Positions 1 through 64,000 of a DNA stretch of 64,000 nt are shown one piece after another. The notes beneath the pieces were generated by a model. That model was given only the letters and a program-made list of their open reading frames with translations, had not been told where the DNA came from and ran no database searches. How positions within the stretch are numbered: the first letter of the stretch is position 1; every line of letters starts with the position of its first letter. This DNA is from Pseudidiomarina tainanensis (GTDB lineage: Bacteria; Pseudomonadota; Gammaproteobacteria; Enterobacterales; Alteromonadaceae), in NCBI RefSeq assembly GCF_004214835.1, contig NZ_PIQJ01000001.1:620001-684000 (forward strand), given 5' to 3'. The position numbers and the translations under genes are program-made.

Positions 1-3000
1 GTGGCGGGTACCGCCGCTGGTAACCCAGTGAGTACGACCTTCAATGGCGTTGCCGTTAACTTTTCAGGTGTTGCGCCAGGCGCTAATTTGATGGTTTACA
101 AAGCGCTGTGGGTGAATGCTGATGGCACCACCACGGGCTCGTCGATCAGTTTAGCTCAGGCGCTTGAAGCAGCCGCGGATGACGGCGCTGATGTGATTAA
201 CAACTCATGGGGTAGCTTAGATAATGGCGTGGCGCCATACGAAGCCGATATTGTGCGCGCTATTGACGAAATGGGCATTATTAATGTCGCGGCTGCCGGT
301 AACGATGGCCCGACTGAGAGCAGCATGGGATGCCCTGCGTGTCTGGATGAAATGTTTGCGGTAGCCAATACCCAAACCGGTCGCAGCTTTGCGGTCACGA
401 TGGAACACAGTGATTATAGTAATGCGATTCCTGTGCTAATTGGGCAAGGGGATTTCACTATTTCAAGCCCGATTAGTGGTGCTTTTCGCACTGTTAAGAA
501 CGATGCGCCGTCGAATCCACTAGCTTGTAGTAGTTTTAGTTCGGGATTGTTCACCAATGAGATTGTGTTGGTAGAGCGCGGTACCTGTACCTTCGAGCAA
601 AAGGCGAATAATTTACAAGCCGCTGGCGCCCGCGCCATGGTGCTTTATAACAATGTTGACGGTTCAATTAGCATGGATATGGGGGCGGCGACACTTCCTA
701 GCGTTTCGATTGATAAAGTTACCGGCGACCAACTTGAAACCGACTGGACCGCAGGTGAGCAGGTGACGATTAATCCGCCTGAGCGCACGATCAATGAATC
801 AGCTCAAGACCGTTTGGCCGCTTCTAGTTCGCGGGGACCAAATCGCGATAGTACGATCTTGAAACCAGAAGTAGCGGCGCCAGGAACCGGAATTTTGTCG
901 GCTTATCCGGGCGGCCAAGTGGCGTTATTGAGCGGAACTTCAATGGCGAGCCCGCATGTGGCCGGCGCGGCAGCGTTATTACGTGATCTCAAACCAAGCT
1001 GGACGCATCAGCAAATTAAGTCGGTGTTGATGACTGCGGCAAATCCTGCGATTAAGCAAAGTGACAACGACAATCAAGCGACACCGCATCAAGTGGGTGC
1101 TGGACGCATTGATCTGGCTGCTGCGGCCGATTCAGGAATCGGCTTTGATCGTGCCTATTTGAATAACAATGCATGTATAGGCATGTGCGAATTTACACGC
1201 AGTGTGACCAACCTAACAAATAGCGCGCAAACGTGGAATGTCACTGCAACTTTTGATGACCCAGATATGTCGGCGACTTTCCCAGCCACGTTTACGCTGG
1301 CAGCGAACGAAACCAAGGCATTCACGATTACTGTGAATACGGCGTTTGCACAAGCAGGTTGGCAGTATGGTGGCGTAACCTTTACTGCGAACTCGGGCGG
1401 CTATTCGCCAGCACGTTTGCCGGTTGCCGTATATACCTCAACGTCCGATGACCCACGGATCATTTCGGGTTCGATTGCCTCGGGTGCGGCGGTAGCTGGC
1501 GAGGCAATGCAGTTACAATTGCGTGGTGGCTTGGGCTTTACCGATGGTGCGACCACCTTTTCAGTGGCGCTACCGACCAGCAGCGGTATTGCGGTTGATT
1601 ACGATACGATCGATTTACAGCTAAAACGTAGCACGCAAACGGCGTTAACAGTTGAAGAAACGATTGGCTCGGTGATTTGGCAGGGCGATCAAAATGATGC
1701 GCCGGATGCGGCCAATATTGCAACAATGTCGGGTTTTGCTTTTGCCGGTATGTCATTAGCCGATGTGGCGCTCAGCAACGATATCAGTATCTCCAGTGTT
1801 TGTAGTGAAGGCTGTGATGATTTGGTAGCGGAAGTTGAGCTTGAAGGCGATGGTGCTACTTGGAGTTTTGATGGCATTGACCATAACGTTTTCTCGATGT
1901 GGAGTAACGGTGTGGTTGAGCTGGGTGCAAGCCGCGCATTGTTTACTGCCGTTGCCGCTGATTCGTTCCCAAATGAGAGTGAGCCGAATGGCATTGTTGC
2001 ACCGTTTTGGACGGACCTTGAGTTCGTGAACGGTGATGGTGAGATGAATTACGCCATTGTCACTGAAGGGTCGGATACCTATTTGGTGCTGGAATGGCAA
2101 AATGCCCGCAGTTGGGTTGCCTCAGGCAGCACCGACAGTGGCGTACGTTTTACTTTCAACGTGTGGTTCAAGTTGGGCACCAATGAAGTGATTTATAACT
2201 ATGTCGACGTGAATAGCGGCACACCAACTTACAAGCTTGCGATTGGCTTAGAGAACTTGCGCGGTGATGTAGGTGCAACGCATTATTCATCGGCTGCAAG
2301 TATTGGTAGCTATCCAACGGATGGCGCGACACTGGCGGCTAGCTTTACGTATGGTGAGCGCGCTGAAGTGTTAATGAATGTGCCAGTCATGGTAAGTAAC
2401 ATTGGCCCGCTCGCGGATGTGACGGTAACCGGCACCGCCAACCAGACTGCTGAAGTTGATTTCGCGACAGCAACGGCCGAGTTAGGGCGTGAATACGTGG
2501 TGTTGATGAATATTACCAGCACCGATGCCGGTTCGCCGGTTGAGTATGCTGCCCAGCTACCAATTTCGATTCAGCCACAAGGCGCGTTGACTGGCGTGTT
2601 GGTGAGTCAGCCTGCGCATGGTTCAGCGACATTCACTGGCGCGACGCTGAGCTATACACCGGATGCCGATTATACGGGCAGTGATAGTTTCAACGTGCGT
2701 TTGGTTGATGAAGCTGGCTCGCCTACTGCAACAGCGACGGTGACGGTCGAAATTACCAATACGGCACCAGTCGTGAGCGTGGATGCACCAAATTCCGCAA
2801 CTTCAGGTGACACGGTGCGGCTTGATGCCTCTGCAAGCAGCGATGCCGATGGCGATGTGTTGACTTACGAATGGGCGGTTGTCAGTGGCTCTGGTGTTTC
2901 ACTCTCTGGTGCGACTTCAGCTACAGCAAGTTTCACTGCGCCAACGGTTGAGACGGCAACCACGGTACAAGTGCGGGTTATAGTCTCAGACGGCCTAGCA

Positions 3001-3120
3001 ACCGCTCAGCAAACGGTGTCGGTGAGTATTACGCCACCGAAGAAAAGCTCAGGCGCGTTTGGCTGGTTAATGGTGTTGTTAGCACTGCCCTTAGTGTGGT
3101 TACGCCGCCGCCATGCTTAG
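1..3120 (+). CDS. Exported S8 (subtilisin-like) serine protease, 5' end outside window
   Basis: Secreted serine endopeptidase. The first residues in the window (VAGTAAGN) look like the continuation of the HGTHVAG histidine motif, so the signal peptide, propeptide, catalytic Asp and probably the His lie upstream. Visible are the oxyanion Asn (about residue 101, AAAGNDGP) and the nucleophile Ser about 314 in GTSMASPHVAG. A PA-like insert occupies roughly residues 120-265. Downstream are a nidogen-like stretch, an Ig/cadherin-like repeat and a PKD-like repeat (about 920-1010). The C-terminus is a short Gly/Ser stretch, a hydrophobic helix and an Arg-rich end (WLRRRHA), which matches GlyGly-CTERM sorting signals handled by rhombosortase. 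It likely degrades extracellular protein. The GTG at position 1 is only a window-edge codon. Confidence 0.93.
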   Translation: MAGTAAGNPVSTTFNGVAVNFSGVAPGANLMVYKALWVNADGTTTGSSISLAQALEAAADDGADVINNSWGSLDNGVAPYEADIVRAIDEMGIINVAAAGNDGPTESSMGCPACLDEMFAVANTQTGRSFAVTMEHSDYSNAIPVLIGQGDFTISSPISGAFRTVKNDAPSNPLACSSFSSGLFTNEIVLVERGTCTFEQKANNLQAAGARAMVLYNNVDGSISMDMGAATLPSVSIDKVTGDQLETDWTAGEQVTINPPERTINESAQDRLAASSSRGPNRDSTILKPEVAAPGTGILSAYPGGQVALLSGTSMASPHVAGAAALLRDLKPSWTHQQIKSVLMTAANPAIKQSDNDNQATPHQVGAGRIDLAAAADSGIGFDRAYLNNNACIGMCEFTRSVTNLTNSAQTWNVTATFDDPDMSATFPATFTLAANETKAFTITVNTAFAQAGWQYGGVTFTANSGGYSPARLPVAVYTSTSDDPRIISGSIASGAAVAGEAMQLQLRGGLGFTDGATTFSVALPTSSGIAVDYDTIDLQLKRSTQTALTVEETIGSVIWQGDQNDAPDAANIATMSGFAFAGMSLADVALSNDISISSVCSEGCDDLVAEVELEGDGATWSFDGIDHNVFSMWSNGVVELGASRALFTAVAADSFPNESEPNGIVAPFWTDLEFVNGDGEMNYAIVTEGSDTYLVLEWQNARSWVASGSTDSGVRFTFNVWFKLGTNEVIYNYVDVNSGTPTYKLAIGLENLRGDVGATHYSSAASIGSYPTDGATLAASFTYGERAEVLMNVPVMVSNIGPLADVTVTGTANQTAEVDFATATAELGREYVVLMNITSTDAGSPVEYAAQLPISIQPQGALTGVLVSQPAHGSATFTGATLSYTPDADYTGSDSFNVRLVDEAGSPTATATVTVEITNTAPVVSVDAPNSATSGDTVRLDASASSDADGDVLTYEWAVVSGSGVSLSGATSATASFTAPTVETATTVQVRVIVSDGLATAQQTVSVSITPPKKSSGAFGWLMVLLALPLVWLRRRHA

Positions 3121-3149
3121 AATGTTAAGTTGCTATAATTCATAATAAA

Positions 3150-3176
3150 ACGGCGATAGGATGATTCTGTCGCCGT
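3150..3176 (+). terminator. Hairpin after the protease gene
   Basis: A 7-bp stem ACGGCGA/TCGCCGT lies 30 bases past the protease stop. It lacks a clear T-run, so it is only a possible terminator. Confidence 0.35.
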
Positions 3177-3195
3177 AATTCAACGAGGTGTTGCT

Positions 3196-3663
3196 ATGAC
3201 TAAAGGATTAACTCAAGCACTGGGCATGTTAGTTTTCGCTGTTGCAATAACTGGCTGTGTTGATGCCGAACAAGCCAATAGCGATGGGAGTGTGTCCATG
3301 ACCCATGAAACTGAGCAAGAACAAAGTGTCGATCCTGCTGCTGATGCGAGTCGCGATGCGCGCATTGCCGAGCTTGATAATCAGATTCGTACGATGGTGG
3401 GGATTGCTCGCGCCGATTCGTTTGATCAGTGCCGTATGGCGGCTGTTGGCAAACGCGCCTGCGGTGGGCCTGAGTATTACATTGCCTACTCAACCCAAGA
3501 GACGGATGAGAAGACGCTGCAGCAATTGATAGACGAGTATACGCAATTGCGTATTGAGCATATTCAAGCGACTCAGGAAATGAGCACCTGCGAGGTGATT
3601 CCTGAGCCTCAATTATCGCTTGAAAATGGTATTTGTCGCGCGACGCCACTCGCGCGCATGTAA
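3196..3663 (+). CDS. Small hypothetical lipoprotein
   Basis: A 155-aa protein with a lipoprotein signal peptide: a short basic start, a hydrophobic stretch and lipobox AITGC with the lipidated Cys near residue 21. The mature part is hydrophilic and mostly helical in appearance, with several Cys residues (DQCRMAA, KRACGG, STCEV, GICRA) that may form disulfides. A ribosome site (AACGAGG) precedes the ATG. I do not recognise the family. It converges with the kinase gene, with a single base between the two stop codons. Confidence 0.7.
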   Translation: MTKGLTQALGMLVFAVAITGCVDAEQANSDGSVSMTHETEQEQSVDPAADASRDARIAELDNQIRTMVGIARADSFDQCRMAAVGKRACGGPEYYIAYSTQETDEKTLQQLIDEYTQLRIEHIQATQEMSTCEVIPEPQLSLENGICRATPLARM

Positions 3664-3664
3664 C

Positions 3665-6600
3665 TTATTGCCGCTCCAAATATTTCAGTAGTGATTTGAG
3701 AGCGGCTGGTTTGACTGGCTTGGCCAGAAAGTGCAAGTTTTGTTCACGCGCTTGTTTACGCACCGAGTCATCGCGCATGGCGGTTACTAACGCACCGGAT
3801 AACGTGTCACCCCAGTAATGCCGTAGCGCTCGCGCTAGACTTAAGCCGTCATGTTCGTCATCACCTAATTGATAATCTAACAAGATGCCATCGGGGCGTT
3901 CATGGGTGCTGGCGTATTCAAGCGCGGTTGCGCTGCTGGTGAAGGTTTCGACAGTACAGCCCCACTTCTCTAAAAGTGCGCGTAAGGCGCTTAAGTTTTC
4001 TTGGTCGTCATCAACGCAAACCACCTGCATGCCACGGTTCACGTCTGCTGTATTGGCTTGTTGTGGCTTTTCGTAAACCTGCGAAGGGTTGCCAAGCGGT
4101 ACTTGTACTGAGAAACAACTACCTGAGCCTTCAACTGTTTTAAGCCGCAGTTCACAGTGCAACTGTTCGCTCATACGTTTCGCCACACTCAAGCCTAAAC
4201 CGACCCCTTCAACACGGGTTTGCGAGCCACGGTAGAAGGCATCAAAAATGCGGTGGCGCTGCTGCGCGGTAATACCTGGGCCGGTGTCGTAAACGGCGAT
4301 AAGTAAGTGCTCACCACGTTTGCGCACCGCAAGTAATACTTTGCCTTGGTCGCGGTTGTATTTCACCGCATTGGACAAGAAGTTTTGAATAATGCGACGC
4401 AAATAGGTCGGGTCGGTATACACCACCCCGTCGTGCAAATTGGTTTTTAAAGTAATACCACGTTGTTCGGCTAATACACCGTATTCATGAATCAGCGGCT
4501 CCAAAATGGTGCTTAAGCGCACATGGCGAAAGCTTGGTTGCAGCGCGCCTTGGTCCATTTTCGCAATTTGTAGCAACGTACTCAGCAAATGCTCGGTAGA
4601 AGCTAATGCGGTATCGAGTTTACTCACCAATTGCAAATTATTGTGGTTGAGGTTGTTTTCGTCCATGGCTGACAAATACAGTCGAGCGGCGTTTAATGGC
4701 TGTAGAATATCGTGACTCGCTAATGCCAAGAATCGCGTTTTTGAGGCGTTGGCCTCTTCAGCTTGTTGCGTGGCCTTTTTCAGCTCTACTTCCACTTTGC
4801 GGCGACGTTCAATTTCTTCAGTGAGCTCATTGTTGATTTCGCGGATTTTTTTCTGGCGCACGTTAATGCGCTGCTCAAGATCGATATTCGCTTCTTCGAG
4901 CGCCTGTTGTGTTTCAACGTGTTCGGTAATATCCGTGAACGAGGTTACAAAACCGCCATTGGGTAGCGGGTTGCCCACCATTTCAATGACCCGACCATCG
5001 CCACGGCGACGAATGAAGCGGTGTGGTGAACCTACTTGCATGTGTTTCAGACGTTTCGCGACCAGTTCGTCAATTTCACCAGGACCACATTCACCGCGCT
5101 CGGCGTTGTAACGAATCAGTGTGGCAATAGGTTGGCCTGGTTTCACCATGCCGTCGGGATAATCAAATAGATCAAGGTAACGCTTGTTCCACGCCACCAA
5201 ACGTAAGTCGGCATCGACCACCGAAATACCTTGCGCTAAGTTCTCGAGTGAGCTGAACAAGATGGCCTGTTGGGTTTGAAGCGCTTGGGTGGTGTCATCA
5301 AAAAAGTGCACCACTTCTTCGAGATGCAAGCGGCGATCGCGTAACGCGGCTTCAACCAACGAACGCGCTGTTGCGGCACCGAGTACGCCAGTGAGCACGC
5401 GCTCCACGTAATCGATGAATTCACGCGATGCGACGTCTTCTTTATTGGTATGGCTGCTGTCATCGCCTTGTGCTTCGGCAAAGTAATCGAGTAACTGTGC
5501 GGTGCGTTGCTCGCCGACAAAGGTTTGTAGCAATAACATCATATCGCCATTGGTGGCTTGATGATGACGACCTACGGTGTGTTCTTGCACTCGAGTGCGC
5601 GGCTTCACAAAGGCCGTTGCCTGAATACGGTCAATCAAGCGCGGCTGTGCCAGCAGTGAAAACACAAAGTAGAAAGCGGTGTTCACTGCCAAACTGATCA
5701 CAGTACCTTGAGTGATGATGCTGGTGTCGGTGCTGTCGTGCGGTAAATACATCGGTACCGCTACTGCGAATAACCAAGCTATCAAACCGGTTCCTAAGCC
5801 AACATACACACCACGTGCGTGACCGCGACGCCAATACAAGCCGCCCAATACCGCCGGTAATAGTTGTAACACCACCGAGAATGCTAATAAGCCAATACTG
5901 ACGAGCCCCGTGCCGGCTGCCCAGAAGTAGTAACATAAGTAGCTCAATAATAAGATGATGGCGATGGCAACGCGCCGAATAAACAAGAGGCGCTTTTGAA
6001 AGCTTGTGGGGAAGCGGCTACGACGTTGCAAAATCACCGGCATAATCACGTCGTTTGTGACCATGGTACTGAGCGTAACTGAAGCGATAATTACCATCGC
6101 GGTTGCTGCAGAAAATCCACCGATAAAGATAAATACGGCAAGCCAAGTCTGGTCATGCAGCAACGGTAGGCGCAGGGCATAGGTATCGCCATCAAAGCCG
6201 TTACCGAAAAATAGATCGCCACTGAGTGCAATTGGCACAATGGCGACGGCAACTAAAACTAAATAAACCGGAAAGCCCCAACGCGCGGTTTTGAGATGGT
6301 TTACATTCACGTTATCCACTACCGCCACGTGAAATTGGCGCGGTAGACACAGAATAACGCCGGCTGCCATAAAAGTTTGAACAATGAAATCAAACTCGGT
6401 CAGCGCCTCCCAGCTCCAAGCTTTTGAACTTGGTGTGGTGACTTGCTCCCACATGCTAACGGGTGAGACATCATTAAATAAGAAGTATGCAAACACCGCA
6501 GCCGCTAATAGCGCAAGCAACTTCACTGCGGATTCAAACGCAATCGCTAGAATCATCCCGTTACGATATTCGGTGACCTCAATGTGACGAGTACCGAACA

Positions 6601-7111
6601 ACATGGCGAATACCGCCATAATTCCGGCGGCGACGAGCTCATTAATCGAAAATTGGGTCAACGCTGAGGTGTTTTCGGTCAGCACTACAAAGGTCAGACC
6701 AACAGCTTTTAATTGCAGCGCGATGTAAGGAATTGTTGCCAGTGCCGCAATCAAAGTTACAAATAAAGCGAGACGCTGACGCTTGCCATAACGACTGGCG
6801 ATGAAGTCAGCAATCGAGGTGATGTTCTGCTGTTTCGACACGCTTACCAGCTTTTCCAGCAATGGCAACGCAAAGATAAATAATAAGAACGGCCCGAGTA
6901 AAATCGGAATATAAGCCCAGCCGTCAGTTGCCGCATTACCCACCGCACCATAGTACGTCCAGCTGGTGCAATAAATTGCCAATGACATACTGTAAATGAT
7001 TGGTTTATAGCTAATTTTATTGGCCAATGAGTTGGGTTTATCACCCCAGTGCGCAACGGCAAAGAGCAGGGCGATATAGGCCAATGAGGCTAAGATGAGT
7101 AGTAGTGTCAT
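3665..7111 (-). CDS. Sodium:solute symporter-type sensor hybrid histidine kinase
   Basis: A membrane sensor kinase of 1148 aa. The N-terminal half (about 1-500) is a multi-helix SSS (PutP-like) transporter domain. It is followed by a PAS domain (about 630-730), a coiled segment, a HisKA domain with phospho-acceptor His800 in LASHDILQPL, an HATPase domain (N-box NFLSNAVKYN, DTGPGI, GLGLSVAKRMS) and a C-terminal receiver with Asp1079 in LLDYQL. The architecture resembles CbrA-type kinases, which couple nutrient sensing or transport to a response regulator. CbrA itself lacks the receiver, so this is a hybrid relative. No partner response regulator is in the window. It diverges from the TonB-receptor gene, with a family A repeat between. 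Confidence 0.92.
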   Translation of the reverse strand: MTLLLILASLAYIALLFAVAHWGDKPNSLANKISYKPIIYSMSLAIYCTSWTYYGAVGNAATDGWAYIPILLGPFLLFIFALPLLEKLVSVSKQQNITSIADFIASRYGKRQRLALFVTLIAALATIPYIALQLKAVGLTFVVLTENTSALTQFSINELVAAGIMAVFAMLFGTRHIEVTEYRNGMILAIAFESAVKLLALLAAAVFAYFLFNDVSPVSMWEQVTTPSSKAWSWEALTEFDFIVQTFMAAGVILCLPRQFHVAVVDNVNVNHLKTARWGFPVYLVLVAVAIVPIALSGDLFFGNGFDGDTYALRLPLLHDQTWLAVFIFIGGFSAATAMVIIASVTLSTMVTNDVIMPVILQRRSRFPTSFQKRLLFIRRVAIAIILLLSYLCYYFWAAGTGLVSIGLLAFSVVLQLLPAVLGGLYWRRGHARGVYVGLGTGLIAWLFAVAVPMYLPHDSTDTSIITQGTVISLAVNTAFYFVFSLLAQPRLIDRIQATAFVKPRTRVQEHTVGRHHQATNGDMMLLLQTFVGEQRTAQLLDYFAEAQGDDSSHTNKEDVASREFIDYVERVLTGVLGAATARSLVEAALRDRRLHLEEVVHFFDDTTQALQTQQAILFSSLENLAQGISVVDADLRLVAWNKRYLDLFDYPDGMVKPGQPIATLIRYNAERGECGPGEIDELVAKRLKHMQVGSPHRFIRRRGDGRVIEMVGNPLPNGGFVTSFTDITEHVETQQALEEANIDLEQRINVRQKKIREINNELTEEIERRRKVEVELKKATQQAEEANASKTRFLALASHDILQPLNAARLYLSAMDENNLNHNNLQLVSKLDTALASTEHLLSTLLQIAKMDQGALQPSFRHVRLSTILEPLIHEYGVLAEQRGITLKTNLHDGVVYTDPTYLRRIIQNFLSNAVKYNRDQGKVLLAVRKRGEHLLIAVYDTGPGITAQQRHRIFDAFYRGSQTRVEGVGLGLSVAKRMSEQLHCELRLKTVEGSGSCFSVQVPLGNPSQVYEKPQQANTADVNRGMQVVCVDDDQENLSALRALLEKWGCTVETFTSSATALEYASTHERPDGILLDYQLGDDEHDGLSLARALRHYWGDTLSGALVTAMRDDSVRKQAREQNLHFLAKPVKPAALKSLLKYLERQ

Positions 7112-7124
7112 GTGAAAACCAAAA

Positions 7125-7266
7125 TCGATATTAGCTATTAGATATTAGATATTAACACCAAGAGCTGAAAAGCAAAGACGATGTTAGCTATTAGCCACAA
7201 GATTTGAGAGCCGTTGTACCGAGTGTTTGTGTTTTCTCTAATATCTAATATCCAATAGCTAATATC
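7125..7266. repeat. Family A heptad inverted repeat, copy A1 (with a second left arm)
   Basis: The left arm at 7125-7154 is made of 7-bp units (GATATTA, GCTATTA, GATATTA, GATATTA). A degenerate second left arm at 7179-7208 keeps the same phase (GATGTTA, GCTATTA, GCCACAA, GATTTGA). One right arm lies at 7238-7266. The distance from the second left arm to the right arm matches other copies, so the first left arm seems an extra insertion. It lies in the divergent intergenic region. Confidence 0.85.
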
Positions 7267-7446
7267 TCTGTTGTCATATGATGTTTTTCTTATTCGGGGG
7301 TTTAAATTTCCACCTATTACTGCTAAAACAGGGTATGTGTAACACTTCGTTACACTTTGTCACAAATTGGATGTGCGTCTTAAAACGGGATTCCCCGCTT
7401 CACATCTTTTTTAGAACAATAAAAACAACCCATGGAGAATAACAGA
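7267..7446. other. Upstream region of the TonB-receptor gene
   Basis: This is the non-coding part of the 335-bp divergent gap between the kinase and the receptor that is not occupied by the repeat. It presumably holds the receptor promoter. I see no convincing -35/-10 pair, operator or small gene. Confidence 0.4.
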
Positions 7447-10419
7447 ATGAAGAGTACTTTCTTTAGAAGTACGTTGGCTGCTGCAGCAGTTGCTTCTGCA
7501 CTTGGTGTTGCCGCTCCTGCTATGGCGCAGGATAACTCAAAAGGTTATTTACAAGGCCAATCAACTGACCAATCTGGTCAAGTGGTTAGCGAAGTAACGG
7601 TAACAATCACCAACCTTGAAACTGGCTTGACGCGTAGTTCAACAACCAATGAAAGCGGTAACTTCCGTTTCCCATTGTTGCCACCGGGCGCTTACTCACT
7701 GAAAGCTGAGAAGTCTGGCTACGGCACCGTTGCTGAAGAACGTGTTAACGTTGGTGTTGCTGGTACAACGACTATCAACCTAACGATGGCTACTGCAGAT
7801 GCAATGGAAACATTGACTGTGCGTGGTTCAAGCGTATCAATGATCGACACGACGTCATCAGAGTCGCAACTGGTTGTTACTCAAGACTTCCTTGAGAAGG
7901 TTCCAGTTCCTCGTGACATCGCATCGGTAGCACTATTAGCGCCAGGTACAACCAAAGGTGATTCATCGTTTGGTAATTTGACCTCTTTTGGTGGTGCTTC
8001 GGTTGGTGAAAACGTTTACTACGTGAACGGTTTGAACGTAACTAACTTCCGTAACGGCTTGGGTGGCGCAGAGTTGCCATTCGAAATGTACGAAACGTTT
8101 GAAGTGAAAACAGGTGGTTACTCAGCTGAGTACGGTCGTTCAACCGGTGGTGTTGTAAACGCAACCACTAAATCTGGTTCGAACGAGTTTGAAGCTGGCT
8201 TCAGTGCTTACTTTGAGCCGGATTCACTGCGTGAAAATGCACCAGACACTATCGTTACTGATCCTAACGCAATCGCAGAATTGGGTGGTTACGAGTACTA
8301 CGGCTTAAACCATAACGACAAGATTTCTGAAACCAACTACAACTTGTGGGCAAGTGGTGCGTTGGTACAAGATAAGTTGTTCTTCTTTGGTTTGGTTAAC
8401 TTCAAAGATCGCACCAGCGACTACACCGGCAATACGCTTGCGTATGACCGCGATGGTAGCGACGTGTTGTATGCATTGAAGTTAGACTGGTACATCACAC
8501 CAGATCATATTCTTGAATTCACTGGTTGGGATAACTCAAGCGACCTCGATACGTCGAAGTATGGCTTTGATAGCCGCACTGAAACGCGTGGTGAGTTGTT
8601 CGGTGACTACGTGCTTGAGCGCGGTGGTCAATCGTATGCGGTTCAATACACCGGTATCGTTTCTGATGATATTACTATCAGCGCGTTATACGGCGTGAAC
8701 AAAGCAACTTACAGCAACGTGAATGCTGCAAATACACCAGTCGGTGCAGTGCACTATCCATCTGGTCGTCAGTTCACTCAGTTCGGTTTGAACACGCCAT
8801 CAATCATGGAAGATGAGCGTAAAGCTTATCGTTTCGATGTTGACTGGTACGTGAGCATGGATCACACCTTGCGCTTCGGTATCGATTACGAAGACATGAG
8901 TGCGATTGAAGAAACTGCACGTGTTGGTAACACGCTGTATCAATATCAATCATGTGCAAACATGGACGCAGTAACTGAAGGCGACTTGCTGAATGCTGAT
9001 TGTGCTTTAGTACGTTTCAACACTTACGTGAACAGCGGTTCTTTCCAAACCAAATCAAGTGCGTTCTACGTGCAAGATACTTGGAACGTGACCGATACTA
9101 TTACGGCACGTATTGGTTTGCGTAACGAAACGTTCGAAAACTTTAACAAAGCTGGCGAGAAGTTCGTCGATGTTTCTGACCAGTGGGCACCACGTATCGG
9201 TGTGGCATGGGACGTATTCGGCGATGGCGAAACTAAAGCGTTTGCTAACTACGGCCGTTATTTCTTACCAGTTGCTACCAACACCAACATCCGTTTGGCG
9301 GGTGACGAGTTATACACCATCTTCATTTATGAATTATTGGGTATCAATGAGGACTTATCGCCAATCGTGAACGAGGACGAAATCCTTGCTGGTGCGGTAT
9401 ACGCTGATGGTACTTTGAAAGGTACTGGCGAAACCGTTGACGCAGACTTTGACCCAATGTACCAAGATGAATTCATCTTAGGCTTTGAGCAAGTATTGTC
9501 TGACAACTGGAGCATGGGTGTTAAAGCAACGTATCGTGATCTGAAGAGCTCGCTTGAAGATATCGCGATTGACTACGGCTTTAATGAGTACTTAGAAGCT
9601 GAATTCGGTTCAAGCTGTACTGCTTGTTCTGGCTTCCATTACTATGTACTGACTAATCCAGGTGATGATGTAACGGTTACAACTGACCCTGATTACGATG
9701 GTCCATTAGAGTACGGCCAGTACACTATTCCTGGTTCTTACTTAGGTTACCCAGAAGCTAAGCGTCAGTATGCTGCTGTTGATATCAACCTTCGTCGTGC
9801 ATTTGCCGACAACTGGATGGTTGACGCAACTTATACTTGGTCACATAGCTGGGGTAACAACGAAGGTTTCGTACGTTCAGATAACGGCCAAACCGACGCT
9901 GGCTTAACCACTAACTTTGACCAACCAGGATTGACTGATGGCGCGTACGGTAACCTTCCGAACGACCGTCGTCACATGCTGAAAGTTCAATCGGCTTACC
10001 AGTTCACTGAAGCGTTAACACTTGGTGCTAACTTCCGTTGGGAAACTGGTCGTCCGTTGAGTGCATTTGGTCTTCACGGTACTGACGTATTCGCTTCTTG
10101 GTACGGCGCTGAGTCGTTCTACAAAGGCGGTGAGTTAGTTCCACGTGGTTCTGTTGGTCGTACCGACAACAACTGGTCACTTGACTTAACAGCTCGCTAC
10201 GAGTTGAACGTTAACGACATTCCAGTTGTGTTGCGTGCCGACGTGTTCAACGTATTCAACAACGATGCTGTTACCGAGCGTAACGAAGTTGCAGAATACT
10301 GGGACGGCGGTGCCAACCCGAACGGTACGGATAGTGCAGCTGAGAGTTATTTGTATAACTTGCCAGATGCGTATCAAACGCCACGTTACTTCCGTTTCAG
10401 CGTAGACGTTCGCTTCTAA
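7447..10419 (+). CDS. TonB-dependent receptor, Oar-like with carboxypeptidase-regulatory-like domain
   Basis: Outer-membrane TonB-dependent transporter, 990 aa from the ATG at 7447. An in-frame ATG at 7432 is less likely because it overlaps the GGAG ribosome site (7434-7437) that serves 7447. A signal peptide ends at AMAQD. A carboxypeptidase-regulatory-like beta domain follows (about 35-105: GQVVSEVTVTITN, FPLLPPGAYSL), then a plug domain and a 22-stranded-type barrel ending in an aromatic strand (FSVDVRF). Oar-like receptors are often linked to uptake of peptides or protein fragments; the substrate here is unknown. A strong terminator separates it from the sulfotransferase gene. Confidence 0.92.
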   Translation: MKSTFFRSTLAAAAVASALGVAAPAMAQDNSKGYLQGQSTDQSGQVVSEVTVTITNLETGLTRSSTTNESGNFRFPLLPPGAYSLKAEKSGYGTVAEERVNVGVAGTTTINLTMATADAMETLTVRGSSVSMIDTTSSESQLVVTQDFLEKVPVPRDIASVALLAPGTTKGDSSFGNLTSFGGASVGENVYYVNGLNVTNFRNGLGGAELPFEMYETFEVKTGGYSAEYGRSTGGVVNATTKSGSNEFEAGFSAYFEPDSLRENAPDTIVTDPNAIAELGGYEYYGLNHNDKISETNYNLWASGALVQDKLFFFGLVNFKDRTSDYTGNTLAYDRDGSDVLYALKLDWYITPDHILEFTGWDNSSDLDTSKYGFDSRTETRGELFGDYVLERGGQSYAVQYTGIVSDDITISALYGVNKATYSNVNAANTPVGAVHYPSGRQFTQFGLNTPSIMEDERKAYRFDVDWYVSMDHTLRFGIDYEDMSAIEETARVGNTLYQYQSCANMDAVTEGDLLNADCALVRFNTYVNSGSFQTKSSAFYVQDTWNVTDTITARIGLRNETFENFNKAGEKFVDVSDQWAPRIGVAWDVFGDGETKAFANYGRYFLPVATNTNIRLAGDELYTIFIYELLGINEDLSPIVNEDEILAGAVYADGTLKGTGETVDADFDPMYQDEFILGFEQVLSDNWSMGVKATYRDLKSSLEDIAIDYGFNEYLEAEFGSSCTACSGFHYYVLTNPGDDVTVTTDPDYDGPLEYGQYTIPGSYLGYPEAKRQYAAVDINLRRAFADNWMVDATYTWSHSWGNNEGFVRSDNGQTDAGLTTNFDQPGLTDGAYGNLPNDRRHMLKVQSAYQFTEALTLGANFRWETGRPLSAFGLHGTDVFASWYGAESFYKGGELVPRGSVGRTDNNWSLDLTARYELNVNDIPVVLRADVFNVFNNDAVTERNEVAEYWDGGANPNGTDSAAESYLYNLPDAYQTPRYFRFSVDVRF

Positions 10420-10451
10420 GCAGCGTTTAGCTTAAATTAAGTAACTAAAGT

Positions 10452-10486
10452 AGCCGGAAACCTCATCAGGTTTCCGGCTTTATTTC
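10452..10486 (+). terminator. Rho-independent terminator after TonB receptor
   Basis: A 12-bp perfect stem AGCCGGAAACCT/AGGTTTCCGGCT with a 4-base loop (CATC), followed by TTTATTT. Confidence 0.9.
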
Positions 10487-10531
10487 CCCAAGTTTTCTGA
10501 CTCAAAACACGATAATAATGAGGATAGTCAC

Positions 10532-11977
10532 TTGCAAAAGCAGTACACACTGAATGATGCCTTAACGGCTGTGCGACAAGGACACCGTTCGGAAACCGTT
10601 GCAATACTCAATGATTTTCTCGAGCGTAAGCCAAAGATAGGCGGTGATTGGTTAAAAATTGCAGGGTTAGCTATTCGTATAGGCGAGTTAGACAAAGCGA
10701 AACAAGCTGCGGATATCTATCGCGCAGAAATGCCGCAAACATTGCGTCATTTAATTAATTACGCTGGTGTTTATGCAGAAACTGGCGACATTCAACGGGG
10801 CCTGAAACTGATTGAACCGTTGATTAAAAAAGAGTTGGACGACCCCAGTGTTTATCACTTTGCGGGAACCGCCCAAGCTCAGCTCGGTGAATTAGACCGT
10901 GCTCGAAATTATCTGATTCATGCGCTGCGTAAAATGCCACAGTCGGGCATTACGTGGTTCACATTAAGTAGTATTACGGACTATAAAAAATATCCTGAAT
11001 TGCTCAACAAACTTGAGCAAGCGTTCGCGACAATTCCTGAAGCTGATGCCAAGAATCGTCAGCAGTTTTATTACAGCTTAGGTAAAGCTTATAGCGATGT
11101 GGGGCGCTTTGATGACGCGTACCAAGCGTATTCGGCTGGCGCTGCCATCATGCAACAAGCTAGCCGTTTTTCCGCGAGCGCTGACGAACAATTTATCAAT
11201 GACATTATTGCTAATCACAGTGCCGAAGCGGTGGCGAAATTGCCACAGAGTCGAACCAGCTATAACCGTGCAGTCGCGTTACTTGGTTTACCGCGAAGCG
11301 GAACAACGCTACTTGGGCAAATGTTGGCGGCGCATTCCAAAGTGAAAGGCGCTGCGGAAACCGGTGCGATTGGTTATGCCAGCATGCACTTGCGCAATGA
11401 CAATTTTGCCGATTTTCCAGGTTTTATGAAGCAACATGGTGATCCACAAGGCGCAATTGATCATATTTCTGATGTGTATGCACATGTGGTTAATCAGCAG
11501 TTTAGTGGTGCGAATTTGGTGGTGGATAAAACTATCCAATTGAGCCGTCATTTTGCTATTTGGGCTCAAGCGTTTCCGCAGGGCAAAGCGATTTATATTC
11601 AGCGTAGTCCAGAAGACGTCGCGTGGTCGTGTTTTAAGAGTAACTTCCGTAGCCGCGCAGACTGGAGCTGGAGCCCGAGCGATATTGCGAGTTATATGCG
11701 CCATGAAGAGCGCTTAATGAAGCATTGGTTGGATGTGTTTGGTGACCGTGTTCTGAGTATTCGATACGAAGATTTGTGTCAGCAGCCAGAGCAAACTTTA
11801 AAGCAGGTCTGCGCTCACTTAGGTATGACGTTCGAACCGAACATGCTGCATTTTTACAAAGACAACGGCCCTGTATTCACTTCAAGTGTGGGGCAGGTGC
11901 ATGAACCGATTCATCAAAAACGCATTGGTTTATCGGCACAATATAAAGACTTCCTGGATGCTTGGCGGCAGTCGTAG
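10532..11977 (+). CDS. TPR-containing sulfotransferase
   Basis: A 481-aa cytoplasmic protein. TPR-like helical repeats fill about residues 1-230. A PAPS-dependent sulfotransferase domain follows, with the 5'-phosphosulfate loop LGLPRSGTTLLGQ (near residue 250) and the 3'-phosphate motif IYIQRSPEDVAWSCF. It would move a sulfo group from PAPS to an unknown acceptor; TPRs in such enzymes usually bind a protein or peptide partner. The start is TTG at 10532, preceded by AGGA at 10521. It follows a TonB-receptor gene, an arrangement repeated at 22368-26874. Its TAG stop lies in the GTAG head of a REP-like hairpin. Confidence 0.88.
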   Translation: MQKQYTLNDALTAVRQGHRSETVAILNDFLERKPKIGGDWLKIAGLAIRIGELDKAKQAADIYRAEMPQTLRHLINYAGVYAETGDIQRGLKLIEPLIKKELDDPSVYHFAGTAQAQLGELDRARNYLIHALRKMPQSGITWFTLSSITDYKKYPELLNKLEQAFATIPEADAKNRQQFYYSLGKAYSDVGRFDDAYQAYSAGAAIMQQASRFSASADEQFINDIIANHSAEAVAKLPQSRTSYNRAVALLGLPRSGTTLLGQMLAAHSKVKGAAETGAIGYASMHLRNDNFADFPGFMKQHGDPQGAIDHISDVYAHVVNQQFSGANLVVDKTIQLSRHFAIWAQAFPQGKAIYIQRSPEDVAWSCFKSNFRSRADWSWSPSDIASYMRHEERLMKHWLDVFGDRVLSIRYEDLCQQPEQTLKQVCAHLGMTFEPNMLHFYKDNGPVFTSSVGQVHEPIHQKRIGLSAQYKDFLDAWRQS

Positions 11978-11996
11978 CTCAGCGCTTTGCGCTGAG
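11974..11996 (+). repeat. REP-like hairpin R5 (diverged) at the sulfotransferase stop
   Basis: A GTAG head (11974-11977), 8-bp stem CTCAGCGC/GCGCTGAG and 3-base loop TTT. The geometry equals the other REP units in this window (GTAG head, 8-bp stem, 3-base loop) with paired changes in the stem. TAG of the head is the stop codon. It may also work as a terminator, although the T-run starts only about a dozen bases downstream. Confidence 0.55.
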
Positions 11997-12137
11997 CTGC
12001 CGCTCAAGCTTTTTTCAACTTAGACCAATGTCTTATTTCCCCTATTGCCATATCCCGTCTAGATTGCATATGTGATTCTATAAGTGAATAAATCACTCAT
12101 AACAACATAAACAATAACAGAACAATCTGGAGGGCGT

Positions 12138-12404
12138 ATGGCTTTCAAAAGCGAAGAACTCGCAAAAGCCTACTGGCGCGATAATATCAGCCTAGTACTG
12201 AAGTTGCTGGCGGTGTGGTTTATCGTTTCATACGGGTTTGGCATCATCTTGGTAGACTGGCTGAATCAGTTTACTTTCTTCGGCTTCAAGTTGGGTTTTT
12301 GGTTTGCTCAACAAGGGTCAATTATCACCTTTGTGATTCTAATTTTCGTGTACGTGAAGCGTATGGCGGCGTTAGATAACAAATATGAAGTTCACGAAGA
12401 GTAA
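12138..12404 (+). CDS. Small subunit of sodium:solute symporter (DUF4212)
   Basis: An 88-aa membrane protein with two hydrophobic segments (about 20-42 and 52-73). It matches the DUF4212 family, the small partner encoded directly before VC_2705-type sodium:solute symporters. The start has a strong ribosome site (CTGGAGGG). It ends 11 bp before the symporter gene and is surely co-transcribed with it. Its role is probably assembly or stability of the transporter; this is family knowledge and cannot be read from the sequence. Confidence 0.9.
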   Translation: MAFKSEELAKAYWRDNISLVLKLLAVWFIVSYGFGIILVDWLNQFTFFGFKLGFWFAQQGSIITFVILIFVYVKRMAALDNKYEVHEE

Positions 12405-12415
12405 GGGGCCGAATC

Positions 12416-14128
12416 ATGGATATTCAAACTCTCACGTTTATTATCGTCGGCCTGACGTTCGCTCTGTATATTGCTATTGCAATTTGGTCACGCGCGGGCT
12501 CGACTTCTGACTTCTATGTTGCCAGTGGTGGCGTACACCCAGTGATGAACGGTATGGCAACCGCCGCCGACTGGATGTCTGCTGCATCGTTTATTTCCAT
12601 GGCGGGTATTATCGCTTTTGCTGGTTATGACGGCAGCGTGTACTTGATGGGTTGGACCGGTGGTTACGTTCTCTTGGCTCTGTGTTTGGCGCCATACTTG
12701 CGTAAGTTCGGTAAGTTCACCGTACCTGACTTCATTGGTGACCGTTACTATTCACAAACCGCACGTACTATCGCAGTTATCTGCGCAATCTTGATCTCAT
12801 TTACTTATATTGCGGGTCAGATGCGTGGTGTAGGCGTGGTATTCTCGCGTTTCCTAGAAGTTGATATCGCAACAGGTGTATTCATCGGTGCGGTTATCGT
12901 GTTCTTCTACACTGTATTGGGTGGTATGAAAGGGATTACCTATACACAGGTTGCACAATACTGTGTACTTGCGTTTGCATACATTGTCCCTGCCGTATTC
13001 ATCTCAATTTATATGACGGGTCACGTGCTGCCACAAACTGGCTTTGGTGCAACCATCGCTGAGGGTGTTGCGGGCGAGGGGACTTACTTGCTCGACCGGT
13101 TAGATGGCTTGTCCGCTGAATTGGGCTTGGCTGCTTATACGTCCGGTATTAAGTCGAAAATTGACGTATTCGCCATTACCTGTGCGTTGATGGTTGGTAC
13201 TGCTGGTTTGCCACACGTTATCGTCCGCTTCTTCACGGTACCGAAAGTACGTGATGCACGTCGTTCAGCTGGTTGGGCATTGGTATTCATCTCTGTGGTT
13301 TACCTCACTGCACCGTCAATTGCTGGTTTCGCTAAAGTAAACCTCATTAACACCGTGAATGGTCCTGATTTGCAAGGCGTTGAATATGACGCTGCACCAG
13401 ATTGGGTGAAAAACTGGGAAAAAACCGGTTTGATCACGTGGGAAGACAAGAACGAAGACGGCAAGATGTTCTATTCAGGTGATGCGCGCAACGAAATGAC
13501 TGTTGACCGTGACATCATGGTATTGGCAAACCCTGAGATTGCGAACTTACCGGCTTGGGTTGTGGCATTGGTTGCTGCGGGTGGTGTTGCTGCCGCACTG
13601 TCAACTTCTGCAGGCCTGTTGTTGGTTATTTCAACGTCGGTTTCGCATGACTTACTGAAACGAACCTTGACGCCAAATATTACCGATAAGCAAGAGCTGA
13701 TGTGGGCGCGGGTTGCTGCGGCCGTCGCGATTGCCTTGTCGACTTGGTTTGGTATTAATCCGCCCGGCTTCGTGGCGCAGGTGGTCGCCTTCGCGTTCGG
13801 CTTAGCCGCAGCGAGCTTCTTCCCTGCCATTATTCTGGGTATCTTCTACAAGCGTATGAATAGCACCGGTGCTATCGCAGGTATGATTGTCGGTATCGTG
13901 TTCACCTTGGCGTATATTATTTACTTCAAGTTTGTGAACCCAGCGGCCAATAATGCCGACAACTGGTTATTCGGTATCTCGCCAGAAGGTATTGGTACCA
14001 TTGGTATGTTGCTGAACTTCATTGTTTCTTATGTGGTACATAAGATGACAGGTGATGCGCCGCAAGATACGCAGGATTTGGTGGAGTCGATTCGCTATCC
14101 GCGCGGTGCGGGTGGTGCGACGCACTAA
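12416..14128 (+). CDS. Sodium:solute symporter (ActP-like, VC_2705 subfamily)
   Basis: A 570-aa integral membrane transporter of the SSS family with about 13 hydrophobic helices, including ATAADWMSAASFISMAG near the N-terminus and the helix GGVAAALSTSAGLLLV. It resembles cation:acetate symporters (ActP), but this subfamily is distinct in being paired with a DUF4212 subunit. Likely substrates are acetate or other short carboxylates taken up with sodium. Next downstream lie the CBS/nucleotidyltransferase and exonuclease genes, an order I recall from other marine gammaproteobacteria, suggesting the regulator controls this transporter. Confidence 0.9.
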   Translation: MDIQTLTFIIVGLTFALYIAIAIWSRAGSTSDFYVASGGVHPVMNGMATAADWMSAASFISMAGIIAFAGYDGSVYLMGWTGGYVLLALCLAPYLRKFGKFTVPDFIGDRYYSQTARTIAVICAILISFTYIAGQMRGVGVVFSRFLEVDIATGVFIGAVIVFFYTVLGGMKGITYTQVAQYCVLAFAYIVPAVFISIYMTGHVLPQTGFGATIAEGVAGEGTYLLDRLDGLSAELGLAAYTSGIKSKIDVFAITCALMVGTAGLPHVIVRFFTVPKVRDARRSAGWALVFISVVYLTAPSIAGFAKVNLINTVNGPDLQGVEYDAAPDWVKNWEKTGLITWEDKNEDGKMFYSGDARNEMTVDRDIMVLANPEIANLPAWVVALVAAGGVAAALSTSAGLLLVISTSVSHDLLKRTLTPNITDKQELMWARVAAAVAIALSTWFGINPPGFVAQVVAFAFGLAAASFFPAIILGIFYKRMNSTGAIAGMIVGIVFTLAYIIYFKFVNPAANNADNWLFGISPEGIGTIGMLLNFIVSYVVHKMTGDAPQDTQDLVESIRYPRGAGGATH

Positions 14129-14134
14129 TAATCA

Positions 14135-14161
14135 AAGCCCGGCTTTACGCCGGGCTTTTTC
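14135..14161 (+). terminator. Rho-independent terminator after symporter
   Basis: Stem AAGCCCGGC/GCCGGGCTT with a 5-base loop, followed by a T-run that leads directly into the family B repeat. Confidence 0.9.
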
Positions 14162-14247
14162 GTTGTTCGTTATTCGTTAGTGGTTATTCGTTAAGGACTT
14201 TGATTTTTTTGCTTTTTCGAGTAACGATTAACGAATAACTAGTAACG
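14162..14247. repeat. Family B heptad inverted repeat, copy B1
   Basis: The left arm 14162-14196 consists of 7-bp units GTTGTTC, GTTATTC, GTTAGTG, GTTATTC, GTTAAGG. The right arm 14219-14247 reads GAGTAAC, GATTAAC, GAATAAC, TAGTAAC, i.e. the same heptads inverted. The centre is T-rich. It fills the gap between the symporter terminator and the next gene. Confidence 0.75.
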
Positions 14248-14262
14248 CTTTTAAGGTTTTCA

Positions 14263-16314
14263 ATGCAGCCGGAATTTACTGAGGTTCAGCGCTTCTTAAT
14301 CGATTGCCCGCCATTTGATGAATTAACTGGCGAGCAGCGGCAGTGGGTGGCGCAGAATATTAAAGCAGCTTATTTAAATGAGCATAATGTGGATGCGTTG
14401 TTTAAGCAGCACAGTCCGGCATTGTACATTGTGCGCTCGGGTGGTTTTGATTTGCTGGCACCTGATGGCCACTTGATTGAGCGTTTGGAGTCACATGACT
14501 TATTCGGTTTTCCGTCGCTGCTGAGTGGTCGGCCGGTGGTCAATAAGTTGAAGGTGATTGAAGACGGCATTATTTATATCGTTTCAGCCGACATGTTCGA
14601 CAAGCTTCGTCAAAACGTGCGCGCTTTCGAGCAATACTTCATCCGCGCCCACGGCCAACGATTGTTAAGCGAGGTAGCCCGGCGTTCCACGCCGGGACGT
14701 GGCGAAGCCACGGTTAATGCCGACGCTACGGGTAGCGGCAAAGCCGCTGTTAATATCGACGCTACCAATAATCGCAACTCTGACGACTTGACTGATATAA
14801 CCGCCGCATCAGCCTCCCGGCCCGCAGTTGCTGAAAAGTCGCCGGGCTACGATACCCTCGAGCTCACTCTTGCGGAAGTGATTAACCGCGAGCCAGTAAC
14901 GGTGTCCAGCACAGCATCTATCCGTGAAGCGGCACAGGTAATGCGTGACAAAAAGGTCTCGTCAGTGATGGTAACGGGTGCAGTCCAAGGTCGGCACCCC
15001 GAAGAGGGTGCCGACCTTGGACTGCACCCCACCTCCTCTAAGCTCTTCGGCATTCTCACCGATCGCGATTTAAGAAATCGCGTGATTGCCCAAGGCTTAA
15101 GCTACGATATTCAAGTCAATGCCGTGATGACCCAAGCTCCGGCAACGGTTTACGGACGTCAAACCCTGATGGACGCGCTGACATTAATGACACAGCACAA
15201 CATCCATCACTTACCGGTATTGGATGACAACGACCAACCGATCGGCATGATCACCAATACTGATTTAATGCGACAACAACGCAGCGAACCGGTGATGTTG
15301 ATTAGCGCCATTAACAAAGCTGAAACGCGCGAGCAACTGATTACCGAGGCTCGGCATATTCCTGCATACATGCAAACCTTTGCTGCCCGCGTTCACGACA
15401 CCACGATGGTTGGCCGGCTCCTAGCGTCACTGACTGACAGCATGACGCGCAAACTGATCAGCTTGTATGAACAAGATCACGGTGTGGCACCGGGAACGTA
15501 TTGTTGGATTGCGTTTGGCTCGCAAGGTCGTGAAGACCAAGTGTTGAGTTCTGACCAGGATAACGGTTTATTGCTTGGCAACGGGTTAAATGAACAACAA
15601 CTCGAGTGGTTTAAAGGCTTGGGTGAGTACGTTTGTACCGGCCTGAACGAGTGCGGTATTCCGTTATGTCCTGGCGATATCATGGCTTCTAATCCAGATT
15701 GTCGTCGTACGTTAGACGGTTGGCTCGATCGCTTCCAAACCTGGACCACAAGCCCAACCCCGAAAGCACTTATGTATTGCCAGATATTTTTCGACTCGCG
15801 CATGGTGCATGGCAACAAGCGGCTGTATCAACGTTATCGCGACGAAGTGGCACGGCTGGGCAAAAACGAATTCTTCTTAGGTAATTTGGCGCGCTTGCAA
15901 GTGAGTGTACAAGTGCCGCTGGGCTTATTTAACCGATTCCGCGGGACAGAGTCGGGTAAAGACAGCGATTTGATTAACATTAAGCGCTACGGTATTGCAC
16001 TAATTAACGACATTGTGCGCATTTATTCGTTGCAGGCCGGCTTAACGGTTCCGCAAACGTTGCAGCGTTTAGAGCAATTGCGAGGGAGTAATTTATTAAA
16101 TCGTAAAGACAACCAGTCACTTGCGGAGGCTTGGCAGTTCTTAACCCAACTGCGGTTGCAACATCAACTGGATATTTGGGGTACGGATAAACCTAAAAAT
16201 GCGTTAGATCCTGACGAATTAAGTACTTTGACGCGGCGCCAGTTGAAAACAGCATTTCGAATTATTAAAGATTGCCAGCAGGGCGTTGGCTTGAAGTTCG
16301 GGCGTATTGGCTGA
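14263..16314 (+). CDS. Cyclic-nucleotide-like/CBS/DUF294 nucleotidyltransferase signalling protein
   Basis: A 683-aa cytoplasmic regulator. In order: a CNMP-binding-like beta-barrel (about 1-135), two CBS domains (about 200-345), a putative GlnD-like nucleotidyltransferase domain with GSQGREDQVLSSDQD near residue 419, and a DUF294 C-terminal helical domain. It probably senses nucleotides and modifies a protein, perhaps the neighbouring symporter system. It is longer than I expect because two palindromic elements are carried in frame: REP units encode about residues 138-168 in the linker, and a 54-bp palindrome encodes about 18 residues (238-256) inside the first CBS domain. The frame stays open throughout, so it may be functional. 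TGATG couples it to the exonuclease gene. Confidence 0.88.
   Translation: MQPEFTEVQRFLIDCPPFDELTGEQRQWVAQNIKAAYLNEHNVDALFKQHSPALYIVRSGGFDLLAPDGHLIERLESHDLFGFPSLLSGRPVVNKLKVIEDGIIYIVSADMFDKLRQNVRAFEQYFIRAHGQRLLSEVARRSTPGRGEATVNADATGSGKAAVNIDATNNRNSDDLTDITAASASRPAVAEKSPGYDTLELTLAEVINREPVTVSSTASIREAAQVMRDKKVSSVMVTGAVQGRHPEEGADLGLHPTSSKLFGILTDRDLRNRVIAQGLSYDIQVNAVMTQAPATVYGRQTLMDALTLMTQHNIHHLPVLDDNDQPIGMITNTDLMRQQRSEPVMLISAINKAETREQLITEARHIPAYMQTFAARVHDTTMVGRLLASLTDSMTRKLISLYEQDHGVAPGTYCWIAFGSQGREDQVLSSDQDNGLLLGNGLNEQQLEWFKGLGEYVCTGLNECGIPLCPGDIMASNPDCRRTLDGWLDRFQTWTTSPTPKALMYCQIFFDSRMVHGNKRLYQRYRDEVARLGKNEFFLGNLARLQVSVQVPLGLFNRFRGTESGKDSDLINIKRYGIALINDIVRIYSLQAGLTVPQTLQRLEQLRGSNLLNRKDNQSLAEAWQFLTQLRLQHQLDIWGTDKPKNALDPDELSTLTRRQLKTAFRIIKDCQQGVGLKFGRIG
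14674..14765 (+). repeat. REP-like units R1 inside the CBS/nucleotidyltransferase gene
   Basis: A GTAG head and stem CCCGGCGT/ACGCCGGG (14678-14696) is followed by GTGGC-GAA-GCCAC and, after a second GTAG (14732), AGCGGC-AAA-GCCGCT. Both sub-units end in CTAC. The second sub-unit is a partial duplicate of the first. The block is translated in frame as a linker of Gly, Ala, Thr, Asn and Asp residues. Confidence 0.8.
14976..15029 (+). repeat. 54-bp perfect palindrome inside a CBS domain
   Basis: Perfect 24-bp arms (14976-14999 and 15006-15029) flank a 6-base loop. The total of 54 bp is 18 codons, so the frame is kept. It sits where the CBS strand SSVMVT should run straight into KLFGILTDRDL. 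Confidence 0.9.
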
Positions 16315-16928
16315 TGTGGTCATTAATAAAACGCTGGTGGCACAAAATCCAAGTTCGTCGTAAACCGTGGACGGAACATTCTTACATTGCGTTAGACATT
16401 GAAACGAGCGGGTTAGACCCTGCAAACGATCAAATTTTGGCGATTGCGTGGGTTGAAGTGACCCCGCCCGTTATCAATTATACAAGCGGTCGCTACTACC
16501 TCATAAAGCATGACAAAACCGATTTGAAGCAGTCACCTGTTATTCATGGTCTGGTCAAGAAGGACTTCATCGAGACTTCAGAACTGTGTGACGTCATGCA
16601 GGCTTTATCTGTAACAATGTGTAACAAAATATTAATTTGCCATCATATACAACTTGACTGGCGATTCCTCAAACAGGCAGCAAAAAGCTGTGATATTCAA
16701 CTCGCCCCCCTCGCATTATTTGATACGTTAGGGTTTGAAGCGAATCGATTAAAACGCCAACAACATCATATTGAACGTGGCTCGTTAACTCTTTCAGCTT
16801 GTCGAACGCGCTATGGCTTACCTGAGTATGACGCCCATCATGCATTTAGTGACGCGGTTGGTTGCGCCGAATTGATGTTGGCACAGGCTTACAAATATGC
16901 GGGCAGTGAAAAAAGTTCAATTATTTAA
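16314..16928 (+). CDS. DnaQ-like 3'-5' exonuclease
   Basis: A 204-aa DEDD-family exonuclease. Exo I motif DIETSGL (Asp and Glu metal ligands), Exo II region CHHIQLDWRFLKQA, and Exo III motif HHAFSDAVGCAEL (His and Asp, DEDDh type). It is similar to polymerase III epsilon-like proteins that follow the CBS/nucleotidyltransferase gene in relatives. I chose ATG 16314 because it overlaps the preceding stop (TGATG), giving translational coupling; an earlier in-frame start at 16272 lies inside the preceding gene. The substrate is unknown. Confidence 0.85.
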   Translation: MWSLIKRWWHKIQVRRKPWTEHSYIALDIETSGLDPANDQILAIAWVEVTPPVINYTSGRYYLIKHDKTDLKQSPVIHGLVKKDFIETSELCDVMQALSVTMCNKILICHHIQLDWRFLKQAAKSCDIQLAPLALFDTLGFEANRLKRQQHHIERGSLTLSACRTRYGLPEYDAHHAFSDAVGCAELMLAQAYKYAGSEKSSII

Positions 16929-17143
16929 AGCCTTTCTAGACAACTTTTCTCAAATTTCGACGAATGACGTTTTAATTATGTTGAAAATCCATTGAAAAGA
17001 CTTATGGACTGTGGTTATCTAAGCAGGATTCTATGTCAGTTAGTTTAACTTCTTAGAACACTTAGATTTCGATGCAAACGTTAATTATTAAAAAATGCTT
17101 TGCACCGGAGCAATTACAATAAAAAATCTCAGGGAGACTTAAC

Positions 17144-20065
17144 ATGGCTCAAAAGTCATTTTTGTCAGACTCAATCCGCGCCATCATGATGGCTGGCTTT
17201 GGTTCTGCGCTAATTGCAGCTCCTGCAATGGCACAAGATCAAGCTGAAGACGAACAAGAAGCAAAAGAAACGGTTGAGAAAATTCAGGTAACTGGTTCTC
17301 GTATCCGTACCGATGGCTTGGATAGCCCAACGCCAATCGAAATTATCACCACTGAACTTGCTGAAGACCAAGGTTTGAACACTTTGGGTGAATTGTTGCG
17401 TACGTCAACAGTTGCTTCAGGTTCTGACCAGTTGGTATCTGCGTACTCTGTTGGTTATGTTACCAACGGTGGCAGCGGTGCAGAATCAATCTCTATGCGT
17501 GGTTTAGGTGCAGGCCGTACGCTTGTACTTCTAAACGGTCGTCGTGCGGGTCCTGCTGGTACTCGTGGTACGGTTTCAGCATTCGACATGAACGCATTGC
17601 CAATCAGCGTAATCGAGCGTGTTGAAATCCTGAAAGACGGCGCCTCTTCACTGTACGGTTCTGATGCGGTTGCTGGTGTAATCAACATCATCACCAAGAA
17701 AGGTGAAGGCGGCCAAGTCAACGTTTCTGGTTCTGCTCCTTTTGAAGGTGGCGGCGAAACCTATCGCTTAAACGCAACTTACGGTAGCGCATTCGACCGT
17801 GGTTCATGGCGTGTGGTTGTTGACCACAATGTTAACACCGGCTTGAAACGTGCAGATCGTGATTACTTCGACTGTTCGACTCGCTACTTGTTTAGCGACA
17901 TCGAAACTGGTGAGCGTGCTGACCCAATCGATCCGCGTACTGGTGAATATCACTGTAACGAAAGTGGCTTCGGTTTATGGCACTCTGGTTCAGCAGGTAC
18001 AGGTCGTCTTCAGTACAACTATGGCAACTACGACGTAGACCCAGTGACTGAAACGAACCCGAACGTGACTCAAGCACCAGACGGTTGGTACTGGGCTGGT
18101 TATGATAAAGAATCTGATGGTTTGTTGGACGGTGGCGGTCACCCGTTCCGTTTGGACCAAACGATGATTCCAGAAACCACAGTTAACTCAGCATACTTCC
18201 AAGCGGATTATGACTTAACTGATACTATTTCTACTTACGGTGAGTTGTTGTATAGCCAGCGTGTAACGAAATCTCAGAGCGCGCGTCAGTTCTGGCCTGC
18301 AGATTTAGTTGGTTATGTACCAATTAGCACAGTGCCTGGTTTTGATGGCGACAGCTTTGTCATGCCAGTTCACTACACCAACCATTATGGTAACGAAACT
18401 ACGGTTGATTACACCCGTTTAGTACTTGGCCTTGAAGGCTCAATCGGCTTCTGGAACTGGGATATTTCATATCAGCGTTCAGAAAACGATGGTACTTACG
18501 AGCAAGACATTATTTTGCGTGATTCAATGTTGATGGCGCAGGAAACCTTGTTGGGCGTACCATGTGAAGGCCGTGTGACTTCAATCTCTGGTAAAGCATG
18601 TTATGCGTACGACTGGTTCGATCCGCAAAACATCTACGGAAACCCAAGCCAAGAAGCGCGTGACTTCTTGTTCGGTTACGACAAAGGTAACACTGAGTAT
18701 ACTCAAGACACGATTGATGCTTACATCACTGGTGACTTGTTCGAAATGCCTGCAGGCCCAGTTGGTACTGCGGTAGGTGTTTACTGGCAGCGTGATGAAA
18801 TCAATGACGTACCTGGTGAAAACACTCGTGCAGGTAACTCATGGGGTCTTTCTGGTGCAGGTATTACAGCTGGTGAAGCGAAAACTACCGCTGCTTACGC
18901 TGAATTCCAGATTCCATTGTTACGCGACTTGCCATTTGTTGAAAGCTTAGACTTAACAACTTCTGGTCGTTGGACTGACGTTGATATCTACGGTAGCGAC
19001 ACCACCTTCAAGGTAAGCGCTAACTGGGAAATCGGTGCAGGCTTCCGTCTACGTGCATCACGTGGTAGCTCGTTCCGTGCTCCAGCTCTGTACGAATTGT
19101 TCTTGCAGAACCAAACTGGTTTCTTAGGTCAAACCTCAGATCCATGTTTGAACTGGGTTGAATCAACTAACCCTCAAGTACGTGAAAACTGTGCGGCAGA
19201 AGGTATTCCTGAGTCATACACAGCAGCGGTTGGTAGCAGCGGTTCAATGACCTCAATCACCGGTGGTGGTGCAGGTCAGTTGAAAGCTGAAACTTCAATC
19301 TCTGAAGGTATTGGTTTAGTTTACTCTACTGACGATGGTCGTTTCGCGGCGTCTGTTGACTACTATGACGTTGTAATCAGCGATCAGATCGCCAGCGTTG
19401 CTGGTGGTTCAGTATTGAACCAGTGCTACACCTCAAATGACTTTGCAAACGAGCCTTTCTGTAACCAGATTACTCGTCGCGATGGTTCAACTGACGGTGA
19501 CTGGAGTATCCTAGAAGTTCGTGGTGGTTACTTGAACACTGCTCAACAGGTTGTACGTGGTGTTGACATTGTTGTGACTTACCAAGACTCGTTTGACTTC
19601 GGCGATTTGCGTATCAAGTTAGATCACACGAACCAAATCGAGCGTTCGTTCCAGCAGTTCGCTGGTGATACTCCAGAGCAAAACATTGGTTACATCGGTA
19701 ACCCACGTAACGTAGGTACGTTGAACACTACCTTGACGCGTGACGAGTGGAGCTTCAACTGGAACATGAGCTACTACGATAAAACTTCTGACTACCGTTA
19801 CTTCGGTACCAGCTCTACTACATACCGTGGTGAGTCAGTACGTTTCGTAGCTGAAACTCCAACTTATGTGTTGCATTCATTATCAGCTAGCACCACCTTC
19901 AATGACAACATTGATGTGACTGTTGGTGTTGGTAATATCTTTGACAAGCAACCGCCGATGGTAAGCCCTGCAGCTGCAGCTGTTGTAGGTAACACGCCAT
20001 TGTTCGCATCACAGCTCGACTACCTAGGTCGTCGTGCGTTCTTCAACGTTTCATACAGCTTCTAA
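17144..20065 (+). CDS. TonB-dependent receptor
   Basis: A 973-aa outer-membrane receptor. A signal peptide ends at APAMAQD. An acidic linker and a candidate TonB box region (EKIQVTGSRI) follow. The plug has the typical LVLLNGRR and GSDAVAGVINIITKK motifs; the barrel ends with FFNVSYSF. The ribosome site CAGGGAG precedes ATG 17144. It belongs to the same broad class as the receptor at 22368, and the two flank an exported S9 peptidase, suggesting import of peptides. A 215-bp upstream gap contains no recognisable operator. Confidence 0.92.
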   Translation: MAQKSFLSDSIRAIMMAGFGSALIAAPAMAQDQAEDEQEAKETVEKIQVTGSRIRTDGLDSPTPIEIITTELAEDQGLNTLGELLRTSTVASGSDQLVSAYSVGYVTNGGSGAESISMRGLGAGRTLVLLNGRRAGPAGTRGTVSAFDMNALPISVIERVEILKDGASSLYGSDAVAGVINIITKKGEGGQVNVSGSAPFEGGGETYRLNATYGSAFDRGSWRVVVDHNVNTGLKRADRDYFDCSTRYLFSDIETGERADPIDPRTGEYHCNESGFGLWHSGSAGTGRLQYNYGNYDVDPVTETNPNVTQAPDGWYWAGYDKESDGLLDGGGHPFRLDQTMIPETTVNSAYFQADYDLTDTISTYGELLYSQRVTKSQSARQFWPADLVGYVPISTVPGFDGDSFVMPVHYTNHYGNETTVDYTRLVLGLEGSIGFWNWDISYQRSENDGTYEQDIILRDSMLMAQETLLGVPCEGRVTSISGKACYAYDWFDPQNIYGNPSQEARDFLFGYDKGNTEYTQDTIDAYITGDLFEMPAGPVGTAVGVYWQRDEINDVPGENTRAGNSWGLSGAGITAGEAKTTAAYAEFQIPLLRDLPFVESLDLTTSGRWTDVDIYGSDTTFKVSANWEIGAGFRLRASRGSSFRAPALYELFLQNQTGFLGQTSDPCLNWVESTNPQVRENCAAEGIPESYTAAVGSSGSMTSITGGGAGQLKAETSISEGIGLVYSTDDGRFAASVDYYDVVISDQIASVAGGSVLNQCYTSNDFANEPFCNQITRRDGSTDGDWSILEVRGGYLNTAQQVVRGVDIVVTYQDSFDFGDLRIKLDHTNQIERSFQQFAGDTPEQNIGYIGNPRNVGTLNTTLTRDEWSFNWNMSYYDKTSDYRYFGTSSTTYRGESVRFVAETPTYVLHSLSASTTFNDNIDVTVGVGNIFDKQPPMVSPAAAAVVGNTPLFASQLDYLGRRAFFNVSYSF

Positions 20066-20099
20066 GCTACTAAGGAAACGATAAGAAAGTGAATGACCA

Positions 20100-20129
20100 A
20101 AGCCCCACCTTGGTGTGGGGCTTTTTTTT
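20100..20129 (+). terminator. Rho-independent terminator after TonB receptor
   Basis: Stem AGCCCCAC/GTGGGGCT followed by eight T. It lies upstream of the S9 peptidase start, which argues against an extended N-terminus for that gene. Confidence 0.9.
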
Positions 20130-20170
20130 GCAAAACAATAATAACAATAAAGTTAGAACACGAGGCTAGG

Positions 20171-22135
20171 ATGAAAATTTCAAATTTATGGGTGATTGTT
20201 GCGTTGTTGACGCCGACCTTTATATTTGCTGCAGAGATTAAAGAAGAGGTGTTGGAGAACTATGCGAAACACGCTCAATATCTTGATGTGAAAATTTCTC
20301 CTAACGGTAAACATCTCGCAGCCACCTCTCGAAATCCAGAAGGGACTGTGCAGCTCACTGTTCTCGATATTAAAAACAACAAAATTCTTTCGGTTACCCA
20401 AGGTAAAGGCAATGAGTCGGTTGCAAGCTTTAATTGGGTGAACGATGACCGTTTAATTATGACCATGGCACGCGAAGTTGGCTCTTTGGATATGCCATTG
20501 CCAACGGGTGAGATCTTTGCGATGGATGCCGATGGTGGCAACCAACTTATTTTGACCGGACCACGCTCTGATGGCGGTGAATATGAATTCGCCCAGTTAC
20601 TCGATATGTTGCCGGATGAAAAAGATAATATTCTGATTTATACGCGTTCGATGATGTCGTCGGAGCCGTATTTGGATATTTACAGAATGCGTACGAATTC
20701 GGGCCGTAAGCGCAGTGAAGGCCGTATTCCGTTAAAAGCATATCGCAGCACTAATGTTCAGGTATTAGTCGATCGTGAAGGCATTGCACGGGTTGCGGTT
20801 GGTGTCGATCCGCAGGCTGATAACCGAACCATTATTCTAGCGCGTGAGGGCGCAAATAAAGAGTGGTATGAGCTTGCAAGTTATAACACTGATGAAGGTG
20901 GTTTTGCGCCGCTATTGCTCAACGCAGATGCGACTAAGGTGATTGGCTTAAGTAATAGTCAAACAGATACGCAAGCGATAGCCACGCTCGATTTAAAAAC
21001 TAAAAAAGAAACAATTGTGGCTGAGCATCCGGCAACTGATTTAAGTCCGATCATGAGTTTGACTAAAGGTCGGGCACAAGAGTTAGTTGGTGCGGCATTT
21101 GAGTACGACAGCATTGATGCTGTATTTTTTGAAGATATTCAAGATAAACGATTCGTTCAAATCGTACAGGCTTTGATTCAAAGCTTCCCGAATCACTCAG
21201 TCAGTATCAATTCAGTAACCCACGATAACAATCAGGCGATTATCCGTGTCGGTTCGGCCAATTTACCCACAACGTTTTACTTGTTCGACAGTGAAAACAA
21301 TAAATTATTACCTCTAGCGGCAGCAACACCGTGGTTAAAAGCTAAAGAGATGCCGAAAACTGAAATCATCACTTATAAAACTCGTGATGGCTTAACCATC
21401 CGCGCTTTGTTGACATTACCACCAGGTAAAGAGGCAAAGGACTTACCACTCATCCTGATTCCACACGGCGGCCCACACGGCATTCGCGACACCATTACGC
21501 GTATCGATGGTGATGCCAAAGTGTTTGCGGAACACGGTTATGCGGTGTTGCAGCCAAACTTCCGCGGTTCAGGTGGTTATGGTCGTGAATTTCTTGAGCT
21601 GGGCCACAAAAACTGGGGCACCACCATGATCAACGATATGACTGATGGTGTTCAGCACTTAATTAAAGAGAAAGTAGCTGATGCCGATCGCATTTGTGTA
21701 TATGGCGCTTCATACGGAGGCTATGCAGCATTACAAAGTGCGATTCGCGAGCCCGACCTTTATAAGTGTACCGTCGGTTTCGTTGGTGTGTACGACTTAG
21801 ATTTAATGTACGAGCAGGGCGATATCTCAGAAGCCCAAGCGGGTCGTAACTACTTAGACCAAGTATTGCCGTCAACGCCTGAAGAGCGCAAAGCCCAATC
21901 GCCAGTGCACAATACCGATAAACTCAAGGCTCCGGTGTTTATTATTCAAGGCGGCCGAGATGTGCGTGTGCCAAAAGAACATGCGTTCCGTTTACGCGAC
22001 AAATTAAAAGCACAAAATCATCCGTATGAGTGGATGATGAAGGATGGCGAAGGCCACGGTTTTTATAAACCCGAGAATAATATTGAGCGTTGGGAACAGA
22101 TGCTGGAATTTTTTGATAAGTACATAGGCGAATAA
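20171..22135 (+). CDS. Exported S9 family (prolyl oligopeptidase-type) peptidase
   Basis: A 654-aa alpha/beta-hydrolase peptidase with a signal peptide (hydrophobic stretch ending near TFIFAA). An N-terminal beta-propeller-like region (about 25-400) precedes the catalytic domain with Ser514 in GASYGGYAA, Asp in GGRDVRVP and His in GEGHGF. Such enzymes cleave oligopeptides, often after proline or as dipeptidyl/acylaminoacyl peptidases, here in the periplasm or outside. I chose ATG 20171 (GAGG site just upstream, good signal peptide). The in-frame ATG at 20093 would place the upstream terminator inside the gene. Confidence 0.9.
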   Translation: MKISNLWVIVALLTPTFIFAAEIKEEVLENYAKHAQYLDVKISPNGKHLAATSRNPEGTVQLTVLDIKNNKILSVTQGKGNESVASFNWVNDDRLIMTMAREVGSLDMPLPTGEIFAMDADGGNQLILTGPRSDGGEYEFAQLLDMLPDEKDNILIYTRSMMSSEPYLDIYRMRTNSGRKRSEGRIPLKAYRSTNVQVLVDREGIARVAVGVDPQADNRTIILAREGANKEWYELASYNTDEGGFAPLLLNADATKVIGLSNSQTDTQAIATLDLKTKKETIVAEHPATDLSPIMSLTKGRAQELVGAAFEYDSIDAVFFEDIQDKRFVQIVQALIQSFPNHSVSINSVTHDNNQAIIRVGSANLPTTFYLFDSENNKLLPLAAATPWLKAKEMPKTEIITYKTRDGLTIRALLTLPPGKEAKDLPLILIPHGGPHGIRDTITRIDGDAKVFAEHGYAVLQPNFRGSGGYGREFLELGHKNWGTTMINDMTDGVQHLIKEKVADADRICVYGASYGGYAALQSAIREPDLYKCTVGFVGVYDLDLMYEQGDISEAQAGRNYLDQVLPSTPEERKAQSPVHNTDKLKAPVFIIQGGRDVRVPKEHAFRLRDKLKAQNHPYEWMMKDGEGHGFYKPENNIERWEQMLEFFDKYIGE

Positions 22136-22367
22136 AATGGCATAACCAATTGACCAAAAAAAGTTCCCTAAATGTGCAAAAAAAAATCATATTTCAGTAT
22201 TTTTGTACGTTAAGTAGGTTGCCGATATAGAATTTTTTGATTAGTATCGAGTACTGAGCGGTCAAGGTTTTCGCTTTGAAGGCCTTGATCGTCGACGCAC
22301 GAGGGCGTTCACGTGCCGACTTTAAACCTAGTAAATCACGTATAAAGTGATCCAGGGAGAACACAGT

Positions 22368-25217
22368 ATGTATACTAATAATAAACTCGCTAAGTCTATC
22401 CGCTTAGCACTTATGTTCGGTGGCGCTTCAATTGCGTTAACAGGCACTGCGGCAGCGCAGGATCAGTCTGGTGACGACGCAGCTGAAGAAGCTCAAGAAC
22501 GTATTACCGTAACAGGTTCACGTATCAAACGTACTGACTATGAATCAGCTAGCCCAGTACAAATCACTTCTTCTGAAGAAATCAAAAACTCTGGTTTTAC
22601 CCGTATCGAAGACTTGATGAACAGCTTGCCACAGGTAGAAGCTGCGCAAACTTCATACATCGCTAACGGTGCGTCTGGTGTTGCAACACTTGACCTTCGT
22701 GGTGTAGGTACGAACCGTACGTTGGTATTGATGAATGGTCGCCGTCTGCAATCAGGTGGTATCTATTCACAAGCACCTGACGTTAACCAAGTTCCAGCAG
22801 CGCTTGTTGAGCGTGTTGAAATCTTGACTGGTGGTGGTTCTGCAACTTACGGTGCCGATGCGGTAGCCGGTGTTGTTAACTTCGTGATGAAAGACGATTT
22901 CGAAGGTCTTGAAATCAACGTTGGTGCTTCTGGTTATCAGCACAGCAACGGTAACGACTACATGCAAGGTCTGATGGATGCACGTGGTTTCGGTTATCCT
23001 ACTGGCGGTAGCGGCATCGACGGTAAGTCGTACAATATCGACGTAACCATGGGTAGCACGTTCGCTGACGGTAAAGGTCACGCAACTGCATACGCAACAT
23101 GGCGTCAAATCAACGAGCTTCGTCAAGAATCTCGTGACTATTCATCATGTGCATTGAACGGTGCTGGTACAGCTTGTGGTGGTTCTTCAACTGCTCCATT
23201 ACCAAACACCTACTTCGCACCAATAGTTGACGGTGAATACGACCTGTCTCAGGAAGTCTACTGGGCGCTTGACCCAAGCGGTGCTTTCCGTGACAAGTTA
23301 GGTAGCGACGTATATAACTACGCGCCAATCAACCACTTCATGCGTCCAGACACTCGTTACACAATGGGTGCGTTCGTAAACTATGACGTGAATGATTCAT
23401 TCCGTCCATACATGGAAGTGAGCTACATGCATGACCGCACTGTTGCTCAGATCGCCGAATCAGGTATCTTCTTCCAGTATTTCGAATTTGATCTCGACAA
23501 CACAATCTTCAGCGATGCGCAGCGCGCTCAATTGCAAGACGCATTTGGTAACGTTGACACTGTAGGTGCTTACATTGGTAAGCGTAACGTTGAAGGTGGT
23601 CCTCGTCAGAACGCTCTTGAGCACAGTGCATACCGTATGGTATTCGGTGCAGAAGGTTACTTGAACTCAAACTGGTCATATGACGTGTCATTCCAGTATG
23701 GTTCAACTTCTTCAAGCACTGCATACATCAACGACTTCTATGTTGATTACATCGGCCAAGCACTTGGTGCAAATGGTTATGACGCTTGTGGCGACGGTTG
23801 TCTTCCTTACAACGTGTTCACTCCAGGTGGTGTGACTGCTGCAGCTGCTGATGGCTTAGGCGGTGTTGCAATCATGAACGGTATCACTTCACAGCGCATC
23901 TTGAACGGTTTCGTAACCGGTGAATTCGATGCAAGCTTACCATCATCTGACTTGCCAATGGCTGCAGTAGTTGGTTTCGAAAGCCGTGAAGTTGACTTCG
24001 AACGTATCGCTGACACCATCTATCAAGAAGGTGCGTTGGCTGGTCAAGGTGGTCCAACTGACAGCATCATGGGTGGCTACAACGTTAAAGAATTGTTCGG
24101 TGAGTTGAGCGTACCAATTGCTGAAGGCCGTGACGGCATCGACAGCATGACCTTAGATTTAGGCGTACGTTTCTCTGACTACAGCACTTCAGGTAACGAA
24201 ACAACTTACAAAGCAGCGTTGGATTACAACGTAACTGCTGATTGGAAAGTTCGTGCAAGTTATAACCGCGCAGTTCGTGCACCAAACGTTGCTGAATTGT
24301 TCGCACCAAGCTCACTAGGCTTGTGGAGCGGTGAAGACCCATGTGCTGGCGATACTCCTGAGTATACAGCTGCACAGTGTGCTAACACTGGCGTAACTGC
24401 TGACCAGTATGGTCAAGTTGGTGAAAGTACAGCTTCTCAGTACAACGGTATCTTTGGTGGTAACGTTAACCTTCAACCAGAAGTTGCTGACACTTACACC
24501 GTAGGTGTTGTTGGTAACCCAATGGATAACTTGAACTTCACCGTTGACTACTGGTCAATCGACATCGAAGACGTTATCGGTACTTTAGGTGCTGAAAACA
24601 CCCTTCGTTTGTGTGCTGAAACTGGTGATGCAGTTTACTGTGACAACGTAACCCGTGGTGCTGGCGGCAGCTTGTGGCGTGGTGAAGACGGCTATGTAGT
24701 AGCGACTAACATCAACGTTGGTACTGAGAAGTATCGTGGTGTTGATATGAACGTTAACTACACCGTTGAAGACGTTCTTGGCGGTACTATCACTGCACGT
24801 ATGAACGGTTCATACTACCTCGAGAAGTACACTGATGCTGCAGGCGTAGATTGTGCGGGTACTATCAGCACAAACTGTTTCCCTCAGCCAGATTGGCGTC
24901 ACTCTTTAGCGGTAACTTATACTCCAGACGATATCTGGACCGCTCAAGTTAAATGGCGTTACTTCGGTGGTGTTGACTATGACGGAACTACTGACCAATT
25001 GTTGTTGGGCCGTGGTATCGCATCACAGAGCTACATCGACTTAGTAAGTACTTTCGAAGTAAACGAAAATACTTCATTGTTGGTTGGTATCAACAACGTG
25101 TTGGATAAAGAGCCACCATTGGTTGGCGGTACTTTATCGTCTAACGCGAACACTATCGCTGGTTTCTATGACACCTTAGGTCGTTACATCCACGCAAGTG
25201 TTACTTTCCGCTTCTAA
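22368..25217 (+). CDS. TonB-dependent receptor
   Basis: A 949-aa outer-membrane receptor with a signal peptide ending near TAAAQD, acidic linker, ERITVTGSRI box region, plug motifs (LVLMNGRR, GADAVAGVVNFVMKD) and a barrel ending in HASVTFRF. The start ATG 22368 follows an AGGGAGA ribosome site (22352-22358); an in-frame ATG at 22347 precedes that site and is unlikely. An inverted repeat ATCAC-N7-GTGAT (22335-22351) just upstream could be an operator, but I cannot name a regulator. It lies directly after the S9 peptidase and before the sulfotransferase. Confidence 0.92.
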   Translation: MYTNNKLAKSIRLALMFGGASIALTGTAAAQDQSGDDAAEEAQERITVTGSRIKRTDYESASPVQITSSEEIKNSGFTRIEDLMNSLPQVEAAQTSYIANGASGVATLDLRGVGTNRTLVLMNGRRLQSGGIYSQAPDVNQVPAALVERVEILTGGGSATYGADAVAGVVNFVMKDDFEGLEINVGASGYQHSNGNDYMQGLMDARGFGYPTGGSGIDGKSYNIDVTMGSTFADGKGHATAYATWRQINELRQESRDYSSCALNGAGTACGGSSTAPLPNTYFAPIVDGEYDLSQEVYWALDPSGAFRDKLGSDVYNYAPINHFMRPDTRYTMGAFVNYDVNDSFRPYMEVSYMHDRTVAQIAESGIFFQYFEFDLDNTIFSDAQRAQLQDAFGNVDTVGAYIGKRNVEGGPRQNALEHSAYRMVFGAEGYLNSNWSYDVSFQYGSTSSSTAYINDFYVDYIGQALGANGYDACGDGCLPYNVFTPGGVTAAAADGLGGVAIMNGITSQRILNGFVTGEFDASLPSSDLPMAAVVGFESREVDFERIADTIYQEGALAGQGGPTDSIMGGYNVKELFGELSVPIAEGRDGIDSMTLDLGVRFSDYSTSGNETTYKAALDYNVTADWKVRASYNRAVRAPNVAELFAPSSLGLWSGEDPCAGDTPEYTAAQCANTGVTADQYGQVGESTASQYNGIFGGNVNLQPEVADTYTVGVVGNPMDNLNFTVDYWSIDIEDVIGTLGAENTLRLCAETGDAVYCDNVTRGAGGSLWRGEDGYVVATNINVGTEKYRGVDMNVNYTVEDVLGGTITARMNGSYYLEKYTDAAGVDCAGTISTNCFPQPDWRHSLAVTYTPDDIWTAQVKWRYFGGVDYDGTTDQLLLGRGIASQSYIDLVSTFEVNENTSLLVGINNVLDKEPPLVGGTLSSNANTIAGFYDTLGRYIHASVTFRF

Positions 25218-25250
25218 TTTCAATTAGATGTGGTAAACAACAAGTAAGTG

Positions 25251-25278
25251 AAGCGGCGACCTTGGTCGCCGCTTTTTA
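25251..25278 (+). terminator. Rho-independent terminator after TonB receptor
   Basis: Stem AAGCGGCGAC/GTCGCCGCTT with a tetraloop CTTG and a T-run. It argues that the next gene starts at ATG 25312 rather than at a TTG at 25279. Confidence 0.9.
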
Positions 25279-25311
25279 TTGCAAAACAGTATTTTGGAAC
25301 AGGTGACTGAG

Positions 25312-26874
25312 ATGCAGTCCAAGACAGTTCAAGATCCGCTTCAGCAGATCACTCAGCAAGTACAAGCGTTCGCCTCAAAGCAACAATTTAAACAGGCAAG
25401 TCAGCTCATTCGCAGTGCAACAGAGGGAGCAGATGTGCCGGTACTCCACCGCGCTCATCAGTTAGCCATGTACGTGCAAGATGCTGAAAGTGCACTTGAA
25501 TATTTGAATAAAGCACTGGAAAAGATGCCCGATCACGCGGTGTTAATTGCGGATAAATTAAGAGTTCTCGTTCAACTACGTCGGCGTAGTGAAGCATTAA
25601 AACTTGCGAAGAGCGCGGTGAAATCTGTTCAAGCAGGCCCCCAATTTTTACATCATATTGCACGTATTTATCAGCAACTCGAGCAACCGAAGTTAGCATT
25701 AAAAATTCTTGATGGACTGGCCAAAGAGCATCCCGAGAATGTTGAAGTGCGGTATGAACAAGCGAGCCAACAATTTTTTCTCAATAAAATGGCACAGGCC
25801 GAGAAGAACTTTGATTGGATCATTAAAGCGACTGAAGGCAAATTGCCAAATGCCTACCATTTACGCTCACAACTGCGTAAACAAACTCCCGATAATAATC
25901 ATGTCGCCGAATTAGAAACGCGTTTGGAGAAATCGGAATCAGCTGATGCGCCAATTTGGTTTGCGCTCGCGAAGGAACTCGAAGATTTAGGATTTTATGA
26001 TAAGTCGTTCGAAGCGTTACAGAAAGCGAACGAATTGAAACGAGCGACAGTTCAGTACAACGAAGAAGCGGAGTTGACGGCAATTGATTCTTTAATCAAC
26101 GTTGCAAAAGATTTTGATTACTCGGCGAAGCCGTCAAAATCAAAAGTCACTCCTATTTTTATTGTGGGAATGCCACGAACAGGCACAACGCTAGTCGAGC
26201 GTATGCTTGCGGCTCATAGCGATGTCGTGAGCGCTGGTGAATTTCAAGATTTTCCGTGGTTAATCGCATCAGCGATTAATGAAATCGAGTTAGCATCTGG
26301 CGGTAAATTATCACGCGACGAGGCTCTGAAGCAGGTTGATTTTGAGGCGCTTGGTCAACGTTATTTGTCGCAACTGAAAGATGTCACAGGCAATGCACAG
26401 TATGTCGTCGATAAACTACCGTTTAATTACTTGTATATCGGGTTTATTAAAAAAGCGCTCCCGCAAGCCAAGTTTATTAACTTGCAGCGAGATCCGTTAG
26501 ATGCTTGCTATGCAATTTTTAAAACGATGTTCTACCAAGTTTATAGTTTTTCTTACGATCAACGTGAACTCGGACATTATTATGCGAAGTATCAAGAAGT
26601 CATGGCGCTATGGCATAAACTCTTCAAAAAGGACATCTTAACGGTCAACTATGAAGATTTAGTCACTGAAACCCTGAAGCAGGCAAAAGCACTGATTAAG
26701 TACTGTGGTTTGGATTGGCAAGATTCTGTATTGGAATTCCATACGCAAGATACAGCGTCAACCACGGCGAGTAGTGCGCAGGTTCGTCAGCCAGTGTACC
26801 AATCTTCGGTAGGTAAAGTGCAGCATGTTGAACAGCATCTAAACACACTGCGTGAAGCCTTAAGTGGTAAGTAA
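25312..26874 (+). CDS. TPR-containing sulfotransferase
   Basis: A 520-aa protein with TPR-like helices over about the first 280 residues and a C-terminal PAPS-dependent sulfotransferase domain: FIVGMPRTGTTLVERML (5'-phosphosulfate loop) and INLQRDPLDACYAIF (3'-phosphate motif). It is a paralog-type relative of the gene at 10532, again directly after a TonB-receptor gene. ATG 25312 with AGGTGA upstream is preferred over TTG 25279, which overlaps the preceding terminator. The acceptor is unknown; a protein or peptide is plausible from the TPRs. It ends in a hairpin shared with the convergent oxygenase gene. Confidence 0.88.
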   Translation: MQSKTVQDPLQQITQQVQAFASKQQFKQASQLIRSATEGADVPVLHRAHQLAMYVQDAESALEYLNKALEKMPDHAVLIADKLRVLVQLRRRSEALKLAKSAVKSVQAGPQFLHHIARIYQQLEQPKLALKILDGLAKEHPENVEVRYEQASQQFFLNKMAQAEKNFDWIIKATEGKLPNAYHLRSQLRKQTPDNNHVAELETRLEKSESADAPIWFALAKELEDLGFYDKSFEALQKANELKRATVQYNEEAELTAIDSLINVAKDFDYSAKPSKSKVTPIFIVGMPRTGTTLVERMLAAHSDVVSAGEFQDFPWLIASAINEIELASGGKLSRDEALKQVDFEALGQRYLSQLKDVTGNAQYVVDKLPFNYLYIGFIKKALPQAKFINLQRDPLDACYAIFKTMFYQVYSFSYDQRELGHYYAKYQEVMALWHKLFKKDILTVNYEDLVTETLKQAKALIKYCGLDWQDSVLEFHTQDTASTTASSAQVRQPVYQSSVGKVQHVEQHLNTLREALSGK

Positions 26875-26890
26875 CCTCTTACTTACCACT
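26863..26890. terminator. Bidirectional hairpin spanning both stop codons
   Basis: A perfect 12-bp stem AGTGGTAAGTAA/TTACTTACCACT with loop CCTC. It contains the stop of the sulfotransferase (26872-26874) and of the convergent oxygenase (26883-26885). There is no T-run, so termination activity is uncertain. Confidence 0.55.
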
Positions 26891-28499
26891 GCGGTGATAT
26901 ATCGCATGGTGCCGTGATGCGGGCTCCCTGTCCGCTGAACGGCACTGTGCCATGAAAGAAGTAACTTGGGAAGAATACGCAATATCCTACTTGGGGACAT
27001 TTCGCATCGATTACAGGCGTGAGTCCAGGTAGTTCATAGCCGGGATCACCAAATCGAATCCACCCCGCCTGCGTTGCGTCATCTTGAGTAATTTGTTTCG
27101 GTAATTGAATGTAGGTACAACAGGATAGCCAGCCTTCCGGATGTACATGGTTGGTATGGAAACCCTGCTCTTTCAAGCATACGGACCATGCGCCTGTAAA
27201 TCGGATACGTTCACTCTTGCGCTGTAAAAAAGGGTGGTGTGGATCATCGGGTAGACCTCGAATATAGTCACCTGCCGCTTGTTCAATCATCAGCTTCAGC
27301 TGGTTAATGATCGGCGCCTTATTCGCAAATAAATTCCCCATGGTCTGTGTTCCATGGCGGACGCTTTGGTCTAATGGGTGCTGAGTATTGTGGTGCATGC
27401 CCGTTAAAATATCTGCCAGTTCCTGCATAAATTCATCGATACTTTCGTAACCTGCAGGCGGTTGCAGCTCGATGATTTTCACAAACTGCTGATAGTTATT
27501 CAGAGAATGAGAACTGTCCGATTCGCCGAGTGCTTGTAGGCACAGTGCTTTATATGCAAGCATTTCTTGATTATATGGATGTTCCTTAGCGACAGCCTGT
27601 ACATGCTCAAGTGCTGTCTTATACTCTCCGCGACGCATCAAATTTATCGCTAAATCGAGTTGATGGCGGATGTTTTTAGGATTCAATTTAACCGCAACTA
27701 AATACGCTTCCAATGCTTTATCAGGGTGATGATTGCGAGCATACGCGACACCCAACAAATGATGAAACTCAACCCATTTGGGGTGTTTATCCACCACATT
27801 ACGACAAAGCTCTAACGTTTCTTCGAGTTTGCCAGCCATTAATTGATGCGTTGCGAAACTGAATAATAATGAACGAGACTGTGGTAATCGCTCGAGCGCC
27901 TGCTGAAAGGACTCCAGAAATTTTTCGTGCGGCCCGTATTCCCAATATAGTTTATTCAGTGCGACATGCGCATCGATATATTCAGGTAACTGACGAACGA
28001 GATTCTGCAAAATTTGTTCTGTTTTTTCATAGTTTTCAAGGTCGTAGTAAATACAAGCTTTAAGGTAGTCGACGACAGGAGAGGGCTGCTGCAGATTCTG
28101 TTTGGCTCGCAAAATAGCTTCCATCGCCTCGTTTGCTAATCCTAACTTACGAAAAAGTAACGCCTGAAGATAGTACGGCTCAAAATGTTGCGGTTGGTCT
28201 TGAAGGAGCGCGTCGATTTCTTGCTGTGCTAACTCGTACTGATCCTGCTGAAGATAGAGCGCAATCAAACTTTTTCGCGACGGGCAATGATGGGGATGAT
28301 GTTTGAGCGCTTGCTTGAGGTTTTCAGCTGCCGCTTTGGGTTGATGTTGGTTTTGCAGGCATAAAGCAAGTATGTGCAACACATCGGGGTGTTTGGCGTT
28401 GTAGCGAAGCAGGTGCCGGCATTGAAGTTCTGCTTCGCAATAATTCTCTGTGCGAAAAGAATTGACAGCTTCCTGGAACAATTTTTGTACATCGGTCAT
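26883..28499 (-). CDS. TPR protein with C-terminal 2OG-Fe(II) oxygenase-like domain
   Basis: A 538-aa protein. TPR repeats span about residues 1-320. The C-terminal 200 residues match the putative 2OG-Fe(II) oxygenase family PF13759: an HTNHVHPEGWLS segment holding likely iron ligands, FGDPGYELPG, and PSYFFHGTVPFSGQGARIT with the distal His and the 2-oxoglutarate-binding Arg. It may hydroxylate a protein or peptide. The same TPR-plus-catalytic-domain plan is found in the convergent sulfotransferase, suggesting the two act on related substrates. It lies downstream of tRNA-Arg on the minus strand. Confidence 0.82.
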   Translation of the reverse strand: MTDVQKLFQEAVNSFRTENYCEAELQCRHLLRYNAKHPDVLHILALCLQNQHQPKAAAENLKQALKHHPHHCPSRKSLIALYLQQDQYELAQQEIDALLQDQPQHFEPYYLQALLFRKLGLANEAMEAILRAKQNLQQPSPVVDYLKACIYYDLENYEKTEQILQNLVRQLPEYIDAHVALNKLYWEYGPHEKFLESFQQALERLPQSRSLLFSFATHQLMAGKLEETLELCRNVVDKHPKWVEFHHLLGVAYARNHHPDKALEAYLVAVKLNPKNIRHQLDLAINLMRRGEYKTALEHVQAVAKEHPYNQEMLAYKALCLQALGESDSSHSLNNYQQFVKIIELQPPAGYESIDEFMQELADILTGMHHNTQHPLDQSVRHGTQTMGNLFANKAPIINQLKLMIEQAAGDYIRGLPDDPHHPFLQRKSERIRFTGAWSVCLKEQGFHTNHVHPEGWLSCCTYIQLPKQITQDDATQAGWIRFGDPGYELPGLTPVIDAKCPQVGYCVFFPSYFFHGTVPFSGQGARITAPCDISPQW

Positions 28500-28585
28500 G
28501 GTTACTACACTTTTTATTATTATAGTTGTGTAGATTTTGTACCACTGAGCGACGAATGGATCAAGTTCTGCGATGAATTGCTTAT

Positions 28586-28662
28586 TGGCGTCCTCGGCAG
28601 GAGTCGAACCTGCGACCTGCCCCTTAGGAGGGGGCTGCTCTATCCAGCTGAGCTACGAGGAC
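28586..28662 (-). tRNA. tRNA-Arg (anticodon CCT)
   Basis: The reverse strand folds into a full 77-base cloverleaf: 7-bp acceptor GTCCTCG/CGAGGAC, D-arm GCTC/GAGC, anticodon loop CTCCTAA (anticodon CCT, reading AGG), T-arm GCAGG-TTCGACT-CCTGC, and an encoded CCA at the 3' end. It lies between the rpsT terminator and the oxygenase gene. Confidence 0.97.
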
Positions 28663-28683
28663 ATTGGGCTATGATAGACATAA

Positions 28684-28707
28684 AAAAACCAGCCGCAGCT
28701 GGTTTTT
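28684..28707. terminator. Bidirectional terminator downstream of rpsT
   Basis: Stem ACCAGC/GCTGGT flanked by A-runs on the left and T-runs on the right. On the minus strand it ends the rpsT transcript ahead of tRNA-Arg. Confidence 0.85.
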
Positions 28708-28743
28708 CTAAATCGTACGTCGGTAACGCAACCGAACAGCGTC

Positions 28744-29004
28744 TTACAGAGCGCTGATTTTCGCGTTCAAACGACTCTTATGACGAGACGCTTTGTTTTT
28801 ACCGATGAGACCTTTAGTCGCGTAACGGTCAAGTACCGGTTGAAGGCTAGTAAATGCCTGCTGTGCAGTCGCTTTATCGCCTGCTTCAATTGCAGCAGTT
28901 ACTTTCTTCATCAAGGTACGCATCATTGAGCGACGGCTCGCGTTGTGGCGACGGTTCTTTTCCGCTTGTACCGCACGCTTTTTAGCAGACTTAATGTTAG
29001 CCAA
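28744..29004 (-). CDS. rpsT: 30S ribosomal protein S20
   Basis: An 86-aa basic helical protein ([20 protein letters not shown] and onward), the usual S20 length. It binds 16S rRNA in the small subunit. The start codon is TTG with AGGAG upstream. A UUG start is also found in E. coli rpsT, where it takes part in autogenous control, so similar control is plausible here. Its promoter lies at 29056-29084, next to the edge of the family A element. Confidence 0.97.
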
Positions 29005-29055
29005 GGTGAACTCCTAAAATTCGTTATCTATGTGCAATGGTTTTGTAGGGCGGGG

Positions 29056-29084
29056 AATATGCCTGTTTTCCGACTGAAAGTCAA
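29056..29084 (-). promoter_or_regulatory. Likely rpsT promoter
   Basis: On the minus strand, -35 TTGACT (29079-29084) and -10 CATATT (29056-29061) are separated by 17 bases. The upstream edge is 3 bp from the left arm of the family A element. Confidence 0.6.
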
Positions 29085-29087
29085 GGA

Positions 29088-29553
29088 CGATATTAGCTAT
29101 TGGATATTAGATATTAGAAAAAAACGGGTAAGGTTACGTGATACAGGGAGGTGTTAATGTTTAAAGATTTGAAAGTTTATAAATCGGCGATGGACTTATG
29201 TGTATCAGTCTATAAGATAACTGATAGTTTTCCGGGACATGAATTATTTGGGCTCGTCAGTCAAATGCGGCGCGCCGTCGTTTCTGTGTCTAGCAACATA
29301 GCGGAAGGGGCTGGTAGGGGCTCTTATAGAGAACAAATAAGATTCTATTATATTGCTCGTGGTTCTCTTGCTGAGTTGGAAACCCAGCTCGAAATAAGTT
29401 TTCGATTAGGTTACGTCGAGTGTCGTTTACATACTGAAACTCGTTTCGTATATCGACTACTTAATGGTTTGATCAACTCAACTAAAAAGATGATGCTAGT
29501 AGAATCCGCTTAAGTAGGTTTTACTAATATCTAATATCCAATAGCTAATATCG
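29088..29553 (+). mobile_element. Family A element, gene-bearing copy A2
   Basis: Perfect 30-bp inverted repeats at 29088-29117 and 29524-29553, each built of four 7-bp units (left: GATATTA, GCTATTG, GATATTA, GATATTA). Between them lies one small gene with its own ribosome site. The two interior ends (a CGGGTA motif on the left; GGTTTTA before the right arm) are the same short motifs found in the spacers of the gene-less copies. I see no transposase motif and no clear target duplication. Mobility is inferred from dispersion and shared ends. Confidence 0.65.
29157..29513 (+). CDS. Four-helix-bundle protein (23S rRNA intervening sequence protein family)
   Basis: A 118-aa protein of the PF05635/TIGR02436 family, known from genes inside 23S rRNA intervening sequences and related to the Avd accessory proteins of diversity-generating retroelements. 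Conserved positions are easy to see: FKDLKVYKSAMDL, FPGHELFGLVSQMRRAVVS, the signature SNIAEGAGR, and ARGSLAELETQLE. Homologs form oligomeric helical bundles thought to bind nucleic acid. ATG 29157 has AGGGAGG six bases upstream; a GTG at 29151 is the alternative. No rRNA, reverse transcriptase or variable repeat is nearby. The gene is enclosed by the arms of element A2. Confidence 0.92.
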   Translation: MFKDLKVYKSAMDLCVSVYKITDSFPGHELFGLVSQMRRAVVSVSSNIAEGAGRGSYREQIRFYYIARGSLAELETQLEISFRLGYVECRLHTETRFVYRLLNGLINSTKKMMLVESA

Positions 29554-29567
29554 TACTTGAGGTTTCA

Positions 29568-31109
29568 TTGTCAAAGTCACTTGCTAAATCCGGCATCATT
29601 GTCAGCTTCATGACGCTCATATCGCGTGTGCTTGGGCTTGTGCGCGATGTGGTGATTGCGAATTTGATGGGGGCTGGGGCGGCGGCCGATGTGTTCTTCT
29701 TTGCGAACAAGATACCGAACTTTTTGCGTCGATTGTTTGCGGAAGGGGCGTTTGCGCAGGCGTTTGTGCCGGTACTGACGGAGTATAAGCAGGGGAAAAC
29801 GCTGGATGAACAGCGCTTGCTGATTGCTCGGGTGGCGGGTACGTTAGGTACGTTGGTTACGATTGTCACGCTGGTGGGTGTGATTGCATCACCCGTGGTG
29901 GCGGCGATGTTCGGTACGGGTTGGTTTCTGGATTGGTATCACGATGGTCCGCAAGGGCATAAGTTTGTGCTGGCGGCGGACTTGTTGCGTATTACGTTTC
30001 CGTATTTGTGGTTTATTACCTTTACCGCGCTGGCCGGTGCGATTTTAAATACGATTGGTAAATTTGCCGTGGCGGCATTTACGCCGGTATTTTTAAATAT
30101 CGCCATTATTGTTTTTGCGATTTGGCTTGGGCCGCAACTCGAACAACCGGAATACGCGTTGGCATGGGGTGTGTTTGTTGGCGGTGCCGTTCAATTTCTA
30201 TTTCAAATTCCGTTTTTAAAACGTGCGGGGTTGCTGGTGCGGCCGCGCTGGGGATGGCGCGATCCCGGGGTTACCAAAATCCGTACGTTGATGATTCCTG
30301 CGCTGTTTGGTGTGTCAGTGAGTCAGATTAACCTATTGCTCGATACGTTTATTGCGTCGTTTTTGATGAGCGGTTCGATTAGTTGGTTATATTACTCAGA
30401 CAGGTTACTAGAGTTTCCGCTTGGATTATTTGGGATTGCGATTGCGACGGTTATTTTACCGGCTTTAAGCTCACGTCATGTCGATAAGTCAGCCGAAGAG
30501 TTTAGTCGCACCCTTGATTGGGGGATTCGTACGGTCGTCTTGCTGGGTTTGCCAGCGATGTGCGGGTTGATTGTGCTTGCGGAACCGATGTTGATGGTGT
30601 TGTTCATGCGTGGCGAGTTCACGCCAGAAGATGCGCGCTTGGCCTCTTATAGTTTATTTGCGTATGGCTCGGGCTTGCTGAGCTTTATGTTGGTGAAGGT
30701 ATTGGCGACCGGGTTTTATTCACGGCAAGATACCAAGCGGCCAGTGAAGTACGGCATTATCGCCATGGTTTCAAACATGGTGTTCAATATCGTTTTCGCG
30801 ATTCCTTACGGCTATGTCGGTTTAGCCATAGCCACGTCTTTATCTGCCGCTGTGAATGCCGGTTTGTTGGGCTATAACCTGTGGCGCGACGGTGTGCTCA
30901 AACGTTACCCTGGAACCTTAACTTATCTCACGAAAGTAGCGCTTGCTGTGGCGACGATGGTCGCGGTCGTGCTGTATTTGGTGCCATCACGTTCTTGGTG
31001 GCTAGCTGCTGAATTTGTTGATCGAGCGTGGCAATTGTCGATGTTGATTGGCGCAGGGGCAGGGACGTATATGCTCTCTCTTATCCTCCTCCGCGTGAAG
31101 ATCCGTTAA
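29568..31109 (+). CDS. murJ: Lipid II flippase MurJ
   Basis: A 513-aa inner-membrane protein with about 14 transmembrane helices of the MOP/MVF family. It flips lipid II for peptidoglycan synthesis. Typical segments: SLAKSGIIVSFMTLISRVLGLVRD at the N-terminus, FFFANKIPNFLRRLFAEGAF and YSDRLLEFPLGLFGIAIATVILP. The start is TTG 29568 with TTGAGG 6 bases upstream, only 14 bp past the right arm of A2, so its leader is derived from or next to the element. The TAA stop lies in the first heptad of a family B arm. Confidence 0.96.
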   Translation: MSKSLAKSGIIVSFMTLISRVLGLVRDVVIANLMGAGAAADVFFFANKIPNFLRRLFAEGAFAQAFVPVLTEYKQGKTLDEQRLLIARVAGTLGTLVTIVTLVGVIASPVVAAMFGTGWFLDWYHDGPQGHKFVLAADLLRITFPYLWFITFTALAGAILNTIGKFAVAAFTPVFLNIAIIVFAIWLGPQLEQPEYALAWGVFVGGAVQFLFQIPFLKRAGLLVRPRWGWRDPGVTKIRTLMIPALFGVSVSQINLLLDTFIASFLMSGSISWLYYSDRLLEFPLGLFGIAIATVILPALSSRHVDKSAEEFSRTLDWGIRTVVLLGLPAMCGLIVLAEPMLMVLFMRGEFTPEDARLASYSLFAYGSGLLSFMLVKVLATGFYSRQDTKRPVKYGIIAMVSNMVFNIVFAIPYGYVGLAIATSLSAAVNAGLLGYNLWRDGVLKRYPGTLTYLTKVALAVATMVAVVLYLVPSRSWWLAAEFVDRAWQLSMLIGAGAGTYMLSLILLRVKIR

Positions 31110-31133
31110 TCGTTATTCGTTATTGGTTATTCG
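31105..31133 (+). repeat. Family B heptad arm B2 (no partner arm seen)
   Basis: Units GTTAATC, GTTATTC, GTTATTG, GTTATTC in phase. The murJ stop codon TAA (31107-31109) is inside the first unit. Possible remnants GGTATTC, GTTGTTG follow at 31147-31160. No inverted right arm is seen nearby. Confidence 0.6.
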
Positions 31134-31189
31134 TAAAAGCGAAAGCGGTATTCGTTGTTGAGGCTTGAGTTGACTGAGAGGGAACTAAG

Positions 31190-32278
31190 ATGAAGCAGGT
31201 TATTGAGATAATCACCGCATTGACGCTCGCGTTCACGCTGCTTGGTTGTCAGGGTCCGGATAGTGCGGCTAAGGCGTCGGTAATTGATGATAGCAGCTTA
31301 GATTTCCCGCATTCTTTGACAATGGCTGAGCAATCTGAGTTACCAGAGCATTCGCGTTTAGTCGAAACTTCCGCTGGGCAATTTCATGTTCGCGCTATGG
31401 GCCTGGACCATCGTGGTCCGGCGGTGATTCTGTTAGCTGGGCCTAATTACAATTATCACAGTGATAGCGCTTGGTTTGCTGCGCTGCAACCGCTATTGGC
31501 TGCACAGTATCGGATATACAGTGTTGATCGCCTTGGTAATGCGTTTAGCAGCAGTAGTGATGATTTGTCCTACCGTCGTTTTGCCGACGATTTAGCACAC
31601 GTGATGCAGCAACTCAATGAAACTCAATTGGCCGTGGTGGCCTTTGCTAGCGCGAGTATTAGTGCACGCTGGTTTTATGAGCTGCATAGCGAACAATTTG
31701 ATATTGAAGCCATGGTGTATATTGATCCGGATATTCCATTAGCACACTCATTAAGCTTGTATCAAGGCTACCCAGCTGACTGGTATCGAGACAATTTAGC
31801 GACGCTATTACCGCATTTAGCTGCTGGTAATTGGTCAGAGCGAACCAAAAACAAACTCGATGCGGAATATCAACACATCAAACAATGGGCGAGTGACTAT
31901 GGTACCGCAATTGACTGGAATTACCTGGAGCAAATCATGCAGCAGCGTTTGCTTATTTCGCACCAGCAAGCGCGAGCCCGCGAGATTGCCGCATACATTG
32001 CTGATTTAGACAGTTACGCAACACTGCCCATGATCACCGCGATACCGGTTAGTGTGATTGACAGCGATTTTGAGCAAAAAGACATTGCTGCTGCGGCTGA
32101 TGATGCTGAGCTATTGGCTGCGTTGCAAAAATGGCAGCAGGAAGGCAGTGCTTGGAGTGCCGAACAAGCTTCAGTATCGAACGGCCAGTATATTCCCCTA
32201 AGCGAAAGTGATCACATGGTCCCGCTGCAACAACCACAAGTTATCCAACAAGCACTAGAGTGGCTACTCCACCAGTAG
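31190..32278 (+). CDS. Alpha/beta-hydrolase-like lipoprotein
   Basis: A 362-aa predicted lipoprotein (lipobox LLGC, Cys near residue 20). The mature part has an alpha/beta-hydrolase pattern: strand AVILLAGPNYNYHSD in the oxyanion region, YRIYSVDRLGNAFSS, a nucleophile-elbow-like AFASASISA, and a C-terminal ESDHMVPL that would hold the catalytic His. The elbow reads A-S-A-S rather than G-x-S-x-G, so activity is uncertain. The substrate is unknown. It lies in an accessory segment between murJ and ribF. AGAGGGA precedes the ATG. Confidence 0.7.
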   Translation: MKQVIEIITALTLAFTLLGCQGPDSAAKASVIDDSSLDFPHSLTMAEQSELPEHSRLVETSAGQFHVRAMGLDHRGPAVILLAGPNYNYHSDSAWFAALQPLLAAQYRIYSVDRLGNAFSSSSDDLSYRRFADDLAHVMQQLNETQLAVVAFASASISARWFYELHSEQFDIEAMVYIDPDIPLAHSLSLYQGYPADWYRDNLATLLPHLAAGNWSERTKNKLDAEYQHIKQWASDYGTAIDWNYLEQIMQQRLLISHQQARAREIAAYIADLDSYATLPMITAIPVSVIDSDFEQKDIAAAADDAELLAALQKWQQEGSAWSAEQASVSNGQYIPLSESDHMVPLQQPQVIQQALEWLLHQ

Positions 32279-32290
32279 CCCCTCGCCCTT

Positions 32291-32327
32291 CTAATATCCA
32301 ATATCCAATATCTAATAGCTAATATCG
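32291..32327 (+). repeat. Family A solo right arm A3 with five heptads
   Basis: Units TAATATC, CAATATC, CAATATC, TAATAGC, TAATATC in perfect 7-bp phase, one unit more than the other arms. No left arm is found within the preceding gene or gap. It is followed by a T-rich tail. Confidence 0.75.
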
Positions 32328-32342
32328 CTTTTGTTTTTAACC

Positions 32343-32364
32343 GGTCTTTATTTGGTCTTTATTT
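32343..32364 (+). repeat. Tandem 11-bp repeat upstream of antitoxin gene
   Basis: GGTCTTTATTT occurs twice head to tail, followed by GGACTT. It lies 62 bp before the antitoxin start and could be the autoregulatory site of the toxin-antitoxin pair. This is an inference from position only. Confidence 0.4.
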
Positions 32365-32425
32365 GGACTTCTTCACCAATCTCGTCTACTCTTATTCCTG
32401 TAACCACCAACAAGGAGAAACTCCC

Positions 32426-32704
32426 ATGTATACCGTCAAACGCCCGCGCGTGACTACTGTGTCAGGGTTTAAAAAAGAAATTGCGACCATGGATGTGAAT
32501 GAACCGGTTTTGGTGACCCAGAACGGTGAACCCTTGTATGTGGTGCAAGATCCTGCCCAATACGAAGCCATGCAAGAACAGATGGCGATGTTAAAAATGA
32601 TTGCACTGGCTGAAAAGGATGTTCGGGCTGGTCGTGTTGTATCGAGCGACGAGTTATTCAAAGGACTGGAAGAAAAAGGTGCGCTCGATGACCACAATAG
32701 TTAA
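32426..32704 (+). CDS. Antitoxin, Phd/YefM family
   Basis: A 92-aa protein with the Phd/YefM N-terminal fold (VSGFKKEIATMDVNEPVLVTQNGEPLYVVQDPAQYEAM) that binds operator DNA, and a C-terminal helical tail that would neutralise the toxin. ATG 32426 follows a good AAGGAGA site; an upstream in-frame start at 32363 lacks one. Its last 17 bases overlap the toxin gene, the usual arrangement for type II pairs. Such antitoxins normally repress their own operon. Confidence 0.88.
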   Translation: MYTVKRPRVTTVSGFKKEIATMDVNEPVLVTQNGEPLYVVQDPAQYEAMQEQMAMLKMIALAEKDVRAGRVVSSDELFKGLEEKGALDDHNS

Positions 32705-33023
32705 TTACGCTGACTCTTTTATCTCTCAACTCGATGCTGAATTTAATTATCTTCGTAAAAAGGTTGGTTCACGTGCGTCGTCGGAGTGGCTAGCCGAGAT
32801 CATGAAACGCTTTGAAAGCAAAGTAAAGCCATTCCCTTTGAGCTGCGCGCGATGTGATGAAGCAATGATACTGGGTTATGATGATTACTACGAATATATT
32901 GATGCGAAGTCTCAATGCCGTGTGATTTATCGCTTCAATGATCAGGTGACTGCTTTATTGTTCATTCGAACTCGGCAAAGCCTTCGCGATCAACTATTGA
33001 ATCTGGTATTAATGAGCCCTTAG
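32688..33023 (+). CDS. Toxin, RelE/ParE superfamily
   Basis: A 111-aa protein with the compact RelE/ParE pattern: N-terminal helices (SFISQLDAEFNYLRKKVGSRASSEWLAEI) and a C-terminal beta-sheet (AMILGYDDYYEYIDAKSQCRVIYRFNDQVTALLFIRTRQ) with conserved Arg residues. Family members are ribosome-dependent mRNA endonucleases or gyrase inhibitors; which applies here cannot be told. ATG 32688 overlaps the antitoxin gene. The pair lies between the conserved genes murJ and ribF and is probably acquired. Confidence 0.82.
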   Translation: MTTIVNYADSFISQLDAEFNYLRKKVGSRASSEWLAEIMKRFESKVKPFPLSCARCDEAMILGYDDYYEYIDAKSQCRVIYRFNDQVTALLFIRTRQSLRDQLLNLVLMSP

Positions 33024-33104
33024 TGTCTGGTTAGCGTTTGGCGAGCCTGTTATAATCGCCGCTTTGTTAATCACCTGAAATAACGACAGGCTTGCTACGC
33101 ACTG

Positions 33105-34037
33105 ATGCAGTTAATTCGCGGAATTCATAATATTCGACCTCAGCACCGTGGGTGTGTACTTACTATCGGCAACTTTGATGGTGTCCATTTGGGCCATCAG
33201 GCAGTGTTGGCGCAGGTAAAAGCGCAGGCGCTCGCGCGCGGCGTTCCGGCGACGGTGATGACGTTTGAGCCGCAGCCGCAAGAGCTGTTTCAACCGGATA
33301 AAGCACCGGCCCGATTAACTAATTTTCGTGAAAAGCACATGGCACTGCGTCAGCAGGGTATTGACCGCCATATTGTGATTGAATTTAATCGCAAGTTTTC
33401 TAATCTGCCGGCGCGCGAATTTATTGAACGTGTGTTGGTTGATATGCTCGGCGTACAATTCTTGGTGGTTGGCGATGATTTCCGCTTCGGTCATGGTCGC
33501 GAAGGCGATTTCGCGATGTTGCAACGCGCGGGCGCTGAGCTTGGCTTTGAAGTGGTGGACACGCAAAGTTATCGCCAACAACAGCAACGGGTTAGTAGCA
33601 CCGCAATACGCCAGTGTTTAAGTGATGGTGATTTTACTCAGGCGGCAGCCATGTTAGGGCGACCTTATGCTTTCGGAGGGCGCGTTGTGCATGGTGAGAA
33701 AAAGGGTCGTACTATCGGCTTTCCAACCGCAAATATTCAGTTAAAGCGCTTGCGTTCACCCTTACAAGGGGTTTTTGCTGTGCAGGTGCAAACCAATGAT
33801 GGCAAAATGCATGCAGGCGTTGCTAATATTGGTAGACGGCCAACATTAAATGGTGAGCGAGTGCAGCTCGAGGTGCATTTGTTCGATTTTGCGGGCGATT
33901 TGTATGGGCAGCAATTGCGCGTGGTGCCAACGCACTTTATTCGCGCTGAACAAAAATTCGCGAATTTCGCGCAACTACAGCAACAAATCGCCGCTGACGC
34001 TGAAAAGGCAAAGGCGATATTAGCTATTCGATATTAG
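33105..34037 (+). CDS. ribF: Bifunctional riboflavin kinase / FAD synthetase
   Basis: A 310-aa enzyme making FMN and FAD from riboflavin. The N-terminal adenylyltransferase domain has TIGNFDGVHLGHQ and the SSTAIRQ motif; the C-terminal kinase domain has GRVVHGEKKGRTIGFPTANI and IGRRPTLNG. It starts the ribF-ileS-lspA-fkpB-ispH cluster typical of gammaproteobacteria. The last codons (KAILAIRY and the stop TAG) are encoded by the left arm of family A copy A4, so the element has replaced or extended the natural C-terminus. Confidence 0.96.
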   Translation: MQLIRGIHNIRPQHRGCVLTIGNFDGVHLGHQAVLAQVKAQALARGVPATVMTFEPQPQELFQPDKAPARLTNFREKHMALRQQGIDRHIVIEFNRKFSNLPAREFIERVLVDMLGVQFLVVGDDFRFGHGREGDFAMLQRAGAELGFEVVDTQSYRQQQQRVSSTAIRQCLSDGDFTQAAAMLGRPYAFGGRVVHGEKKGRTIGFPTANIQLKRLRSPLQGVFAVQVQTNDGKMHAGVANIGRRPTLNGERVQLEVHLFDFAGDLYGQQLRVVPTHFIRAEQKFANFAQLQQQIAADAEKAKAILAIRY

Positions 34038-34102
34038 ATATTAGAGCTGATGTTTCGGGTAATTGTGTTTTGTCTAATATCAAATATCGAATAGCTAATA
34101 TC
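34015..34102 (+). repeat. Family A heptad inverted repeat, copy A4
   Basis: Left arm 34015-34044 and right arm 34074-34102 flank a short spacer with the family motif TTTCGGGTAATTGTG. The left arm overlaps the 3' end of ribF. A unit-junction change (TTCG on the left, CGAA on the right) is matched in both arms. Confidence 0.9.
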
Positions 34103-34169
34103 CTACTCTAATTCAAAAATTGAAATAAGTAATGGGGCAGATAACAACCCCGAAAAAGGAACCGAGATA

Positions 34170-37022
34170 ATGACCGACTACAAACACACACTGAATCTGC
34201 CGGAAACTGAGTTTCCGATGCGCGGTAATTTGGCGCAGCGTGAGCCGCAGATGTTGCAACAGTGGTACGCGGATGACGTGTACGGCCTGATTCGCCAAGC
34301 GAAGGCGGGTAAGCCGGTGTTTATTTTGCATGACGGCCCTCCGTATGCGAATGGTGATATTCACATTGGTCACGCGGTGAATAAGATTTTAAAAGACATG
34401 ATCGTGAAGGCGAAAACGCTAAGCGATTTTGATGCGCCATATGTTCCTGGTTGGGACTGTCATGGTTTGCCGATTGAGCTGCAAGTTGAGAAGAAACATG
34501 GCAAGCCAGGTAAAAAACTCAGTGTCGCTGAATTTCGTCAAAAGTGTCGCGAATATGCACTGACTCAGGTCGACGGTCAGCGTGAAGACTTTAAACGATT
34601 GGGCGTGTTTGGGGATTGGGATAATCCATATCTCACCATGAACCCACAGCAAGAAGCTGACAGTATTCGCGCACTTGCCAAAATCATCGCTAACGGTCAT
34701 ATGCAGCAAGGCTTTAAGCCGGTGCATTGGTGTACCGATTGCGGCTCGGCATTAGCTGAAGCAGAAGTTGAGTATCAAGATAAGCGTTCACCGGCAATTG
34801 ATGTTGGTTTTACTCCGGTGAATGAAAGCGAGTTAGTCGGTAAATTTGATCACCCTGAAGGTCACTCGGGCGAAGGTGAGGTGATGGTCGTGATTTGGAC
34901 CACGACGCCATGGACTATTCCAGCAAACCGCGCGATTTCATTACATCCGAGTCTTGATTATACGTTGGTTCAAGTTGAAGCGACCGATGAACGTCCGGCA
35001 ATGCGTTTGGTATTGGCTGATGATTTGGTGAAGTCAGCCATGGAGCGCTGGGGCATCGATGCCTACCACAAACTTGGCTTCGCCAAAGGTCAAGCGCTGG
35101 AAAACGTGAAGGTAAACCATCCGTTGTTTGCTGAGGTGCAGGTGCCACTCATTCTCGGAGAGCACGTGACCACCGACTCGGGTACAGGCTGTGTGCACAC
35201 AGCGCCAGGCCATGGTGTCGACGACTTTATTGTTGGACAACGTTACGGCATTGAAGTGTATAACCCAGTAGGCGATAACGGTGTGTATAAAGATGACACG
35301 CCAATGTTCGCTGGTCAGCACGTAATGAAAGCGAATCCGAATATTGTCGATGCGCTGCAAGAAGCTGGGCGGTTGATTCACCACGAAGCTTATAATCACT
35401 CGTACCCACATTGCTGGCGCCATAAAACGCCAATTATCTTCCGCGCTACGCCACAGTGGTTTATTAGCATGGACAAACAAGGTTTGCGCGCCAAAGCACT
35501 AGAGCAAATTAAGCAAGTGCGCTGGGTTCCGGAATGGGGTCAAAGCCGTATTGAAAGTATGGTGGATGGTCGTCCAGACTGGTGTATTTCGCGTCAACGT
35601 ACTTGGGGTAATCCGATTGCCGTGTTTGTGCGCCGTGACAATGACGAATTACACCCACGTACGCTGGAACTGATGGAAGAAGTCGCTAAACGCGTTGAAA
35701 AAGATGGCATCCAAGCTTGGTTCGATTTAGAAGCGGAAGAGCTATTAGGTGATGAAGCGGCAGAATATCGCAAAGTGACCGACACCTTAGACGTTTGGTT
35801 CGATTCAGGTGTCACGCACGAAGCTGTATTGAATAAAACACCGGGTTTACAGTGGCCAGCGGATTTGTATCTTGAAGGTTCTGACCAGCACCGTGGTTGG
35901 TTCCAGTCGTCGTTATTGACTGGGGTGGCAATGTATCAACAAGCGCCATACAAGCAAGTACTAACACACGGTTTTACCGTTGACGGACAAGGCCGCAAAA
36001 TGTCGAAATCCATCGGCAACGTGATTGCACCGCTTGAGGTCATGAATAAGTTAGGTGGCGATATCTTACGTTTGTGGGTAGCGGCAACAGATTACTCCGG
36101 TGAGATGACCGTTTCTGACGAAATTTTGAAACGTTCAGCAGATAGCTATCGTCGTATCCGTAATACCTCACGCTTTTTATTGGCCAACATTAACGAATTT
36201 GAGCCGAGCAAACACGCCGTAGCCGCTGATGATATGGTCGCTATCGATAAGTGGATTGTCGCGCGTGCGGTGAGCTTGCAAGAAGAAATCCTGACTGCTT
36301 TAGACGATTACCAATTCCACGGCGTGGTGCAAAAAATCATGCACTTCTGCTCTATTGAGTTAGGTAGCTTCTACTTAGACGTGATTAAAGACCGTCAGTA
36401 CACCGCGAAGCGCGACAGCGTGGCGCGTCGCTCATGCCAGACTGCGTTGTACCATATTGCGGAAATGTTGGTGCGTTGGTTGGCACCAATTTGTAGCTTT
36501 ACCGCCCAAGAAATTTGGGATGCGTTGCCGAAGCAACTGGCCAATGGTGAAGCGCGCGCACGTTATGTGTTTACCGAAAGTTGGTATCGTGAAGCGGCAC
36601 AGATTAAAGTTAGTCCAGCCGATAACGCGTTATGGCAGACAGTGCTTGAAGTGCGCGATGAAGTAAACCGTACCCTAGAGCAAGCGCGCCGTGATGATGT
36701 GATTGGTGGTAGCCTGCAAGCCGAAGTGACGGTATATGCTGTTGCCGATATTGCTGCGCAATTAAGCAGTTTGAAAGATGAATTACGATTTGCCTTTATC
36801 ACATCAGCTGTCAGTGTTGTTACTGTTGATAATGCGCCTGAAGGTGCGGTCGCAACTGAGCTAGATGGCGTGTGGGTAAAAGTAACTAAATCTGCTTACG
36901 AGAAATGTGAGCGCTGTTGGCATCATCGTGCGGAGGTTGGCACTATCGCAAACCATCCGACGCTATGCCAACGTTGTGTGACAAACGTTGATGGAGCTGG
37001 AGAGGAGCGCCATTTTGCTTAA
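34170..37022 (+). CDS. ileS: Isoleucyl-tRNA synthetase
   Basis: A 950-aa class I aminoacyl-tRNA synthetase. HIGH-type motif [14 protein letters not shown] near the N-terminus, a CP1 editing domain (about 200-400), KMSKS motif [10 protein letters not shown], anticodon-binding helices, and a C-terminal zinc finger (CERCWHH and CQRCV). AAAAGGA precedes ATG 34170. Full-length, no anomalies. It follows family A copy A4 and overlaps the lspA start. Confidence 0.98.
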
Positions 37023-37527
37023 TAAGCCAACTGATTTACAAAAGCGCGCCAGTGGCCTGCGCTTTTTGTGGCTAACCTTATTACTTATTGTTTTGGATCA
37101 ATTTACCAAGCAATGGGTGATTCGTGTTTTCGATTTATACGAAAGCATTGAGGTGATGCCCTATTTAAATTTGACCTACGTGCGTAACATGGGCGCCGCC
37201 TTTAGCTTCTTGAGCGATCAAGGTGGCTGGCAACGCTGGTTATTCACATTCTTAGCTATTGCGGTAAGCGTGGTGTTACTGATTTGGTTACGCCGCAATC
37301 CGGCCAATATGTGGCGCCAAAACCTTGCCTTTGCGCTGATATTAGCCGGCGCTATTGGTAATGTTATTGACCGCATTATGTATGGCTACGTTATCGATTT
37401 TATTGATGTGTATGTGAATGAATGGCATTGGCCAGCGTTTAACGTTGCCGATATGGCGATTACTATCGGTGCCATTCTCATGTTGTTAGAGGCGTTCTTC
37501 GAACAACGCCAGGAGCCACAGTCATGA
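37015..37527 (+). CDS. lspA: Lipoprotein signal peptidase (signal peptidase II)
   Basis: A 170-aa inner-membrane aspartyl protease with four transmembrane helices that removes signal peptides from diacylglyceryl prolipoproteins. Catalytic aspartates are in GNVIDRI and FNVADMAI; conserved [10 protein letters not shown] is present. TTG 37015 is preferred because GGAG lies seven bases upstream and the length fits the family; in-frame starts at 36988 (TTG) and 36991 (ATG) would extend it into ileS. It overlaps ileS by 8 bp and fkpB by 4 bp (ATGA). Confidence 0.95.
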
Positions 37528-37964
37528 TCAGTCGTCTCCCGATCGAACACGGTCGCGAAGTGATTTTGCATTTTACTATTAAGTTAACCGACGACTCGGT
37601 TGCCGACAGTACGAAAATGTCGGGCAAACCAGCAAAGTTTCGAATGGGCGACGGCTCGTTGACGGAAAATTTTGAGTCTTGCTTGGTCGGCTTAAAAGCG
37701 GGTGATGAGCGAGAGTTTGAACTCGCGCCAGAAGACGCTTTTGGTATGCCGAACAAAGATAACTATTATCAAGTAGATACCACCAAATTCGGCGCAGATC
37801 GCCCCGAAGTTGGTCAGATTTTCACGTTTCCGCAACCTGATGGTACGGAGTTGCCGGGCATTGTCCGAGCCATTAATGATCAGTTTGTGACGATTGATTT
37901 CAATCATCCGTTGGCGGGACAGCGTGTGCGTTTCGCGGTTGAAATCATTGAGGTAAACCCTTAA
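37524..37964 (+). CDS. fkpB: FKBP-type peptidyl-prolyl isomerase, SlpA type
   Basis: A 146-aa FKBP-fold isomerase with an inserted IF-type chaperone domain: HFTIKLTDDSVADST, KPAKFRMGDGSL, GDEREFELAPEDAFG, GQRVRFAVEIIEV. It helps fold proteins in the cytoplasm. ATGA overlap with lspA and position before ispH follow the standard gammaproteobacterial order. A family A element follows its stop. Confidence 0.94.
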   Translation: MISRLPIEHGREVILHFTIKLTDDSVADSTKMSGKPAKFRMGDGSLTENFESCLVGLKAGDEREFELAPEDAFGMPNKDNYYQVDTTKFGADRPEVGQIFTFPQPDGTELPGIVRAINDQFVTIDFNHPLAGQRVRFAVEIIEVNP

Positions 37965-37974
37965 AAGACGAAAG

Positions 37975-38063
37975 CGATATTGGCTATTGGATATTAGATA
38001 TTAGAACTGATGTATCGGGTATTTGTGTTTTCGCTAATATCTAATATCCAATAGCTAATATCG
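37975..38063 (+). repeat. Family A heptad inverted repeat, copy A5
   Basis: Left arm 37975-38004 and right arm 38034-38063 are near-perfect inverse copies (one G:T difference) around a spacer with GATGTATCGGGTATTTGTG. The right arm ends 14 bp before the ispH start codon. Confidence 0.92.
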
Positions 38064-38077
38064 TACTTGGAGTTTTT

Positions 38078-39019
38078 ATGAATATTGTTTTGGCGAATCC
38101 GCGTGGTTTTTGTGCCGGTGTTGACCGAGCGATTACGATTGTTGAACGCGCATTAGAGATTTTTGAGCCGCCTATTTATGTGCGTCACGAAGTGGTGCAC
38201 AACAAATACGTGGTGGATTCGCTACGGGCGCGCGGCGCCGTATTTGTTGATGAACTGCATGAAGTGCCAGACGATAGTATTGTGATATTTTCCGCTCACG
38301 GGGTATCGCAGGCGGTGCGCCAAGAGGCGAAAGACCGTGGTTTGCGCGTATTTGATGCGACTTGTCCGTTGGTAACGAAAGTTCATATGGAAGTGACGCG
38401 TGCTAGCCGCAAAGGACATGAATGCGTATTGATTGGTCATGCTGGACACCCTGAAGTGGAAGGCACTATGGGTCAGTACAATAATCCAAAAGGCGGCATC
38501 TATTTGGTGGAATCGGTTGATGATGTGGCCAAGCTGGAAGTTAAAGATCCGATGCAATTGCATTACATGAGCCAAACCACTTTGTCGGTTGATGATACGG
38601 CTGATGTGATTGATGCGTTACGCGAGAAATTTCCGGAAGTACAAGGTCCGCGCAAAGATGATATTTGCTACGCCACGCAAAATCGTCAGGATGCTGTGCG
38701 TGACTTAGCGGGCGAGGTTGACGTATTGCTCGTTGTGGGAGCGCGTAACAGCTCGAACTCAAACCGCTTACGTGAACTTGCTGAGAAAATGGGCACGCCG
38801 GCCTATTTGATAGATGATGCTACCTGCATTGATCAGGCTTGGCTTGAAGGTAAAGAGAACGTTGGTGTCACAGCTGGCGCATCGGCACCGGAAGTCTTGG
38901 TTCGCGATGTGGTGAAAAAACTGCAAGCATGGGGCGGCCAAACGGTGCAAGAACGCAGCGGCCGCGAGGAAAATATCACTTTCTCCATCCCACCAGAACT
39001 CCGTGTGGTTGAACTTTAA
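38078..39019 (+). CDS. ispH: 4-hydroxy-3-methylbut-2-enyl diphosphate reductase
   Basis: A 313-aa iron-sulfur enzyme for the last step of the MEP isoprenoid pathway, making IPP and DMAPP. Three cluster cysteines are visible in GFCAGV, DATCPLV and [10 protein letters not shown]; substrate-binding motifs include [18 protein letters not shown] and the SSNSNRL loop. TTGGAG precedes ATG 38078, just beyond family A copy A5. Last gene of the ribF-ispH cluster. Confidence 0.97.
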
Positions 39020-39028
39020 AACCAAATA

Positions 39029-39117
39029 CGATACTAGCTATTGGATATTAGATATTAGAAACGATGCATCGGGTATTTGTGTTTCCTCTAATATCTAATA
39101 TCTAATAGCTAATATCG
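39029..39117. repeat. Family A heptad inverted repeat, copy A6
   Basis: Left arm 39029-39058 and right arm 39088-39117 lie between the convergent ispH and pilin genes. The flanks extend the inverted repeat imperfectly (AAAACCAAATA on the left, CTTTCGGTTTT on the right), which would give a T-tract after the hairpin on both strands. Confidence 0.9.
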
Positions 39118-39126
39118 CTTTCGGTT

Positions 39127-39510
39127 TTACTGCCAACAGGCGGCGGGGGTTTTTTGATCGTTTTGATTAATGCTCATCGTCACACACTCCGTATCTGAAA
39201 CCTGTGCTCCTTTCGCTGTCGCCGTTAACGTATATGTTTCAGCGGCAATGTCAGATGTACTAAAAGTGTAAAATTCGCTTGACGATGTAAAGCCAAGATC
39301 AGCAATAGTGGCGTAGCTGGTATTGCGTAATCTATACTCTTCTTGCGCCATCTGTAATTTCAGTAATTCGCCCATGGCGTCTGCTCTGCGGCTCTGTTTA
39401 ACGTAGTCAGTAAAGTTTGGATAAGCGATGGCTGCGATGATACCGATGATAGCAACGACAATCATTAATTCGATTAAGGTCATGCCGCTTAACTTTTTTT
39501 CAACTTGCAT
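39127..39510 (-). CDS. Type IV pilin, PilE-like
   Basis: A 127-aa prepilin. A short basic leader ends in Gly10, then the processed N-terminus MTLIELMIVVAIIGIIAAIA with the conserved Glu at position 5. Position +1 is Met rather than the usual Phe. The globular part has a Cys pair near the C-terminus (TECVTMS and AACWQ), typical of the pilin D-region. It is either a minor pilin of the PilE class or a small major pilin. It diverges from the fimT-like gene, so it belongs to the minor pilin cluster. Confidence 0.85.
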   Translation of the reverse strand: MQVEKKLSGMTLIELMIVVAIIGIIAAIAYPNFTDYVKQSRRADAMGELLKLQMAQEEYRLRNTSYATIADLGFTSSSEFYTFSTSDIAAETYTLTATAKGAQVSDTECVTMSINQNDQKTPAACWQ

Positions 39511-39578
39511 TTATTCCACCTGTTTATACTATGCTAAGTGCATCTGTTCATTAGTACGATAATTTTGGACCAAACGCA

Positions 39579-40106
39579 ATGCGTCAAGGATTTACTTTAC
39601 TCGAACTTATTATCACGTTGTTAATTCTCAGCATTGTGCTGGGTTGGGGCGTGCCTGCGACCATTGAAATGGCGCGGACGATGCGTTTGCAAGGGGCGGC
39701 ACAAGATACCTATGGCTTGCTGCAGTATGCACGCTCCGATGCTTTGAGTAGCGGCGAGAATCGATTCGTTGTTTGGGATGACGAAAATGGTGAATGGTGT
39801 GCCGCCGTCGCTGACAATAATGATTGTGATTGCTTAACAGAAGATTGCTCTATCGACGGTGTTTTGCGACAGATTAATGGTTCTGATTATTCGGGCGTGA
39901 TGATGGCATCTGCAGCATTTTCAGGAGGTGATCATACCCGCTTTGACGCGCTCCGAGGTTTGGCTGAAGGCAACGCTGGCACAGTAAGTTATCAATTGCG
40001 CGACAGCAGTAACGCAGTGGAGCGTGAAGTGCGCGTGGTGGTGAGTACGCTAGGTCGCTTGAGATATTGCCAAGTGGGCGGTGTGGGGAGTTATCCAGCA
40101 TGTTAA
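39579..40106 (+). CDS. Minor pilin, FimT/GspH-like
   Basis: A 175-aa prepilin with leader MRQG followed by FTLLELIITLLILSIVLGWG (Glu5 conserved) and a GspH-like globular domain (QYARSDALSSGENRFVVWD). Cys residues are clustered at DCDCLTEDCS. First of four overlapping minor pilin genes, which probably form the pilus tip complex that primes assembly. The next gene overlaps its end by 7 bp. Confidence 0.83.
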   Translation: MRQGFTLLELIITLLILSIVLGWGVPATIEMARTMRLQGAAQDTYGLLQYARSDALSSGENRFVVWDDENGEWCAAVADNNDCDCLTEDCSIDGVLRQINGSDYSGVMMASAAFSGGDHTRFDALRGLAEGNAGTVSYQLRDSSNAVEREVRVVVSTLGRLRYCQVGGVGSYPAC

Positions 40107-40711
40107 AGCAACGCGGCTTGTCACTCGTCGAATTGATGATCACGATTACGCTTGGTTTGATCTTAATGGCAGCGCTAACGTCGGTATTTTCAGCAACGTT
40201 AGGCACAAATTCGCGTAGTTTACAATTGAGTCAACTCCAAGAAGAATCAACGGCGGTAATGGACTTGCTGATGGGGGACCTACGCCGAGCAGGATACCGG
40301 GGTAACGCTCATTTGTTAGTTGTGGACCCCGATAATGCGGTAACGACTTTTAATAATTCCATCAGCGTTTCGCAGCATCCGAGTGAAGTTGCATCGAGTT
40401 GCTTATTGTTTGAGTACGATGCTGATAACGACGCGGTGCACGATGGCGCTGCAGAACAGTTTGGTTATCGCTTGCGCAACGGTCAGGTACAGCGCCGGCA
40501 AGGCGGAGCTACGTGCGATCAAGACGGCTGGGAAGGATTAACCAGCCCAGATTTAATTCAAGTTGATGTGCTGGAGTTTATTTTAACCGAGCGCATGCTC
40601 GATGAAGTTAATGAACAGGTTGTTGAGGTGTTGATGGTAGTGTCACTGCCAAGCGACGCCGAAGTATCACGCGAACTTTCAACAGAGGTGGTGCTGCGCA
40701 ATGCGTTTTAA
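40100..40711 (+). CDS. Minor pilin, PilW-like
   Basis: A 203-aa prepilin with leader MLKQRG, then LSLVELMITITLGLILMAAL, and PilW-type features (LLMGDLRRAGYRGN). ATG 40100 overlaps the fimT-like stop; an in-frame start at 40067 would precede the leader and is not used. Third-position Glu5 is kept. Confidence 0.83.
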   Translation: MLKQRGLSLVELMITITLGLILMAALTSVFSATLGTNSRSLQLSQLQEESTAVMDLLMGDLRRAGYRGNAHLLVVDPDNAVTTFNNSISVSQHPSEVASSCLLFEYDADNDAVHDGAAEQFGYRLRNGQVQRRQGGATCDQDGWEGLTSPDLIQVDVLEFILTERMLDEVNEQVVEVLMVVSLPSDAEVSRELSTEVVLRNAF

Positions 40712-41798
40712 ACAATCGGGCTTTGCCACAATTACAATCACTGTACTTCTACTCTCTGTAATCATTCTGGTTACGTTATATACCGCGCGCTTTAAAGTGC
40801 AGGAGCAGCGTATCACTCGTAATCACGCCAGTATGCAGGAAGCGACCATGGTAGCTGATGCAGCAATTGAACAGATTGTCATGGAAGTGAACGCAGAGAA
40901 GTCTAATCTGGATCGTACTATTGCGGGCGTGATTGGTGGCGCCCAATACAATGCCACGTTATCGAGTACGCGTTTCGATGACACCATTCGCGGCGATGTT
41001 GATATTGTCGACGTGGTGCTGACGGCTACTTCAGCAGATACACGTGCTACGCGCACATTACGCCAACAAGTTGCAGTATTACCGATGCTTCGTTCGGCGC
41101 CCGACACGCCAGTTGCCATCAAAGGTAGTATGAACGTTTCTGGTAACTTTGAAGTGGTTGCGAATCCTAACGGCGGTGGTGACGGTGTGCCATTGTCGAT
41201 ATGGACCGAGGGTGATGTTGATATTAACGGTAGTGGCACCACTTGCGGTCAACAAGAATATACCGAAGGTAATTGTTCGTCGCAGCCATTCAGTGAGCGC
41301 GGCGACCATGGCGTCGATATTTTAGACAACGACCCGAATTTTCCTGATGATTTACTTGAATATTTGTTTGGTGTGCCTGAAGCACAATGGCAATCATTAC
41401 GCGACTCTGCTAATCAAATTGTTAACGGTTGTGATTCCATTGGACCGGCCTCAACAGGTTTGATTTGGGTGGTTGGGGACTGTTCGCCGTCGGTGAATAT
41501 TGGCTCGCTTGAGAACCCCGTCGCCTTGGTTATTCAAGACGGTAGTTTGGCGATTAACGGTAACACTGAAGTCAATGGCCTAGTGTTTGCATTTCGAACA
41601 CCGGGTAATTTGGCAACCCATGAATTAAAACTTAATGGTGGCGCGACGATTAATGGCGCAGTGATGGCGAACTTCGACCCGACGCTGTCGAACGGAACCT
41701 TGCTGGTGCGCTATCACGAAGAAGTGCTGACGAATTTAATCAGTAATGATGCCTTTAAACGAGTACTTCGAGTAGGAGGAAGCTGGCGTGATTTCTAA
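40701..41798 (+). CDS. Minor pilin, PilX-like
   Basis: A 365-aa protein with a PilX-like N-terminus (FKQSGFATITITVLLLSVII, where the usual Glu5 is absent) and ADAAIEQ, followed by a long C-terminal region rich in Asn/Gly turns (SLAINGNTEVNGLVFAF, LNGGATINGAVMANF), like a polymer-forming beta-helix. It overlaps its neighbours by 11 bp on each side, so the four pilin genes form one operon. Confidence 0.78.
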   Translation: MRFKQSGFATITITVLLLSVIILVTLYTARFKVQEQRITRNHASMQEATMVADAAIEQIVMEVNAEKSNLDRTIAGVIGGAQYNATLSSTRFDDTIRGDVDIVDVVLTATSADTRATRTLRQQVAVLPMLRSAPDTPVAIKGSMNVSGNFEVVANPNGGGDGVPLSIWTEGDVDINGSGTTCGQQEYTEGNCSSQPFSERGDHGVDILDNDPNFPDDLLEYLFGVPEAQWQSLRDSANQIVNGCDSIGPASTGLIWVVGDCSPSVNIGSLENPVALVIQDGSLAINGNTEVNGLVFAFRTPGNLATHELKLNGGATINGAVMANFDPTLSNGTLLVRYHEEVLTNLISNDAFKRVLRVGGSWRDF

Positions 41799-43716
41799 TT
41801 CAGCTAACATAACGCACAAACGCGGCTTCACCTTTGTTGAAGTGCTTGTTGCATTGGTCATTATCGCGATTGGCGTAACGGGCTTGGTGAGCCTGCAGCG
41901 AACCTTCATGCAAAGTTCGGTAAGAGCTGCGGAACATGCGACAGCGCTTAAAATCGCACAACAACGTCTCGAAGAATTAAGGTTCGAAGTCTATGCCGAC
42001 ATCGACGCAGGTACCGATAGTGTTTCGTTAGACGATAAAACCTACGAAGTCAGTTGGACCGTAGCACCGCAATACTTTAATGGCTTATGGCGTACAACTG
42101 GTGACCCCGACCTACCTAACCCGTTGCCGCCATCCCCTGATGCAAAATCGGTGATAATTGATGTGGCGTGGCAAATGCGCGGTGGCGAAGATCAAACTCT
42201 GAGTTTAGAGGGTTGGATTGGACGGATTGCGATGCGTGATGGTGGTTTAGCGGTTACAGCACCGCCGCCACGTAACGAGCCGAGTGTGACCTATAACCCT
42301 GGTGCGGCGCCAGAGGTTATCGCGGTGAAATTGACCGAAGATGGCACGGCTACCAAGTATCAAGTGAAAGAAACCACGCGTCCGACGCCGACGGTTATGC
42401 AACGTGGCGAACGGCTGACGGTTCGCTTTGATACGGTCACCTACGATGAGGCAACGCAAACGCAGCGTGTGGAAGACTTTATCACCATTAACTGTTCCTG
42501 CATGTTTACCGGCATTGAGTCAGAGGCGCAAACGCCACACCGTTTAACGCTAAAAGATGGACGTTTAGTCTTGGATCCGAATGGTGGTCAGCTAACGCGT
42601 AAAATGACCGGTATCGTCAATCCTGCGGTCACAGATCAACCAGAGCTCTGTACCCAATGTTGCCGCGACCATCATGATAACAGCACGATGGTCAATGAGC
42701 AGGTCGTTTTTAAGTACGACACTAACCGCAAAACCAACGGGAATCATCGGCACTTTTATCGAGACGCGAGTGGTAATTTAGTTGAAGCCAACCAAGGCTC
42801 CAACAACGTCTACGAAGAATCCTGCCGTATGCGCCGCATCGATGGTTGGTATGCAATGTATCCAGATTGGCAATTCCATGCGGTGACGGCAACCTCGGCC
42901 GGCTACTTGATCAATGAAGTCGGGGCACAAACCTATACGCAATATGTGCGCGATGTAGTTCGGGCGTTAGTCATGGACTCAGCGTTACCAACAGCGCCAA
43001 GCGGGCGCGATATTTCGGTGGCGCCTGGTTCGTATCAGCTAATTGGTCGTGGTATTTATTTGGATGACATGACCGATGCGCACCTTGCAGAAGTGCGTCA
43101 GTCGATATTGAATAATGAACCGGATTGGATTGCCAAAGTGCCATTTTATGAAGTTAACTTAACTTTGTTGGGCCTTTGGGAAACCACCAATACAGCGGTT
43201 GCTGATGTCACCAATGAACCAATTCAAACCATTGTTGACCCCGAACAGAATTACTACGGAACTTACAGCCGCGGTCGTATCAGCGCGCTTGACGGCGGCA
43301 TTGCGACGGTAACGATGAATGCGGCATTGGGTAATGCCAGTGTTCTAGGTAGTCAACCGATTCACCCGCTTGAGGATGGCGAGCTAAGCAGTAGCGTTAA
43401 TGTGACGGTAACGGCGTCGGACGGTACTACGCCACTCTACTCAGTGACCGGCGAAATTTATTGCTTACAATATAATGGCGATGCCTGTAAAAACACGCAT
43501 TATCGCGACGTGAATGTCGCCGGTGTTGACGTAACCTGTACGTATTCTAAACAAGGTAACGCCGACACGGGCTCATATGCGTGTAATGGTATTCCAGCGG
43601 GCACCTCAACGGTGATTAACTTTAGTAAATCCGGTTTCACCTTTACACCATCGAGCGTGACCATCTCGAATTTAAGTGCGAATGAAGTTCACAACGTTCG
43701 AATGGACGAAAATTGA
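41788..43716 (+). CDS. Very long PilV-like minor pilin
   Basis: A 642-aa protein with a prepilin N-terminus (HKRG then FTFVEVLVALVIIAIGVTGLV) and PilV-like start (ATALKIAQQRLEELRFEVY). Typical PilV proteins are under 200 aa; here about 450 extra residues follow. They include a Cys/His-rich segment (NCSCMF, CTQCCRDHHDN, SCRMRRIDGWY; about 230-350) and a C-terminal carboxypeptidase-regulatory-like beta domain (about 545-642). The large ectodomain may act as an adhesin or substitute for a tip adhesin, since no pilY1 gene follows. Function of the added part is inferred. Confidence 0.75.
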   Translation: MISNSANITHKRGFTFVEVLVALVIIAIGVTGLVSLQRTFMQSSVRAAEHATALKIAQQRLEELRFEVYADIDAGTDSVSLDDKTYEVSWTVAPQYFNGLWRTTGDPDLPNPLPPSPDAKSVIIDVAWQMRGGEDQTLSLEGWIGRIAMRDGGLAVTAPPPRNEPSVTYNPGAAPEVIAVKLTEDGTATKYQVKETTRPTPTVMQRGERLTVRFDTVTYDEATQTQRVEDFITINCSCMFTGIESEAQTPHRLTLKDGRLVLDPNGGQLTRKMTGIVNPAVTDQPELCTQCCRDHHDNSTMVNEQVVFKYDTNRKTNGNHRHFYRDASGNLVEANQGSNNVYEESCRMRRIDGWYAMYPDWQFHAVTATSAGYLINEVGAQTYTQYVRDVVRALVMDSALPTAPSGRDISVAPGSYQLIGRGIYLDDMTDAHLAEVRQSILNNEPDWIAKVPFYEVNLTLLGLWETTNTAVADVTNEPIQTIVDPEQNYYGTYSRGRISALDGGIATVTMNAALGNASVLGSQPIHPLEDGELSSSVNVTVTASDGTTPLYSVTGEIYCLQYNGDACKNTHYRDVNVAGVDVTCTYSKQGNADTGSYACNGIPAGTSTVINFSKSGFTFTPSSVTISNLSANEVHNVRMDEN

Positions 43717-43796
43717 TGAGTAAGGCTTATATGGCCTTGTAAACCTGTGGTACTATCGGATCACTTTTGTTGACCCGATAGGTTGCCTCAACTCCA

Positions 43797-44441
43797 ATGT
43801 CTGTTGTTATCGAAGCCAAACAACTCACGTCGGTACGTGCAGGACGCACGTTATTCTCTGCACTCTCGCTGCAACTCGGCGGCGGTGAAATACTCCATGT
43901 TGAAGGGCCAAACGGTGCAGGGAAATCCACGCTGCTACGTATTATTGCGGGTCTGCTGCAGCCACTTGAAGGCGAAGTTTGGCTATTCGGGCAACCGCAA
44001 CAGGATGACCCTGAACTTTGGCAACGCCAAACCTTGTTTATTGGACATAAGCCGGCGGTAAAAGCCGAACTGACCGCACTCGAAAACCTCCACTTTCAAT
44101 CGCAACTTGATGGTGCCGCGCATGTTGATGCATGGCAGTTGCTAGAAACCGTTGGCTTATTAGGCCTCGAGGATATTCCCGCACAACAGCTCTCAGCCGG
44201 CCAACAACGGCGTATTGCCTTAGCACGACTATGGTATAGCCAAGCAAAGTTGTGGATTTTAGATGAGCCATTTACGGCTCTCGACACCTACGGCATTGAG
44301 TTATTGCATCAACGCTTTCAACGCCACCTTGAACAAAGTGGTTCAATTATTTTAACCTCGCATCAACCGCTTTCGTGGTCTGGTGAACGATTACAAAAAA
44401 TTCGTATCGAACATAACGACGAGGAACTCGTTTATGAATAG
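43797..44441 (+). CDS. ccmA: Heme exporter ATP-binding protein CcmA
   Basis: A 214-aa ABC ATPase: Walker A GPNGAGKSTLL, signature LSAGQQRRIALARL, Walker B LWILDEPFTALD. With CcmB, CcmC and CcmD it releases holo-CcmE during cytochrome c maturation. First gene of a complete ccmABCDEFGHI operon in which nearly all genes overlap. A short inverted repeat (CTATCGG/CCGATAG, 43753-43781) lies just upstream. Confidence 0.95.
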   Translation: MSVVIEAKQLTSVRAGRTLFSALSLQLGGGEILHVEGPNGAGKSTLLRIIAGLLQPLEGEVWLFGQPQQDDPELWQRQTLFIGHKPAVKAELTALENLHFQSQLDGAAHVDAWQLLETVGLLGLEDIPAQQLSAGQQRRIALARLWYSQAKLWILDEPFTALDTYGIELLHQRFQRHLEQSGSIILTSHQPLSWSGERLQKIRIEHNDEELVYE

Positions 44442-45117
44442 AGCGAGTTCTTGGCAGTTAATGACGACAATTATGCGGCGCGACCTAGCGGTTGCTTTGC
44501 GACGACGAAGCGACGTTATCAATCCGCTGTTATTTGTGGTGATTGTGGTGACACTATTCCCACTCGCGGTGGGGCCAGGCCCAGATATTTTGGGTCGCAT
44601 TGCAACTGGAGTGATATGGGTAGCCGCGTTGTTATCGTCATTACTTGGTTCTGAGCGTCTATTTCGCGATGATTTCCTAGATGGCAACCTCGAGCAGATG
44701 GTGCTATCACCGGCGCCATTACCGCTATTAGCATTTGGCAAAGTCGTTGTGCACTGGCTTCTTAGTGGCTTACCGCTAGTGATCCTCGCGCCGGTTTGTG
44801 CGTTATTATTAAAACTGCCGTTTGCCGCCTGGGGAACGTTAATGTTGACCCTCTTAGTGGGTACTCCAATGTTGAGCGCAATGACAGCCGTTGGCGCTGC
44901 GCTGACGGTGAGTTTAGGGCGCGGTGGCGCCTTGCTGAGTTTGTTATTGTTGCCGCTATTTATCCCTTTGTTGATATTTGCAGCGGCGGCAGTTGAGAGT
45001 ACGCTGGTGGGTACCTCTGCTTACGGGCAAGTGTTACTATTAGCGGGACTGATGCTTTTAACCTTAACCTTGGCGCCTCTAGCAGTCGCAGCAGCAATTC
45101 GAGTGAGCGTAAATTAA
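44434..45117 (+). CDS. ccmB: Heme exporter protein CcmB
   Basis: A 227-aa permease with six hydrophobic helices (for example NPLLFVVIVVTLFPLAVGPGP and LSLLLLPLFIPLLIFAAAAVE), partner of CcmA. ATG 44434 overlaps the ccmA stop by 8 bp; an in-frame start at 44383 lies well inside ccmA and is rejected. Confidence 0.94.
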   Translation: MNRASSWQLMTTIMRRDLAVALRRRSDVINPLLFVVIVVTLFPLAVGPGPDILGRIATGVIWVAALLSSLLGSERLFRDDFLDGNLEQMVLSPAPLPLLAFGKVVVHWLLSGLPLVILAPVCALLLKLPFAAWGTLMLTLLVGTPMLSAMTAVGAALTVSLGRGGALLSLLLLPLFIPLLIFAAAAVESTLVGTSAYGQVLLLAGLMLLTLTLAPLAVAAAIRVSVN

Positions 45118-45118
45118 C

Positions 45119-45871
45119 ATGTGGAAATGGTTACATCCGTACGCAAAAGGCGAGGCAACATACCGATTACTTGGTTTATGGCAACCGTGGTTAACCGGAT
45201 TAGCGTTGGCGTTTGTTAGCGTTGGCTTAGTATGGGGCTTATTTTATGCGCCACCGGATTATCAACAAGGTGATAGCTACCGCATTATTTTCATTCATGT
45301 ACCAAGTGCGATGTTTTCGATGGGCGCTTATACCGGCATGGCGATTGCCGCATTAATTGCATTAGTCTGGCAAATTCGTACTGCAGAATGGGCGATCGCG
45401 GCCATAGCACCGGTGGGGGCAACGCTGACCTTTGTTGCGTTGTTTACCGGAGCCGTATGGGGTAAGCCCATGTGGGGTACTTGGTGGGAGTGGGATGCAC
45501 GTTTAACTTCGCAGCTTATCTTGTTGTTCCTATATATTGGTGTGCTGGCGCTTTACTACGCCTTTAACGATGCACGCACCGGAGCCAAAGCCGCGGCAAT
45601 ATTGGCATTAGTTGGTGTTATTAACGTGCCGATTATTCATTTTTCGGTGTATTGGTGGAATTCGCTTCATCAAGGCGCCACGATTACTAAATTCGAAAAG
45701 CCATCGATGCCGCCAGAAATGCTAATTCCATTGCTGATTAGTATCGCCGGTTTCCTGTTTTTAACAGCAGCATTGATTACCCAGCGGCTACGCAACGAAA
45801 TACTAAAACAAGAACTACATCGTCCGTGGGCGATGGCGAAGCTAGGTGTGGAGGCCAACGATGGCGTTTGA
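45119..45871 (+). CDS. ccmC: Heme handling protein CcmC
   Basis: A 250-aa membrane protein with six helices and the tryptophan-rich WWD signature (WGKPMWGTWWEWDARLTS) that binds heme for transfer to CcmE, with flanking His residues (FIHVPSAMFS, PIIHFSVYWW). It follows ccmB by one base. Confidence 0.95.
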   Translation: MWKWLHPYAKGEATYRLLGLWQPWLTGLALAFVSVGLVWGLFYAPPDYQQGDSYRIIFIHVPSAMFSMGAYTGMAIAALIALVWQIRTAEWAIAAIAPVGATLTFVALFTGAVWGKPMWGTWWEWDARLTSQLILLFLYIGVLALYYAFNDARTGAKAAAILALVGVINVPIIHFSVYWWNSLHQGATITKFEKPSMPPEMLIPLLISIAGFLFLTAALITQRLRNEILKQELHRPWAMAKLGVEANDGV

Positions 45872-46094
45872 TAGTTGGCAAGAAGTGATTTGGATGGGCG
45901 GCTATGGGTTTTATGTTTGGCTGGCCTTTGGGATATCAATTTTAGCTATCGCTATATTAGTGGTGCACGGGTTGTTGACGCGCAAAAAACTAGCGCAATT
46001 AGCTGTGAAGAAGCAGCAGCAACAGCAACGTATCGCGCGTCGCAAACAGCAAGAGCGTCATAGGAGTATGGTGACCAATGATTCCACGTCGTAA
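45861..46094 (+). CDS. ccmD: Heme exporter small subunit CcmD
   Basis: A 77-aa protein with one transmembrane helix ([20 protein letters not shown]) and a basic, Gln-rich cytoplasmic tail. It is needed to release holo-CcmE from CcmC. ATG 45861 overlaps ccmC by 11 bp. The tail is slightly longer than in E. coli. Confidence 0.9.
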
Positions 46095-46602
46095 AAAGCG
46101 CCTCGCTTGGGTTTTATCTTTAGTGGTTGGTGTCGCAGCCGCAATTAGTTTGATTTTGTATGCACTCACGCAAAACATCGATTTGTTTTACACACCGTCA
46201 GAAATGATTGAGGGCAAGGGTACTGCGAAAGTGCGTCCTGAAGTTGGCCAACGCATTCGTGTCGGCGGCATGGTTGTTGAGGGTTCAGTCAAACGTGATC
46301 CGAAGACTCTCGAAGTCAGTTTTCAAGTAACCGATACTGGGCCGGAAGTCACTGTGCTCTATACTGGAATTCTGCCGGATTTGTTCCGCGAGGGGCAGGG
46401 CATTGTCGCACAAGGTGTGTTGATTGAACCGACCGTACTGAAAGCCACCGAAGTATTGGCAAAACATGACGAAGAATATATGCCACCTGAGTTAGCTGAG
46501 GCGATGAAGGGCATCAAACACGTCAATCCGAATCAGCCAGATTACACCGGCTCAAAAACCGACGATTCTGAACCACAAGACAGCTCTGGAAATAACCAAT
46601 GA
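46078..46602 (+). CDS. ccmE: Heme chaperone CcmE
   Basis: A 174-aa periplasmic heme chaperone anchored by one N-terminal helix. The heme-binding motif [12 protein letters not shown] with the covalently heme-linked His is present, followed by an acidic, disordered C-terminus. It overlaps ccmD and ends in an ATGA overlap with ccmF. Confidence 0.95.
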
Positions 46603-48572
46603 TTGCTGAATTTGGACAATTAACGCTGGCGTTAGCGCTGGCGTTCTCCGTATTACTTGCGATTTATCCATTATGGGGCGCTTGGCGTGGCCACAGCGGT
46701 GCGATGTTGCTGGCACGACCATTTGCTTACGGGCAATTCTTCTTCACCGCACTGGCGTATGCGGCATTAACCTACGGTTTTATCGTCAACGACTTCAGTA
46801 TTGCTTACGTTGCGCATAACTCGAACACGGCACTTCCACTGATTTACCGAATTACAGCCGTATGGGGTTCGCACGAAGGTTCATTCTTGTTGTGGATGTT
46901 GATGCAAGCAGGCTGGATTGCCGCTGTGGCAATGTTCTCGCGACGGATGCCGTTAACGATGATGGCACGAGTTCTCGCTGTTCTCGGTCTTATCAGTATC
47001 GGCTTCTACTTGTTCATGCTCAGTGTATCGAATCCGTTTGAGCGTGCGTTGCCGTTAATTCCAGTTGATGGCCGCGACTTGAATCCATTATTGCAAGACC
47101 CCGGCATGATCGTTCATCCACCGTTATTGTATATGGGTTATGTTGGTTTCTCTGTGGCCTTTGCGTTCGCCATTGCGGCACTCATGAGCGGTAAGTTGGA
47201 TGCATCGTGGGCGCGTTGGTCCCGCCCTTGGGCGACGGCGGCTTGGTGCTTCTTAACACTCGGTATTGCGCTTGGTAGCTGGTGGGCTTATTACGAACTT
47301 GGTTGGGGTGGCTGGTGGTTCTGGGATCCAGTTGAAAACGCAAGTTTTATGCCTTGGCTGGTGGGTACCGCGTTAATTCACTCACTGGCGGTAACCGAGA
47401 AGCGTGGGGCGTTCAAGTCATGGACCGTGTTACTGGCGATTTCGGCATTTAGCTTAAGCTTACTCGGTACTTTCTTGGTGCGCTCTGGCGTCATTGTCTC
47501 AGTGCATGCATTTGCGACCGACCCTGCTCGCGGCTTGTTTATTTTAGGCTTGCTTGCCGTGGTTATTGGTGGCTCGTTACTGTTGTTCGCGCTGCGTGCG
47601 GGCGCGGTCAACAGCCAAACCAAATACGAAGCGATTTCTCGAGAAGTGATGTTGCTCGGTAACAATATCTTGCTCATGGCCGCCACTTTGGTGGTGTTGC
47701 TCGGTACACTGTTACCGCTGGTGCATAAAGAACTTGGGTTAGGTTCGATTTCAATTGGTGTGCCGTTCTTCAATCAAATGTTCACGTGGTTAATTGTACC
47801 GTTTGTTCTACTGATGGGGCTTGGGCCGCTATTACGCTGGCGTCGACAAGACATGAAACCGCTAGTAACTGACTTATTCCTTGCCTTGGCGCTGGCGGTG
47901 TTACTTGGTTTTGCATTGCCTTATATCTTTGCCGATCAAATATTGGCGATGACCGTTTTAGGCTTAGTCATGGCATTGTGGATTGTGCTGACTTTGGTTG
48001 CAGAACTGAAGCAACGCATTCAGCAACGCGGTCAAGGGCTTGCGAGTCTGACTAAATTGGGGCGTAGTCACTGGGGCATGGTGCTTGGTCATTTAGGCTT
48101 TGCAATAACTTTGGTGGGTATTGCTGCGGTGAGTCAATACGAAGTTGAGCGCGATGTACGATTAGCTCCGGGTGAATCAGTGCAAGTGGAGCACTATCGC
48201 ATTCAGTTTGATTTATTAAGTGAGCAGCAAGGTCCGAACTATATCACTGACCATGCGGAATTTAGTGTTTTCAAGGACGAGCGAAAAATTGCGGACTTAG
48301 TGTCGGAAAAACGCTTTTATACTGTGCAGCGCATGAGTATGACTGAAGTTGGTTTAGATTCAGGATTCTTGCGCGATGTGTATGTTGCGCTAGGAGAACC
48401 GCTGCAAGACGATGAGAATCCAGATGCTTGGGCAGTGCGCATTTATATTAAACCATTTGTGCGCTGGATATGGCTTGGTGCATTGGTGATGGCGCTTGGT
48501 GGTGCCTTAGCAATGAGCGATAAACGGTATCGTTCGCAGCGCAAACAGCGAGGTGAATATGGCACAGCGTAG
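46599..48572 (+). CDS. ccmF: Heme lyase CcmF
   Basis: A 657-aa membrane protein with about 15 helices and the WWD domain ([20 protein letters not shown]), plus heme-ligand His regions ([25 protein letters not shown]). It attaches heme to apocytochrome c together with CcmH and CcmI. Length is as expected. Confidence 0.96.
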
Positions 48573-49134
48573 CAAATTACGTTGGGTGATCTTAGCCCTG
48601 CCGCTATTGGCATTTTTATGGCTAACCATCTTCTTATTACGTGGCTTGTTTTCCGACCCAACTGAGCTCAGTTCAGCGTTGGTCGGCAAACCTGTTCCGC
48701 AGTTTGAATTGCCGGACATTTACGACACCACCAAAGTGCATACTGAAGAAGTGTTGCAAGGACGCCCGATGCTACTCAACGTATGGGCAACGTGGTGTCC
48801 AACTTGTCGTGCCGAGCATGAATATTTAAATCAATTGGCTGCGCAAGGCGTCTATATTGTTGGTTTAAATTATAAAGATGATTCACGTGCAAAAGCGGTG
48901 AACTGGCTGAATACCTTGGGTGACCCGTATCAAATTAATTTGTTTGATGAACGCGGTATGGTGGCACTTGATTTTGGCGTGTATGGCGCGCCAGAGACAT
49001 TTTTGATCAATGCGCAAGGCGAGGTGGTTTATCGCCATGTTGGCGACGTTAATGACCGCGTTTGGAATAACGTGTTAGGGCCACAGTACAACGAATTGAT
49101 GCAGGCTTATGAGAGCGCAGGAGCGACACCATGA
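48559..49134 (+). CDS. ccmG: Thiol:disulfide interchange protein CcmG/DsbE
   Basis: A 191-aa membrane-anchored thioredoxin-like protein with active site WATWCPTC and the conserved cis-Pro region VYGAPETFLI. It reduces the apocytochrome CXXCH motif. ATG 48559 follows AGCGAGG; an in-frame GTG at 48553 is less likely. Confidence 0.95.
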   Translation: MAQRSKLRWVILALPLLAFLWLTIFLLRGLFSDPTELSSALVGKPVPQFELPDIYDTTKVHTEEVLQGRPMLLNVWATWCPTCRAEHEYLNQLAAQGVYIVGLNYKDDSRAKAVNWLNTLGDPYQINLFDERGMVALDFGVYGAPETFLINAQGEVVYRHVGDVNDRVWNNVLGPQYNELMQAYESAGATP

Positions 49135-49631
49135 TGCGAAGTTTTATCACCATGTTGCTGGTTGCCATTGGTGTAGCGGTGAGCTCGTGGAGCATTGCTT
49201 ATGCGGCCAATCTTGAAACCTATAAATTTGACGACCCGAAAAAAGAAGCACTATTTCGTGAGCTGATTGATGAGTTGCGCTGCCCGAAATGCCAGAATCA
49301 AACGATTGGTGACTCTGATGCGCCACTTGCGAAAGACTTGCGCGACCGCACCTACATGATGATTCAGCAAGGCGCTAGTAAACAAGAAGTAGTGGATTAC
49401 ATGGTTGCGCGCTACGGCGATTTTGCCTATTACCGGCCACCGGTCAAGTTAAGCACAGTCGTGTTATGGTTAGGCCCAGTTGTTGTCATATTGGTTGGCG
49501 CTGGTGTGATTTTGATGCGGGTACGTTCGCGCAATAATGCCGAGGTTGAGTTGAGTGAGCAAGAACAGGCGCAGCTGGCTACGCTGCGTGACTCAGAGTC
49601 AAGCGATTCAAAACAGGATAAATCATCATGA
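49131..49631 (+). CDS. ccmH: Cytochrome c maturation protein CcmH (CcmL type)
   Basis: A 166-aa protein: signal peptide ending near SIAYA, the redox motif LRCPKCQN, a three-helix domain, then one transmembrane helix. It forms the heme-lyase complex with CcmF and CcmI. ATG 49131 and 49134 are adjacent choices; it overlaps ccmG by 4 bp. Confidence 0.94.
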   Translation: MMRSFITMLLVAIGVAVSSWSIAYAANLETYKFDDPKKEALFRELIDELRCPKCQNQTIGDSDAPLAKDLRDRTYMMIQQGASKQEVVDYMVARYGDFAYYRPPVKLSTVVLWLGPVVVILVGAGVILMRVRSRNNAEVELSEQEQAQLATLRDSESSDSKQDKSS

Positions 49632-50827
49632 TTGTACATATTGCGTTGATTTTAGCCGTTGCTTTGGCTGGAGGCTTGTTTTTACTGTTAACTGGGCGCC
49701 GGCAACGTGATCAACAACGCACGCGCTTGGACGTGAACCGCGAGTTGTACGAACAGCGTAAATTAGAGTTGGTGCAAGAACGCGAAGACGGTTTGCTGAC
49801 CGATAATGCATTTGAGCGCGCTAATGCAGAGTTAGATAAACGTTTTGTTACTGAAAATTCTGAGTTAGAGCAGTTGCATGATCAGCAAGTTGGCCGCAAT
49901 ATTTGGTTGCCGGCGGTATTGTTGGTGGTGTTAACGATTGTTCTTTACAGTTTGTTTGGTAGTTGGTCATTGCAACGCCAAGCGGATGAAGCCGTGCAGG
50001 CGTTACCTGAATTAGGTAAGAAGGTTTTAACCAACGACAACGCACAAACGACACGCGAAGAACTTGAAACGTTCGCGTTGGGTTTGCGTCAACGCTTGGC
50101 GCGCGAACCAAACGATGCCGTAGCATGGCTAGTCTATGCTCGTTCAATGACTGCGCTAGGGCAGCTTGAACAAGCGATAGAAGCTTACAAGAAGTCACTC
50201 CAGATTGAGCCGAATCGCATTGGCACTTTGCTTAGTTACACGCAATTGTTATTACAAACCGGTGATGACAGCATGATGCCAGAGGCTGCTTCCTTGCTAC
50301 GTCGGGTACTTGAGCAAGAGCCGAGTAATCAAGAAGGCTTGTCGTTGTTGGGCTTTGTTGCGTTCCAGCGTGGTGATTGGCAGCAAGCAATTACCGCTTG
50401 GGAATTGTTATTACAACAAATTCCAGAAACGGATGAACGCTATCAACCAGTAGCGACTGCGGTAGCTGATGCGAAACAACGCCTACAAGCAACCGAGTTG
50501 GAACTAACCGTTACCGTTGACGTAGCGGAAGCTTCTAAAGCGCTGATTCCCGAAGGGGCAACACTGTTTGTGTATGTGCGCGCAGCTGAAGGGCCAGGTA
50601 TGCCGGCAGCGGTCGTTCGTCAGCCAGTAACTGAGTTTCCGGTGACGGTTACTTTGTCAGATGCCAATGCGATGCTCCCAGATTATCGGATGAGTCAATT
50701 GAACCAATGGCAGGTGATGGCACGTATATCAGCTGATGAGCAAATCGATGCGGCTGAGGGTGATTTGGATGCGACGCCGGTAATTATTGAGCCAGCCACC
50801 ACCACAGTCCGGTTAGAGATTAAGTGA
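49628..50827 (+). CDS. ccmI: Cytochrome c maturation protein CcmI with TPR domain
   Basis: A 399-aa protein: two N-terminal transmembrane helices separated by a coiled-coil loop (about 30-90), TPR repeats (about 150-290) that bind the C-terminus of apocytochromes, and a C-terminal beta domain (about 290-399). It corresponds to the C-terminal part of E. coli CcmH. Last gene of the operon; a family B palindrome follows within 3 bp of its stop. Confidence 0.93.
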   Translation: MIVHIALILAVALAGGLFLLLTGRRQRDQQRTRLDVNRELYEQRKLELVQEREDGLLTDNAFERANAELDKRFVTENSELEQLHDQQVGRNIWLPAVLLVVLTIVLYSLFGSWSLQRQADEAVQALPELGKKVLTNDNAQTTREELETFALGLRQRLAREPNDAVAWLVYARSMTALGQLEQAIEAYKKSLQIEPNRIGTLLSYTQLLLQTGDDSMMPEAASLLRRVLEQEPSNQEGLSLLGFVAFQRGDWQQAITAWELLLQQIPETDERYQPVATAVADAKQRLQATELELTVTVDVAEASKALIPEGATLFVYVRAAEGPGMPAAVVRQPVTEFPVTVTLSDANAMLPDYRMSQLNQWQVMARISADEQIDAAEGDLDATPVIIEPATTTVRLEIK

Positions 50828-50830
50828 TAA

Positions 50831-50945
50831 AAAGCGTTGTTCGTTGTTCGTACGCTGCGCTGTTTGTCCGCTTCGCTATTCGAAGAGTGCGAAGCACGGA
50901 CGAACAGTGAACGCAGTGAACGTACGAATAACGAATAACGTTTTT
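50831..50945. repeat. Family B palindrome, copy B3
   Basis: A 115-bp near-palindrome between ccmI and mlaA. The outer left arm has two GTTGTTC heptads (50836-50849), the outer right arm two GAATAAC heptads (50926-50939), and the ends are an A-run and a T-run. The inner part pairs GTCCG-CTTCGC with GCGAAG-CACGGAC with small insertions on the right arm. It can fold into one long hairpin and may terminate ccm transcription. Confidence 0.8.
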
Positions 50946-50966
50946 GGTTTTTTAAACGGAGTTTTT

Positions 50967-51698
50967 ATGAATAAGTTTATTGCAATTGCTGCAGTTGTCC
51001 TTCTGGCAAGCGGTTGCGCTAGTGCCCCGCAGGATGATCCTTGGGCTGACGAAAGAGACCCATTCGAGCAGGTCAACCGTGATGTGTGGGATTTCAATGA
51101 AGAGCTTGATGATGCAGTGATTCGTCCTGCAGCGAAAGCCTATAGCCATGTGCCGAAACCGGTTCGTAAAGGCCTGTCAAACGCGGTCGAGAACCTCGAT
51201 GAGGTATCTTCGCTTGTAAACAACGCTTTACAAGGCAAAGCGGTTGATGCGGGTGTGAGTTTTTGGCGCTTTGCGATCAACAGTACCGTTGGGGTTTTGG
51301 GAATCTTTGATGTGGCTACTGAAATGGGTATTGAGCGTCGCGAGGAAGGCTTTGGTGAAGTGTTAGCGTCGTACGGTGTTGCCGATGGCCCATATTTGAT
51401 GCTACCCGGATTAGGTCCAACCGTGGTGGTTGATCGCGGTGGTGATGTAGTTGATGGTATGTACTTCCCGCTGGATAATATTAATGGTCCAGCAAGCGTG
51501 GCAAGATGGATGATCAAAGGTCTAGAAGCACGTATTCAATTGATGGATCTTGAACCGATGTTGGAAGAATCACTGGATCCATACTCATTCGTGAAAGAGT
51601 CTTATTTTCAGCGTTGGCAGGACAAAGTTTATGATGGAAATCCGCCAGCCCCACCTCAAGAAGAAGAGCTGGACGACGATTTTTACGACCAGTTTTAA
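50967..51698 (+). CDS. mlaA: Outer-membrane lipid asymmetry lipoprotein MlaA (VacJ)
   Basis: A 243-aa lipoprotein (lipobox LASGC) that removes misplaced phospholipids from the outer leaflet of the outer membrane. Family features: DPFEQVNRDVWDFNEELDDAVIRPAAKAY, NSTVGVLGIFDVATEMGI, GPYLMLPGLGPTVVVD. ATG 50967 opens a clear lipoprotein signal; upstream in-frame codons lie in the family B palindrome. The rest of the Mla system is not in the window. Confidence 0.95.
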   Translation: MNKFIAIAAVVLLASGCASAPQDDPWADERDPFEQVNRDVWDFNEELDDAVIRPAAKAYSHVPKPVRKGLSNAVENLDEVSSLVNNALQGKAVDAGVSFWRFAINSTVGVLGIFDVATEMGIERREEGFGEVLASYGVADGPYLMLPGLGPTVVVDRGGDVVDGMYFPLDNINGPASVARWMIKGLEARIQLMDLEPMLEESLDPYSFVKESYFQRWQDKVYDGNPPAPPQEEELDDDFYDQF

Positions 51699-51703
51699 GC
51701 CTC

Positions 51704-51728
51704 GAAGCCTTGCACCATGCAAGGCTTC
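51704..51728 (+). terminator. Hairpin after mlaA
   Basis: An 11-bp stem GAAGCCTTGCA/TGCAAGGCTTC with a 3-base loop, five bases past the stop. The T-run is weak. Confidence 0.6.
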
Positions 51729-51795
51729 TGCGTTATAAAAGCCCGTCACTGTTATAACTTGAATAACTATAATTACATTTACTGAGGAATATTTT

Positions 51796-53292
51796 ATGAG
51801 CCAGGCGCCTGCGAAGTCTGAACTTTGGGGTCACCCGAAGGGCCTGTATGTGCTTTTTACTGCCGAAATGTGGGAGCGTTTCTCTTACTACGGCATGCGC
51901 GCATTGTTAGTACTTACTTTGGTTGCAGCAACCGAAGCTGCAAACCCAGGATTCGGTATGAGCGACGCCGATGCGTTGTCGCTTTACGGTATATATACCG
52001 GCCTTGTTTATTTCACGCCATTGATTGGTGGTTGGTTAGCAGATAACTACTTAGGTCAGCGGCGCTCAATTTTGTTAGGCGGTATTTTGATGGCCGTAGC
52101 GCAATTCACATTGTTTGCTGCCACGCCGCACAGTATTGAACTGTTCTATGTTGGTTTGGGTATCTTGATTGCCGGTAACGGTTTGTTTAAGCCAAACATT
52201 TCAACGATTGTTGGTGATTTATATCAACAGGGCGATGCACGTCGTGATAGTGCATTCTCAATTTTCTATATGGGTATTAACCTCGGTGCGTTCATCGCTC
52301 CGTTGGTTACTTCAACTTTGGGTGAGAGCGCTGATTACGGCTGGCGCTGGGGTTACTTCGCAGCGGGTGTTGGTATGACGCTTGCGGTGATTACCCAAGG
52401 TTTATTTTTCCAACGTTTCTTAGGCGATATTGGTAAAATTCCTGGTGCAAAACGTGATCGTGATGCGGCTGGTGGTGTGAAGAAGCCGTTGTCTAAAGTT
52501 GAGCATGATCGTCTACGCGTAATCTTGTTCTTGTTTGTGTTTGTTACCGTGTTCTGGTTAGCGTTTGAGCAAGCCGGCGGTTTGATGAACATCTACGCTG
52601 ATCGTTTCACCGACCGAATGATTGGTGATACGGAAGTGCCAGCCGGTTATTTCCAGTCGTTAAACCCATTGTTCATTTTGTTATTCGCACCAGTCTTCTC
52701 ATTTTTGTGGATGTGGTTGCATAAAAAAGACAAGAGCCCAGATGCGCCAATTAAAGTATTTGTTGGTTTAGTTCTGACCTCAATCGGTTTCGTGTTCTTG
52801 ATTCTCGGCTTGTTCGAAATTCAAGTCACTGGCAAAGCAAACATGATGTGGTTGGTTTTAGCCTACATGTTCCATACTTTGGGTGAGCTGTGCATTTCAC
52901 CCGTTGGCTTGTCATTGATGACTAAGTTAGCACCGCTGCGTTTAGCTTCACTCGTGATGGGTATTTGGTTCTTAATGCCAGCTATCGCCAGCTATCTTGC
53001 TGGTATGGTTGGAGCGTTTAGTGAAGAAGCCGACAAATACGAGTTTTCAATTAATCTTGCTAACGCCATTGGTCTCGAAGCGCAATATTCAGGACTGCTA
53101 GTAGTATTTGGTGGTGTAGCTGTTGGTTTGTTGGTATTTGCGGTTATTCTTTGGCTCATCTCAGGTATGTTGGTGAACTGGATGCATGGTGCCGAGCGCG
53201 CAGCTCCTGCAACTGTTGCTGAAGGTGTTGACCAAGAATTGGATGCGGTTGCCGAGCATGAAGGCTTAGGCACTAAAGCTGAAAAGCAATAA
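51796..53292 (+). CDS. POT family proton-dependent peptide transporter
   Basis: A 498-aa major-facilitator protein of the PTR2/POT family. The proton-coupling motif EMWERFSYYGMRALL is near the N-terminus; also GGWLADNYLGQRRSILLGG, FYMGINLGAFIAPLV and FHTLGELCISPVGLSLMTKLAP. About 14 helices. It imports di- and tripeptides with protons, which fits the exported peptidases and TonB receptors in the window. GAGGAA precedes the ATG. It may be co-transcribed with galU, 27 bp downstream. Confidence 0.94.
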   Translation: MSQAPAKSELWGHPKGLYVLFTAEMWERFSYYGMRALLVLTLVAATEAANPGFGMSDADALSLYGIYTGLVYFTPLIGGWLADNYLGQRRSILLGGILMAVAQFTLFAATPHSIELFYVGLGILIAGNGLFKPNISTIVGDLYQQGDARRDSAFSIFYMGINLGAFIAPLVTSTLGESADYGWRWGYFAAGVGMTLAVITQGLFFQRFLGDIGKIPGAKRDRDAAGGVKKPLSKVEHDRLRVILFLFVFVTVFWLAFEQAGGLMNIYADRFTDRMIGDTEVPAGYFQSLNPLFILLFAPVFSFLWMWLHKKDKSPDAPIKVFVGLVLTSIGFVFLILGLFEIQVTGKANMMWLVLAYMFHTLGELCISPVGLSLMTKLAPLRLASLVMGIWFLMPAIASYLAGMVGAFSEEADKYEFSINLANAIGLEAQYSGLLVVFGGVAVGLLVFAVILWLISGMLVNWMHGAERAAPATVAEGVDQELDAVAEHEGLGTKAEKQ

Positions 53293-53319
53293 AACTTTAA
53301 ACAATAGGATTTGTTAAGC

Positions 53320-54204
53320 ATGGTAAAAAAAGTTGTGATTCCGGTGGCAGGTCTGGGGACGCGGATGCTGCCAGCAACCAAAGCAATTCCAAAGGAAATG
53401 CTGCCGTTGGTTGACCGGCCGTTGATTCAGTATATTGTCGACGAGTGCGCGGCGGCTGGGTTAACCGATATTATTTTGGTAACCCATTCGAGCAAAAGCG
53501 CGATTGAGAACCACTTTGACTCGAATTATGAGTTAGAGGATATGCTGGAGAAACGGGCAAAAGATCAACTTTTAGCCGAGGTGCGGGCAATTTGCCCGCC
53601 TGAGGTAACTGTGATGGCGGTGCGCCAAGATGTTGCTAAAGGTCTTGGCCACGCTGTGCTTTGTGCACGTCCATTGATTGAAGACCAACCGTTTGCGGTG
53701 GTATTGCCTGATGTTCTAGTTGACGCTGTTAGCTGCGATTTAAACCGCGACAATTTAGCCGAGATGGTAGCCAACTTTAACGCGTCAGGTGCGGCTCAAG
53801 TGATGGTTGAAAAAGTACCGGCTGAGTTGGTTAACCAATATGGTGTTGCGGATATTGATGGCGTGCAATTAGCGCCGGGCGAGCAGGCTTCAATTAAACG
53901 CTTGGTTGAAAAGCCACCGATAGCTGAAGCACCGTCAGATTTAGCTGTTGTTGGTCGTTATGTGTTCCCAGCTGCGTTGTGGACGCTATTAGAGAAAACA
54001 CCACCGGGCGCTGGCAATGAGATTCAGTTGACCGATGCGATGGCTATGTTGCTTGAACAACAACCTGTGAATGCTTACTACATGAAAGGTAAAAGCCATG
54101 ATTGTGGGAATAAGCTCGGTTACGCTCAAGCCTTCGTTGAACATGCGGCGCGTCATCCAGCCTTTGGAGCGGACTTCAAAGACTGGCTTCGCCAACTGAG
54201 CTAG
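53320..54204 (+). CDS. galU: UTP-glucose-1-phosphate uridylyltransferase
   Basis: A 294-aa nucleotidyltransferase making UDP-glucose for envelope polysaccharides. Motifs: [24 protein letters not shown] with catalytic Lys residues, VLPDVLVD, and VEKP followed by [10 protein letters not shown] 53320 is preferred over a TTG at 53311, which touches the AGGAT ribosome site. Confidence 0.94.
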
Positions 54205-54211
54205 ACGAAAT

Positions 54212-54953
54212 ATGAGTAGCCCATCACGCTGGCGCCGTATAGGCAACGACTTGAAGGCGCTACTCACCATTCACAAACATCCTCGGCCGTTTCTTTTTCA
54301 TCATGATTGCTGCTTTGGCGGCAACCCTGCCGTTTGATATTGCGTTACTTCCTGTGCGTATTGGTTGGCTAACGGTGGGTGCGATTTTTGCTGTCGTGCT
54401 AGTGGTGCTATATAGCTTAGCGATACCGGTAACACACCACGCCAAGCCGATAGAGCCTGTTGCACCCGTGTTTCGTCGTGAAATTATCACTGAGTCAGTT
54501 TTGATTGGAATGATTGTCGGCGGTAGTCTTGCCTTAGCCAATGGCATTGGATTGGTTAATCCATACTGGGTGCCTATTTCGTGTGCTGCGATCATGCAAG
54601 GCGCCACCGTGCGAGACATGCGTCATCGCAAAATTCATCGCATTAGTGGCACTATTATTGGAATGGCTCTGGCCTATTGGCTGTGGAGTTGGAACATGTC
54701 ACCGCTACAGGTTGCCTTGGCGGTGTTTGTATTGATGTTTATTATTGAGACGTTGATTGTCCGACATTACGGATTAACCGTCGTGTTTATCACGCCAATG
54801 ACATTACTCTTAGCTGAATCTGCGTTAGGCAACTTGGCTCTTGAAGAGCTTGTGCAAGCTCGTGTCGTGGATATTGCACTTGGTAGCACTATTGGCTTCG
54901 TTGCAGGCTGGCTGTTGCTTTACCGTCGCCAACGCGCTTCAAGGCTTAATTAA
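54212..54953 (+). pseudogene. FUSC family membrane protein, frame disrupted
   Basis: Two frames together look like one FUSC/aromatic-acid-exporter-type protein. ATG 54212 opens about 30 codons (MSSPSRWRR, LKALLTIHKHPRPFLF) and then runs into a stop soon after the T-rich stretch at 54291-54298. The next frame continues from about 54300 (IMIAALAATLPFDIALLPVRIG) to 54953 with several transmembrane helices and YWVPISCAAIMQGATVRDMRHRKIHRISGT. Removing one base restores continuity. About 100 residues of the usual N-terminal helices also seem missing, so an out-of-frame deletion is likely. An alternative is expression from ATG 54303 as a 216-aa protein. Confidence 0.6.
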
Positions 54954-54994
54954 TCAGCTAAACTCTCTGTTATTTTTGAAACGGAGAGCCAGCC

Positions 54995-55318
54995 ATGGAA
55001 AGCAAACTAGGACATGATCGCGACGAGTCGCAAAATGAACTCACTCGAAAACTTGCCAAATTATTGCGGATCGAACGCAAATATCACATGAGTCAAGAAG
55101 CCCTATCCGATCGGATAATATGTAGCCGCGCTTCTATCTCGCGCATGGAGAGTGGTGGAAATGTTCGAAGTGATATACTAATAGCCTCACTTGCAGAGCT
55201 TGAACTCGCCGAGCACTTTATCGTACTTATTGATAGTTTACTGGCAGAACCTCCGGAGAAACGCGCTCGGGACGAGCGTCAACGAAGATTCGACGCGATT
55301 ATGGCTCCATATCGGTGA
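54995..55318 (+). CDS. XRE-family transcriptional regulator
   Basis: A 107-aa protein with a Cro/CI-type helix-turn-helix (LAKLLRIERKYHMSQEALSDRIICSRASISRMESG; about 18-52) and a short helical C-terminus. GGAG precedes ATG 54995. No partner toxin or phage gene is next to it; the target is unknown. It converges with cmoB across a repeat-rich gap. Confidence 0.85.
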   Translation: MESKLGHDRDESQNELTRKLAKLLRIERKYHMSQEALSDRIICSRASISRMESGGNVRSDILIASLAELELAEHFIVLIDSLLAEPPEKRARDERQRRFDAIMAPYR

Positions 55319-55374
55319 ATTTCAGTATCAAAAATGATCTATCTGGCGTATGTATATCGCCTCAAAATAAAGTC

Positions 55375-55441
55375 GTTCAGTTGCAGCAATAAAGTTACAA
55401 ATTAGCCCCCTCTTTTTGTAACTTTATTGCTGCAACTGAAC
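55375..55441. repeat. Perfect 27-bp inverted repeat
   Basis: Arms 55375-55401 and 55415-55441 are exact inverse copies (outer end GTTCAGTTGCAGC) around a 13-base loop rich in C and T. Too long and too A/T-balanced for an ordinary terminator. It lies between the convergent XRE and cmoB genes. Confidence 0.85.
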
Positions 55442-55463
55442 ACTGAAAATAAATTAGGGCACC

Positions 55464-55522
55464 CTAGCTCTAGCTCTAGCTCTGGCTCTAGCTCTAGCTC
55501 TAGCTCTGGTTCTGGCTCTAGC
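55464..55522. repeat. Hexanucleotide tandem array
   Basis: About nine to ten units of GCTCTA with variants GCTCTG and GTTCTG. Intergenic, likely variable in copy number between strains. Confidence 0.85.
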
Positions 55523-55558
55523 CCCAACCCCGACTTGGGGGATAAGCGTGGCTATAAC

Positions 55559-55595
55559 GATGCTGCGCATCACCCGGCGTAGAACGCCGGGCTAC
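55559..55595 (-). repeat. REP-like unit R4 at the cmoB stop
   Basis: On the minus strand: GTAG head (55592-55595), stem CCCGGCGT/ACGCCGGG with a 3-base loop, then a second small hairpin GATGC/GCATC. TAG of the head is the cmoB stop codon. Confidence 0.85.
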
Positions 55596-56572
55596 GGGTT
55601 GGCGATGATCACGGCGCGGCGAGGGGCTGGGAAGCCTTCGATGGTGCGGCTGCGATCATTTGGATCGAGGAAGTCAGCGAGTGATTGACCTTGCATCCAT
55701 TCGGTGGCGCGCTGCTCTTCAAGCGTGGTGACAGATTCGTCAACGACACGGGCGTTCTTGAAGCCGACGCGGCTCATCCAATGTAATAGCGCTTTGGTAC
55801 TTGGAATAAACCAAACATTACGCATTTTGGCGTAGGTTTCGCCTGGCACTAGTACGGTGTGTTCGTCACCTTCTACAACTAATGTTTCCAGCACGAGCTC
55901 GCCGCCTGGTTTTAATTGGGCGCGAAGCTGTGTCAGGAAGTCAATTGGGGAGCGGCGGTGATACAAAACGCCCATGCTGAACACGGTGTCAAAGGCGCGC
56001 AATTCAGGTAAATCTTCGACCCCAAGCGGGAACCAATGTGCACGAGCGGCAAGCTCGGCTGGCATGAAGTGTCGAATTGCCATGAACTGTGCCATAAATA
56101 ATTGGCCCGGGTCGATGCCCCATACTTGGTCAGCACCGGCTTCTAGCATGCGCCATAGGTGATAACCACTACCACACCCGATATCAAGCACTTGGCGGCC
56201 GCTGAGGTCGCCGTTGTTGCTAAGGTGCGGTAATACGCGTTGCCATTTGAAGTCAGAGCGCCATTCGGTATCAATGTGCACGCCATGCAGGTCAAAAGGG
56301 CCTTTACGCCATGGCGTGAGCTGCATCATCAGGCCACGAATACGATTTTGCTCACCGTCGCTAACACTGTCATTGTTGATGGTTACCGTATCCGCGAGAG
56401 ACACATGTTGTGGCTCGATGTGAGGTAACTGCGCAACGCATCGGAGCCATTTCGGTAATTCGCCGTGCTGTTGTTCCTTTTGCCAGTTTTCCAGTTGCGC
56501 AGGCAAGGTTGTCAGCCAGTGTTGCAATGGTGAGTGGGCAACAGCGATAAGGTCTTGGGCGAATAAATTCAT
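55592..56572 (-). CDS. cmoB: tRNA U34 carboxymethyltransferase CmoB
   Basis: A 326-aa enzyme that transfers a carboxymethyl group from carboxy-SAM to 5-hydroxyuridine at tRNA position 34. SAM-fold motif [43 protein letters not shown]. Start at 56572 (GGAGAACTA before ATG); an upstream in-frame start at 56629 lies inside cmoA. It follows cmoA by 11 bp, the usual pair. The stop codon is part of a REP unit. Confidence 0.95.
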
Positions 56573-56583
56573 TAGTTCTCCAG

Positions 56584-57315
56584 TTACTTGACGGCGAGCA
56601 AGGCGGCGAAATTGTAGCATTGGAACCACACTTGCGTGTGCTGAAAGCCAATTTCGCGCAGACGTTCGTGATGTGTCTCAAGCGTGTCGATGCGCATGAC
56701 GTTTTCAATTGCCGCACGTTTCTGGGCGATTTCGAGTTCACTATAGCCGTTTGCACGTTTAAATTCGTGGTGGATATCTACTAGCAGTTCATTCATTTGC
56801 TCATCGGCACTGCGGAATTTTTCGCTCAGTAGCAACACGCCGCCGGGCTTTAAACCGTCGTATATTTTTTTCAGTAAGTCATAGCGCTGCTCAGGTGGAA
56901 CGAATTGCAAGGTGAAGTTCATCGTCACCACCGAAGCGTTTTGAATGTCAGACTGCTGGATGTCTTCGCAGCGCACACTCACAGGTACGTCGCTACGATA
57001 GCCTTGCAAGTGAAGCTTGCAGCGCTCAACCATGGCCTCTGAGTTATCGATACCGATCACTCGAATATTATTGAGGTGCTGGCAATTCTGGCGCATCGCT
57101 AAAGTTGCCGCGCCTAATGAGCAGCCTAAGTCATAGAGGTTTGAATCAGCCTGCGCGAAGCGTTTAGTGAGCTGGCCGATACCTTGCAAAATACTTTGGT
57201 AACCTGGCACTGAGCGATTGATCATGTCGGGAAATACTTCCACCACGGTTTGATCAAACACAAAGTCGCTTACTTGCGGCAACGGTTCGGCGAATATCGA
57301 ATCTTTTTTCGTCAT
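56584..57315 (-). CDS. cmoA: Carboxy-SAM synthase CmoA
   Basis: A 243-aa SAM-fold enzyme making carboxy-S-adenosylmethionine from SAM and prephenate, used by CmoB. Motifs: [45 protein letters not shown], and [12 protein letters not shown]. Upstream, at 57332-57344, lies a perfect odd palindrome TGTCTG-A-CAGACA that might be an operator. Confidence 0.95.
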
Positions 57316-57422
57316 ACGTCTTAATAATCTTTGTCTGACAGACAGTACATGTATTTTAACGTAACGTGGCTATAAACAGTAGCACTAGAAGCTGTATCAT
57401 TACTAAATTGCGCCGACAGTTA

Positions 57423-57450
57423 CTGACATTCAGTGTAAGTCCGTTATAAT
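57423..57450 (+). promoter_or_regulatory. Likely aspS promoter
   Basis: -35 CTGACA (57423-57428) and a consensus -10 TATAAT (57445-57450) separated by 16 bases, 43 bp upstream of the aspS start. Confidence 0.65.
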
Positions 57451-57492
57451 GTGCAGCTTTGTAAATTCTTAATTTGTGGTAGGGATGATCCC

Positions 57493-59259
57493 ATGCGTAG
57501 CCATTACTGTGGACAGCTTGAAACGAGTCTTGTAAACCAATCCGTAACTTTATGTGGTTGGGTCAATAAACGCCGCGATTTGGGCGGTTTAATTTTTATA
57601 GATATGCGCGACCGCACTGGTCTGGTGCAGGTTGTATTTGATCCCGACCAACAGGCGCTATTTGAGACTGCGAACAAGTTACGTCAAGAGTTTTGTATTC
57701 GTCTAGTGGGTACTGTACGTGCGCGTCCTGAAAGCCAAGTGAATAAAACCATGGCGACCGGTGCCGTCGAAGTGATGGCGACTGAGCTGGAAATTATTAG
57801 CCGCGCGGAGCCACTACCAATCGATTTCAATCAGCAGGTGAGTGAAGAGCAACGTTTGCGCTTCCGGTATTTGGATCTGCGTCGTCCAAACATGAACCAT
57901 AACCTGCAATTCCGCGCCAAAGTGACCAGCGCAGTGCGCCGTTTTCTAGATGACAGCGGTTTTTTAGATATTGAAACACCAATGCTTACCCGAGCAACGC
58001 CTGAAGGTGCGCGTGATTATTTGGTACCAAGCCGAACGCACAAAGGCAAGTTCTTCGCATTGCCACAGTCACCACAGCTGTTCAAGCAATTGCTGATGAT
58101 GTCTGGCTTTGACCGTTACTATCAAATCGTCAAATGCTTCCGTGACGAAGATTTGCGTGCTGATCGTCAGCCTGAATTTACTCAAATTGATATTGAAACG
58201 TCGTTCATGACTTCTGACCAAGTGATGGCGGTTACGGAGCAGATGGTGCGTAAGCTTTTTGCTGAGATGCTCGACGTAGACTTGGGTGATTTCCCGCGTA
58301 TGACGTGGCATGAAGCGATGCGTCGCTTCGGTAGCGATAAACCTGACCTGCGTAATCCGCTTGAATTAGTTGATGTCGCTGATTTGCTCAAAGATGTTGA
58401 GTTTAAAGTCTTCGCTGGCCCAGCAAACGACCCGAAAGGCCGTGTTGCTGCGCTGAAAGTGCCAGGCAAAGCGGAAGCGATTTCTCGTAAGAACATTGAT
58501 GAGTACACCAATTTTGTTGGCATCTATGGTGCGAAAGGCTTAGCGTGGATGAAAGTAAATGATTTGAGTGCTGGTCGTGAAGGTATTCAGTCACCAGTTC
58601 TTAAGTTTATTCCAGATGATGCGTTAGAAGGTATTTTGGCACGCACTGAAGCGGCCAATGGCGATATTATTTTCTTTGGCGCCGATAAAGCGACAGTGGT
58701 TGCAGAAGCTTTGGGTGCATTGCGCTTAAAAGTGGGTAATGACTTCGATTTAGTAAGTGACGAATGGCGCCCGTTATGGGTTGTTGACTTCCCAATGTTC
58801 GAAGAACACGAGGGCCGTTTACACGCGATTCATCACCCGTTTACAGCACCGGTTGGCGTGACGCCAGATGAATTGAAGGCGAACCCTGAAGGGGCATTGT
58901 CGAACGCGTACGATATGGTCCTTAACGGCGTTGAAGTGGGTGGTGGTTCAGTACGTATTCACAACAACGAAATGCAGCAAGCAGCGTTTGAAATTTTGGG
59001 CATTGGCAAAGAAGAAGCACAAGAGAAGTTTGGCTTCTTACTCGAAGCGTTGAAGTACGGCACGCCGCCGCATGCTGGTTTAGCTTTTGGTCTGGATCGT
59101 TTGGTCATGTTGATGGTCGGCGCGAGCTCGATTCGTGAAGTGATTGCGTTCCCGAAAACCACAACTGCGGCCTGTGTATTAACGGATGCACCGGGGCTCG
59201 CAAATCCAGAAGCTCTAGCAGAATTGAACGTTGTTGTTGTAGCGAAGGACAACGACTAA
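57493..59259 (+). CDS. aspS: Aspartyl-tRNA synthetase
   Basis: A 588-aa class II synthetase of the bacterial type: N-terminal OB-fold ([24 protein letters not shown]), motif 2 [18 protein letters not shown], a GAD insertion domain (about 290-420), and motif 3 [16 protein letters not shown] 57493 follows AGGGATGA; the in-frame extension to 57451 overlaps the promoter and is rejected. Confidence 0.97.
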
Positions 59260-59283
59260 GACCTTTACTGATAGGAGCGAATC

Positions 59284-59805
59284 ATGGCCATTATTCTGGG
59301 AATTGACCCAGGTTCACGCCTTACTGGCTATGGTGTGATTCGCCAATCAGGCAATCAAATTACTTACCTTGGTAGCGGTTGCATCAATGTGATGCGTAGC
59401 CTGAAAGGCGAAGCCGAACCGACTCTTGCCGATAAGCTCAAAGTTATTCATGATGGCATCGCTGAGCTTATCGCACAGTTTCAACCCACCGAATTTGCAA
59501 TTGAACAAGTGTTTATGGCACGCAACCCAGATTCTGCGCTAAAGTTAGGTCAGGCTCGTGGCGCGGCGATTGTGGCGGCGGCCTGTGCCGGTTTACCTGT
59601 CGCAGAATATGCTGCGCGATTGGTAAAGCAAGCGGTGGTTGGCACTGGGGCAGCTGATAAAACACAAGTGCAACACATGGTCATGGCCATGTTGAAATTG
59701 CAACATAAACCGCAAGCCGATGCCGCTGATGCGTTAGCCGTTGCTTTGTGCCATGCTCATACACGAACACAACTTATACTAAAAACAACAAGGGGACGCG
59801 CGTGA
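59284..59805 (+). CDS. ruvC: Holliday junction resolvase RuvC
   Basis: A 173-aa endonuclease that resolves Holliday junctions. Acidic active site visible: Asp in LGIDPGSR, Glu in [22 protein letters not shown], and the C-terminal [20 protein letters not shown] precedes ATG 59284. GTGA overlap with ruvA. Confidence 0.96.
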
Positions 59806-60422
59806 TTGGTCAATTGACAGGAACGTTAATCGCTAAGCAGCCACCTGAAATTCTTATTGATGTACACGGCGTTGGTTACGAAGTTCAAATGCCGATGACA
59901 TGTTTGTATGAACTCCCAGATATTGGTGAGCAAGTGAAGGTCATAACGCATTTTGTCGTGCGTGAAGACGCGCAGTTGCTGTACGGTTTTAATACTTTTG
60001 CCGAGCGCACGTTGTTTCGCCAGCTCATTAAAGCGCAGGGCGTCGGGCCGAAGTTAGCGCTAACCATCATGTCCGGCATGACCGCACATCAATTTGTGCA
60101 TGCGGTAACACACGATGATGTTTCAACCCTAGTGAAGCTTCCAGGCGTCGGTCGTAAAACCGCTGAGCGCTTGGTGGTTGAAATGCGTGATCGCTTGAAA
60201 AACTGGGGTTCGGCAACACCAGCCACTGATGCAGCGCCGATTGATTTTGGCGATATGAATCCAACGGTAAGTGCGAATTCGCCACGTGATGATGCATTGA
60301 GTGCATTGCTGGCTCTTGGCTATAAACCGGCGCAGGCGGAAAAAGCAGTTGCCGCGGCACTCAAAGCAGAACCCGAAGCTCCAAGTGAAGCCCTCATCCG
60401 CTTCGCTTTGAAAAATATGTAG
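59802..60422 (+). CDS. ruvA: Holliday junction branch migration protein RuvA
   Basis: A 206-aa protein: OB-fold domain I ([27 protein letters not shown]), helix-hairpin-helix domain II ([36 protein letters not shown]), and a C-terminal RuvB-binding domain III. GTG start at 59802 overlaps the ruvC stop. Its TAG stop codon is in the GTAG head of REP unit R2. Confidence 0.96.
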
Positions 60423-60546
60423 CCCGGCGTTTCACGCCGGGTGGCGCGTAGCGCCGTGAATATATGGGCTTCCGCGGTGTCGTTACATTGTGTAACGGCC
60501 GGCAATAACAGCGCGTTGCGCTACCCGGCGTAGAACGCCGGGCTAC
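60419..60546. repeat. Pair of inverted REP-like units R2 and R3
   Basis: R2 (60419-60455, plus): GTAG head, stem CCCGGCGT/ACGCCGGG with a 3-base loop, and second hairpin GGCGC-GTA-GCGCC. R3 (60510-60546) is the same unit on the other strand with second hairpin GCGC-GTT-GCGC. A small CGTTAC/GTAACG hairpin lies between. The pair forms a BIME-like block filling the ruvA-ruvB gap. Confidence 0.88.
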
Positions 60547-60558
60547 GAGGTGTGAACA

Positions 60559-61578
60559 ATGATTGAGCCAGATCGAATTAATCAGCCGCAGGCGAGTAGC
60601 GAAGACGAGGTTATTGATCGTGCTATTCGGCCGAAGCAACTTGCCGACTATACCGGGCAGAAGCATGTGGTTGAGCAAATGGAAATTTTCATTCAGGCCG
60701 CTAAGCAGCGATCTGAGGCGCTTGATCATGTCTTAATATTCGGTCCGCCGGGTCTTGGAAAAACTACTTTAGCAAATATTGTCGCCAATGAATTAAACGT
60801 AAATATCCGGCAAACTTCAGGGCCAGTGCTGGAAAAAGCGGGCGATCTTGCGGCATTGTTAACTAATCTAGAAGAGCACGATGTGCTTTTTATTGATGAG
60901 ATTCACCGTTTGAGTCCGGTGGTCGAAGAGATTTTGTATCCAGCGATGGAAGATTATCAATTGGATATTATGATTGGCGAAGGTCCTGCTGCCCGTTCAA
61001 TCAAATTAGATTTGCCGCCATTTACATTGGTGGGTGCGACAACTAGGGCAGGGGCTTTGACGTCACCGCTTCGCGATCGGTTTGGGATTGTGCAGCGCCT
61101 TGAGTTTTATAACGTGGAAGAACTCACCACGATTATTCGCCGCTCTGCTAAATTCCTGAACTTAGATTTAGAAGCCGAGGGCGCTCTAGAAATCGCTCGT
61201 CGCTCACGCGGTACGCCGCGAATTGCGAATCGCTTATTGCGCCGAGTACGAGATTTCGCCGAAGTGAAGAATAGCGGTCATATTGATCAGCCAACGGCCG
61301 CAGCGGCACTTGCTATGGTTGATGTTGACGAAGCTGGTTTCGATTACATGGATCGTAAATTACTGCTCGCCATTATTGAAAAGTTTATGGGGGGACCAGT
61401 CGGGTTAGATAACTTGGCCGCCGCCATTGGCGAAGAGAAAGATACGATTGAGGATGTGTTGGAGCCGTATTTGATTCAGCAGGGCTTTTTGCAGCGAACG
61501 CCGCGGGGACGCATTGCAACACCACACGCCTATGCCCACTTCGGCTTAGGCAAAGGCAAAGACGATATTAGCAATTAG
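60559..61578 (+). CDS. ruvB: Holliday junction branch migration helicase RuvB
   Basis: A 339-aa AAA+ ATPase. Walker [13 protein letters not shown], Walker [15 protein letters not shown], sensor 1 [19 protein letters not shown], and a C-terminal winged helix ([16 protein letters not shown]). The ribosome site GAGG lies just past the REP block. The final codons (DISN and stop) are encoded by the left arm of family A copy A7. Confidence 0.97.
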
Positions 61579-61650
61579 ATATTGGATATTAGCGTTGCAG
61601 TATCGGGTTTTTGGGTTTCACTAATATCAAATATCCGATAGCTAATATCG
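61563..61650 (+). repeat. Family A heptad inverted repeat, copy A7
   Basis: Left arm 61563-61592 and right arm 61621-61650 with several unit changes flank a spacer containing GTATCGGGTTTTTGGGTTT. The left arm overlaps the ruvB stop codon. Confidence 0.9.
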
Positions 61651-61666
61651 CACTTGAATTTTAGGT

Positions 61667-61693
61667 AAAAAAAAGCCCGCTCAGGGAGCGGGC
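61667..61693 (-). terminator. Minus-strand Rho-independent terminator
   Basis: On the minus strand: perfect 8-bp stem GCCCGCTC/GAGCGGGC with a 3-base loop, followed by eight T. On the plus strand it lacks a T-tract. No minus-strand protein gene lies upstream, which points to a small RNA. Confidence 0.85.
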
Positions 61694-61775
61694 AAAATAC
61701 AGAACAACAAGGAAGTTAAATCCAGGGAACAATAACAGGAAGAAGTGACAACCGGTCTCTTCGTATCTGATATCT
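61667..61775 (-). ncRNA. Candidate small RNA between ruvB and ybgC
   Basis: A predicted transcript of about 109 bases. It starts about 8 bases after a minus-strand TATAAT. A 5' hairpin GAAG-A-GAC/GTC-A-CTTC with loop CGGTT, an unstructured U-rich middle, and a strong terminator with a U-tail follow, a layout typical of Hfq-dependent sRNAs. No protein-coding frame of note. The start site is inferred from the promoter. Confidence 0.5.
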
Positions 61776-61782
61776 GAAGCGT

Positions 61783-61810
61783 ATTATACGGAGGACTGAC
61801 CAGCATTCAA
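61783..61810 (-). promoter_or_regulatory. Promoter of the candidate small RNA
   Basis: Minus strand: -35 TTGAAT (61805-61810), 16-base spacer, -10 TATAAT (61783-61788). The spacer contains GCTGGTCAG, resembling half of the GntR-type palindrome found at 61888. Confidence 0.55.
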
Positions 61811-61887
61811 ACGAGAAAAATTGTGTTTCACATAAAATTTACTAATGCGAAGTAAAAATACCTGGTTAAAAAATGCGCTAACTAAAA

Positions 61888-61944
61888 TTGGTCAGACCAA
61901 AATAAGGCTCGAATCTTAAGGGTTTTGTAAAAATTGGTCAGATC
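61888..61944 (+). promoter_or_regulatory. GntR/FadR-subfamily-like operator sites upstream of ybgC
   Basis: TTGGTC-A-GACCAA at 61888-61900 is a perfect 13-bp palindrome close to the PdhR-type pattern ATTGGTnnnACCAAT. A second, partial copy TTGGTCAGATC is at 61934-61944, 15 bp before the ybgC start. Regulator identity is inferred from pattern only. Confidence 0.5.
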
Positions 61945-61958
61945 GCTAAGATAAAAAA

Positions 61959-62396
61959 ATGTCTGGTGTAAAATTGAGCAACTTAACATTTGAATGGCCG
62001 ATTCGGGTCTATTACGAAGATACAGATGCTGGCGGTATCGTTTATTATGCGAACTATCTCAAATTCCTTGAGCGTGCCCGAACAGAATGGTTACGCTCGT
62101 TAGGGATTGAGCAAGATACTTGGCTGCAACATCGTATTGGTTTTGTCGTGCGACAGGTGCAACTGGATTTGCTACTGCCCGCGCGATTTAATGATGAACT
62201 GACGGTCACTGTTGTGGTCGAACGCCTCGGAAAGGCGTCAGTAATTTTTGCGCAACAAGTCCTGCGAACTGACGGAACGCTGTTGTGTCAGGCGCAAATT
62301 AAAGCGGCTTGTGTGAATTTAGGAGAGCCTGGTGAAGCCGTGCGAGCGGTACCAATGCCAGCGGAAATTTTTGAGGTGTTAAAACGTGCAAACTGA
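61959..62396 (+). CDS. ybgC: Tol-Pal associated acyl-CoA thioesterase YbgC
   Basis: A 145-aa hot-dog-fold thioesterase: RVYYEDTDAGGIVYYANYLKFLERARTEWL with the catalytic Asp in the YEDTDAGG motif. It hydrolyses short-chain acyl-CoA and is always linked to tolQRA. The ribosome site is weak. It overlaps tolQ by 11 bp. Confidence 0.95.
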   Translation: MSGVKLSNLTFEWPIRVYYEDTDAGGIVYYANYLKFLERARTEWLRSLGIEQDTWLQHRIGFVVRQVQLDLLLPARFNDELTVTVVVERLGKASVIFAQQVLRTDGTLLCQAQIKAACVNLGEPGEAVRAVPMPAEIFEVLKRAN

Positions 62397-63081
62397 ATTG
62401 TCGATAACTGCGCTGATTTTAGAAGCAAGTATTGTTGTCCAGCTCGTTATGTTGTTGCTGTTGGCGTTCTCTGTGGTCGGCTGGATGATGATATTCCAGC
62501 GTGCCAAAGTCATTAAAACTGCGACACAACAGGCATTAAGTTTCGAAGATCGGTTTTGGTCGGGCGTTGACTTAGCACGGTTGTTTCAAGAAGTATCTGC
62601 GCGTGCCCAAAACGCCTCTGGTATGGAAAAGATTTTTCATGCTGGCTTTAAAGAGTTTGCGCGACTTCGCAAAAATGAATCGCTTAGCCAGCAACAGATG
62701 CTCGATGCATCGTATCGAGCAATGCGCGTTGTGCACTCACGCGAGCTCGACAGTTTGGAAAGCAATTTGTCGTTTTTAGCAACGATTGGTTCGATTAGCC
62801 CTTATGTCGGTTTGTTTGGTACGGTATGGGGTATTATGAATGCGTTTATTGGCTTAGGTGCAGTTCAGCAAGCTACCTTAGCCATGGTGGCGCCAGGTAT
62901 TGCAGAGGCTTTGATTGCGACAGCAATGGGTCTATTCGCAGCAATCCCGGCCGTTATTGCGTATAACCGATTTAGTTATCGTGTTGAAAAAGTAGATAAT
63001 CAGTACGTGAACTTTATGGATGAACTGATGGCGATTCTGCAGCGTCAGGGCTCGCAAGCGAAAGCAGGTGCGGCGGCATGA
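62386..63081 (+). CDS. tolQ: Tol-Pal system proton channel subunit TolQ
   Basis: A 231-aa inner-membrane protein of the MotA/TolQ/ExbB family with three helices: VVQLVMLLLLAFSVVGWMMIFQR, LATIGSISPYVGLFGTVWGIM and GIAEALIATAMGLFAAIPAVIAY. With TolR it uses the proton gradient to energise TolA and keep the outer membrane constricting at division. ATGA overlap with tolR. Confidence 0.96.
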   Translation: MQTELSITALILEASIVVQLVMLLLLAFSVVGWMMIFQRAKVIKTATQQALSFEDRFWSGVDLARLFQEVSARAQNASGMEKIFHAGFKEFARLRKNESLSQQQMLDASYRAMRVVHSRELDSLESNLSFLATIGSISPYVGLFGTVWGIMNAFIGLGAVQQATLAMVAPGIAEALIATAMGLFAAIPAVIAYNRFSYRVEKVDNQYVNFMDELMAILQRQGSQAKAGAAA

Positions 63082-63512
63082 TGACGGTGACACGTCGACG
63101 CCGCAAACAGGTGTCGGAAATCAACGTGGTACCCTACATTGATGTCATGTTGGTACTGCTCATTATCTTTATGGTTACAGCGCCCCTGATTACGCAAGGG
63201 GTGAAGGTTGATTTGCCGAAGGCGTCTGCGGAACCATTGGACCCTGAGAGCAAGCCGCCGATTGTTGCCTCGGTAGATAAAGATGGTAATTATTATTTAA
63301 GCACGAGCAACGATCCTAATGCGGCGATTGATGTTGTCGATTTAGCGGTTGCAGTGCAAGCCGAGTTGCAGGTGAGCCCTGGACGTCCAGTAGTGGTTAA
63401 AGGCGATGGCTCGGTGCAGTATAATCAAGTTGTGCAGCTCATGGTACTGTTGCAGAAAGCGGGTGTGCCTCAGGTTGGTTTGATGACAGATAACTCGGCA
63501 GGTGGTGAGTAG
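63078..63512 (+). CDS. tolR: Tol-Pal system protein TolR
   Basis: A 144-aa ExbD/TolR protein: basic N-terminus, one helix with the proton-carrying Asp (NVVPYIDVMLVLLIIFMV), and a periplasmic domain (SVDKDGNYYLS, VVKGDGSVQYNQVVQLM). Its TAG stop shares a base with the tolA GTG start. Confidence 0.96.
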   Translation: MMTVTRRRRKQVSEINVVPYIDVMLVLLIIFMVTAPLITQGVKVDLPKASAEPLDPESKPPIVASVDKDGNYYLSTSNDPNAAIDVVDLAVAVQAELQVSPGRPVVVKGDGSVQYNQVVQLMVLLQKAGVPQVGLMTDNSAGGE

Positions 63513-64000
63513 TGGCAAAGAAGAGTTGGTCATGGCCTAGTGATTGGACAGTGCCTTTGGTGCTGTCATTGTTGGTGCATGTCGCTGTCGTTGGGTTGAT
63601 GATTTTTGGCATGCACTTTCAGATGCCGTTTGACAAGCCGCTACAAGTCGAGCTTTCGTCGCCAAATGCGCCGCAGCCGGATAACCAAGAAATTGTGCAA
63701 GCGGTGACGGTTGATCAGGCAGCTGTTGAGAAGCGGGTGAACGAGATTCGCGAACGCGAGCGTCAAACGGAGCTGGCTGAGCAACGCCGTCAAGCAGAGT
63801 TGGAACGTCGTGCTGAAGAAGCGCGTAAAGCGCGTGAAGCAGAGCAGCAACGCTTGCGTGAGTTGCAAAAGCAACAAGAAGCCGAGCGTCGTCGTTTAGA
63901 ACAAGAGAAGGCTGCGGCGAAGAAGGAACGTGAAGAAGCCGAAAAAGCAGCCGCCGCGGCAGCTGAGCGTCGCAAACGTGAAGAAGCCGCGGCGGCGAAA
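63512..64000 (+). CDS. tolA: Tol-Pal system protein TolA, 3' end outside window
   Basis: 163 codons are visible and the frame is open to the window edge. GTG start at 63512 overlaps the tolR stop. After a short cytoplasmic start (AKKSWSWPSDWTV) comes one helix (PLVLSLLVHVAVVGLMIFGM with the conserved Ser/His), then a long Glu/Arg/Ala/Lys coiled-coil (domain II), for example RQAELERRAEEARKAREAEQ. The C-terminal Pal-binding domain lies beyond the window. Confidence 0.93.
   Translation, partial: MAKKSWSWPSDWTVPLVLSLLVHVAVVGLMIFGMHFQMPFDKPLQVELSSPNAPQPDNQEIVQAVTVDQAAVEKRVNEIRERERQTELAEQRRQAELERRAEEARKAREAEQQRLRELQKQQEAERRRLEQEKAAAKKEREEAEKAAAAAAERRKREEAAAAK

Follow-up and report, generated by a model that had tools for sequence, protein, structure and literature searches.

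MITEs and insertion sequences have terminal inverted repeats and occur with gene-less copies. In REPIN/RAYT systems, a gene likewise stands beside its repeats, which are dispersed as extragenic inverted hairpin doublets and also form tandem clusters that include flanking sequence (Bertels and Rainey 2011, PMC3116915). The protein family PF05635 (IVP or S23p) is known from the 23S rRNA intervening sequence, a stem-loop insert regarded as selfish (PMC4990558), and is common near diversity-generating retroelements (DGRs), whose protein Avd (4dwl, 8ub7) has a four-helix-bundle fold and a nucleic-acid-related role in common with it (PMC10053308). Over-representation of 7-bp repeats in bacteria has been noted since at least 2007 (Mrazek, via PMC4679880). 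Xcc contains 186 intergenic heptamer arrays, mostly of four units and including 70 inverted pairs, with no role established in the main text of the report (Rehm 2015, PMC4692102), which also found the plasmids of Xac and Nostoc PCC 7120 to be free of arrays of this kind. TAACTGA repeats form intergenic 7-mer arrays as well (MacGregor 2015, PMC4679880). The origin of heptamer repeats is ascribed to slippage or left open in these two reports, and the terms S23, helix bundle and intervening are absent from their main texts.

The DNA analysed here ("the window") is a 64,000-nt stretch of the genome of Pseudidiomarina tainanensis. An initial annotation of the window had described a lone four-helix-bundle gene enclosed by exact 30-bp inverted arms, each made of the 7-bp units GATATTA, GCTATTG, GATATTA and GATATTA. 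This description was borne out: the arms are exact reverse complements, the units read as claimed, and the gene matched PF05635 with an E value of 1.7e-34, a profile search giving it as the sole match in the 2.37-Mb genome. Pairing of the arms reaches 42 nt at 95% complementarity (29081-29122 with 29519-29560), and when 29078-29563 was folded the arms made one long stem closing the IVP gene (z -6.25). The protein genes on either side are presumably rpsT and murJ, judging by the protein sequences. The features are given below with their evidence in brackets; congeneric genomes carry G numbers.

29081-29560, plus strand: whole unit with extended 42-nt, 95% inverted ends (repeat search, folding)
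29088-29117, plus strand: left arm, exact 30-bp inverted repeat of 7-bp units (sequence reading, repeat search)
29157-29513, plus strand: IVP gene for a 118-aa four-helix-bundle protein (match to PF05635, 23S_rRNA_IVP; AlphaFold2; PDB 2gsc)
29524-29553, minus strand: right arm, exact reverse complement of the left arm (sequence reading, repeat search)
29568-31109: ORF to the right of the IVP unit, which we take to be murJ
7127-7266, no strand assigned: gene-less GATATTA hairpin with extra internal material (arm search, pair collection)
14156-14246, no strand assigned: gene-less hairpin of the TTCGTTA family, where G131 has a GATATTA hairpin (relatives)
31104-31134, plus strand: single TTCGTTA-family array at the 3' end of the presumed murJ ORF
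32292-32326, minus strand: single GATATTA arm (arm search)
34016-34102, plus strand: gene-less GATATTA hairpin, its left arm overlapping the 3' end of ORF 33105-34037, presumably ribF (arm search, folding, relatives)
37976-38062, plus strand: gene-less hairpin; site empty in the IVP-less G102 and G026, and no hairpin in the IVP-bearing G151 (arm search, relatives)
39030-39116, plus strand: gene-less GATATTA hairpin; site without hairpin in G187, G102, G151 and G026 (arm search, relatives)
50835-50940, no strand assigned: degenerate mixed heptamer hairpin
61564-61649, plus strand: gene-less GATATTA hairpin, where G070 has one of the TTCGTTA type (arm search, relatives)

The AlphaFold2 model of the protein has four helices and a mean pLDDT of 96.1. 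Foldseek matched it to 2gsc (XCC0516 of X. campestris; TM 0.89, 41% identity) and to 2rld and, at lower significance, to DGR Avd (4dwl; TM 0.75, E 0.14); chains of the DGR RNP were also among the matches listed. We know of no catalytic activity of the four-helix IVP fold. The Xanthomonas protein is reported to be a toroidal homopentamer (PMC4990558).

Each of the known systems shares part of this anatomy. The traits listed above for REPIN/RAYT recur here, but the only gene of the unit belongs to PF05635 and encodes no Y1 transposase, and the arms are 7-mer arrays whose word varies by genome; moreover, the window's genome also has a RAYT with repeats of its own, and heptamer presence does not follow Y1_Tnp. 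As in the 23S rRNA intervening sequence, an IVP/S23p ORF is closed by a long stem. Unlike that insert, the unit is intergenic between protein genes and not within an rRNA helix, its stems are heptamer arrays, and it has dispersed gene-less copies as well as related units on plasmids. In contrast to DGRs, the window's genome has no RVT_1 match at E <= 0.001. With MITEs and insertion sequences the unit shares inverted ends and gene-less copies, and one related plasmid unit is flanked by a target duplication; its terminal repeats, however, are arrays, and it holds no recognised transposase, the search for a parent transposase covering Y1_Tnp. Period-7 arrays that are intergenic and mostly of about four units also characterize heptanucleotide simple-sequence repeats, and those of Xanthomonas likewise include many convergent pairs (PMC4692102). 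The IVP arms of the Luteimonas family use words that are the same as or close to those of Xanthomonas (GGGAATC, GGGATTC, GGGACTC), the latter being known here from PMC4692102 alone, and the arms on Nostocales plasmids use other, often G-rich heptamers.

Copies of the arms were found well beyond the gene. The 28-bp arm core, with at most three mismatches, matched the window 14 times, compared with no match in 100 shuffles. These matches lie at the gene unit and at six other sites (7127, 32292, 34016, 37976, 39030 and 61564), in agreement with the six further, mostly gene-less places counted in the initial annotation, and their location at gene ends and in short operon gaps is likewise as it had described. 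Five of the six are inverted pairs of 86-140 bp, and 32292 is a single arm matched in two registers. Long stems were obtained for the four window pairs that were folded (z -4.8 to -11). A genome-wide count gave 153 arm matches, 83 forward and 70 reverse, for the one IVP gene, and a reversed-pattern control gave none. From the fetched parts of the genome, 36 inverted GATATTA pairs were extracted by script, several of which are nested pairings at one site. The commonest loop of the gene-less copies is 30-31 nt long with a shared motif near GATGTATCGGGTATTTGTGTTT, and the remaining loops differ. Outward, the arms extend for ~13 bp as looser inverted sequence, near AAAAGCAARGRC on the left and its complement on the right; the gene unit has the arms and part of these outer ends in common with the gene-less copies. 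Loops and ends common to the copies suggest copying of units rather than independent slippage. A second heptamer family of the TTCGTTA type, which the initial annotation did not contain, has 44 matches in the genome and occurs in the window at 14156-14246 and 31104-31134. Elsewhere in the genome (G000:C5:244713-245004, L021), a 41-bp unit consisting of an arm and its outer 13 bp is repeated head-to-tail in an evenly spaced array.

Among seven genomes of the genus, a profile search revealed an IVP match in five, G026 and G102 being the IVP-less ones. GATATTA arm matches numbered 153 in the window's genome (G000), 93 in G131, 62 in G070 and 31 in G187, with none in G151, G026 or G102, and TTCGTTA matches numbered 44 in G000, 151 in G070, 20 in G131, 45 in G151, 51 in G187, 0 in G026 and 1 in G102. 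With both words together, the two IVP-less species thus have 0 and 1 heptamer matches in all. The initial annotation had stated that arms found only here, or fixed in all relatives, would count against a mobile element; the arms do occur beyond this genome and are absent from some relatives. In an unrooted 13-gene tree, the IVP-bearing G151 grouped with the IVP-less G026, and the IVP-less G102 joined next to them; therefore, IVP presence changed at least twice. Two IVP types occupy the rpsT-murJ site: in G000 and G070, the gene is of the first type and its arms are of GATATTA, whereas in G131, G187 and G151 it is of a second type, 47-55% identical to the other, and its arms are of TTCGTTA. Hairpin counts do not simply mirror the resident IVP, as G070 has 151 TTCGTTA against 62 GATATTA matches and G131 has 93 GATATTA against 20 TTCGTTA matches.

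At site 37976, the upstream stop and the downstream start overlap in G102 and G026, and no hairpin is present. Eleven sites, the gene unit aside, were comparable between G000 and G070, units 7129, 31104, 32290 and 68592 having no usable anchor in G070; four of these carried the same word, six different words (one weakly) and one a mixture. Orthologous hairpin sites are stable while the word changes. Different heptamer words at the same intergenic sites were also seen at 14156-14246 and 61564-61649 and their orthologues in G070, G131 and G187. Different words at one orthologous site also fit an overwriting of old sites.

IVP loci from many phyla were then compared, as judged by the record titles, using the best 80 of 581 confirmed loci from an alignment search. 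Within 400-bp flanks, a lag-7 autocorrelation of at least 14 was found for 37/80 IVP genes and for 76/714 control ORFs of the same loci. The corresponding figures were 13/80 and 16/714 at lag 8 and 3 and 6 at lag 9, and lags 3-6 and 10-13 gave at most 1/80. At a lower threshold and lags 7-9, these 80 loci had arrays on both sides in 41 cases, on one side in 28 and on neither in 11. The upstream array matched the reverse complement of the downstream array (score at least 14) at 40 of 75 loci, five of the 80 having less than 150 bp on one side, and such a match occurred in 0/442 mismatched pairs; a match in direct orientation was present at 10/75 loci. The flanking word varies between the genomes of these best 80 loci, and the arrays are sometimes 8- or 9-mers. 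Four or five units make up 52 of 81 arrays from these loci and 30 of 38 from the Luteimonas family, and the longest array has 27 units. Words of the IVP arms recurred elsewhere in their own locus 49 times against 13.1 expected, based on 58 of the 80 loci, namely those with an array and with distant sequence of 3 kb or more, and ten of the 58 had two or more recurrences. In Geobacter AOG1, the IVP word has 38 matches, of which 17 lie in the arms of the gene itself and the other 21 in ~14 further places. Five further genomes gave 0, 0, 0, 5 and 61 matches to the IVP word, the 61 being for CGGGAAT in Luteimonas, a related word that differs from the one flanking the IVP gene fetched there (L125). 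All five matches of the Gaetbulibacter word bracket the IVP gene. The association between IVP and heptamer arrays is well supported.

A comparison in the window's own family, with one IVP gene from each of 30 genomes (30 of 44 matches), gave 12/30 loci passing the inverted-repeat threshold; five shuffles of each locus yielded at most 12. Random 20-kb stretches of this family contained arrays in 2/20 IVP-bearing and 0/18 IVP-less genomes (18 of 20 stretches were obtained for the latter, owing to short contigs). Four-helix genes lacking arms had been named in the initial annotation as evidence against its reading, and here the outcome is divided: arms are matched at 40/75 loci of many phyla, but 18/30 loci of the window's family fall below the threshold and 11/80 loci are free of arrays.

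In the Luteimonas family, IVP is present in 63/149 genomes. Matched inverted arms were found at 26 of 30 fetched loci and in 0/30 with shuffled flanks; mismatched partners also passed in 35/147, because words are common to loci in this family. A first reading took in 23 of the 30, a motif search having missed seven, and was redone motif-free on all 30; the 38 arrays counted above are from the 23. The arms mostly have about four units of GGGACTC, GGGACCC, GGGATTC, GGGAATC, GTGATTC and others. At least 20 arrays of the GGGANTC type were present in 47/63 IVP-bearing and 8/86 IVP-less genomes (Fisher 7.4e-17, kinship ignored). Counted over whole genomes with a degenerate three-unit pattern, the median was 145 with IVP and 0 without, and a reversed control pattern averaged 4.0 and 0.2, respectively. 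Fewer than five pattern matches were found in 12/63 IVP-bearing genomes, and in three of these the fetched arms (L251, L257, L258) consist of words outside the pattern. Random 20-kb stretches had lag-7 arrays in 7/20 IVP-bearing and 0/16 IVP-less genomes (16 of 20 obtained, owing to short contigs), and at lags 5, 6 and 8-12 these stretches showed no significant difference between the two groups.

Plasmids allowed occupied and empty sites to be compared. Among 72,556 plasmids, 31 records contained an IVP relative, 29 of them cyanobacterial by name. Twelve of the 31, chosen by hand, were fetched for their arms, two of which (L303 and L311) represent the same insertion. Matched inverted arms were present in all 12, with scores of 15-31 obtained without a shuffle control, and the best period was 7, weakly so in two. 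Gene-free counterparts were sought at six of the 12 sites, and 12 of the records found were fetched. A unit shared by Trichormus and Scytonema plasmids is missing from Aulosira and Tolypothrix plasmids that are ~97.5% identical around the site. The insert (423 bp in Trichormus, 409 bp in Scytonema) ends at the arrays and is flanked by GTAAT, of which the empty sites have one copy; the four pairings examined all record the same event. A further relative (L314) carries a truncated remnant of the unit. The unit inserted at L303/L311 arrives with both arms. For Nostoc ATCC 53789, the script comparison left 16 bp unmatched, and by eye TTCTA flanks the unit and is single in the relative, although TTCTA may be part of the element's end. 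In the remaining four comparisons, the relative lacks the unit, 11-42 bp at the border are unmatched and no duplication is clear. A target duplication, the 5-bp GTAAT, is accordingly unambiguous at one of the six plasmid sites. That gene units move is supported by the plasmid comparisons, one of which gives an exact insertion and several of which give inexact ones. The comparison of occupied and empty sites called for in the initial annotation thus yielded an exact border with a GTAAT duplication on a plasmid but no clean empty site for the window's own unit in the two IVP-less relatives, G102 and G026, because their rpsT-murJ gap holds other genes. By eye, these are a TonB-receptor-like ORF in G102 and another ORF in G026, which are unrelated genes. 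At the site of the Nostoc C052 gene unit, the Nostoc ATCC 53789 plasmid pNsp_c (L318) carries heptamer arrays but no IVP gene. The phage collection contained no IVP match.

The initial annotation had proposed a self-contained unit of gene and arms with dispersed gene-less copies, and the copy counts, relatives, other phyla and plasmid sites agree with it. We consider it probable that the locus belongs, as the member with the gene, to a family of miniature mobile elements in which IVP would drive the spread of hairpins. The element would be an inverted pair of heptamer arrays, with arms of 28-30 bp and ~13 bp of looser inverted sequence outside them. Between the arms there would be either a short loop, as in the dispersed, putatively non-autonomous copies, or the IVP gene, as in the presumed master copy. 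The IVP protein, whose solved relative is a pentamer, may recognise the array, most likely in hairpin or single-stranded form and with about one 7-nt unit per subunit; the latter is proposed because the arrays most often have four or five units. IVP could then act in trans to copy or insert hairpins, and host enzymes would supply the chemistry, since no gene for a recognised nuclease, transposase or reverse transcriptase lies in the unit.

The foremost alternative, although an unlikely one, is that IVP is a nucleic-acid-binding regulator of RNA stability, termination or translation and that the hairpins are selected binding sites moved by other means. Their position at gene ends and in short operon gaps and the retention of sites while the word changes are consistent with such a role, and MacGregor suggested a translational role for TAACTGA repeats (PMC4679880). 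A regulator gene, however, need not be flanked by inverted copies of the sites it serves, as IVP genes are in many phyla, and this reading accounts poorly for whole gene units being present or absent at orthologous plasmid sites and for sites being empty in IVP-less relatives. We give a still smaller chance to an origin of the arrays by polymerase slippage and template switching, with the IVP gene as a passenger that landed in or near them. Slippage was proposed by Mrazek 2007 (summarised in PMC4679880 and PMC4692102) and would fit arrays of up to 27 units and arm duplications with a 41-bp period, but it does not predict matched inverted arrays around one gene family (40/75 versus 0/442). The confinement of the Gaetbulibacter word to the gene's two flanks, the loops common to copies and the clean insertion of a unit also argue against it.

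Two further alternatives assign the movement to known enzymes. Movement by reverse transcription of hairpin RNA, in which IVP would partner a reverse transcriptase in the manner of Avd, is suggested by the resemblance of IVP to DGR Avd (4dwl; TM 0.75, E 0.14), by PF05635 being common near DGRs (PMC10053308) and by G187, where one of two RVT_1 matches (L212 and L213, the sole ones among the seven genus genomes) lies ~2.2 kb from the IVP gene. Against this, G000, G070, G131, G151, G026 and G102 have no RVT_1 match at E <= 0.001, and we regard this route as very unlikely. The least probable explanation is that a RAYT (Y1 transposase) or another transposase moves the hairpins, the IVP unit being one more copy. 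The hairpin anatomy is REPIN-like, and five of the seven genus genomes, including that of the window, have Y1_Tnp matches; yet G070 and G187, which are rich in hairpins, lack a Y1_Tnp match, and one is present in each of G102 and G026, where heptamer matches number 0 or 1. In addition, the RAYT genes of G000 and G102 (L209 and L210; two flanks were read) stand amid their own GC-rich palindromes. RAYT is accordingly disfavoured as the driver, both by the Y1_Tnp distribution and by the repeats beside the RAYT genes of G000 and G102.

Beyond the reading of this locus as a miniature mobile element, a wider proposal can be made tentatively, with prospects just short of even. IVP with heptamer arms may represent a widespread, unrecognised class of miniature mobile elements without a classical recombinase of their own and may be the source of heptanucleotide repeats that litter genomes, such as the GGGNATC type in Xanthomonas and Nostoc; each subunit of the pentamer would read one 7-nt unit of an array in single-stranded or hairpin form, so that the period would be fixed at 7 and the word left free to evolve. 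If so, a large protein family best known from rRNA inserts and for its kinship to a DGR accessory protein would gain a function, the over-representation of 7-bp repeats in bacteria, including the heptanucleotide repeats of Xanthomonas and Nostoc, would have a possible explanation, and there would be a class of mobile elements whose only gene encodes no known recombinase. Among the matches listed in a search of mostly non-subscription literature without bioRxiv, no paper linked PF05635 or S23 proteins to heptamer repeats; since subscription papers and preprints lay outside the search, this is weak evidence of novelty.

Two minor observations concern the surroundings of the repeats. In G102 and G131, palindromes like those of the RAYT genes occupy some of the sites at which relatives have heptamer hairpins. 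On two cyanobacterial plasmids (L307 and L309), an IVP gene with heptamer arms lies between cas6 and cas4 of type I-D CRISPR operons.
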